This document shows, piece by piece, positions 1 through 32,932 of a stretch of DNA of 32,932 bases. Every line of letters begins with the position of its first letter. The stretch's first letter is position 1. The notes under the pieces are model-generated. The model was not told where the DNA came from and did no database searches. It saw nothing but the letters and a program-made list of their open reading frames with translations. A program made the position numbers and the translations under genes. This stretch comes from Chlorobiota bacterium (GTDB taxonomy: Bacteria; Bacteroidota; Bacteroidia; Bacteroidales; Prolixibacteraceae), in contig JAADGO010000069.1 of NCBI GenBank assembly GCA_013152355.1, forward strand, positions 1 through 32,932, read 5' to 3'.

Positions 1-261
1 GTGCACGCTCAAGAGTAATTAATATTAATGTTAATAATTTGTACACCGCTAAATTTTATTGACCCCCTATATAAAATTATAGGACAGTCCTGAGAAAATA
101 AGATGTATGAGGCTCTGGTTGCAAATTTTCAATTTTCTCATTAAACCATTTGCCCCCCACAGCTTTTCAATTTGATCCAAAGTCCTTCCCCCACAACTTC
201 CTCATCTGATCCATTTTCTGTCAATGCAAAAATGGAAAAGGACAAGGCTTGGCCCATAAGG
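1..261. other. window-edge region without a confident gene
   Basis: This is AT-rich sequence downstream of the WbqC gene, which reads leftward. On the minus strand a 38-codon ORF (257 down to 141) begins 4 nt past the WbqC stop and would encode a peptide starting MGQALSFSIFAL. I do not recognise it and it may be chance. A small palindrome (GGACAGTCC) lies near 82-90. No tRNA, terminator or transposase is visible. Confidence 0.3.
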
Positions 262-891
262 TTATGCTTGACTTGACATTAGTATGGCAAGGCTGTTTGG
301 CCCTTCATTAAAGATCAAATCAATAATGCTGAGGTTGGGGATAAACCCAAATTTATCGCTAAAAACCTGGGTGTATGGCCGGGGCGAGAAATACCTGTCA
401 GGTATTTTGTTTTTTGGGGAGATGATATTACAGTAGTTGGCAGCCCCGCTTTTTTTACCCTCAAATTCAGAGGTGACATTTATTGTAGGGGTAATTTCCA
501 ATATTTCAATGATTTGTGCATTCACCTCTTGGTTGAAATCGAACAGGAACTTATATCTTTTTTCATAAAATCTATACAGGTCGTATTCATAAAACTCAAA
601 AAAAGGCGATGAATTATATGCCGAAAAGATTGTCCGCCAATGGTTTACCTGCCATTTTTGCCCGTCATATATCCTTACATCCCTGATTTTTGTTTTGCCA
701 CTTCGCCCTTTAGCCACAGGAATCACCAATGTTACAGGCCCATTGGCACCAAGTACGATACACCTGTTACGGTAAGTTTGTTTGGGGAAATTTTCATGTT
801 GCTCAATGAATACCTCCCCTACAGAAATTAATTTGGTGTAATATTGAACCGGCGCAAGGTAGGCTGTACTTAAAATTATTTTATTCTCCAT
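262..891 (-). CDS. WbqC family protein
   Basis: This 209-residue protein resembles the WbqC-like family, found near surface polysaccharide genes and, in Bacteroidota, commonly next to lepB and dapB. What I recognise is an early LSTAYLAPVQYY segment, an NRC motif followed by a beta-rich stretch, and an NHWRTI..AYNSSPFF..YE segment typical of the family. There is no signal peptide or membrane helix, so it should be cytoplasmic. The family is often described as possible acyl- or glycosyl-transfer enzymes, but the reaction is not established. It starts at a clear ATG and is the last gene of the minus-strand run dapB-lepB-LapA-WbqC. Family call fairly sure; function unknown. Confidence 0.8.
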   Translation of the reverse strand: MENKIILSTAYLAPVQYYTKLISVGEVFIEQHENFPKQTYRNRCIVLGANGPVTLVIPVAKGRSGKTKIRDVRIYDGQKWQVNHWRTIFSAYNSSPFFEFYEYDLYRFYEKRYKFLFDFNQEVNAQIIEILEITPTINVTSEFEGKKSGAANYCNIISPKNKIPDRYFSPRPYTQVFSDKFGFIPNLSIIDLIFNEGPNSLAILMSSQA

Positions 892-925
892 CAGGTATTA
901 TTGAAAATAAATTTTAACCAACCTG

Positions 926-1270
926 TTAATCATTAAAAAACGAATTACCATCCTGGCCGCCCAATTCAACCCCTTCGGCATCAACATTGCCCCCCGTACC
1001 TTCCTGGCCGTTTGCTTTATACAATTGCTGCAGCTCTATAAGTGATTTCTTAGTATGGGCATACTGGCGTTTCACCTTCCATAGCCTTGGATAGAAATAT
1101 ATTAACGCCACAATATACCCCAAAACCAGGCAGCACATAAGTACCAGCACCAGTGGGGCATTTGGGATCTCCCAAAAAAAAATATTGATTGATACCGTCA
1201 TTGGATTCTGCAGGGTGAAAATGACCAACAGGACTGCAAGGGCCAGGATGAAAATAATTAATACAGACAT
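926..1270 (-). CDS. LapA-domain (DUF1049) small inner-membrane protein
   Basis: A small membrane protein of about 114 residues. It has an N-terminal helix (MSVLIIFILALAVLLVIFT) ending in the family-typical TLQN, then FFW-IP and a second helix (PLVLVLMCCLVLGYIVALIY). A cytoplasmic, coiled-coil-prone segment (KVKRQYAHTKKSLIELQQLY) and an acidic Gly-rich tail follow. This is the layout of LapA/YciS proteins, linked in enterobacteria to lipopolysaccharide assembly; the Bacteroidota role is not known to me. The ORF track begins at TTG 1276, but ATG 1270 two codons later gives the standard MSVL start and is preferred. It lies between lepB and the WbqC gene, probably co-transcribed. Confidence 0.75.
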   Translation of the reverse strand: MSVLIIFILALAVLLVIFTLQNPMTVSINIFFWEIPNAPLVLVLMCCLVLGYIVALIYFYPRLWKVKRQYAHTKKSLIELQQLYKANGQEGTGGNVDAEGVELGGQDGNSFFND

Positions 1271-1356
1271 GGTCAATATACTTTGATTTTGAACACTAAA
1301 TTACAAAAAAAAGGGTAATGAATCTCATTGCCCTTTTCCTGACTTAATAAAGTTGC

Positions 1357-2694
1357 TTAATGGATCTTTTTGAAAATCCTCCGCCAGCGTATTTTATTTG
1401 CAAAGCTTTTGTCTTTGTCAAGCGACAACCATATAATCTCTGCTTTGCCAACCACATGGTCTTCGGGAACAAAGCCCCAGTACCTGGAGTCGGCAGAGTT
1501 ATGCCTGTTATCACCCATCATCCAGTAATAATCCATCTTAAAAGTATAACCCGAAGCTGCTTCCCCGTTAATATAAATAGTCGAATCTTTTACCTCCAGC
1601 TTATTGTTTTCGTAAACGGAGATCAAACGTTTGTATAAAGGGAGGTTTTCAATGGACAGGCTTACCGTTTTGCCTTTGGCCGGTATCGTTAGTGGGCCAA
1701 AGTTGTCGACATTCCATTTGAAATGCTCGCTTGCAGGGAAAATATTTTTATCCCAGACACCTGGTTTTTCCAACATCTTCTCAACCGAAATCACATTGTT
1801 GAAGGACTTTAGCTTTTCAACATTCTCATCGGTTAGCGGGAATATATACTGCGTGGATGAAAATTCATGCCTGTCGGCTCTAGCAATATGGAGGCGTTCG
1901 AGTGCTTTCGGGTTAATGGAAGTACCATTTGTTTGAACGATATAATTGTATTGCATACCATCGAAATGATGTTGTTTTTTGCCATTTACATACAGTATGC
2001 CTTGTTTTAATTCTATTACATCGCCAGGGATACCCACGCAACGTTTAATATAATTTTCGCGTTTATCAACCGGGTGGACGATAATCTCACCAAAGTTGCG
2101 TTTGTCGGACCACACCCGCTCACGGCCATAGGCCCTGATAAGTTGATAATAGCTTTGTGTAGGTAGTTTACTGGCAACCGTATCCCCTTCGGGGAAGTGG
2201 AACACCACCACATCGTTATTCTTCACCTTGCCAAAACCCGCTAACCTCCGATATGGGGTTTTAATCCATTCTACATACGATTTTGTATTTATAAAAGGGA
2301 GTTTATTGTGTACAAACGGAAAAGAGAGTGGCGTATTCGGCACTTTGGGGCCGTATGCTGTTTTACTTACAAACAGGTAATCGCCCACCAACATTGACTT
2401 TTCCATCGAAGAGGTCGGGATTGTATAGGCCTCGATGAAAAACATACGAATAAATGAAGCAGCTATTACAGCAAAAATAATAGCATCTATCCATTCAACA
2501 ACCTTTGTTTGTTGCCCACCGGGAGGGTTTTTCTTTTTCCAAAAAGACCAGTGTACTTTCCTGGTAATATAAATGTCGAATATAATTACAATCCCGATCA
2601 ACCACCAGAAATTTTGCAGCCACAAAACCCATAAAAAATATATAGCAGCAACAGTAGAAAACTTAAACCATTTGTTTGTCAGTATTTGTTTCAT
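1357..2694 (-). CDS. lepB: signal peptidase I (S26 family)
   Basis: Type I signal peptidase, which cleaves signal peptides from exported proteins at the outer face of the inner membrane. N-terminal membrane helices (about residues 14-40 and 68-88) precede the catalytic core. The serine motif PTSSM puts the nucleophile near S96, and YIKRCVGIPGD puts the general base near K217. The late MMGDNRHNSADSRYWG box is the usual C-terminal S26 signature. At 445 residues it is much longer than the E. coli enzyme because of a large insertion between the lysine box and the GDNR box, usual for Bacteroidota LepB. It starts at ATG 2694, 25 bp after the dapB stop, so an operon is likely. High confidence. Confidence 0.95.
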   Translation of the reverse strand: MKQILTNKWFKFSTVAAIYFLWVLWLQNFWWLIGIVIIFDIYITRKVHWSFWKKKNPPGGQQTKVVEWIDAIIFAVIAASFIRMFFIEAYTIPTSSMEKSMLVGDYLFVSKTAYGPKVPNTPLSFPFVHNKLPFINTKSYVEWIKTPYRRLAGFGKVKNNDVVVFHFPEGDTVASKLPTQSYYQLIRAYGRERVWSDKRNFGEIIVHPVDKRENYIKRCVGIPGDVIELKQGILYVNGKKQHHFDGMQYNYIVQTNGTSINPKALERLHIARADRHEFSSTQYIFPLTDENVEKLKSFNNVISVEKMLEKPGVWDKNIFPASEHFKWNVDNFGPLTIPAKGKTVSLSIENLPLYKRLISVYENNKLEVKDSTIYINGEAASGYTFKMDYYWMMGDNRHNSADSRYWGFVPEDHVVGKAEIIWLSLDKDKSFANKIRWRRIFKKIH

Positions 2695-2719
2695 CTTAAA
2701 AATAATATCTATGGTTTTA

Positions 2720-3436
2720 TTATAATTCCAATAAATCGGACATGGTTAAAATGCCCTTCTTATCTTGGCAGTATTCGGCTGCAAGAACCGCTCCTAATGC
2801 AAACCCTTTACGGCTTTTAGCACTATGCGTGATTTCAATATAGTCTACATCCGATACGTACTTTACTGTGTGGATGCCAGGAACATCTCCAACTCTTTCA
2901 GAGCTAATGCCCAATTCGTCATCTGCATTCTGTACTCCACTTACCCATTTATTTTTATACGGCAACCTCTCCAGGAGGTCTTCGGCCAGGCTAATTGCAG
3001 TGCCGCTCGGAGCATCCAGTTTTTGGGTGTGGTGCACCTCTTTCATCTCAACATTGTATGAATCCTGCCCTGCCATCAGGACTGCCAGTTTTTTGTTCAA
3101 CTCAAAAAAAAGGTTTACCCCCACCGAAAAGTTGCTGGCATAAAAAAAAGTGCCGCCGGCCTTTTTGCATTTACTAATGATTTGCTCTTTTTGGCCAAGC
3201 CAGCCGGTGGTTCCGCTAACAACCGGGATGCCGGCCTCAAAACATTTCAGGTAGTTGCTTATTGCTGAGGAGGGCACTGTAAATTCAATAGCCGCATCGC
3301 ACTGCTTTAAATTTTCTACAGTAAGTTCTTCCTGGTTATTAATGTCGATAATTAACGGTATTTGATGCCCACGGGCAAAGGCAATTTTTTCAATCTCCCT
3401 GCCCATTTTTCCATAACCAATTAATGCTAACTTCAT
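2720..3436 (-). CDS. dapB: 4-hydroxy-tetrahydrodipicolinate reductase
   Basis: DapB reduces 4-hydroxy-tetrahydrodipicolinate with NAD(P)H in the diaminopimelate/lysine pathway, so it supplies peptidoglycan precursor in the cytoplasm. Visible signatures are the Rossmann start MKLALIGYGKMGREIE, the GTTGW turn, and the substrate/catalytic box HHTQKLDAPSGTA with its His pair and Lys. Length is about 238 residues, normal for Bacteroidota. The track starts at TTG 3451, but ATG 3436 begins exactly at the conserved first beta strand. A TATCTTTG -7 element at 3460-3467 would also place transcription onset very near the TTG. An aspartate kinase for the same pathway lies about 18 kb away. Confidence 0.93.
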   Translation of the reverse strand: MKLALIGYGKMGREIEKIAFARGHQIPLIIDINNQEELTVENLKQCDAAIEFTVPSSAISNYLKCFEAGIPVVSGTTGWLGQKEQIISKCKKAGGTFFYASNFSVGVNLFFELNKKLAVLMAGQDSYNVEMKEVHHTQKLDAPSGTAISLAEDLLERLPYKNKWVSGVQNADDELGISSERVGDVPGIHTVKYVSDVDYIEITHSAKSRKGFALGAVLAAEYCQDKKGILTMSDLLEL

Positions 3437-3459
3437 TTTCACTTTATTCAAATCGGGAA

Positions 3460-3467
3460 CAAAGATA
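3460..3467 (-). promoter_or_regulatory. putative -7 promoter element of the dapB operon
   Basis: On the minus strand the sequence reads TATCTTTG, an exact match to the Bacteroidota -7 consensus TAnnTTTG, 24 bp upstream of the preferred dapB ATG. I do not see a clean TTG -33 element at the usual spacing. The call rests on the -7 match and position. Confidence 0.4.
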
Positions 3468-3606
3468 TAATAATCAGTAACCCACTAATTGTATTACACT
3501 AAATTATTTCGGCAAATAATGTATTTTTTCAGGCAAATGGATTATGAAGTTGTTTAAAATAAACACCCCGCGTATTAGAGTCTCTTAATTTATATTCAAT
3601 TGTTAT

Positions 3607-3614
3607 TATCTTTG
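3607..3614 (+). promoter_or_regulatory. putative -7 promoter element for the DUF438 gene
   Basis: TATCTTTG matches TAnnTTTG and lies 27 bp before the ATG at 3641. A TTA (rather than TTG) sits 19 bp upstream in the -33 position. A purine-rich AAGGAGAAAG immediately precedes the ATG and is one of the few Shine-Dalgarno-like sites in the window. Confidence 0.4.
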
Positions 3615-3640
3615 GGTGGAGTAAATTTGCAAGGAGAAAG

Positions 3641-4834
3641 ATGTCAAAGATTACTGAACACAGGAAGCAGCATATTGAACAATTGTATCAATTGTTTAAC
3701 GGGATTTTAGCAGGCAACAACCTAACCGGGTTGGTTGAAGAAAACAAACACCTGATTGAAAATACGATCCCATCTGATGTGGTTTATTTAGTCGACAAAC
3801 TCATGCTATCGGGAATCCCGGTGGACAGGCTAAAAAAAGGGATTAATAAATTATTGAATTTACTTCACAGAACCATTCATAATTACCCGTACCACAAACC
3901 GGTAAAAGAAAGCTTCCTGGGCTGCCTGATTGAAGACAATGCACAGTTAGACAAGCGGTTAAAAGTCATGAAACCTCTTATCAGGGAGGTTAACAAAAGC
4001 AGCAAAAGCAAGAAATTGCTTAATGACTTAAAAATAAACCTGGCCGGGCTTCATACTTTTAACAACCACTACCTGATTATTGAGAATGTACTGTTTCCTG
4101 TGCTTGAAAAAAAGTGGGGCGAGTTCAGGTGTGTTAAAGTAATGTGGTCTTTCCATGACGATATCCGCAGGGATTTAAAGGCAGCTACCCGGCTTTTAGA
4201 AAACGGCAAGTTCGACCTAAAACAATTTAACAGGCTAATCGGCAACCTGTTTTTCAACATGTATGCAATTGTATTCAGAGAAGAGCGGATTTTGTTCCCG
4301 CTGGTGGCCGAAACAATCCCGGAGGAAACCCTCAATGAGTTATTTTATGAAAGCCTTGAAATCGGATTCCCATATTACCAGCCGGAGGGCCTTCCTGAAA
4401 GATATAAATACGGGGAGGAGCAGAATGGGGTCGACCTGCAGTCAGGGGTTTTATCACCCGGGCAGATACGGCTATTATTCAACCACCTCCCGGTTGACAT
4501 TACCTTTGTCGATGAGAACGATAAAGTCAGGTACTTCTCAACCCCTGAGAAGCGTATCTTCCCACGGACAAAATCGATCATCGGGCGCGATGTTAAAAAC
4601 TGCCACCCACCCGAGAGTATACATCTGGTGGAGCAAATTGTGGATGCATTCAGAAAAGGCGAAAAAAATGTTGCCAGTTTCTGGATAAAAACGAAAGGCG
4701 AATATTTACTGATCCGGTATATTGCTGTCCGCGATGAGCACGGCAACTACAAAGGAGTATTGGAAGTATCACAGGAAATTTCTGAAATCCAAAACATATC
4801 GGGCGAAAAACGGTTATTAGACTGGGATAAATAA
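3641..4834 (+). CDS. DUF438 / hemerythrin-like / PAS domain protein
   Basis: A 397-residue soluble protein with three recognisable parts. An N-terminal helical DUF438 segment spans about 1-85. A hemerythrin-like region (about 135-240) contains NHYLIIENVLFP, MWSFHDDIR and REERILFP, where the His and Glu pattern resembles diiron ligands. A C-terminal PAS-type domain (about 270-390) contains LPVDITFVDENDKVRYFS and GRDVKNCHPP and ends in the family-typical GEKRLLDW. Proteins of this layout are usually considered sensors of oxygen, nitric oxide or redox state; the signal here is inferred. A cupin follows after 14 bp and a Crp/Fnr regulator after that. No membrane segment or output enzyme domain is visible. 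Confidence 0.85.
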   Translation: MSKITEHRKQHIEQLYQLFNGILAGNNLTGLVEENKHLIENTIPSDVVYLVDKLMLSGIPVDRLKKGINKLLNLLHRTIHNYPYHKPVKESFLGCLIEDNAQLDKRLKVMKPLIREVNKSSKSKKLLNDLKINLAGLHTFNNHYLIIENVLFPVLEKKWGEFRCVKVMWSFHDDIRRDLKAATRLLENGKFDLKQFNRLIGNLFFNMYAIVFREERILFPLVAETIPEETLNELFYESLEIGFPYYQPEGLPERYKYGEEQNGVDLQSGVLSPGQIRLLFNHLPVDITFVDENDKVRYFSTPEKRIFPRTKSIIGRDVKNCHPPESIHLVEQIVDAFRKGEKNVASFWIKTKGEYLLIRYIAVRDEHGNYKGVLEVSQEISEIQNISGEKRLLDWDK

Positions 4835-4848
4835 TTAAACCATATAAA

Positions 4849-5187
4849 ATGAAAATAATTAAATACCAGGAACAGGAACTTAAAGAAAACCCTCACAAAG
4901 TGGATGTGAGGCAGTTGTATGATAAAGAATCGGCACAGGCAATGCACATGACATTGCAACCCGGCGAAGGGTTAATTCCCCATATAACCCCGGTTGATGT
5001 CTTTTTTTATATCCTGGAAGGAAAACCAACAATTTGGGTTGGCGAAGAGAAGCAACAATGCTACAAAGACACTTTAGTTGAGAGCCCTGCCGGCATTGCC
5101 CATAATATTACCAATGACTCAGCAGAGACTGCTAGGATCTTGGTGGTAAAGGCACCAAGGCCTACACAAAAAACAAAACTGCTTTGA
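4849..5187 (+). CDS. small cupin-domain protein
   Basis: A 112-residue single-domain cupin. Motif 1 resembles LIPHITPVDVFFYILEGKPTIWVG and motif 2 is around VESPAGIAHNITNDS. The first motif keeps one His, and the second keeps the His of the conserved PAGIAHN stretch, so a metal site is plausible but less complete than in classic cupins. No signal peptide, so cytoplasmic. It starts 14 bp after the DUF438 gene, implying co-transcription. The substrate cannot be read from sequence; similar small cupins are often placed with redox-stress or ligand-sensing genes. Confidence 0.8.
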   Translation: MKIIKYQEQELKENPHKVDVRQLYDKESAQAMHMTLQPGEGLIPHITPVDVFFYILEGKPTIWVGEEKQQCYKDTLVESPAGIAHNITNDSAETARILVVKAPRPTQKTKLL

Positions 5188-5332
5188 TTTATCTGTAAGC
5201 TGAAAAAAAACAGTATTTTTTTTAATTTAATCCCTGTATAATCATTTTTTTTTGACTAAATTACAACGTAGTTAGAATATTAAAAAAATGGGCGTTATTG
5301 TGTGAATAATACCTGACATCGGGGATATTTAT

Positions 5333-6055
5333 ATGGCGGTTTTATTAGAAACGAAATGTGATAATTGCATTAATAATTGCTGCGCAGTTTGTGTTAAAGA
5401 ACACCAAAGCAGTGTTTTTTCAATTCTTCAAAAAGAAGATTTGGATATATTAATGGAAAATAAACAGGAAATTTTATTTAAGCCGGGAGAAACTATACTA
5501 AAACAGAATACTTCTTCCACACATGTTGTTTGTATAAAAAAAGGGCTTGCCAAAGTTTATATTGAGGGGATGAAAGGGAAAAGCCTCATTATAAAATTAA
5601 TTGGCGACCTTGACTTTATAACAGGAGGAGGTATTTTTGCAAACCATACCAGGCGTTTTACTGTTTCTGCTTTAACCAATGTAGAATGTTGCTTTATTAA
5701 CTCAGAACAAATCCTCAAACTCTTTTCGAAAAACAGTGAATTTGCATTAGAGATTATGAAATACCATAATGACCAAAACAACCAGATGTTAAATTCCCTG
5801 ATAAACCTTACCCAAAAATATATGCCAGGCAGGGTTGCAGACTCCCTTCTTTACCTAAAAAACGAAATTTTCAAAACAAGTTCCTTTCAACTTCCGTTAA
5901 ACAGGCAGGAACTTGCAGAAATGTCAGCTATGACAAAAGAGAGTTATGTCCGTATTTTAAAAGAGTTTAAAACCTCAGGGGTTATAAAACATATCAGGAA
6001 CTCAATGGTAATTCTCGATGAAAAAGCACTTGTGTCAATTAGTAAAAATGGTTAA
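5333..6055 (+). CDS. Crp/Fnr family transcriptional regulator with N-terminal Cys cluster
   Basis: A 240-residue regulator: a cyclic-nucleotide-binding-type beta barrel (about 35-125), a dimerisation helix, and a C-terminal winged helix-turn-helix (LPLNRQELAEMSAMTKESYVRILKEF). The recognition helix keeps Glu and Arg spaced as in CRP (E-x3-R), suggesting contact with a TGA half-site. The first 20 residues hold five cysteines (C9, C12, C16, C17, C20), and a CC pair sits at 119-120 close to where E. coli FNR has its fourth cluster ligand. An Fe-S or other thiol sensor is therefore possible. The 145 bp upstream hold no clear promoter. It directly precedes the cytochrome locus, a natural target. 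Confidence 0.88.
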   Translation: MAVLLETKCDNCINNCCAVCVKEHQSSVFSILQKEDLDILMENKQEILFKPGETILKQNTSSTHVVCIKKGLAKVYIEGMKGKSLIIKLIGDLDFITGGGIFANHTRRFTVSALTNVECCFINSEQILKLFSKNSEFALEIMKYHNDQNNQMLNSLINLTQKYMPGRVADSLLYLKNEIFKTSSFQLPLNRQELAEMSAMTKESYVRILKEFKTSGVIKHIRNSMVILDEKALVSISKNG

Positions 6056-6069
6056 GTGACATATATCAA
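6056..6069. promoter_or_regulatory. candidate Fnr-like operator
   Basis: GTGACATATATCAA, starting right after the Crp/Fnr gene stop, matches the FNR-type pattern TTGAC-N4-ATCAA at every informative position except the first base, and is an inverted TGA-N6-TCA. It lies about 165 bp upstream of the hexaheme lipoprotein gene. Only one such site was noticed, so chance in AT-rich DNA cannot be excluded. Confidence 0.3.
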
Positions 6070-6232
6070 TATTTTTATTATTATATATCTTTTTTGGGGT
6101 AGACATGTATCATCTTGCCTTTGTAGTTCAATTCCCATCCTCTGTATACTTTTAAGTAATAAAGTATTGTGTTAAGTTATAATGTTTGCAATAAATTGAA
6201 ACTTTGTAATATTTAAATCTAAACATATCATT

Positions 6233-7312
6233 ATGAAATCATTAAAAATATTTAAACTTATTATTTTGGCATTTGCATGTTTAGCTATTACAGTATCGTG
6301 TGTAAAAGAAGGGCCTATAGGTCCGGCTGGTGCAGACGGAGCAGATGGGGCGGACGGCACTGATGGCCAAAATGGAGTTGATGGTAATATAACCTGTTTA
6401 GTATGCCACTCTGGAAGTAATATGGACGAAAAGGAGGCTCAATTTTCTTTGTCTGAACACAAAAGCGGCGAGAATGCCGTAGCGTATGCCGGTGGGCGTG
6501 CCAGTTGTGCCAGATGCCACTCTCACGAAGGGTTTGTCCAATATGCTGAGTTTGGTAAAGTGCTGGGGGATATTTCAGCCCCAAGTGCATGGGAATGTGG
6601 GACATGCCATGGACTGCATAAAACATTTGAATCAACCGATTATGCCCTTAGGTTGTCTGACCCGGTTGTTTCTCTTTTTGACCCGAATGTAACAATGGAC
6701 CTTGGTGGCAACAGTAACCTTTGCGCCAATTGCCACCAGTCGAGAAAGCCCGGCCCGGTGGACGAAGACCAGTATAACAGGAAAGGTACTCTTGTTGATG
6801 CTGCCGGCAATGGGTTATATGCAATTACCAGTGTTTACTACGGGCCTCACCATGGACCACAGGCCAATGTAGTTGCAGGAGTCGGATTTGTCGAAATCCC
6901 AGGCTCTGTTACTTACCCTCAACCGGGTTCTTCAATACATTTAAACCAGGCATCGTGTACCGGCTGCCACATGGCCGAATTCTCAAACGGGCAGGGCGGG
7001 CATACCTGGAACCCCAGCCTTGATGCCTGCAATGCCTGCCACGGCGTAGATGAAAAAGATTTCAATTATGGAGGTATGCAAACAAACATAAATGCAAGGC
7101 TTGAAGAACTAAGAGATAAACTGGTAGAACTGGGAGTTGTAGAATGGGTTGAAGAGGAAGGCGAATTTAAGCCGGTAGTTGGGACATACCCAATGCTTCA
7201 GGTACAGGCTTTCTTTAACTGGACCGGCCTTGACGAAGACCGCAGTTTAGGAGTGCATAATCCAAAGTATGTTAATGCCTTATTGATCAATACTCTGGAA
7301 GCCCTTCAATAA
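6233..7312 (+). CDS. hexaheme cytochrome c lipoprotein with collagen-like stalk
   Basis: A 359-residue exported lipoprotein. A signal peptide ends in a lipobox (AITVSC, acylated Cys at about 23). Eight collagen-type Gly-X-Y triplets follow at once (GPIGPAGADGADGADGTDG and onward). The rest carries six CXXCH heme c motifs: CLVCH, CARCH, CGTCH, CANCH, CTGCH and CNACH, with several extra His as likely distal ligands. The lipoprotein signal and stalk suggest an outer-membrane or cell-surface electron carrier. I do not recognise a catalytic family; there is no CXXCK motif. The gene follows the Crp/Fnr regulator by 177 bp and ends at a hairpin terminator. A c-type cytochrome is certain; location and role are inferred. 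Confidence 0.9.
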   Translation: MKSLKIFKLIILAFACLAITVSCVKEGPIGPAGADGADGADGTDGQNGVDGNITCLVCHSGSNMDEKEAQFSLSEHKSGENAVAYAGGRASCARCHSHEGFVQYAEFGKVLGDISAPSAWECGTCHGLHKTFESTDYALRLSDPVVSLFDPNVTMDLGGNSNLCANCHQSRKPGPVDEDQYNRKGTLVDAAGNGLYAITSVYYGPHHGPQANVVAGVGFVEIPGSVTYPQPGSSIHLNQASCTGCHMAEFSNGQGGHTWNPSLDACNACHGVDEKDFNYGGMQTNINARLEELRDKLVELGVVEWVEEEGEFKPVVGTYPMLQVQAFFNWTGLDEDRSLGVHNPKYVNALLINTLEALQ

Positions 7313-7331
7313 ATACGACATTTCAATTGCT

Positions 7332-7364
7332 AAAAAAAGGCTTCTCTATTAGAGGTCTTTTTTT
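7332..7364 (+). terminator. rho-independent terminator / attenuator after the hexaheme gene
   Basis: A run of seven A, a stem GGCTTCT...AGAGGTC with two G-U pairs and a four-base loop, then seven T. The flanking A and T runs make it potentially bidirectional. It sits between the hexaheme gene and the monoheme lipoprotein gene and may lower expression of the downstream genes. Confidence 0.65.
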
Positions 7365-7391
7365 ATACTGATTATTAAAAATTAAAGCAAG

Positions 7392-7790
7392 ATGAAAAAA
7401 CTAAAGTTATTACTTCCAATAATAATCCTTTTTATTACGTTTAGTGCATGTAAATACGATTTTATCCTTCCTGAAGAGATTCCGGTGATCGACCCGGATA
7501 ATCCGACAGCAGAGATTTTTGGATTCGCGGAATATGTATTGCCAATATTTAATAAGAATGACAATTGTACTTCCTGCCATAAAACAGGGGGGCAATTGCC
7601 TGACCTTACTACTGAAAAAGCATACTCCTCACTTAACAGCGCAAGGTATATCAACCTGTCATCACCAGAACAGAGTAAAATCTATACTCATCCTTTGCCT
7701 GGTACAAGTACACATAAACATAAAAAATATACAGCTCAAGAAGCAGCTATAATACTTGCATGGATTAAGCAGGGAGCTAAAAACAACTAA
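7392..7790 (+). CDS. monoheme cytochrome c-like lipoprotein
   Basis: A 132-residue lipoprotein with a signal peptide ending FSAC (Cys at about 20). It has one heme motif, NCTSCHKTGG at about 56-60, preceded by AEYVLPIFNKN, a pattern of small class I c-type or planctomycete-type domains in which an open hole for metabolites precedes CxxCH. A C-terminal TAQEAAIILAWIKQGAKNN resembles the end of such cytochrome domains. It is probably anchored at the periplasmic or outer face of the envelope. It starts 27 bp after a terminator-like hairpin and is followed after 24 bp by the DUF5777 barrel gene, so the two are likely co-transcribed. Confidence 0.82.
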   Translation: MKKLKLLLPIIILFITFSACKYDFILPEEIPVIDPDNPTAEIFGFAEYVLPIFNKNDNCTSCHKTGGQLPDLTTEKAYSSLNSARYINLSSPEQSKIYTHPLPGTSTHKHKKYTAQEAAIILAWIKQGAKNN

Positions 7791-7814
7791 TGTTATATTT
7801 AAATACTCGCTATA

Positions 7815-8768
7815 ATGAAAAAAACATTTATCCTAATTATATTTACCGCCCTTACATTTAGTAGTGTGGTAGCACAGAAAGACAGCATACCAAAAGAAAG
7901 AGTAAAAGACGTACCGGTTTGGCTACCTTTCGAAAGCGGTTATTTAATTGATAATCAAACTTCTGTTATCCCAGCGGTAAAAACACTCGAATATGTTATT
8001 CAACACAAATTTGGGAATACGGAAAACGGCAGGTCTGATTTGTGGGGTATTTATGCTCCGGGCGCAAATATCAGGCTAGGGCTCAATTATGTACTGGCCA
8101 AGAACTTTCAGATAGGTGTTGGCATTACAAAAAAAAATAAATACAGTGACTTTAGTGCAAAATGGACAATCTTGGAACAAACCCGGAAAAACCAGGTACC
8201 GGTTGCGGTTACTTTGTACGGAAACCTTGCTATTGACGGCAGGGACATCAGTGCATTTGAAACCGGGAAGGTACAACGTGCCTTCCATGTCAATGAACAA
8301 TACAGTTATAAATTCCCTGACAGGATATCTTATTTCTCCCAGTTAATTATCGGAAGGAAATTTACAGATTGGCTATCGTTGCAAACAGCAATAAGCTTTA
8401 CGCACTATAATGCTACCAGGATTACCAGTGTCCAGGTTGCAGACGGCAGGTACATTGCCGAAGACCATGATAAAATTGGATTGCACTTTAGCGGGCGGGC
8501 AAGGATTTCTCCTCAATCCTCGTTAATTTTTAATTATGATATCCCTTTGAAAATAAAAAATATCTCGGAAGAGATCGAATGGCTTGATTATCCGCGCCCA
8601 AATTTAGCATTTGGGATTGAAATATCTACCGGCACCCATGTATTCCAGATTTACATGGGTACTGCTGATGGGATAATCCCACAAGATGTAATTTTATACA
8701 ACCAAAATGACTGGAAGAATGGTGGCTTAGCTATAGGTTTTACAATTACAAGGCTTTGGGAGTTTTGA
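7815..8768 (+). CDS. DUF5777 family beta-barrel outer-membrane protein
   Basis: A 317-residue protein with a signal peptide (cleavage near SSVVAQ). The rest alternates short amphipathic strands and turns and ends with an aromatic residue (TRLWEF), as expected for an outer-membrane barrel. The region from ETSV-like YLIDNQTSV to HKFGN and LWGIYAPGANIRLGLNY is what I associate with DUF5777. The family is of unknown function and in Bacteroidota is often near cytochrome and YceI genes. It sits between lipoprotein cytochromes and inner-membrane cytochromes, so a role in an envelope-spanning electron path is possible but unproven. There are no heme motifs of its own. Confidence 0.8.
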   Translation: MKKTFILIIFTALTFSSVVAQKDSIPKERVKDVPVWLPFESGYLIDNQTSVIPAVKTLEYVIQHKFGNTENGRSDLWGIYAPGANIRLGLNYVLAKNFQIGVGITKKNKYSDFSAKWTILEQTRKNQVPVAVTLYGNLAIDGRDISAFETGKVQRAFHVNEQYSYKFPDRISYFSQLIIGRKFTDWLSLQTAISFTHYNATRITSVQVADGRYIAEDHDKIGLHFSGRARISPQSSLIFNYDIPLKIKNISEEIEWLDYPRPNLAFGIEISTGTHVFQIYMGTADGIIPQDVILYNQNDWKNGGLAIGFTITRLWEF

Positions 8769-8786
8769 TTTGTTAAAGGGGATGTT

Positions 8787-8825
8787 AAAAAAAACCGGAT
8801 TCTCAATAATTTGAATTAATCCGGT
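8787..8825 (-). terminator. terminator-like hairpin read on the minus strand
   Basis: ACCGGATT (8794-8801) and AATCCGGT (8818-8825) form an 8-bp perfect stem. On the minus strand it is followed by eight T; on the plus strand there is no T run after the stem. No minus-strand gene reads into it in the present arrangement. Confidence 0.45.
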
Positions 8826-8833
8826 CATTGCCA

Positions 8834-8886
8834 CTGAAAATCAATATGTCACTCTCGAAAATACCCTTTAACTTTAAACAACTTCA
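8834..8886 (-). repeat. 53-bp inverted copy of MITE end
   Basis: This stretch is identical at 50 of 53 positions to the reverse complement of 13815-13867, the left end of the MITE-like element. It ends in the element's terminal sequence ACTTTAAACAACTTCA. Internal sequence next to it does not match the element, so it is a partial or divergent copy. It lies in the 197-bp gap before the heptaheme gene. Confidence 0.75.
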
Positions 8887-8965
8887 AGAAAAATGATTAA
8901 ATTTGGGGCGTAAAAAAAAGATCAAATTAACAGGGGCTAAACCACTATTTTAAATTATTGCGACT

Positions 8966-9901
8966 ATGTCATTCTTTATCCGGGGTTTTATATGTACAAT
9001 ATTACTTCTTCTGTTTACTTTATTTTCAACGCCTCAGAATATTCCCAAAGAAAACATGCATTGCCTAAAATGCCACTCTTCACAAACGTTTACAATATAT
9101 AATAACTGGACAGGGAAAAATGAAAAAAGGTTGATGAACCCTTTTTATATTTTAGACACAGTCAGGCTTGCAACCGGCGTACATAAAGACTTTCAGTGTA
9201 TCGATTGCCACTCGCCAGACTATGAAACATACCCTCATAAGAGTGAATTAAAATTAGAGCCCAAAAGCACATGCCTTGATTGCCATGGCGGTGATGATAC
9301 TTTTGCCTCTTTTCAGTTTGAGAGGATAAAAGAAGAATTTGAAAAAAGCGTGCATTTCACAACCAGCGGAGAAGCTTTTACCTGCTCAAAATGCCATAAC
9401 CAGCATTATTACAAACCTACGGCAAGGAATAGTAGTAATGTGGGGGAAATAGTTGACTTCGATAATGCAATGTGCCTGTCATGCCATAACAATATGACTA
9501 AATACCAACTGGTTTCGACCCATAAGAACCCGCAACTTGTGGAGGTACACAACTGGCTTCCCAACCAGGCACTCCATTTTATGCATGTACGTTGTATAGA
9601 ATGCCACACTGAGGTGATTGATTCTTTGATGGTGTCACACAATATTTTACCGAAAGAGAAGGCTACGCAAAAGTGTGCCGAATGCCATTCTGCCAATTCA
9701 TTGCTCCAGGCATCTCTTTACAAATACAAAAATATCCAATCCAGAACAGAAAAAGGTGCTATTAACAATATCATTTCCAACAAAGCGTATGTAATAGGGG
9801 AAAACCAGATACCATTACTTAATTGGCTTAGCATACTGATTTTCATTGCAACAATTGGGGGGATTGCCCTGCATATTGTTTTTAGAATCATGATAAAATA
9901 A
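8966..9901 (+). CDS. heptaheme cytochrome c with C-terminal membrane anchor (CbcA-like)
   Basis: A 311-residue exported cytochrome with an N-terminal signal sequence and seven CXXCH motifs: CLKCH, CIDCH, CLDCH, CSKCH, CLSCH, CIECH and CAECH. A single C-terminal helix (WLSILIFIATIGGIALHIVF, about 284-305) tethers it to the inner membrane. A membrane cytochrome b gene starts 6 bp later. This pairing, heptaheme c with a C-terminal anchor beside a diheme b subunit, is the layout of Geobacter CbcA and CbcB, a quinol-oxidising bc-type complex. The resemblance is architectural; sequence homology was not tested. Likely role: taking electrons from the b subunit into the periplasm. Confidence 0.85.
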   Translation: MSFFIRGFICTILLLLFTLFSTPQNIPKENMHCLKCHSSQTFTIYNNWTGKNEKRLMNPFYILDTVRLATGVHKDFQCIDCHSPDYETYPHKSELKLEPKSTCLDCHGGDDTFASFQFERIKEEFEKSVHFTTSGEAFTCSKCHNQHYYKPTARNSSNVGEIVDFDNAMCLSCHNNMTKYQLVSTHKNPQLVEVHNWLPNQALHFMHVRCIECHTEVIDSLMVSHNILPKEKATQKCAECHSANSLLQASLYKYKNIQSRTEKGAINNIISNKAYVIGENQIPLLNWLSILIFIATIGGIALHIVFRIMIK

Positions 9902-9907
9902 AGTAAC

Positions 9908-10525
9908 ATGGCAGAAGAAAAACTATATTTATACCCGGTTTGGCTAAGGGCATGGCATGGGATTAATGCTATCGGGATTGTGGTTTTAATTGTAACAGGG
10001 CTTAATATGCAATTCTCAAACCCCGATTATTCATTTATTAATTTTGAATTAGCAGTTAACCTGCATAATATTTGCGGGATTATTGTTACAATTGGCTACC
10101 TGGTTTTTATTATTGGCAACATAGCAACACCCAATAAAAAATATTACCGGATGAAATGGAAGGGGCTGCGCAAAAGATTATTCAAACAATTCCGGTTTTA
10201 TACACAGGGGATGTTTAAAGGCGAAAAACCACCGTTCCCTGTTTCAGAGAAAAGGAAATTCAACCCACTTCAAAAATTCTCGTATGTTGTGGTAATGTAC
10301 CTTTTTGTCCCCATAGCAATTGTTACAGGCATTGCCCTGTTGTTTCCCGAACTAATTATTGAAGAAGTTTATACGGTTAGCGGCATTTTCTTAACGGCAA
10401 TATTGCATGCAAGCATGGGGTTTTTAATTTCAATTTTCTTAATTGTCCATTTGTATGTTGCTTCAATTGGAAAAAATCCGTTAAACAATTTTAAAAGTAT
10501 AATAACAGGATGGCATCACGCTTAA
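9908..10525 (+). CDS. diheme-type cytochrome b membrane subunit (CbcB/HydB-like)
   Basis: A 205-residue integral membrane protein with about four transmembrane helices. Heme b ligand candidates are placed as in the Ni,Fe-hydrogenase/formate-dehydrogenase-gamma b family: RAWHGINA in helix 1, NLHNICG in helix 2, and LHASMGF and IVHLYVA in the last two. It begins 6 bp after the heptaheme gene and ends 27 bp before the preferred start of the 19-heme gene. It should oxidise menaquinol and pass electrons to the heptaheme partner. A hydrogenase or formate dehydrogenase role is unlikely because no such catalytic subunits are nearby. Confidence 0.85.
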   Translation: MAEEKLYLYPVWLRAWHGINAIGIVVLIVTGLNMQFSNPDYSFINFELAVNLHNICGIIVTIGYLVFIIGNIATPNKKYYRMKWKGLRKRLFKQFRFYTQGMFKGEKPPFPVSEKRKFNPLQKFSYVVVMYLFVPIAIVTGIALLFPELIIEEVYTVSGIFLTAILHASMGFLISIFLIVHLYVASIGKNPLNNFKSIITGWHHA

Positions 10526-10552
10526 ACGTGATTCTTTTTGATAACCAGGGTG

Positions 10553-13354
10553 ATGACTACTGTTTCAAACGATAAAATTATGATGAGATATTATACAATC
10601 ATATTGTTCGCAATAATGATGTTTTTAGGGGTAAACAACTTGTCGGCACAATCGGATGAAGACTGTTTTATGTGCCATGATGACCCTGAAATAACTTCGG
10701 AGAAACCCGGCAAAAAAGTTTCATTATATATACCTCCCAACGCCCTGGCACATTCGGTTCATAAAAACGTATCGTGTGGGTCATGCCATACCGATGCTGC
10801 TGTTGAAGATTTCCCGCACCCCGAAACCCTAAAGCCTGTAAATTGTGGGATTTGCCATGAGAAAGCCCAGTCCGATTTTTTAAGGGGATACCATGGCCGG
10901 GCATTTCAATTAAAAGACAAGAATGCCCCAGATTGCAAGGATTGCCATGGAACTCATGAAATAATCAAATCGGACCAACCCGAATCACAGACTTATAAAA
11001 TGAATATCCCTTTTTTATGTGGGTCGTGCCATAAGGAGGGAGCACCTGTTTCAAGGTCATATAATATCCAGGAACATAATATTGTTGAAAATTACAGCCA
11101 GGGTATCCACGGCAAGGGGTTATTCAAAAGCGGGCTTATTGTTACTGCTACCTGTAACGATTGCCATGGGAACCACCTTATCCTTCCCCATACAAATATA
11201 AATTCCAGTATCTCATCGAAGAACATTGCATCTACCTGTATGAAATGCCATGCCAGGATTGAAGATGTCCATGTAAAAGTGATAAATAAGAAATTATGGG
11301 AGAAAAAACCCGGTGCAATCCCGGCATGTACCGATTGCCATCCTCCGCATAAAGTTGAAATGCAAAATATATTGTCCACGATTTCTGATAAAACCTGCCT
11401 GAGATGCCATGATAAAGAAGATATACACATGGTTGTGGACAATAAGGAAGTTTCATTAAAAGTTGATGTTTCGGAACTAGCTGTTTCGGCCCATAAGAAT
11501 ATCACTTGTGTGAAATGCCATTCCGATGTAACAGCCAATTTACAACGCCCTTGCAAAACAGCAGATAAGGTCGATTGTTCCAACTGCCATGCAGAAGAGG
11601 CTGATATTTATTTTTCAAGTGGCCATGGGCAGGCTTATTTTAATAAAAAAGAAAATGCCCCTTATTGTACCGATTGCCATGGAACCCACCTCGTAAAACT
11701 CAAATCTGATGAAAGTTCCCCTGTATACAGGTCGGCAATCCCCTCCCTTTGTGGCAAATGCCACAGGAAAAACGGCAAAGCAACTGAAGGGACTCACCTT
11801 AATGAAATAGATGCATTCCATGACTATTCAACAAGTGTACATGGCAGGAGCCTTTCGGAAAAAGGATTGCTTTCGACAGCTGTTTGTACCGATTGCCATA
11901 CAACACATCACATGTTGAAAGAATCTGACGACAGGTCCTCGGTAAACCCCAAAAATATTGCTGCCACATGTGGGAATTGCCATAAGGGTATCTATAATGA
12001 ATATATTGCCAGTGACCACGCATACAAAGAAGAAGAAGGTGGCTTAAAATACCCGACCTGTGGGACATGCCACAAAGCACATTATATCTCAGAAGTACAT
12101 CAGGATAAATTTATGTCGGAAATAACAACGCAATGTGGGCAATGCCATTCCGATTTAGCTGAAACATACCTGGAGACATATCATGGAAAGGTTTACCAGT
12201 TAGGGTACTTAGAAGCTGCGAAGTGTTCCGATTGCCATGGAGCCCATAAGATCCTGAAAATGGATAACCCGGATTCATCAATTGGCCCTCTGAACATTGT
12301 GGCAACCTGCCGGAAATGCCATGTCGATGCAAACATGAAATTTACGGGTTACTTAACACATGCCACCCATTATAATAAAAGTAAGTTCCCCTGGCTCTAT
12401 TATACATTTTGGGCAATGACCGGTTTACTTATTAGTGTATTTGTCTTTTTTGGGCTACATACCCTTTTATGGCTGCCACAGTCGATCATTGCCATGCTCA
12501 GGAAGAAACGCCATGTAAAAAAGGCTGGTAAAAAAGAATTTATCCGGCGTTTCTCCAAAAGCCAGCGTGTTACCCATATTTTTGTAATTGTCAGCTTTTT
12601 ATTATTGGCATTAACAGGGATGATGCTGAAATTTGCCTATATGGAATGGGCTAAAACATTGGCTAAATTTATAGGAGGGGCATTTGTTGCAGGAGTTATC
12701 CACCGTATTGCGGCAGTTATCACTTTTGGGTATTTCGGATTCCATGTATTTTCATTGCTCCGGATTAAATTCAAAAGAGGTGTTAAATTCAAAAAATTTA
12801 TTTTTGGAAGTAACTCGCTGATGTTTAACCGTCAGGATATAAGAGATTTCTGGGCATCAATAAAATGGTTTACAGGAAGAGGCCCACGCCCATCCTACGG
12901 ACGCTGGACATACTGGGAGAAATTTGACTACATGGCGGTTTTCTGGGGTGTCGTTATTATTGGCTCAACAGGGTTGGTACTCTGGTTCCCCGAATTCTTC
13001 ACCATGATATTCCCGGGCTGGATAATCAATGTTGCCCAAATCATACATAGTGACGAGGCATTGCTGGCTGTTGGGTTTATCTTTACAATTCATTTCTTTA
13101 ATACCCACCTGCGGCCTGAATCATTCCCTATGGATACAGTTATTTTTACAGGATATGTCCCGCTCGAAGAATATAAGGAAGACAGGCCACGGGAATATGA
13201 GGAACTGGAGAAATCAGGGAAATTAAAGGATGTTATTGTTAAAACTGAGTTCTCGAAACAACGGATGAGGCTTGTGAAATTTTTCGGGTTTATTTTCTTG
13301 TTTACAGGAATAGTCCTTACCATTCTAATCCTATATTCGTTGCTTACTCATTAA
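10553..13354 (+). CDS. 19-heme cytochrome c fused to membrane cytochrome b (CbcL-like)
   Basis: A very large bc-type fusion of about 930 residues. After a signal peptide ([23 protein letters not shown]) come 19 CXXCH motifs between residues 43 and 595 (numbered from TTG 10538). The c region is internally repeated: hemes 1-8 align with 9-16, and 17-19 align with 5-7 and 13-15. From about residue 612 there are membrane helices with His residues as in diheme b cytochromes ([36 protein letters not shown]). Geobacter CbcL has the same order with nine c hemes. There is no CXXCK, so a nitrite reductase is unlikely. The track starts at TTG; ATG 10553 is chosen, but ATG 10580 would give the most typical signal peptide. 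Confidence 0.88.
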
Positions 13355-13360
13355 ATTATT

Positions 13361-13378
13361 AGAGACTGTTTAAATTTT
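13361..13378 (+). repeat. post-stop 18-bp motif, copy 1
   Basis: AGAGACTGTTTAAATTTT lies 6 bp after the stop of the 19-heme gene, in the sense direction. The same motif with one change follows the dgt stop on the other strand (29357-29374). Its role is unknown. Confidence 0.45.
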
Positions 13379-13390
13379 ATTGGGACAAAA

Positions 13391-13624
13391 TCAGACCTTA
13401 TACTGTAAATATATTCTGCTTCTGGTGGGGCAGGTACAAATAATCCTGCCATTAAGCTCACGTTGATAAACACAGGTTATGGAATTTACGCAAAAAACAA
13501 ATAGCTTTCCATCATTAATACTGGATATAACTTTACAAAGGTTTTCTCCCCTACCGGACAGGCAGGAAAAATTATTTTTACATTTGATTGTATTCCTTTT
13601 AACCTCTTCGCTTATATAAAACAT
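13391..13624 (-). CDS. small cysteine-rich hypothetical protein
   Basis: A 77-codon ORF on the strand opposite to its neighbours, in an otherwise gene-free 745-bp gap. The peptide has six cysteines, arranged around KCKNNFSCLSGRGENLCK, CVNSITCVYQ and ICTCPTRSRIY. The spacing looks ordered, like small Bacteroidota proteins of unknown function that end in a CPVR-type motif, but that is a recollection, not a search. There is no signal peptide or helix-turn-helix. A 9-bp inverted repeat (13661-13690) lies about 37 bp upstream of its ATG and could be regulatory. It could also be a chance ORF; about even odds. Confidence 0.45.
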   Translation of the reverse strand: MFYISEEVKRNTIKCKNNFSCLSGRGENLCKVISSINDGKLFVFCVNSITCVYQRELNGRIICTCPTRSRIYLQYKV

Positions 13625-13814
13625 TGCAACCCTTAAATCAAAAATATATTTTATTATTAGTTCTAATTTTCTAATCTTAATAAATTAGAAACAATGATTA
13701 TGTAAAGGTAATATATTTTCCCCTAAATATAATTTTGCCATTTTAAGATAGTGGATGTTAAATATGTTTTATCCTTCATTTTCCACCGGTAGCCCTCCGG
13801 ATATATCTTCATAA
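13625..13814. other. AT-rich intergenic stretch with inverted repeat
   Basis: No gene is visible. It holds a perfect inverted repeat, TTCTAATTT at 13661-13669 and AAATTAGAA at 13682-13690 with a 12-bp loop, upstream of the small minus-strand ORF. The remainder is low-complexity AT-rich DNA leading into the MITE-like element. Confidence 0.4.
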
Positions 13815-13995
13815 TGAAGTTGTTTAAAGTTAAAGTGGATTTCCGAGAGTGACATATTGATTTTCAGCCCCGAGGACTCGGGGAAGCTCGGTTTTTCTTG
13901 CATCCCGAACACTCGGGATGGAAGGAAAATTAGCTGAAGTCCAATGGGAGCAAGATGTTACTCACAGGTTTTCAATTTGACTTTAAACAACTTCA
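13815..13995. mobile_element. 181-bp MITE-like element with 16-bp terminal inverted repeats
   Basis: The ends TGAAGTTGTTTAAAGT (13815-13830) and ACTTTAAACAACTTCA (13980-13995) are perfect 16-bp inverted repeats. Inside are two perfect hairpins: CCCCGAG-GA-CTCGGGG at 13868-13883 and CATCCCGA-ACAC-TCGGGATG at 13901-13920. It has no coding capacity. I do not see a convincing target-site duplication. The left 53 bp recur, inverted, at 8834-8886. This suits a non-autonomous miniature transposon or a related mobile repeat; no transposase is in the window. Confidence 0.65.
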
Positions 13996-14028
13996 ATAAT
14001 TAGAAAAGGTATAAATAAACAAAACATA

Positions 14029-14058
14029 TTGAATTATGGCCTATTTTTTATAAACTTG
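14029..14058 (+). promoter_or_regulatory. putative promoter of the NapC/NirT-type cytochrome gene
   Basis: TTG at 14029-14031, a 19-bp spacer, then TAAACTTG at 14051-14058, one base off the Bacteroidota -7 consensus TAnnTTTG. The ATG follows about 41 bp downstream. It lies just outside the MITE-like element. Confidence 0.4.
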
Positions 14059-14099
14059 CACAATTAATTATAAACCATTTTTTTATTAAAATTTCTGGA

Positions 14100-15605
14100 A
14101 TGAAACTACCATCATCAGTTAAAAACTGGGTGTCAATAGTAGGTGCAGTACTGGCCATTTTTAACCTGGCAAGCATTCTGTCATTATTTATTTTACATTC
14201 ATTTTTTAATTTCGGAGGATCTTATATTGGCTTGTTTATTTATATTGTATTGCCTGCATTTATGATTACAGGGCTAATACTTATCCCTATCGGGATGAGG
14301 TTAAACAGCCGCAAAACAAGAAAAGCTAAAAAAGAAGATGAAGGCAAAAGCTGGCCAATTATTAATTTTAATAATGTTGCAACACGTAATGTATCAATAA
14401 TTTTCGTCCTTGGCACTATCTTCCTTCTTATAATCTCATCGATAGGGAGTTATGAAGCATTTCATTATACCGAGTCGGTTGAGTTTTGTGGGAAATTATG
14501 CCACCGGGTGATGGAGCCGGAGTATACAGCATACCATTCTTCTTCGCATGAGCGTGTTGCTTGTGTTGAATGCCACGTTGGGTCGGGTGCAAGTTGGTAT
14601 GTTAAAAGTAAACTTTCGGGTTTATACCAGGTTTATGCTGTGTTAACAGATGCCTATCCACGTCCGATCCCTACTCCTGTTCACAACCTGCGCCCGGCAC
14701 AGGAAACCTGCGAACAATGCCATTGGCCCGAGAAATTTTATGACAGGAAATTGCTACTCGAAAAGTCGTACCTTGCCGATGAGAAAAATACTGAATGGAA
14801 TATTCAGATGCAAATGAAAACCAGTTCAAGGGTTACTTCGGAAGGATTGGTGGAAAAAGGGATTCACCAACATATTAACCCAGACATCAAGATAGAGTAT
14901 AAAACTTCTGCTGCCAACAGGCAGGTAATCCCCTGGGTTAAATATACCAATATCAAAACAGGTTTTAGCGAGATATATACAGATAAAGAGAATATGTTAA
15001 GCCAGGCAGAACTTGACTCGATTAAACCCAGGGTAATGGACTGCCTTGATTGCCATAACAGGCCATCGCATAATTATAACGTTCCACAAAACTTTATAGA
15101 TAAACTGATGAGCGATAGGAAGATATCTAAAACTTTACCGGAAATTAAACTGATATCAATGGTCGTATTAAATCAGGAATACCCGGATAAGGACAGTGCA
15201 TTTGTAGCAATAAAAAACCAGGTTACCAAATTTTATGAAAAAAGCTATCCCAGCCTGATAACTGATAGGAAATCTGAGATTGATACTGCAATCATTGAAA
15301 TACAAAACGGGTATGCCAATAATATCTTCCCTGAAATGAAGGTGAGCTGGAAAGCTTATCCAAACAATATTGGCCACATGGAATCGGATGGTTGTTTCAG
15401 GTGCCATAACAACCGGCACTCAACAGAGTCTGGCAAGGTAATATCAAAGGATTGTAATTTGTGCCATATAATTACTGCGCAGGGGACAACAGAAAATATG
15501 GATTATTCCAACTCATCTGAACCACTTGAGTTCAAACACCCGGTTGATATTGACCAGGCCTGGCGTACCGAACCCTGTTCAATGTGCCATTCGGAACTAT
15601 ATTAA
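14100..15605 (+). CDS. NapC/NirT-type heptaheme cytochrome c (ImcH-like)
   Basis: A 501-residue membrane cytochrome with three transmembrane helices (about 10-35, 42-66 and 97-117), then a periplasmic multiheme domain. The first heme site is an atypical CX3CH, CGKLCH at C130-H135, followed by RVMEPEYTAYHSS. Six CXXCH follow: CVECH, CEQCH, CLDCH, CFRCH, CNLCH and CSMCH. Three helices, seven heme sites and about 500 residues is the layout of Geobacter ImcH, a quinol-to-periplasm electron donor. NapC/NrfH proteins share the N-terminal region but are shorter and tetraheme. It is separated from the upstream operon by 745 bp with its own likely promoter, and ends at a hairpin terminator. Confidence 0.87.
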   Translation: MKLPSSVKNWVSIVGAVLAIFNLASILSLFILHSFFNFGGSYIGLFIYIVLPAFMITGLILIPIGMRLNSRKTRKAKKEDEGKSWPIINFNNVATRNVSIIFVLGTIFLLIISSIGSYEAFHYTESVEFCGKLCHRVMEPEYTAYHSSSHERVACVECHVGSGASWYVKSKLSGLYQVYAVLTDAYPRPIPTPVHNLRPAQETCEQCHWPEKFYDRKLLLEKSYLADEKNTEWNIQMQMKTSSRVTSEGLVEKGIHQHINPDIKIEYKTSAANRQVIPWVKYTNIKTGFSEIYTDKENMLSQAELDSIKPRVMDCLDCHNRPSHNYNVPQNFIDKLMSDRKISKTLPEIKLISMVVLNQEYPDKDSAFVAIKNQVTKFYEKSYPSLITDRKSEIDTAIIEIQNGYANNIFPEMKVSWKAYPNNIGHMESDGCFRCHNNRHSTESGKVISKDCNLCHIITAQGTTENMDYSNSSEPLEFKHPVDIDQAWRTEPCSMCHSELY

Positions 15606-15617
15606 TCAAGCAACTTT

Positions 15618-15636
15618 AAAGAGTTAAGCTCTTTTT
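15618..15636 (+). terminator. rho-independent terminator after the NapC/NirT-type gene
   Basis: Stem AAAGAG-TTAAG-CTCTTT followed by further T, 12 bp after the stop codon. The stem is short but well placed. Confidence 0.5.
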
Positions 15637-15696
15637 GAGTTATATTGCACCTTTAAATAGATAATCCAAGTTTTACATTAAACAAAACCGATAAAA

Positions 15697-16446
15697 ATGA
15701 TAAAATCAGGGTCCATAACAGAACAAATAGGCATAAAAATGATATTGTGTGCCTTTTTTATTTTTAGCTCTATCATAGTATGCCGTTCCCAGGATTCTTC
15801 GGGTTTTATCGAAAAACATCCTAATGTACATAAGGTTGTTGTCGACTCGGTTTTGCAAACAACTTCATATACTTACCTCCTCATTAAAGAAAATGACAGT
15901 TTGCAATGGATCGCCATCCCTAAGATAGAAGCGTCCATAGGTGATACTTATTATTTCCAGGGTGGGATGGAAATGACCAATTTTAGAAGTAAAGAGCTAA
16001 ACCGGGTTTTTAGTTCAGTGTTATTTTTAAATGGGGTAATTAGCTCCACAATACTTGAAGGAGGGAAAACAGTTTTAGAAGCCTCACCACAATATTCAAG
16101 GACAAAAACTGTAAAATTAGATTCGAAAATTGAACCGGCAAAGAATGGCATTACCATTGCAGAGTTATTCTCGAACAAAGAGAAATATGCTGATAAGACA
16201 GTGATAATCAGAGGGCAGGTAACAAAATACAATGCCGGTATAATGGATCGGAACTGGATTCACCTACAAGATGGCTCCTCCGGTTCAGAGGATCTTGATT
16301 TTACAGCAACATCACAAATGGAAACAAAAGAAGGCGATATTATAACAATTAAAGGGAAAATAATATTAAATAAAAATTTTGGCTCCGGTTATTTCTTCAG
16401 TGTTATAATGGAAGATGGCATTATTATTGAGAATAATGAGGACTGA
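15697..16446 (+). CDS. exported tandem OB-fold protein of unknown function
   Basis: A 249-residue protein. An N-terminal hydrophobic segment (MILCAFFIFSSIIVCRSQ) is a signal peptide or anchor; ATG 15739 would put it right at the N-terminus. Two beta-rich halves follow. The first (about 40-105) has SYTYLLIKENDSLQWIAIPK and IGDTYYFQGG. The second (about 150-245) has KTVIIRGQVTKYNAGIMDRNWIHLQDGSSG and EGDIITIKGKI. Both resemble OB-fold repeats of NrfJ-like or nucleotide-binding-like exported proteins seen beside multiheme cytochromes. Nothing indicates catalysis. It sits between two cytochrome genes, so a role in cytochrome maturation or as an envelope partner is possible. Confidence 0.65.
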   Translation: MIKSGSITEQIGIKMILCAFFIFSSIIVCRSQDSSGFIEKHPNVHKVVVDSVLQTTSYTYLLIKENDSLQWIAIPKIEASIGDTYYFQGGMEMTNFRSKELNRVFSSVLFLNGVISSTILEGGKTVLEASPQYSRTKTVKLDSKIEPAKNGITIAELFSNKEKYADKTVIIRGQVTKYNAGIMDRNWIHLQDGSSGSEDLDFTATSQMETKEGDIITIKGKIILNKNFGSGYFFSVIMEDGIIIENNED

Positions 16447-16462
16447 TGAATTAAATAGGATT

Positions 16463-16489
16463 GGCAAATTGGCATTTTAGCCATTTTTT
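16463..16489 (+). terminator. weak terminator after the OB-fold gene
   Basis: TGGC-ATTTTA-GCCA followed by seven T. The stem is only 4 bp, so this is a weak candidate, but it is 30-40 bp after the stop codon in the 133-bp gap. Confidence 0.35.
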
Positions 16490-16579
16490 TATGATATTAC
16501 TTTTTCACACAAAATCAATAATCTTATATTTGGCTGCCTCTCCTTTATTTTAATTTTTTGATTATAATAATAGGCTTTT

Positions 16580-17245
16580 ATGAGGATATTCAAAAGATTT
16601 TTTATCTGTTCCCTGTTTGCTTTCTCCCCTACAATTTTGTTTAGCCAGGGATTATCGAATAGCCACCATGATTTTTCAGGAGCATCGTGGAGTGGGAACG
16701 AAGCATGCAGGCCATGCCATACACCTCACAATGCCAATATGGAAGTACCCGGCTCCCCACTATGGAACCATCAGCTTACAAATGCTTCTTTCCAGGTTTA
16801 TGCAAGTTCAACACTGAATAGTTCTCCGGGGCAACCTACAGGCAACTCAAAGCTTTGCCTCTCTTGCCATGACGGAACCGTTTCAGTTGAAAACTATAAT
16901 GGTAATACAAACGGTACATATTATACTACCTTCGGGAACCTGACGACAGATTTGAGGCATAACCATCCAATCTCTTTTGCCTATAACTCGGCCCTTGCTT
17001 CAATCGACAATGGGTTGCATGACCCAAGTTCAACGCCATCAGGCTTAGGGAGTACTATAGAAGAAGACCTGTTGCAAGAAGGGAGAGTGGAATGCACTTC
17101 ATGCCATGATGTCCATATCGGCAGGAATACGCAGGGGTGCATTGGGTGCCATAATATCCATAGTGGGAATATGACCACCACTACCCTGTCGTTATGGAAG
17201 TCAAATGAAGACAGTGCATTATGTTTAACATGCCACAATAAATAG
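16580..17245 (+). CDS. pentaheme cytochrome c, exported
   Basis: A 221-residue soluble exported protein with a signal peptide (cleaved near ILFSQ) and five CXXCH motifs: CRPCH, CLSCH, CTSCH, CIGCH and CLTCH. The N-terminal SNSHHDFSGASWSGNEACRPCHTPH pattern is typical of multiheme carriers of the doubled-CXXCH type in metal- and sulfur-cycling bacteria. It has no membrane anchor or catalytic CXXCK motif. It is probably a periplasmic or surface electron carrier at the downstream end of the locus. A hairpin terminator follows. Confidence 0.86.
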   Translation: MRIFKRFFICSLFAFSPTILFSQGLSNSHHDFSGASWSGNEACRPCHTPHNANMEVPGSPLWNHQLTNASFQVYASSTLNSSPGQPTGNSKLCLSCHDGTVSVENYNGNTNGTYYTTFGNLTTDLRHNHPISFAYNSALASIDNGLHDPSSTPSGLGSTIEEDLLQEGRVECTSCHDVHIGRNTQGCIGCHNIHSGNMTTTTLSLWKSNEDSALCLTCHNK

Positions 17246-17257
17246 TCTCTGATTTAT

Positions 17258-17297
17258 CCCTGCCTGGAAGCGGCAAGCAGGGTTGCCCGTTTCTTTT
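17258..17297 (+). terminator. hairpin terminator after the pentaheme gene
   Basis: Two overlapping stems are possible: CCCTGC (17258-17263) with GCAGGG (17277-17282), or GGCAA with TTGCC just downstream, the latter followed by CGTTTCTTTT. Either would end the cytochrome transcript. The rest of the 275-bp gap holds only a promoter candidate. Confidence 0.5.
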
Positions 17298-17387
17298 CAT
17301 CAAAGTGTGAATCCCTGGTTTATGATGCAAGTATTATAACTATTTGGTTCAGAACAACCAGGCCAGGAGTTCCGGGATTATGTAAAA

Positions 17388-17417
17388 TTGTTTCCTGTGA
17401 TTTTTTTCTTAAATTCG
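17388..17417 (+). promoter_or_regulatory. putative promoter of the heme-sensor kinase
   Basis: TTG at 17388-17390, 19-bp spacer, TAAATTCG at 17410-17417 (one mismatch to TAnnTTTG). It would give a leader of roughly 95 bases before the ATG at 17521. Confidence 0.35.
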
Positions 17418-17520
17418 TGATACCGAATAGTTTAAATTAAAAGGCCTTAAATATACTATCACCCTGAATAAATTACCTCTTAATTATAGTGAGGCCCAGC
17501 TCAACACGTAACAATCGCAG

Positions 17521-19473
17521 ATGAAGGCTATACGAACAAAATATTATTATGCATTACTCCTGAGTTGGACAATATTAATTGGTTTGCTAATCTGTTTAGA
17601 AATATTTAGAATTAAAGAAGAAGCTGATAATCTTGCAAAAACGGAAGCACGTGCAAACTTCAACAAAGGCCTGGCAATACGCTCCTGGGCATCTTCGCAT
17701 GGGGGAGAGTACACCCCGGTTTATAATATAATACGGCCCGGCCCGGCTCTTTCACATATTCAGGAAAACGATATTGAACCACCGGCAGGAAAGGATTTAA
17801 TTTTGAAGGGCACTGCATATATAACGAGTCAACCAGACGAATATTATATTGAATATTATGGAGTTGTAGGGCACTTAACAAGTAAAGAATTATTGAGTCC
17901 CGAAAAGAAACCTGACGAGTGGGAACTTAATGCGTTAAACCAATTTGAGGCAGGCATAAAAGAGGTAAGCGGATACTCCGATATCAACGGTGAATCGTAT
18001 TTACGGCTTATGCAACCGTTGATTATAAAACAATCGTGCCTGAGATGCCATGGCCACCAGGATTATAAAGTCGGCGATATTCGTGGAGGTATAGGCATCT
18101 CAATACCTATGAACCCAATATTGAAACGTGCTTCTCATCAAAAAAAGCGGAATATTTTTGCATTATCACTATTATGGGTTATCGGATTTATAGCCCTGTT
18201 CCTGGGCTATCGAAAGTTCGACAATAGTTTACGCAAACAGGAACAGGCAGAAAAAGACCTGGAAGCACAAAATAAAGAATATGCATTGCTCAATGAGGAG
18301 TATAAAACACAAAATGAAGAGTTGATAAAAGCCAAAGAAAAAGTTGAAGAAAGCGACCGCCTCAAAACCGAATTTATCAATAATATGTCGCATGAAATCC
18401 GGACACCAATGAACGGTATACTCGGGTTCTCAAACCTCTTAGGCAAATCAGGACTGACAAGTGAAGAACAAAAACTTTACATCAGTATAATTCAGAACAG
18501 CGGCAATCAATTATTACGAATTATTGACGATATCCTCGAAATCTCCAGACTTGGGACAAAGCATGTAAAAGTATTGGAGAATAAAGTTTGCCTGAACGAC
18601 CTATTATTAGAATTATTCTCAATCTTTGATATAAAAGCAAAAGAAAATAAAATACCACTATCTCTGAAGAAAGGGCTTTCAGATATAGATAGTGTAATAT
18701 TTACCGACAAAACAAAACTCAATAAAATATTGAGCAATCTGTTAGAAAACGCTTTGAAATTTACAAACGAAGGATTTATTGAATTTGGGTATACAGTTGT
18801 AAACAATGAAATAGAGATATATGTAAAAGACACGGGGATCGGAATAAAGGCAGATAAGCAGAAAATAATATTTGAGCGGTTTTTGCAGGAAGATGAAAAC
18901 ACTTCCCCAAGTTACGGAGGACTCGGACTTGGCTTATCAATTACCAAAGAAAATACAGAATTACTCGGCGGGAGAATATATGTGGAATCCGAAAAAGGAA
19001 AAGGCTCAACCTTTTTTGTCAGGATTCCGTATAAACCGGCATATCCAAATACTGACGCTACGAGCCAGCCGCCATTCGACAATCAAAAGCCAGATGTTGA
19101 AAAATATACGATATTAATTGTAGAAGACGAAGAGGCAAACTATTTATACCTGAAAATATTATTAGAAGGGTTGGATCTGAACATAGCAATATTACATGCA
19201 AAGAACGGTAAAGAAGCAGTTGAAATGTGCAAGGCTAATCCCAAAATAGATTTTGTTTTAATGGATTTAAAGATGCCGGTTATGAACGGGTATGAGGCCA
19301 CAAAGCAGATAAAAAAATTTCGCCCTGGGTTGCCGGTAGTTGCACAAACAGCATACTCAACAACGGAAGACAAGAATAAAGCAATTTCAGCAGGGTGCGA
19401 TGATTTTATTCCAAAACCCATAAGTAAAGAGGTACTCATATCAATGATAAATAAGTACCTGATAACAAAGTAA
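17521..19473 (+). CDS. hybrid histidine kinase with heme c-binding Tll0287-like (DUF3365) sensor
   Basis: A 650-residue hybrid kinase. Helix 1 (about 8-28) and helix 2 (about 212-232) bracket an extracytoplasmic DUF3365/Tll0287-like domain with one heme c motif, SCLRCHG (C173, C176, H177), followed by GDIRGGIGISIPM. A coiled coil (about 235-280) leads into HisKA with H291 in HEIRTPMNG. The HATPase domain carries DTGIGI and GGLGLGLSI. A C-terminal receiver has phospho-acceptor D582 in LMDLKMPVMNG and a conserved Lys in IPKPIS. It follows the cytochrome genes, so it may sense envelope redox state. No DNA-binding partner or Hpt protein is encoded nearby, so the output is unknown. Confidence 0.92.
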   Translation: MKAIRTKYYYALLLSWTILIGLLICLEIFRIKEEADNLAKTEARANFNKGLAIRSWASSHGGEYTPVYNIIRPGPALSHIQENDIEPPAGKDLILKGTAYITSQPDEYYIEYYGVVGHLTSKELLSPEKKPDEWELNALNQFEAGIKEVSGYSDINGESYLRLMQPLIIKQSCLRCHGHQDYKVGDIRGGIGISIPMNPILKRASHQKKRNIFALSLLWVIGFIALFLGYRKFDNSLRKQEQAEKDLEAQNKEYALLNEEYKTQNEELIKAKEKVEESDRLKTEFINNMSHEIRTPMNGILGFSNLLGKSGLTSEEQKLYISIIQNSGNQLLRIIDDILEISRLGTKHVKVLENKVCLNDLLLELFSIFDIKAKENKIPLSLKKGLSDIDSVIFTDKTKLNKILSNLLENALKFTNEGFIEFGYTVVNNEIEIYVKDTGIGIKADKQKIIFERFLQEDENTSPSYGGLGLGLSITKENTELLGGRIYVESEKGKGSTFFVRIPYKPAYPNTDATSQPPFDNQKPDVEKYTILIVEDEEANYLYLKILLEGLDLNIAILHAKNGKEAVEMCKANPKIDFVLMDLKMPVMNGYEATKQIKKFRPGLPVVAQTAYSTTEDKNKAISAGCDDFIPKPISKEVLISMINKYLITK

Positions 19474-19586
19474 ACAACTTCATTGAGTCCCGTTTCTGCA
19501 TAGCACCTTAATAGGTTCTCTCTTTTGTTGTTTCCTTTTGTGAGATTTTTTTGTAATATTATAGCCAAAGATTATAGGAGGAATAA

Positions 19587-20615
19587 ATGACAAATCAAAT
19601 CAGCAAGCCTAGGACTTTAACCCTTTTTATAGTAATCAGCCTGTATGTATTTTATACCCCATTGCTGTTAGCACAAAAAAACGAAATAAGAAATAATCAT
19701 TTAAAAATAAAAGTTGCTGCTGCTCAGATATTAACAGATTATGACATTGAAAATAATGAGAAGAAAATTTCTAATGCAATTAAAGAAGCCCATGATGCCG
19801 GTTGTGAAATTATTATTTTTCATGAAGGATGTTTAACCGGGTATCCTGATGAAAACGAAATAAAGAACATTGATTTCTCAAAAGTCCGTGCGGCAGAAAG
19901 AAGGATATGCAGTTTAAGCAAAAAATATAAGATAGCAATATTATTAGGGAGTACCTCTGAAGAAGATGGCAGGTATTATAATTATGTGCTGATAGCAAAT
20001 GAAGACGGTAATGTACTTGGACTATACAATAAAACGTGGCGGGCAGGCGAACGTTATTATGAAGCAGGAGAAGGCCCTGTTATTTTTACTGTTGCAGGAG
20101 TTGACGCAACGGTAATTATTTGCCATGACTTACGCTATCCCGAACTTGCAAGGCTTGGCGTTGCAGCCGGAGCAAAAATTATATTTATCTCAAATAATGA
20201 GAGTGGTGTCACTCATGAGAATAAATTATTGGGCTACCGCTCAATGCAAATTGCACGTGCAACAGAAAATATGGTATATGCAGTGATGAGTAATTCGCCT
20301 GCCGACCCAAAAGATGTAACTCGTAGAAACTGTTCACACGGGAATTCTAAAATTGTTGACCCTTTAGGGAATATTATTGATGAAGCGACCTCATTTGAAG
20401 AAAGGCTGGTTGTAGGTATTATTGACCTGGATAAAGCTAATCGGACAACAGTATTGCGTACAATGGGAGAAGATGAAGGCTCAAAGAATTTTTATGGTGT
20501 AGAGTGTGAAAATATTACATATAAAAAGTGGGTTATGGACGGATTAAAGTTAGTTCATCGGTTAGATGGCAAGAATATCCCCAAATACCTGATGAATATA
20601 GAGGATTTAGATTAG
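19587..20615 (+). CDS. exported carbon-nitrogen hydrolase (nitrilase superfamily)
   Basis: A 342-residue nitrilase-superfamily enzyme with the catalytic triad visible: Glu in IIIFHEGCLTGYP, Lys in NKTWRAGE, Cys in VIICHDLRYPE. It would hydrolyse C-N bonds in an amide, nitrile or carbamoyl compound; the substrate cannot be inferred. Unusually for this mainly cytoplasmic superfamily, it has an N-terminal signal sequence (LFIVISLYVFYTPLLLAQ), so it is probably exported. A strong Shine-Dalgarno site (ATAGGAGGAATAA) precedes the ATG, rare in this window. The cupin-VOC gene follows after 39 bp. It lies next to the heme kinase, but no functional link is evident. Confidence 0.87.
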   Translation: MTNQISKPRTLTLFIVISLYVFYTPLLLAQKNEIRNNHLKIKVAAAQILTDYDIENNEKKISNAIKEAHDAGCEIIIFHEGCLTGYPDENEIKNIDFSKVRAAERRICSLSKKYKIAILLGSTSEEDGRYYNYVLIANEDGNVLGLYNKTWRAGERYYEAGEGPVIFTVAGVDATVIICHDLRYPELARLGVAAGAKIIFISNNESGVTHENKLLGYRSMQIARATENMVYAVMSNSPADPKDVTRRNCSHGNSKIVDPLGNIIDEATSFEERLVVGIIDLDKANRTTVLRTMGEDEGSKNFYGVECENITYKKWVMDGLKLVHRLDGKNIPKYLMNIEDLD

Positions 20616-21383
<768 letters not shown>

Positions 21384-21442
21384 ATAAAATTGCCTAACAA
21401 TTGCTTTTATACTTTAAGCCCCGATAAATCTAATTTGCTATA

Positions 21443-22693
21443 CTATTTCAATACTATCCGGGCTGTCCTTCGGGTTGTTTGCTCAATATACACCCTCCGC
21501 CCTTTGGTGTAGCCTGCAATTACTTCATCGGTATAATACCTTATAGTAACCATCTCAAGGCCCGAATTGTATTTTACTTCATAGGTTTTCGCCAGCTCCT
21601 TGATAATATTCTCAATGCCGTTCTCGGGCATGTCAACAACCAGGTTTAAGTCGATGGCCGACAACTGGAAAAGGTTCACCCTTACATGTATCCCGGTAAA
21701 ATGTTTTAGTACTTTGGCTGCATGGCCAATACCAACAAATGAAAAATCGACAGGCGACAATGTGATAAGCACCTGGTTCTGTTTGATAATATACACCGGC
21801 ATCAATTCCAGTATATAATCAACATTATGGATAACCGTCCCCTCCGAGCCAGGATCAAGGAAAGACCTGACATACAAGGGTATATTTTTATTCTGAAGCG
21901 GCTTGATGGTTTTCGGGTGGATAATTTTAGCCCCGGAATGCGACATTTCAATCGCTTCGCGGTACGAAAGTTCATTGAGCATCTGAGTAGCCGGGAGTAA
22001 TTTCGGGTCGGCATTTAATACCCCGGGTACATCTTTCCAGATAGCCAAATATTCTGCATCCAGTACATTCGCGATAATGGCTCCCGTAAAATCAGAACCT
22101 TCGCGCCCAAGAGATGTGCTACTATTCTCAATAGTTGAACCAATAAACCCCTGGGTAAGGTAAAGGTTTGTATCCACAAAATTAAATGATTCGGAAACCA
22201 ACAGGTTAGTGTCATCCCAGTTTACTTTAGCTTCCCTGTATGTATCATCGGTTTTCAAACAGGTTCGAATATCAACCCAATTATTGGCAATGCCGGTTTC
22301 ATTAAGGTAACAACTTATAATGGTAGTCGAAAGCAACTCGCCATAGCATATAAGCTGGTCGTACTCATAATCATAATGGCGGGAAGGAGGTTCTTGTAAA
22401 TGTGCTTCCAGTTCCCTAAACAGGCTGTTTATCTTTCCGGGTACTCTTTCTTCACTGCCAAATAATTCAATACAAATATTCAAATGGAAAGACTTAGCTT
22501 GTTTAAATATTTGCCATTTCCCTTCTTCATTCCTGAAATAATGCCTCACCAATTCTTCAAAGAGGTTGGTCATTTCCCCCATTGCAGAAACAACCACAAC
22601 CAGATTCCCATCGCAGGCACGTATTATTTCCCCGATATTCTTTACCGAATCAGCATCTTTCACCGATGCCCCGCCAAATTTAAAAACCTTCAT
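21443..22693 (-). CDS. lysC: aspartate kinase
   Basis: A monofunctional aspartate kinase of 416 residues. It phosphorylates L-aspartate, the first step toward lysine/diaminopimelate, threonine and methionine. The N-terminal MKVFKFGGASVKDADS is the kinase signature. GREGSDFTGAIIANVLDA matches the conserved substrate/ATP region, and HSGAKIIHPKTIKPL is also characteristic. About 120 C-terminal residues form ACT-type regulatory domains, beginning after SEGTVIHN. There is no fused homoserine dehydrogenase. It is convergent with the cupin-VOC gene and stands alone, with only a 138-bp divergent gap to the aldo/keto reductase gene. lysC is used generically. Confidence 0.9.
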   Translation of the reverse strand: MKVFKFGGASVKDADSVKNIGEIIRACDGNLVVVVSAMGEMTNLFEELVRHYFRNEEGKWQIFKQAKSFHLNICIELFGSEERVPGKINSLFRELEAHLQEPPSRHYDYEYDQLICYGELLSTTIISCYLNETGIANNWVDIRTCLKTDDTYREAKVNWDDTNLLVSESFNFVDTNLYLTQGFIGSTIENSSTSLGREGSDFTGAIIANVLDAEYLAIWKDVPGVLNADPKLLPATQMLNELSYREAIEMSHSGAKIIHPKTIKPLQNKNIPLYVRSFLDPGSEGTVIHNVDYILELMPVYIIKQNQVLITLSPVDFSFVGIGHAAKVLKHFTGIHVRVNLFQLSAIDLNLVVDMPENGIENIIKELAKTYEVKYNSGLEMVTIRYYTDEVIAGYTKGRRVYIEQTTRRTARIVLK

Positions 22694-22831
22694 ATTTATT
22701 TAATTATACGGTGGTAAAACTAACAAAAAGGCACATTGGGTACTTGAAAAAGTATTAAATTTCTAAAAGACTGGTTAAAAATTTTTAATTTTAGGAGGTA
22801 ATGAATTATGAGTCCATAAAACAGGGAACCT

Positions 22832-23656
22832 ATGAATTTATCTTCGAAAGTAACTTTAAACAATGGCATTGAAATGCCCTGGGTTGGGCTGGGAGTATTC
22901 CAGTCGGAAGATGGCGGTGAGGTAATAAACGCTGTCAGGTATGCCATCGGCTGCGGTTACCGTAGCATCGACACTGCTGCCGTATACATGAATGAAAAGG
23001 GAGTTGGAATAGCTGTTAAGGAAAGCGGGGTGCCCCGCAACGAACTTTTTATTACCTCAAAGGTCTGGAATACCGACCAGGGTTATCATTCAACACTCCG
23101 TGCATTCGGCGAAAGTATTGAGAAACTTCAAATGGACTATTTAGACTTATACCTGATCCATTGGCCAAAAGGAAATCGCTCTATAGAAACCTGGAAAGCA
23201 ATGGAAGAGTTGTACAGCCAGGGGAAAATCAAAGCCATAGGGGTAAGTAATTTTATGGTTCATCATTTAAACGAATTCCTTCCCGAATGTAAAATTACCC
23301 CGGCAGTAAACCAGGTAGAGTTCCACCCTGAATTAGTCCAACCAGAGTTGTTAGAATTTTGTAAAGAGAATGCTATCCAGTTGGAAGCCTGGAGCCCTAT
23401 TATGAAAGGGAGGGTAAATGATATCCCTGTTTTGCAGGCCCTGGCAGCAAAATATGGGAAGACTCCTGCACAAATTACTCTTCGGTGGGACTTGCAAAAA
23501 GGAGTGGTTACTATTCCAAAGTCGGTTACACCCAAACGTATTCAATCGAATATACAGATTTTCGACTTCGAATTGAGTGATGAGGATATGGCAAAAATTG
23601 ACCGCCTGGACAAAAATAAACGTATTGGCCCCGACCCGGATAATATTGCATTTTAG
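22832..23656 (+). CDS. aldo/keto reductase
   Basis: A 274-residue NAD(P)H-dependent aldo/keto reductase of the DkgA-like group. The catalytic tetrad is visible: Asp in GYRSIDTAAVY, Tyr in AVYMNE, Lys in ITSKVWN, His in LIHWPKG. The C-terminal nucleotide site is IPKSVTPKRIQSN. Substrates are probably small aldehydes or ketones such as methylglyoxal or ketogluconates, not determinable here. Upstream, AGGAGGT precedes ATG 22801, which opens a 23-codon ORF overlapping this start in another frame, so the best-looking ribosome site is not the one for this gene. Cytoplasmic and single-gene. Confidence 0.9.
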   Translation: MNLSSKVTLNNGIEMPWVGLGVFQSEDGGEVINAVRYAIGCGYRSIDTAAVYMNEKGVGIAVKESGVPRNELFITSKVWNTDQGYHSTLRAFGESIEKLQMDYLDLYLIHWPKGNRSIETWKAMEELYSQGKIKAIGVSNFMVHHLNEFLPECKITPAVNQVEFHPELVQPELLEFCKENAIQLEAWSPIMKGRVNDIPVLQALAAKYGKTPAQITLRWDLQKGVVTIPKSVTPKRIQSNIQIFDFELSDEDMAKIDRLDKNKRIGPDPDNIAF

Positions 23657-23714
23657 AAGTGCCCTTAAATTCTTTTTACTTCTTATTTCATCACAGGCAT
23701 ATTCAACAAAAAGT

Positions 23715-23747
23715 ATGCAGATTTGAAGTTGTACTTCAAATTTGCAT
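23715..23747. promoter_or_regulatory. 33-bp palindrome upstream of the DUF4143 ATPase
   Basis: ATGCAGATTTGAAGT (23715-23729), loop TGT, and ACTTCAAATTTGCAT (23733-23747) pair as 15-bp arms with one mismatch. It ends 3 bp before the ATPase ATG, so in mRNA the hairpin would occlude the start, and in DNA it looks like a dimeric-protein operator. It lacks a T run and is not a terminator. Confidence 0.5.
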
Positions 23748-23750
23748 AAA

Positions 23751-24911
23751 ATGTATATCCAACGAGAACTTGAGGCAGAGATCCTGGCTGGAGCAAACAG
23801 TTTCCCGGTTGTAACATTAACCGGCCCACGGCAATCAGGCAAAACAACCTTGTTAAAACACCTGTTCCCTGATAAAAAATATATCTCTCTCGAGAATCCT
23901 CTCGACTATGAATATGCGTTGAACGATTCAAATGGGTTCCTGAATGATAACCTCGATGGGGTTATTCTCGATGAAGTCCAACGTGTCCCAGATTTGTTAT
24001 CCTACATTCAAGGGATTGTTGATGACCACAATAAACCCGGGCAGTTTATCTTATCCGGCAGCCAGCAATTTAATTTAATGAGCGGTATTACCCAGTCACT
24101 TGCCGGGCGCACCGCAATCTATACACTTTTCCCTTTTAATTTTAAAGAATTGAATACCAGAAATGAAAAAGAGGTTAATGAAATTTTGTATAAAGGATTT
24201 TACCCAAGAATCTGGGATGCCAATCTTTTACCTACAAAAGTGTATTTAGACTATTTCGAGACCTATATTCAAAGAGATTTAAGGCAATTGGTGAATATAA
24301 AAGATTTGAATCTTTTCAGGAGGTTTGTGAAATTATGCGCAGGAAGAGTAGGGCAGATATTTGTAGCGAGCCAACTCGCCAATGAAATTGGAGTTTCAGT
24401 TCATACCATAAATTCATGGTTGTCGATTTTAGAAACATCTTACATTATCTTTCAATTACCACCATACCACACCAACATAAAAAAAAGATTGACAAAATCC
24501 AGGAAGATTTATTTTTATGATGTTGGTTTGGCATGCGCAATTTTAGGGATTCAACAACCCGGGCATTTGGATGGCTACCCTTTGCGTGGTGCATTATTTG
24601 AAAATCTGGTTGTATCTGAAATAATTAAGTCAAGGAAGAATAAAGGGTTGACTGATAATTATTTCTTTTTCCGCGACAGCAATCAAAATGAAGTAGATTT
24701 AATTCTTGATAATATATTAAAGATTGATGCTATTGAAATAAAGTCATCAGAAACATTCAACAAAAATTTATTGAAGGGCTTAAACTTCATTCGGAAAATT
24801 TTACCTAAAAAAGTAAACAGGACTATCCTTTGTTATGCTGGTACGAATGAACATTCATACCTTGATCACGAGTTAATTAATTTTAAGAATATTTCTATGA
24901 AATTGGAATAA
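23751..24911 (+). CDS. ATP-binding protein with AAA and DUF4143 domains
   Basis: A 386-residue ATPase. The N-terminal AAA-type domain has Walker A GPRQSGKT (residues 25-32) and Walker B VILDEVQRVP, with a sensor-like FILSGSQQFN. The C-terminal DUF4143 part includes LYKGFYPRIWD, YIQRDLRQLVNIKD and a PD-(D/E)XK-like NEVDLIL...AIEIKSS segment. These genes are abundant and patchily distributed in Bacteroidota, often in recently acquired DNA; function is unknown, though a nuclease-like tail is suggestive. The track begins at TTG 23742; ATG 23751 gives the usual MYIQRELE start. A perfect-looking palindrome sits right before it. No partner gene is obvious. Confidence 0.88.
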   Translation: MYIQRELEAEILAGANSFPVVTLTGPRQSGKTTLLKHLFPDKKYISLENPLDYEYALNDSNGFLNDNLDGVILDEVQRVPDLLSYIQGIVDDHNKPGQFILSGSQQFNLMSGITQSLAGRTAIYTLFPFNFKELNTRNEKEVNEILYKGFYPRIWDANLLPTKVYLDYFETYIQRDLRQLVNIKDLNLFRRFVKLCAGRVGQIFVASQLANEIGVSVHTINSWLSILETSYIIFQLPPYHTNIKKRLTKSRKIYFYDVGLACAILGIQQPGHLDGYPLRGALFENLVVSEIIKSRKNKGLTDNYFFFRDSNQNEVDLILDNILKIDAIEIKSSETFNKNLLKGLNFIRKILPKKVNRTILCYAGTNEHSYLDHELINFKNISMKLE

Positions 24912-25520
24912 TAATTAAACAACTTCTGTTTGAACTTATCATTAAATATTAAGGGAATGTTTATAAAAACCGGTGATTTTACAAACCTGCTTGTTTTTTT
25001 AGCATTACTTTTGCCCTCAGATTGTTACAAAGCAATCATTTACCTTTTTTTGTGGCAGACTTAAATCGAAATGGTTCAGTTTTGAAAAAGAGGCCTGAAA
25101 ATAATAAAGTAATTCTCTATGCTGCAATTGCAGTAGTAGGGGTTTTCTCGTATCTTGGGAATATGAATTTTAATTTCAAAGAAGAAGGGGCTTTGAATAA
25201 TGCCGGTTCATGTACCGTCAATTTATCTGAGGACTATTCGCCGGCCACATATTTTTATATGGAAGATATTGACTCGGAGTACCTTCTAAAGAAAAAATGT
25301 TTTGTAATACTGAAGTTTAACCCAAATGTTATTAAAGAAACGGTTCAGATAAATGAATCGTATTTCCTTTTTGAAGATTTATCTTCCACTCCGGGCCTTA
25401 TTATGCATAACCTGCCCCCACCCATAGGTTAACTCATATATACCCTCAATTTTGTTCATTCTAAATACATTATTGGGCTGCAGTGATTGTTCTGTTTAAT
25501 TTATTTAAAATATATAAACC
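24912..25520. other. gap between the ATPase and TrkH with one doubtful ORF
   Basis: Except for the doubtful ORF 25022-25432, this 609-bp stretch shows no gene. TTAAACAACTTC just after the ATPase stop (24915-24926) matches the end of the MITE-like element found elsewhere, suggesting a decayed copy. No hairpin terminator or tRNA is visible. Confidence 0.35.
25022..25432 (+). CDS. hypothetical single-pass membrane protein, doubtful start
   Basis: An ORF of 136 residues that I do not recognise. The first half has one hydrophobic helix (VILYAAIAVVGVFSYLG). The second half is a hydrophilic segment with DYSPATYFYMEDIDSEYLLKK, ending LPPPIG. The only in-frame start is TTG 25022 unless a later ATG (MNFNFKEE) is used, which would cut the helix. 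The ORF reads open upstream to 24977, so the true 5' end may be damaged. The composition looks protein-like. It could be a small hypothetical gene or the remnant of a longer one. Confidence 0.4.
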   Translation: MLQSNHLPFFVADLNRNGSVLKKRPENNKVILYAAIAVVGVFSYLGNMNFNFKEEGALNNAGSCTVNLSEDYSPATYFYMEDIDSEYLLKKKCFVILKFNPNVIKETVQINESYFLFEDLSSTPGLIMHNLPPPIG

Positions 25521-26984
25521 ATGCAAAACCGCAGGTTTAATTTATTCCTGATTGTTTACTTTATCTCTTTAATACTGCTAATAGAGAGCCTCTTCTTCCT
25601 TTTAGCTGTAATTGTATCGTTCATTTACCGGGAAGCGATAAGAGAAGATATGATATATTCTTTCCTTGTTTTATTTATCCCCGGGGTGACGCTCTATATT
25701 GCAACTTTCAATAAAAAAATCAATAACATAACACGGAAAGAGAGCATACTGATTGTGGGTTCAGGATGGATTATTATGGCTCTTTTAGGGGCACTGCCAT
25801 ATATAATTACACAAACAATACCCCGGTTTAGTGATGCCTTTTTCGAGTCAATGTCAGGATTTACCACTACAGGGTCTTCTATCCTTAGGGATATTGAATC
25901 ATTGCCCCGAAGTATATTATTTTGGCGGAGTGAAACAAACTGGATTGGTGGTATGGGTATTATTGTACTGATAATTGCATTGGCTCCTATTGTGGCAGGC
26001 AACAGCAACTATTTGTATGGCTCGGAAATGTCGAATGTGGCAGATGAGAAGCTTATGGCCCGCTTTAAACAAAACGCACGGAATCTTTGGCTGGTGTATG
26101 TTGGCTTAACGGTTGCCGAAACAGTTATCCTTTATGGTGCAGGATTGTCATTCCTTGATAGTTTATGCCATTCGTTTTCGACAATAGCAACCGGCGGGTT
26201 TTCAATGAAGAATGCGAGTATTGCTGCCTACTCGCCTTTAATCCAATATATTGTTATGGTTTTTATGCTTCTGTCGGGCATGAACTTTACATTGCATGTA
26301 CTCAGCATCAGGAAACAGTTTAAAAAAGTAATCAAAAATGAAGAACTGCAACTGTACCTGTTCATTGTTGTTTTCACAGGGGCAGCTATTACTTTACAAC
26401 TGTTTTTTTGGAAGTCACTTCCACTTGAGGTTGCTTTCCGCGATGCCTTTTTTCAGGTTATCTCGGTCATTACAGCTACCGGTTTTACAACATCCGACTA
26501 TTTGGTCTGGCCAACAAGTGCTATTGCCATAATAATGTTATTGATGTTTATTGGTGCTTCTTCCGGTTCTACAGGAGGAGGGGTTAAAGTAATCAGGAAC
26601 CTGATTGCATTTAAAAAGATTAACATGCTGTTTAAGCAGATATTTTATCCAAAGGCAATCAATCAGATCAGGTATAATGGGCAGATATTGAAGAACCCAC
26701 AGGTCAACAGCATACTTGCATTTATAATATTATATTATTTTATCCTCGGGTTCGGCACACTGGTAATGTTAACGTTAGGGTTGGACAAGGCTACATCTTT
26801 TGGGGCAGTAATCACTACAATGGGAGGTGTTGGCCCCGGGTTCGGCATGGTAGGGCCTGCCGGCAACTTTGCAGATATTCCTGAATTTGGGAAATTTTTC
26901 CTTACAATAATCATGGTGTTAGGGCGCCTTGAAATTTACCCTGTACTAATTTTATTTACCCCCTGGTTTTGGAGGAACAGTTAA
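25521..26984 (+). CDS. trkH: TrkH family potassium uptake protein
   Basis: A 487-residue integral membrane protein of the TrkH/KtrB superfamily, the channel-like subunit for K+ (or Na+-coupled K+) import. Selectivity-filter type segments recur as in this family: SMSGFTTTGSSI, FSTIATGGFSMKN, VISVITATGFTTSD and TTMGGVGPGFG, with SSGSTGGGVKVIRN also typical. The end, GRLEIYPVLILFTPWFW, is characteristic. The cytosolic TrkA gating partner is not in this window. Its stop codon overlaps the stop of the phosphoglucosamine mutase gene on the other strand by 4 bp. Confidence 0.93.
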   Translation: MQNRRFNLFLIVYFISLILLIESLFFLLAVIVSFIYREAIREDMIYSFLVLFIPGVTLYIATFNKKINNITRKESILIVGSGWIIMALLGALPYIITQTIPRFSDAFFESMSGFTTTGSSILRDIESLPRSILFWRSETNWIGGMGIIVLIIALAPIVAGNSNYLYGSEMSNVADEKLMARFKQNARNLWLVYVGLTVAETVILYGAGLSFLDSLCHSFSTIATGGFSMKNASIAAYSPLIQYIVMVFMLLSGMNFTLHVLSIRKQFKKVIKNEELQLYLFIVVFTGAAITLQLFFWKSLPLEVAFRDAFFQVISVITATGFTTSDYLVWPTSAIAIIMLLMFIGASSGSTGGGVKVIRNLIAFKKINMLFKQIFYPKAINQIRYNGQILKNPQVNSILAFIILYYFILGFGTLVMLTLGLDKATSFGAVITTMGGVGPGFGMVGPAGNFADIPEFGKFFLTIIMVLGRLEIYPVLILFTPWFWRNS

Positions 26985-28373
26985 TGTGCAGGGAAAAATG
27001 ATTTTATCTCTGAAATAATCTTCTGTGCCAATGCTTCCGCCTCGTCCATCGATTTTGCTTCTGAATAAATACGGATTATCAGTTCTGTATTTGATTTTCG
27101 CAAGTGTACCCACGAATCGGCAAAGTCAATCTTCACCCCGTCAATGTCGGATACCTGTTCGTTTTGGTATTTTTCTTTCATTTTTGCAAGGATACCATCC
27201 ACATCAATCTCCGGGGTCAGTTCAATTTTATTTTTTGAGATAAAATAATTGGGGTATGTTTTCCTAAGTTCAGAACATTTTAACCCGCTTTTGGCAAGGA
27301 GAGTCAAAAACAGGGCAACTCCCACCAGTGCATCGCGTCCGCAATGGCTTTCGGGGTATATTATCCCCCCGTTACCTTCGCCGCCTATCACGGCATTGGT
27401 TTCTTTCATTGTTGCCACAACGTTTACCTCGCCAACAGCAGAGGCTGCATAGCTTTGCCCATGTTTTTCGGTTATGTCGCGCAATGCCCGGCTCGATGAT
27501 AAATTGGAGACAGTGTTACCCGGGGCCTGGCTGAGGATATAATCAGCAACGGCAACTAATGTATATTCTTCGTTGAACATTGTCCCGTCTTCATTAATAA
27601 TAGCCAGCCTGTCGACATCAGGGTCTACAACAAACCCCACGTCAACGCCTTTTTTACGGATTATTGCCGAAGTTTCCACGAGGTTTTCAGGGATTGGCTC
27701 AGGTGTATGGGCAAAATGCCCGTTAGGTTCGCAATTAATTTCAACAACCTCTTTTACGCCCAATGCTTTGAGTAATAGGGGAATGACAATCCCCCCAACC
27801 GAATTAACCGCATCAATGGCTACTTTAAAGCCGGCTTTTTTAATGGCCTCAACATCTACTAAAGCCAGGGGCAAGTACCTGCTCTATATGAGCCGAAGTG
27901 TAATCTTTTTTTGTAACTGCCCCAAGGTAATCAACTTCAACAAAATCAAAATCTTCGGCATCTGCTATTTCAAGGACTCTTGCCCCCTCTTCAGCGTTCA
28001 GGAACTCCCCTTTATTGTTCAGCAATTTTAATGCATTCCACTGCTTTGGGTTATGGCTGGCAGTAAGGATAATCCCACCATCGGCATTTTCTCCGGTCAC
28101 GGCAATTTCGGTGGTAGGTGTAGTTGCAAGCCCGATATTCACCACATCGCAACCCATGGCTACAAGGGTAGATATTACCAATGAACTAACCATTTCTCCT
28201 GATATCCTGGCATCGCGGCCAACCACAAGGGTTAATTTATTCTTTGAAGTTGCCGATTTAGCCCAACTCGTGTAAGCGGCTGTAAATTTTACAACATCTA
28301 AAGGGCTCAGCCCTTCACCGGGCTTACCGCCAATGGTGCCCCTGATTCCGGAAATCGATTTTATTAAGGTCAT
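26981..28373 (-). pseudogene. glmM: phosphoglucosamine mutase, split by a one-base frameshift
   Basis: Two overlapping minus-strand ORFs (28373-27849, 174 aa; 27874-26981, 297 aa) together make one alpha-D-phosphohexomutase. The N-part has the phosphoserine loop GGIILTASHNPKQWNA (S106). The C-part has the metal loop VDPDVDRLA, the sugar loop GGEGNGGIIYPESH and the domain 4 phosphate site. The span of 1393 bp is one more than a multiple of three. In the sense strand GTACTTGCCCCTGG breaks the frame, and removing one C (run at 27868-27871) restores HIEQVLALALVDVEA and a normal enzyme of about 463 residues. The enzyme converts glucosamine-6-phosphate to glucosamine-1-phosphate for UDP-GlcNAc synthesis and is usually essential, so a sequencing error is likely. 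Confidence 0.85.
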
Positions 28374-28442
28374 ATAAAGATTGTTTTGCTCAAAAATAAT
28401 AAAGCATGATGGAAATAAAAAATAACAGTTTTAGAAGCCTCC
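28374..28442. other. short gap between glmM and the pseudouridine synthase
   Basis: It contains no gene. On the minus strand, downstream of the pseudouridine synthase stop, there is no convincing hairpin and T run, so read-through into glmM is possible. Confidence 0.3.
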
Positions 28443-29324
28443 TCAACTATTCATTTTCAGGAAACTAATTTCTTTGGGCGATAATAGCCTCCATTTCCCC
28501 CTGGGGAGGTTTTTCTTGGTAAGCCCTGCAAAATAAACACGGTCCAGCTTTTTTACATGGTATCCGAAATGTTCAAAAATCCGCCTTACCACCCTGTTCC
28601 TACCCGAATGTATTTCAATACCGATTTCGCATTTATTATCAGGGGCAATATAACTAATTGCATCGGTAGCAATAAAGCCGTCATCCAGCTCAACCCCCTT
28701 TGCAATTTGTTCAATATGTTGTTTTATAACCGGTTTGTCCAGTGTTACCTGGTATATTTTTTTATTGTTGTGGCTTGGGTGGCTCAGCCTTTTCGACAGG
28801 TACCCATCATTGGTAAAAAGCAACAGCCCCGTTGTGTTCCTGTCCAGCCTCCCTACCGGGTATATCCGTTCTGAACAGGCATTTTTCACCAGGTCCATCA
28901 CCGTCTTTTCAGCATGGGGGTCATCTGTCGTTGTCACAAAATTCTTGGGTTTATTCAACAATACGTAAACCTTTTTTTCGGGGTTCAGTTTTCGTCCGTC
29001 AAACCGTACTTCATCATTCTGGCCTACTTTTGTACCCAGTTCGGTAACTGTTTTCCCATTAATAGTAACCACCCCGGCCTTTATATATTCATCAGCCTCG
29101 CGCCGCGAGCAAACCCCTGCATTGGCGATAAACCGGTTCAAACGCATAGCCTCGGCCAAGACACCAATTTTTTCCCGGGGAGATTCTGTCCGGCTACCTG
29201 TTTGAGAACCGGCTTTCCCCCCTCCTTTGTATTTACTGCGGAACGGCTTATCCCCTTTGCCCGGCCTTTTTTCTAATTCAGGCTTCTCTTTCCTGTTCCG
29301 CCCTTTTCTGTTTTTTATCGTCAT
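28443..29324 (-). CDS. rRNA pseudouridine synthase (RluB/RsuA family)
   Basis: A 293-residue enzyme that isomerises a uridine in rRNA. A basic low-complexity N-terminus (about 1-55, rich in Lys, Arg and Gly) is followed by an S4 RNA-binding domain (MRLNRFIANAGVCSRREADEYI, about 60-105). The catalytic domain has the family motif PVGRLDRNTTGLLLFTNDG with the nucleophilic Asp. GRNRVVRRIFEHFGYHVKKLDR is the other conserved block. Layout and length match RluB-like enzymes of Bacteroidota with the extended basic tail. Upstream on the minus strand, GACCTTTG approximates the -7 element. Which uridine it modifies is not readable. Confidence 0.92.
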   Translation of the reverse strand: MTIKNRKGRNRKEKPELEKRPGKGDKPFRSKYKGGGKAGSQTGSRTESPREKIGVLAEAMRLNRFIANAGVCSRREADEYIKAGVVTINGKTVTELGTKVGQNDEVRFDGRKLNPEKKVYVLLNKPKNFVTTTDDPHAEKTVMDLVKNACSERIYPVGRLDRNTTGLLLFTNDGYLSKRLSHPSHNNKKIYQVTLDKPVIKQHIEQIAKGVELDDGFIATDAISYIAPDNKCEIGIEIHSGRNRVVRRIFEHFGYHVKKLDRVYFAGLTKKNLPRGKWRLLSPKEISFLKMNS

Positions 29325-29356
29325 CTAACTAATTTTATTCCCTGCAAAGGTCGCAA

Positions 29357-29374
29357 AAAATTTAAATAGTCTCT
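29357..29374 (-). repeat. post-stop 18-bp motif, copy 2
   Basis: On the minus strand AGAGACTATTTAAATTTT, 11 bp after the dgt stop, one change from the copy after the 19-heme gene at 13361-13378. Confidence 0.45.
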
Positions 29375-29385
29375 AAAATACCAAA

Positions 29386-30726
29386 TCAACCGACCTCAGG
29401 TAAACTTATACCCCTTATTTTCCGGTACAGGTCGAGGGCAAAAATGTCGGTCATGCCCGAAACAAAATCAACCACCGACTGAATCCGGTGGTATACAGAA
29501 TCGTCCTTCGGGCAGTACTGTTGAGGGAGCAGGGAAGTCAACTTTTTACTATATGTTTCATTTGGGTTCATTACAGCACCGGTAAACTCATCCAGTAAGG
29601 TATCGATAATTTTATACCCCGCAATTTCAATCTCAACAACTGACCTGTGGTTGTATATTTTTGAATAAGAAATGTTTTTGACGGCATCCATAGCAACAGC
29701 TTGCGTTGTATTCAGGTTTTTTATTAAACTTCCTTCATAGATACCTTCCATGATAGCCTCCCTGTTTTGCCAAAAAATATCGGCACATTGTGCCATCAGT
29801 TTCCCAATTACTCCGGCACGCAGGTAACTAATCTGCTCATTGAGGTCGGTAACAACCTTTAATGTATGGTTGATATTCTTTAACGTTTCTTTATCATCTT
29901 TTTCATCATAAAAACCAAGGAACAGGGCTTTTGCTTCATCATACAGCAATATACCTAATTTAAAAGCATCTTCCACATCCATAATCTGATAACAAATATC
30001 ATCGGCCGCCTCAACCAGGTAAACCAAAGGGTGGCGGGCATACCTGTCAGGGTTTTCAGCTGTTTTAGGAATGTTCAGTTCGTTGGCAATCCGCAGGTAA
30101 ATATCTTTCTCGGACCGAAAAAAACCAAATTTTTGCCCGGTTGCCGAGATTGATTCAAAAGGGTATTTAATAATAGATGCCAGAGTGGTATAAGTAAGGG
30201 CAAAACCGCCCTGCCTTTTCCCGTTAAACTGGTTTGCCAGTGTCCTGACGGCATTGGCATTGCCATCGAAACGGGTAAAGTCTGTCCATTCCCCGGGAGT
30301 AAGTTTATTTTTAAACTCCCTTCCGTTCCCTTTTATGAAAAAATTAGAGATCGCGACTTCGCCTGAGTGCCCAAAAGGAGGATTGCCAAGGTCGTGGGCC
30401 AGGCAGGCTGCTGAAACAACAAACCCAATCTCGGTTTGCAATGTTGTGGATGGGGTATTCTTATCTTCAGCCAGTTTATCCGACAGCAGGCTTCCCAACG
30501 AACGCCCCACACTTGCTACTTCAAGGCTGTGGGTCAACCGGTTATGGACAAATATACGCCCGGGGAGCGGGAAAACCTGCGTTTTATTTTGCATCCTCCT
30601 GAAAGGGGACGAAAAAATTATCCTGTCGTAGTCGCGCTGAAACTGCGAACGGTCTTTCAATGCTGCTCCACCGCCCCTATCCTCAAGCCCCAAGCGCTTG
30701 GTCGACAATAATTCATTCCAGTTCAT
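29386..30726 (-). CDS. dgt: dGTP/dNTP triphosphohydrolase
   Basis: A 446-residue HD-domain hydrolase that splits dNTPs into the nucleoside and triphosphate. The metal ligands are visible in order: His in HNRLTHSLEVASVGRSLG, His-Asp in CLAHDLGNPPFGHSGE, and Asp in LVEAADDICYQIMDVEDA. SSPFRRMQNKTQVFPLP at the N-terminus is another family block. The start is a good ATG, one base after the stop of the upstream YgjP-type peptidase gene, so the two are likely translated from one message. Whether it prefers dGTP or is an activated broad dNTPase cannot be said. High confidence on the family. Confidence 0.93.
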   Translation of the reverse strand: MNWNELLSTKRLGLEDRGGGAALKDRSQFQRDYDRIIFSSPFRRMQNKTQVFPLPGRIFVHNRLTHSLEVASVGRSLGSLLSDKLAEDKNTPSTTLQTEIGFVVSAACLAHDLGNPPFGHSGEVAISNFFIKGNGREFKNKLTPGEWTDFTRFDGNANAVRTLANQFNGKRQGGFALTYTTLASIIKYPFESISATGQKFGFFRSEKDIYLRIANELNIPKTAENPDRYARHPLVYLVEAADDICYQIMDVEDAFKLGILLYDEAKALFLGFYDEKDDKETLKNINHTLKVVTDLNEQISYLRAGVIGKLMAQCADIFWQNREAIMEGIYEGSLIKNLNTTQAVAMDAVKNISYSKIYNHRSVVEIEIAGYKIIDTLLDEFTGAVMNPNETYSKKLTSLLPQQYCPKDDSVYHRIQSVVDFVSGMTDIFALDLYRKIRGISLPEVG

Positions 30727-30727
30727 G

Positions 30728-31441
30728 CTAAAATGTATATGTTGAATATTTTTTTACCTCTTTACTCCATTCTTGCGATTTGCCTTCTGTAATCCGCCCC
30801 AATATTTCATGAAACCTTTTGCCATGGTTCTTTTCAACCGTATGCGTTAATTCATGCAACAATATAAAATCAATCAGGTGGTAAGGCAACTTCATTAAAT
30901 GTAAGTTCAAACTGATATTGTTCCTTCCCGAACAGCTACCCCAATTCGACCTGTTATTTCGTATGGTGACCTTATTATAGCTGAATCCGTGCAATGCAGC
31001 CAAATGCCTGATCCGCCCAGGCAAATACCTCTTTGCTTCAAACCTGTAGACCTCTGTTATTACATGATTTATGTATTCCTGAAGGGAGGCTTCACCCATA
31101 ACTGCCGTTTCGGGGACATGTATCTCAATAATTTCTTCAACATGTTTTACAACCGGTTTCTCACATTTATTTTGAATAATCTTTACCGAATGGTATTTTG
31201 TATTGTATATTGAATCTTTTTTAAATAATGTTAACCTGGAATCAATTTTTTTTTGTTGTTTTAATATCCATTCTGTATGGGCTTCTGCAAATTTTGCAGC
31301 TGTTTTGAAACTTGACAAGTATGGCAATGAAACAATTACCTGTTTATCAGGTTTAACATGTAACTTTAATCGTTTCGACTTTTGGTTCTTAACGAGGGTT
31401 ACATCGCCGATTTGATGAATTTGAACAATTTTTCTGGACAT
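30728..31441 (-). CDS. YgjP/M48-type zinc metallopeptidase
   Basis: A 237-residue protein of the DUF45/YgjP-like group. The C-terminal zinc site is LLHELTHTVEKNHGKRFHEIL: two His in HELTH, with the third ligand near the later His. N-terminal KRLKLHVKPDKQVIVSLP and the WILKQQKKI segment are usual in this family. There is no signal peptide or membrane helix, so cytoplasmic. The family includes WLM-like DNA-repair proteases and uncharacterised members; substrates are unknown. It is co-transcribed with dgt. A TATCTTTG -7 element lies 20 bp upstream on the minus strand. Confidence 0.87.
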   Translation of the reverse strand: MSRKIVQIHQIGDVTLVKNQKSKRLKLHVKPDKQVIVSLPYLSSFKTAAKFAEAHTEWILKQQKKIDSRLTLFKKDSIYNTKYHSVKIIQNKCEKPVVKHVEEIIEIHVPETAVMGEASLQEYINHVITEVYRFEAKRYLPGRIRHLAALHGFSYNKVTIRNNRSNWGSCSGRNNISLNLHLMKLPYHLIDFILLHELTHTVEKNHGKRFHEILGRITEGKSQEWSKEVKKYSTYTF

Positions 31442-31460
31442 GCGTAAAAATAAAACTAAC

Positions 31461-31468
31461 CAAAGATA
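31461..31468 (-). promoter_or_regulatory. putative -7 promoter element of the YgjP-dgt operon
   Basis: TATCTTTG on the minus strand matches TAnnTTTG, 20 bp upstream of the peptidase ATG, within the 33-bp gap to the divergent gene at 31475. No clear -33 TTG at standard spacing. Confidence 0.4.
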
Positions 31469-31474
31469 TTAAAT

Positions 31475-32179
31475 ATGGAATACAATGGAAAAATAGAGGT
31501 TTTCAGTAACCTGAGAAAACTTGAACCGGTTCGGATAATTGAAGAGAAAGTACTACCGGGAACCCTGGTTTTCGAATCATTAAACCCTTTCCCCGGGTAT
31601 TACCATGAAACACCCGGCTCAGCAAAAATGGCTTACCTGTATATTGCCTTAAGCAAGCACCATTCCCTGGAGAATATTTTGCGTGCTACACAACAGATTG
31701 AAGCTAAGTTTGAATGGCAATTCGATGCAGGAAAAGGTTTTTTGACGATTATTAATAATACGTACTGGGTACTGCGGCTTCGTCATTTTGGAGAATACGA
31801 TATGGTTCAGAAAATACAGGAAGCATACGCTAACCAGGGGATTGAACTTTTACCAAAAATAAAAAAGCATGGCGACCATTTAGCAAACATTAAAATTGTT
31901 AAGTTTTTGTACCTTAAAAGAGTGTCGCCACAAATATATATCGACCTGAAAGAAGAAAATCACGGGTATTTTATTATTCCCAAATACCTCGAATGGAAAA
32001 CTTTTGAAGAGGTTACCAAGAAAGTTAAGAATAATTGGACCGGCAGCGAATTTGATACTGCATCCGGCTCGTTCTTCCTGGATGGGAAACTGCATGAGTT
32101 TGTCAGGGTCTATTCAGCCAAACTGAGCAAAGATTACCTGGAGGGTATCAGGGCATTATATATAGAGAAAATGAAATAG
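31475..32179 (+). CDS. hypothetical protein, soluble
   Basis: A 234-residue protein that I do not recognise. It has no signal peptide, membrane helix, cysteine motif or nucleotide-binding loop. Visible features are an N-terminal PGYYHETPGSAKMAYLY patch, a basic and aromatic centre (LRHFGEYDMVQKIQEAYANQG) and a C-terminal FVRVYSAKLSKDYLEGIRALYIEKMK helix. The composition is well ordered with alternating strands and helices. It is divergent from the peptidase gene with only 33 bp between starts, and shares the promoter region. No function can be inferred. Confidence 0.75.
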   Translation: MEYNGKIEVFSNLRKLEPVRIIEEKVLPGTLVFESLNPFPGYYHETPGSAKMAYLYIALSKHHSLENILRATQQIEAKFEWQFDAGKGFLTIINNTYWVLRLRHFGEYDMVQKIQEAYANQGIELLPKIKKHGDHLANIKIVKFLYLKRVSPQIYIDLKEENHGYFIIPKYLEWKTFEEVTKKVKNNWTGSEFDTASGSFFLDGKLHEFVRVYSAKLSKDYLEGIRALYIEKMK

Positions 32180-32304
32180 TACCTTAGAGTGTGGTGGTTT
32201 TTCCTCCATAATAATAAAGGATTTATTCAGGGTCAGATGGGAAAATTGTAGGGTACTATGGAAAGTTATTTTTTCAGTACCAGATAATAATTGTACTGCC
32301 TTTG

Positions 32305-32583
32305 TTACTCTACCTCTTCAAAATCGACATAATCGCCCTGATTGCTGCCTGAGGTTGAATCTTCCTGCCGGGGGTCTTCAATGGTCACTTCTCCTTCGTT
32401 TCGCCTTGGCTGCTGTTGCCCTTTATATTGGTTCTCCATTTTTTGCCGCACGTTTTTCATCCCCTTCTCAACTAAATAAGGGAGGATATAGCGTGAAACG
32501 AACCTTATAACCAGGTAGATTGCAGCAATTACCAGTATGGTACGGACGAATCCAACCAGGTAAAGAATAATATTTAGTTGCAT
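32305..32583 (-). CDS. DUF4834 family small membrane protein
   Basis: A 92-residue protein. An N-terminal membrane helix (IILYLVGFVRTILVIAAIYLVIRF) is followed by a short RYILPYLVEKGMKNVRQKMENQ segment, then a hydrophilic tail rich in Gln, Glu and Asp. This is the DUF4834 layout, found almost only in Bacteroidota. Function unknown; a single-pass inner-membrane position is inferred. It stands between a hypothetical gene and the truncated DUF2807 gene. No clear promoter. Confidence 0.82.
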   Translation of the reverse strand: MQLNIILYLVGFVRTILVIAAIYLVIRFVSRYILPYLVEKGMKNVRQKMENQYKGQQQPRRNEGEVTIEDPRQEDSTSGSNQGDYVDFEEVE

Positions 32584-32771
32584 GGCAATTAATTTTTACT
32601 CTATGATTACATGAAAAAATGTATCAGACGGTAAATTTAACTTTTTCATGTTAATATTGCCGAAGGGAAAAGTGGAATATTGGAAAAAATAACCAATACT
32701 TCACTTTATTCAATAAAAAAAGGCAGTAAAACCTGCCCTTGAAACAGCTCCAATAATATATGGCAGGTTAC
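32584..32771. other. intergenic region with the DUF2807 terminator
   Basis: It contains no gene. It holds the hairpin terminator at 32714-32740 that ends the truncated minus-strand gene; the remainder is AT-rich. Confidence 0.35.
32714..32740 (-). terminator. rho-independent terminator of the DUF2807 gene
   Basis: On the minus strand GGCAG (32737-32733), loop, CTGCC (32726-32722), then a run of seven T. It is about 35 bp after the stop codon of the truncated DUF2807 gene. This is the clearest terminator in the window. Confidence 0.8.
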
Positions 32772-32932
32772 CTATCTTTTATAAATATCGCCACCACTGG
32801 ATTCACGAATATCTTTGTGTTCAGGATTCCCTGAATACCTGATGTCTCCACCACTACTAGCCCTGGCATATAATTCATTAGTTACATAAACACTTGCATC
32901 GCTGCCACTGCTCACCTCAACCCGGCAATATT
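32772..32932 (-). CDS. head GIN / DUF2807 domain protein, C-terminal fragment
   Basis: The last 53 codons of a gene cut by the window edge, too short for the ORF track. The translation ends ...VEVSSGSDASVYVTNELYARASSGGDIRYSGNP and ESSGGDIYKR. The repeated SSGSDA/SSGGDI beta-helix rungs with a final GGDI are what I know as the DUF2807 (putative auto-transporter adhesin, head GIN) domain, common as secreted or lipid-anchored Bacteroidota proteins. The stop is TAG at 32774-32772, with a terminator downstream. The N-terminus and any signal peptide lie outside. Confidence 0.75.
   Translation of the reverse strand, partial: YCRVEVSSGSDASVYVTNELYARASSGGDIRYSGNPEHKDIRESSGGDIYKR

Follow-up and report, generated by a model that had tools for sequence, protein, structure and literature searches.

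A recurrent multiheme cytochrome locus of Bacteroidota with CbcBA-, CbcL- and ImcH-like architectures and a possible role in electron export

Most of what is known about extracellular respiration comes from Geobacter, Shewanella, and a small number of Gram-positive bacteria. The locus described here, from a 3.38-Mb genome (98% complete) that probably represents an uncultured genus of Prolixibacteraceae, raises the question of whether a cluster of multiheme cytochromes in a Bacteroidota genome exports electrons to an outside acceptor, feeds a reductase for a soluble one, or carries electrons inward. The porin-cytochrome principle and the three gateway types discussed below are already known (PMC9129911, PMC12307469, PMC6148476); we found no paper on this Bacteroidota block in the open-licence literature.

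The window is the whole contig (C72), 32,932 nucleotides long. A preliminary description had proposed that one locus in it combines three kinds of quinol-oxidizing cytochrome with an outer-membrane module. Its features are given below; locus counts, here and throughout, were taken over 81 loci including the analysed one, and many of these end at contig edges, so the counts are lower bounds.

5333-6055, + strand: CRP/FNR-family regulator (cNMP_binding and HTH_Crp_2), adjoining the hexaheme gene; at least 29 of 81 loci
6233-7312, + strand: hexaheme lipoprotein with an OcwA/NrfA-like fold; six CXXCH, lipobox Cys23, collagen-like stalk at 27-51; at least 28 of 81 loci
7392-7790, + strand: monoheme c lipoprotein; one CXXCH, lipobox; directly 5' of the DUF5777 gene in at least 38 of 81 loci
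7815-8768, + strand: DUF5777 beta-barrel, about 12-14 strands; PF19089, E 7e-72; AF2 pLDDT 87; Foldseek matches NanC, FapF, OmpG
8966-9901, + strand: heptaheme c with a C-terminal anchor, CbcA-like architecture; seven CXXCH, TM 281-311; directly 5' of the cytochrome b gene in at least 45 of 81 loci
9908-10525, + strand: di-heme cytochrome b, CbcB-like architecture; PF01292, E 1e-26; invariant His 17, 53, 167, and 181
10538-13354, + strand: 19-heme c domain fused to a six-helix cytochrome b, CbcL-like architecture; 19 CXXCH, C-terminal PF01292, duplicated 8-heme unit
13812-13998, no strand assigned: MITE-like palindromic repeat; about 40 copies in the genome; hairpin z -10.2
14100-15605, + strand: NapC/NrfH-like heptaheme protein with three N-terminal helices, ImcH-like architecture; PF03264, NrfH; first heme CX3CH
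15697-16446, + strand: secreted OB-fold-like protein, accessory; weak domain match; at least 6 of 81 loci
16580-17245, + strand: 5-heme c protein, accessory; PF09699; at least 5 of 81 loci; paralogues on contig C141
17521-19473, + strand: hybrid histidine kinase with a Tll0287-like sensor domain and one CXXCH; PF11845 (E 1e-17), HisKA, Response_reg

Frame translation agreed with the heme sites claimed earlier: the six c-type proteins carry 6, 1, 7, 19, 6 plus one CX3CH (making 7), and 5 CXXCH motifs, and the separate cytochrome b and the beta-barrel were also recovered as domain matches. This heme pattern is not due to chance, since the motifs are kept in 26 to 34 aligned relatives per family and the gene order recurs. 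The OB-fold protein fared less well: the gene is there, but its label is weak (tRNA_anti-like, E 0.05). Nor do this gene and the 5-heme gene belong to the core, as had been supposed, being present in just 6 and 5 of the 81 loci, respectively. The conserved unit extends from about 5333, at the CRP-type regulator, to 15605. Paralogues of the 5-heme protein are encoded by ORFs 2 and 7 of locus L114 (41 and 52%). Directly 3' of the 5-heme gene lies the kinase, possibly a heme-based redox sensor that might be linked to the locus.

To describe relatives of the block, we scanned with the 19-heme protein, which gave 180 related stretches, and kept 80 loci. Most of these belong to Prolixibacteraceae or other Bacteroidales, some are from Chlorobiota or Aminicenantes, and one is a Spirochaete record; four cultured Maribellus strains also carry the block. 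The recurring order is CRP regulator, hexaheme lipoprotein, monoheme lipoprotein, DUF5777, heptaheme c, cytochrome b, 19-heme c-b fusion, and NapC-like heptaheme, which settles the concern, voiced in the preliminary description, that the gene order might not be conserved in relatives. Besides the two adjacent pairs listed above, cytochrome b precedes the 19-heme gene in at least 37 of 81 loci, and the latter precedes the NapC-like gene in at least 25. At least 34 loci contain all four inner-membrane genes, and in at least 19 the eight core genes lie together on a single stretch. In many distant loci, the gene order is permuted or partly inverted. Elsewhere, the block usually includes a tetraheme c554-like gene (at least 55 loci) and CcsBA (at least 20 loci); here, both lie on contig C141.

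The tree of the 19-heme protein does not cleanly separate phyla, with Chlorobiota-labelled rows placed among Bacteroidota; because the bin labels are unsure, we do not read gene transfer from it. In two Aminicenantes loci (L109 and L111), the fusion has tetraheme c554-like genes and further large clusters of multiheme proteins as neighbours, and the remainder of the Bacteroidota block is missing around it. In the window, the MITE-like palindrome of about 187 bases separates the 19-heme and NapC-like genes, and another copy (C141:16343-16530) sits close upstream of the tetraheme and CcsBA genes displaced to that contig. These copies may mark rearrangement.

As first proposed, CbcBA-, CbcL-, and ImcH-like proteins are encoded side by side, and the arrangement is kept in relatives; the likeness is one of architecture. 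The heptaheme protein of CbcBA has a C-terminal anchor. By architecture only, the pair found here resembles CbcBA of Geobacter sulfurreducens in joining a multiheme c protein to a di-heme cytochrome b quinone oxidoreductase, and it differs in adjoining CbcL-like and NapC-like genes. Its heptaheme member has seven invariant non-motif His residues in the heme domain and one more in the C-terminal anchor, and the small cytochrome b has four His, typical of two b hemes.

CbcL consists of a six-helix di-heme b domain and a c domain (PMC9129911). The fusion in our locus, likened to CbcL of G. sulfurreducens by architecture, has the same plan, with six hydrophobic helices in its b domain, which as a whole is FdnI-like. 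It differs in having 19 hemes rather than 9, through an 8-heme unit that is present twice (80-287 and 324-533; 35% identity, E 3e-47), and in its hosts, which are Bacteroidota, Chlorobiota, and Aminicenantes. Nineteen fully invariant non-motif His residues match the 19 hemes, and a twentieth is 97% kept; as in CbcL, the conserved His suffice for bis-His coordination of all c hemes. The profile of the heptaheme protein is related to that of the 19-heme protein (hhalign, 99%), whereas the relation between the b domains of the small cytochrome b and the fusion is less clear (65%). Close to the 19-heme fusion, L062, L070, L072, L074, L079, L081, L082, and L090 have another c-b fusion, with 16 hemes and about 30% identity.

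The third gateway candidate shares an NrfH-like N-terminal domain, three helices, and seven hemes with the ImcH and NapC-NirT family (PF03264, E 9e-10). It departs from that family in its first heme, which is the seventh site and reads CX3CH in 51 of 51 rows examined; in addition, the solved NrfH matched weakly, and the NrfH model scored 51 bits, under the cut-off of 134. Seven free His are invariant, as is Met138, which sits like the heme-1 ligand of NrfH. ImcH is itself NapC-related (PMC12307469). In Desulfuromonas acetexigens, the ImcH and CbcL homologues have consecutive accession numbers (TRO80643.1 and TRO80642.1; PMC12133095); thus, pairing of these two types may be neither new nor unique.

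What might this set of proteins do? Given the architecture, conservation, linkage, and fold similarity observed for the block, we regard an electron-export module, for extracellular or outer-surface respiration, as its probable role, with appreciable room for doubt. The three gateways would oxidize menaquinol, and their heme chains would pass electrons to carriers in the periplasm, of which the tetraheme c554-like protein is usually one. From these carriers, electrons would flow to a separate porin-cytochrome complex, encoded here on C141, and across the outer membrane, where surface cytochromes, the OcwA-like lipoprotein among them, would deliver them to an outside acceptor. By analogy with Geobacter (PMC12307469), the three gateways may serve different acceptor potentials.

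The cluster that encodes the candidate complex has genes for an NHL propeller and a 9-heme lipoprotein, then for a predicted barrel of 649 residues and for a 14-heme protein, which matches SPOR weakly. Also on this contig are paralogues of the 5-heme protein, a protein with 11 hemes, a kinase paired with a regulator, and the tetraheme and CcsBA genes. Nearly all full-length relatives of the barrel occur in the arrangement propeller, 5 to 9 hemes, barrel, and 8 to 19 hemes. As in the Ext, Omc, Oet, and Mtr conduits, multiheme proteins, one of them a lipoprotein, flank a large predicted barrel. The cluster differs from these systems in its barrel family, whose profile had no sequence match to a solved structure in the PDB, and in this genome it lies apart from the three-gateway locus.

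We then considered whether the two halves occur together. Of 393 genomes of the order, counted with relatedness ignored and after removal of weak matches by hand, 23 have the barrel, 36 have the 19-heme fusion, and 71 have the NapC-like protein. On the same footing, barrel and fusion are found jointly in 15 genomes against 2.1 expected, barrel and NapC-like protein in 20 against 4.2, and NapC-like protein and fusion in 33 against 6.5. Moreover, L035, L074, and L082 have the conduit genes and the 19-heme gene on one contig, which ties the two halves together. The barrel is missing from 21 of the 36 genomes with the fusion, a point against the export reading; hence, either cells can do without this conduit or they use others.

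The DUF5777 barrel had been placed at the outer-membrane end of the pathway. A part as outer-membrane conduit was not supported: the model of this 317-residue protein (pLDDT 87) is a small porin-like barrel of 12 to 14 strands, nearest to NanC, FapF, and OmpG. We rejected it as an MtrB-type conduit barrel, too narrow for a multiheme insert; judging from the model, it is probably not of that type, and the C141 cluster is the likelier conduit.

The profile of the hexaheme lipoprotein matches OcwA (6i5b, E 1.1e-14) and octaheme nitrite reductase (8rv0, E 1.7e-14) best, and the protein's model (pLDDT 78) has OcwA as the first Foldseek match (E 2.5e-5, probability 1.00; NrfA, 0.06). OcwA, a member of the NrfA/c554/MccA family, is a cell-surface terminal reductase of Thermincola potens (PMC6703420). 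The two proteins have in common an NrfA-like heme core, a C-terminal helix bundle, and a CXXCH motif where NrfA has the CXXCK of its active site. In both, an HH or HY pair also occupies a comparable position; judging from the numbering, H206 with H/Y207 may mirror the HH pair of OcwA. They differ in that OcwA has nine hemes and our protein six, without most of the c554-like half, and in that the latter is a Gram-negative lipoprotein whose lipobox and collagen-like stalk suggest a position at the cell surface. The sixth heme motif varies, with CX4CH in place of CXXCH in 11 of 34 rows.

By both profile and fold, however, this heme core is also homologous to that of NrfA and octaheme nitrite reductase, and membership of a fold family that includes nitrite reductases tells against export. 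Alternatively, then, the lipoprotein could be a terminal reductase of the NrfA/octaheme family that is fed by the quinol cytochromes, with DUF5777, itself porin-like, as the substrate pore. Profile matches to octaheme nitrite reductase and NrfA (E 1.7e-14 to 1e-11), a C-terminal EDRSLGVHNP helix motif in common, and the slow nitrite reduction by OcwA itself (kcat of 1 per min; PMC6703420) agree with such a soluble-acceptor chain. We nevertheless consider it unlikely. The catalytic CXXCK and Tyr of these enzymes are absent from 26 of 26 hexaheme sequences, where the alignment instead puts CXXCH and an invariant Arg; three gateways and a 19-heme chain would be excessive for a single soluble reductase; and the block is linked to a porin-cytochrome cluster. 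We withdrew the argument that the number of invariant His leaves the hexaheme protein without an open site, since OcwA has a sufficient number of His yet two open hemes (PMC6703420).

Less probable again is flow in the opposite direction, in which electrons from Fe(II), metallic iron, or a syntrophic partner would enter the quinone pool and support nitrate or oxygen respiration. The genome has NapA and a qNOR-like oxidase (both named by eye from sequence), and CbcBA has been proposed to run in reverse in Seep-SRB2 (PMC10553843), whereas multi-gateway sets are known for export. A COX1-like haem-copper oxidase frame, also named by eye, is broken by four stops (C98:4207-5697).

At another site in the genome, genes for NapG, NapH, NapB, and an NrfCD-like pair accompany that of the one molybdopterin enzyme, named by eye as NapA; with these partners, NapA has no need for the three gateways. 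It is thus very improbable that the heptaheme protein, despite its NapC/NirT family match and the presence of NapA, serves periplasmic nitrate reductase amid unrelated neighbours, the more so as its gene is present in 33 of 36 genomes with the 19-heme gene and adjacent to the latter in at least 25 loci; we rejected NapA as its partner.

Returning to electron export, a stronger form would hold that Bacteroidota have an extracellular-respiration system of their own, a single block with three unlike quinol gateways, one of them a 19-heme wire with a duplication, and at its end a stalked surface reductase of the OcwA type. We put this forward tentatively, at somewhat less than even chances. Our results suggest that uncultured and some cultured Bacteroidota can respire outside the cell; if so, Bacteroidota of sediments and groundwater that look fermentative would export electrons, and an outer-surface enzyme type characterised so far from Gram-positive bacteria would extend to them. 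The four Maribellus strains that carry the locus make the idea directly testable, and the clustering would allow a few deletions to probe why a cell keeps several quinol gateways.

Two further cytochromes were seen. A nine-heme protein with a type IX secretion sorting domain (L124:6116-7912, contig C42) is a candidate extracellular cytochrome, and an eight-heme cytochrome fused to TPR repeats is encoded at L122:5026-7365 (contig C230).

Follow-up and report, generated by a model that had tools for sequence, protein, structure and literature searches.

Collagen-like segments of bacteria have mostly been discussed for adhesins, spores and phage fibres, and the locus described here raises the question of what such a segment does at the N-terminus of a multihaem cytochrome. 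The window, meaning the whole stretch of DNA analysed, comprises 32,932 nucleotides of a Chlorobiota bacterium of the family Prolixibacteraceae (contig JAADGO010000069.1, assembly GCA_013152355.1). On its plus strand, an open reading frame for a predicted lipoprotein carries a run of Gly-X-Y triplets directly ahead of six haem-binding motifs, with the following layout:

6233..7312, +: hexahaem lipoprotein precursor, 359 aa, stop codon included in the coordinates; six CxxCH motifs
6233..6298, +: lipoprotein signal peptide predicted from the sequence, residues 1-22, with a lipobox-like end (...ITVS)
6299..6301, +: Cys23, predicted lipidated +1 Cys, followed by VKE; C[VT]KE in 80 of 99 homologues, CE in 12
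6311..6382, +: collagen-like stalk of eight perfect Gly-X-Y triplets; register kept in 99 homologues
6383..6391, +: ninth and last triplet, GNI, in register, one residue ahead of the first haem Cys
6395..6409, +: haem 1 motif CLVCH, presumably an N-terminal haem additional to those of the NrfA core
6506..6520, +: haem 2 motif CARCH, probably at the position of the NrfA catalytic haem, with His for the usual Lys
6596..6610, +: haem 3 motif CGTCH
6722..6736, +: haem 4 motif CANCH, with an invariant Q and R after it
6848..6853, +: His206-His207 in YGPHHGPQ, from the alignment a candidate distal pocket of an open-coordinated haem
6956..6970, +: haem 5 motif CTGCHM
7028..7042, +: haem 6 motif CNACH
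7061..7309, +: C-terminal helical region with an invariant S-x-G-x-H-N, resembling the NrfA/OcwA C-terminus in model and alignment

Read from the N-terminus, the precursor is composed of MKSLKIFKLIILAFACLAITVSC, VKE, the triplets GPI GPA GAD GAD GAD GTD GQN GVD, GNIT and CLVCH. Translation of 6311-6382 returns exactly the eight perfect triplets of the original prediction (GPI, GPA, three GAD, GTD, GQN and GVD); its placement of the repeat between the lipid-anchor Cys and the first haem (VKE before, GNIT after, Cys codon at 6395) and its count of six haems (CxxCH at 6395, 6506, 6596, 6722, 6956 and 7028) were likewise borne out. The register is uninterrupted over eight triplets, or nine when GNI is included, as in collagen-like proteins. 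Given a Gly content of about 9.7% in the heads, eight phased Gly residues at a given site would arise by chance with p of about 8e-9, and 4 of 200,000 shuffles of an equally Gly-rich segment reproduced the phase. The Pfam Collagen model (PF01391) scores 18.8-21 bits on the window stalk (E 0.0014 at 18.8), below the cut-off of 27.2, as is to be expected for so short a run; it matches 10 of 40 homologues at E<=0.001.

Within the family, 100 of 140 genomes gave a homologue of the protein; for the order, the figure is 106 of 393 sampled genomes (about a quarter). Both counts include some weak matches to the N-terminal module alone. Sunxiuqinia elliptica, a cultivable relative, is among the bacteria that possess the gene (L003). 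Stalk statistics were taken from 99 distinct same-order homologues collected from fetched loci; these share kinship, so that the counts are not independent, and their alignment reaches down to about 37% identity. Among 100 intact same-order homologues, 99 carry the stalk at the identical place, with the anchor Cys position kept in all 99 and the Gly register unbroken up to the haem. The stalk starts after CVKE, CTKE or CE, ends one to four residues ahead of the first haem and comprises 6-14 triplets, eight being commonest; departures from Gly in the register are confined to the last four residues before the haem Cys, except in two linkers that have an additional insert at that point. Pairwise identity between homologues is 96% at the Gly positions and 43% at the X and Y positions, and the linker length falls into one class modulo 3 in 83 of the 99. 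The first two triplets are GP-rich, mostly GPM or GPA, and in this resemble a helix cap; Y is Asp in 46% and Asn in 16%, and the net charge lies between -1 and -6 in most linkers.

The search for collagen-repeat cytochromes in other genomes that had been proposed with the original prediction yielded 99 homologues within the order, to which the wider phylum adds short relatives (about 340-420 aa), 16 of 16 with 5-15 triplets. Homologues lacking the repeat, which would speak against that prediction, do exist. The sole intact same-order case is L078 (SCGNETVIDDTCMQCH; L155:4201-5208), whose head is 52% identical and which stands alone, with no DUF5777 gene (see below) within 9 kb; four further exceptions are fragments or broken frames. 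In the phylum sample, all 13 long nonahaem relatives carry an N-terminal region in place of the stalk, beta-rich in our reading of the sequences, and those inspected terminate in a type IX secretion sorting domain. The near-universal retention among the hexahaem proteins suggests that the spacer matters, and a conserved, collagen-like spacer is supported by these observations. In the window genome itself, one nonahaem protein (L154:3117-4916, equivalent to G000:C42:28116-29915) has the C-terminal haem/helix region in common with the hexahaem protein and carries a sorting tail for type IX secretion (PF18962, 46.5 bits), which makes it a candidate for a secreted, OcwA-like cytochrome of the same organism.

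As to the head, the original prediction regarded it as an electron carrier, an assignment that is revised here. Pfam places Cytochrome_C7 (36.5 bits, above the curated cut-off) and PF02335, Cytochrom_C552 (26.0 bits, cut-off 24.1), on the window protein. A single-protein phmmer search against the PDB gave no match, whereas a profile of the head built from 40 homologues retrieved 6i5b_A (E 4.5e-15), 6qvm_A (1.3e-13) and several NrfA structures (about 1e-10 to 1e-11); 6i5b, labelled 'uncharacterized protein' in the PDB file, we take to be the nonahaem OcwA. The likeness to these solved structures extends over the haem core and the C-terminal helices, and sequence comparison assigns the head to the multihaem reductases of the NrfA/OcwA superfamily. 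The window protein contains fourteen His. Invariant in the 40-member alignment are the six CxxCH His, H76, H206, H257 and H342 (54, 184, 235 and 320 in the mature protein) as well as the S-x-G-x-H-N motif, while H236 is present in 38 and H129 in 36 of the 40. In the H206-H207 pair, the first His is found in 40/40 and the second in 32/40, with Tyr in the other 8; in the sequence alignment the pair coincides with the HH of GVHHPQ in 6qvm_A, making its role in the pocket a putative one. These residues suggest that five of the haems are bis-His-coordinated and that the remaining one, probably haem 2 (CARCH), is open. Since the head falls into a reductase superfamily and combines a conserved His-His motif with this probable open haem, a catalytic or terminal-reductase role appears likelier than that of a simple carrier. 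In an AlphaFold2 monomer model of the mature protein (4 sequences), the C-terminal helices are the only part with pLDDT of about 70-89; the mean pLDDT is 40, too poor for a fold search, and a model of the single chain has no bearing on oligomers.

The best profile match, OcwA, is a nonahaem cell-surface terminal reductase of Thermincola potens, with which the window protein shares CxxCH instead of CxxCK at the putative open haem, the C-terminal helices and, as a candidate feature, a His-His pair above an open haem. The available text on OcwA describes a His-His pair above each of two open haems, slow nitrite reduction, hydroxylamine being both reduced and oxidised, and a mixture of monomer and dimer (PMC6703420). 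In contrast to the window protein with its six CxxCH, OcwA has nine haems; it is a Gram-positive cell-surface protein with a beta-sheet domain, and the same portion of the paper mentions no collagen-like element (PMC6703420). With NrfA, the cytochrome c nitrite reductase, the head has in common the order of the last five haems and the S-x-G-x-H-N region, besides the PF02335 match. It differs from the pentahaem enzyme, with its usual CxxCK catalytic haem, in that a motif scan of the window protein found six CxxCH and no CxxCK, and in one extra N-terminal haem, the lipid anchor and the collagen-like stalk. Bacterial collagen-like proteins such as Scl1/Scl2 and Bucl8, the latter a collagen-like outer-membrane efflux component in the text available (PMC7682875), likewise place a Gly-X-Y register beside a folded domain; unlike these, the present family has only 6-14 triplets, scoring below the Pfam Collagen cut-off, and a multihaem cytochrome head.

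How the repeat is to be explained can be weighed against three other readings. That it is a functionless low-complexity product of DNA slippage we regard as very improbable indeed: 9-bp repeats are prone to slippage and the copy number varies from 6 to 14, yet all four Gly codons, and both GAC and GAT, occur among the nine DNA units, a pattern that does not describe a young 9-bp slippage array, and position and register persist across the whole divergence of the alignment. Codon usage and conservation both contradict such an artefact, and it was rejected. The segment might otherwise be a common N-terminal module of Bacteroidales lipoproteins (CxKEGPxGPxGxDG...), selected for export, sorting or protease resistance close to the anchor, with nothing specific to cytochromes. 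Lipoproteins of about 190 aa with unrelated, haem-free heads (L156-L162) do carry the module, i.e. the lipid Cys and GPxGPxGxDG-type triplets (one of them, searched against Pfam, gave no match), and CxKE looks like half of the Capnocytophaga export signal (PMC5080379). We nevertheless consider this explanation improbable: the full export motif is lacking, a scan of the 3.38-Mb genome assembly gave the window stalk as its only collagen-type match at E<=0.1, and nearly every member of this one hexahaem cytochrome family has the stalk.

More serious, and a distinct if minority possibility in our judgement, is that the stalk forms an acidic, Gly-rich tether of one extended, monomeric chain, either disordered or akin to polyproline II, which would keep the head mobile above the membrane and could be swapped for other spacers. 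The stalk is indeed short, strongly acidic and GxD-rich, the nonahaem relatives apparently have beta-rich domains in its place, and one homologue manages without it. Such a tether, however, would not call for the unbroken three-residue spacing of Gly seen in 99 homologues, nor for lengths that share one class modulo 3. Hardly any structure other than the triple helix demands a strict Gly at every third position; together with length change by whole triplets, this spacing fits the needs of a triple helix and not those of a plain flexible linker. Against selection for whole-triplet change it can be held that 9-bp slippage could produce the same pattern, and against the triple helix as best explanation that the stalkless orthologue L078 exists. 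Eight GxD-dominated triplets devoid of hydroxyproline are, moreover, unlikely to be stable alone. Trimeric heads are conceivable because HAO and MccA, members of the same superfamily, are homotrimers; by analogy it counts against a trimer that the nearest relatives of the head are dimers (NrfA) or a monomer/dimer mixture (OcwA). On balance, trimerisation of the stalk is plausible, with arguments about evenly divided.

The gene lies in a cluster on the plus strand, whose members are:

5333..6055, +: Crp/Fnr-type regulator, conserved neighbour
7392..7790, +: monohaem lipoprotein (CTSCH), conserved neighbour
7815..8768, +: DUF5777 outer-membrane beta-barrel (PF19089, 242 bits), conserved neighbour
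8966..9901, +: heptahaem c-type cytochrome with a hydrophobic helix at the C-terminus
9908..10525, +: cytochrome b561-type membrane subunit, quinone side (PF01292, 94 bits), conserved
10538..13354, +: 19-CxxCH cytochrome fused to a cytochrome b domain, in only some clusters
14100..15605, +: NapC/NirT-type membrane cytochrome with six CxxCH (PF03264, 39 bits)

In 19 of 20 long loci, the genes for the hexahaem protein, the monohaem lipoprotein and the DUF5777 barrel are adjacent; the Crp-type gene adjoins the hexahaem gene in these loci, the heptahaem cytochrome and cytochrome b561 come next in nearly all, and a NapC/NirT-type gene is often present. The DUF5777 gene lies inside the fetched flank in 20 of 28 loci across the order, and throughout Bacteroidales it is tightly linked to the two lipoprotein genes, hexahaem and monohaem; no paper naming the domain was found in the literature outside subscription journals. 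By gene content, the cluster looks like a pathway from quinol to the outer membrane. For a porin-cytochrome (MtrAB-type) conduit, in which a large outer-membrane barrel houses a multihaem cytochrome, a barrel gene does lie next to the cytochrome genes, but the AlphaFold2 model of the DUF5777 protein (low confidence, mean pLDDT 46) is small, with about 12 strands, which speaks against an MtrB-like sheath. A cluster of similar make-up in Bacteroidetes_1 has been proposed for extracellular electron transfer; it is uncharacterised and combines multihaem cytochromes with one beta-barrel, the closest resemblance being to hypothetical proteins (PMC8258643). Its likeness to the window cluster is one of make-up by description only, and it differs in having six multihaem genes besides the one barrel and in that collagen-like repeats are unmentioned (PMC8258643). 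The upstream hemerythrin/PAS and cupin genes were considered as conserved partners and discarded, being absent from the 20 loci, and the plasmid collection gave no match. Two split genes may be recorded: the 19-CxxCH fusion gene is divided into two open frames in L107, and a glmM-like phosphoglucosamine/phosphomannomutase gene on the minus strand of the window (26981-28373) is broken into the overlapping ORFs 26981-27874 and 27849-28373 by a frameshift, which is either real or an assembly error.

The original prediction also had the cytochrome displayed at the surface. The optimal motif for surface export of Bacteroidetes lipoproteins is C-X-K-(D/E)2-X (PMC5080379), and the window N-terminus, CVKEG, departs from this optimal signal as it offers one acidic residue only; an SDDDD-type motif is absent from it as well. 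Surface display of the head, which the known export signal does not support, is a tentative hypothesis that we rate somewhat short of even.

Taken together, we propose that the protein acts as a redox enzyme or terminal reductase of the NrfA/OcwA superfamily, anchored by lipid and hung on a collagen-like spacer. At the collagen rise of 0.286 nm per residue, the spacer of about 8 triplets would measure roughly 7 nm if extended. Most likely three such chains would wind into a helix, with nucleation by the head and the crowded lipid anchors, and three heads would be held off the leaflet of the presumed outer membrane. Electrons would pass from the quinol pool via the cytochrome b561/heptahaem or the NapC/NirT-type subunits to the monohaem lipoprotein beside the DUF5777 barrel, from there to the hexahaem head, and finally to a small or extracellular acceptor at the His-His-lined haem. 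This reading as a whole, comprising the lipid-anchored reductase, the three-chain spacer and the electron path fed by the cluster, we judge to be equally open to acceptance and rejection. The farther-reaching view, that Bacteroidota possess a trimeric, collagen-stalked outer-membrane multihaem reductase fed through an undescribed quinol-to-outer-membrane pathway of DUF5777 barrel and monohaem lipoprotein, is rather unlikely to hold in full.

The combination of an NrfA/OcwA-superfamily multihaem lipoprotein with a collagen-like stalk is real, conserved and apparently undescribed: in the literature outside subscription journals, no paper joining collagen-like repeats with multihaem cytochromes was found, and collagen-like, c-type cytochrome and lipoprotein occurred together only in a genome paper with one mention each. 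In the present case, a respiratory-type redox protein has a collagen-like segment as a conserved element, and its gene sits in a conserved cluster. The trimer, if true, would reveal the way in which Bacteroidota place multihaem reductases with respect to the outer membrane, and it would mark a putative electron-transfer cluster with a DUF5777 barrel.
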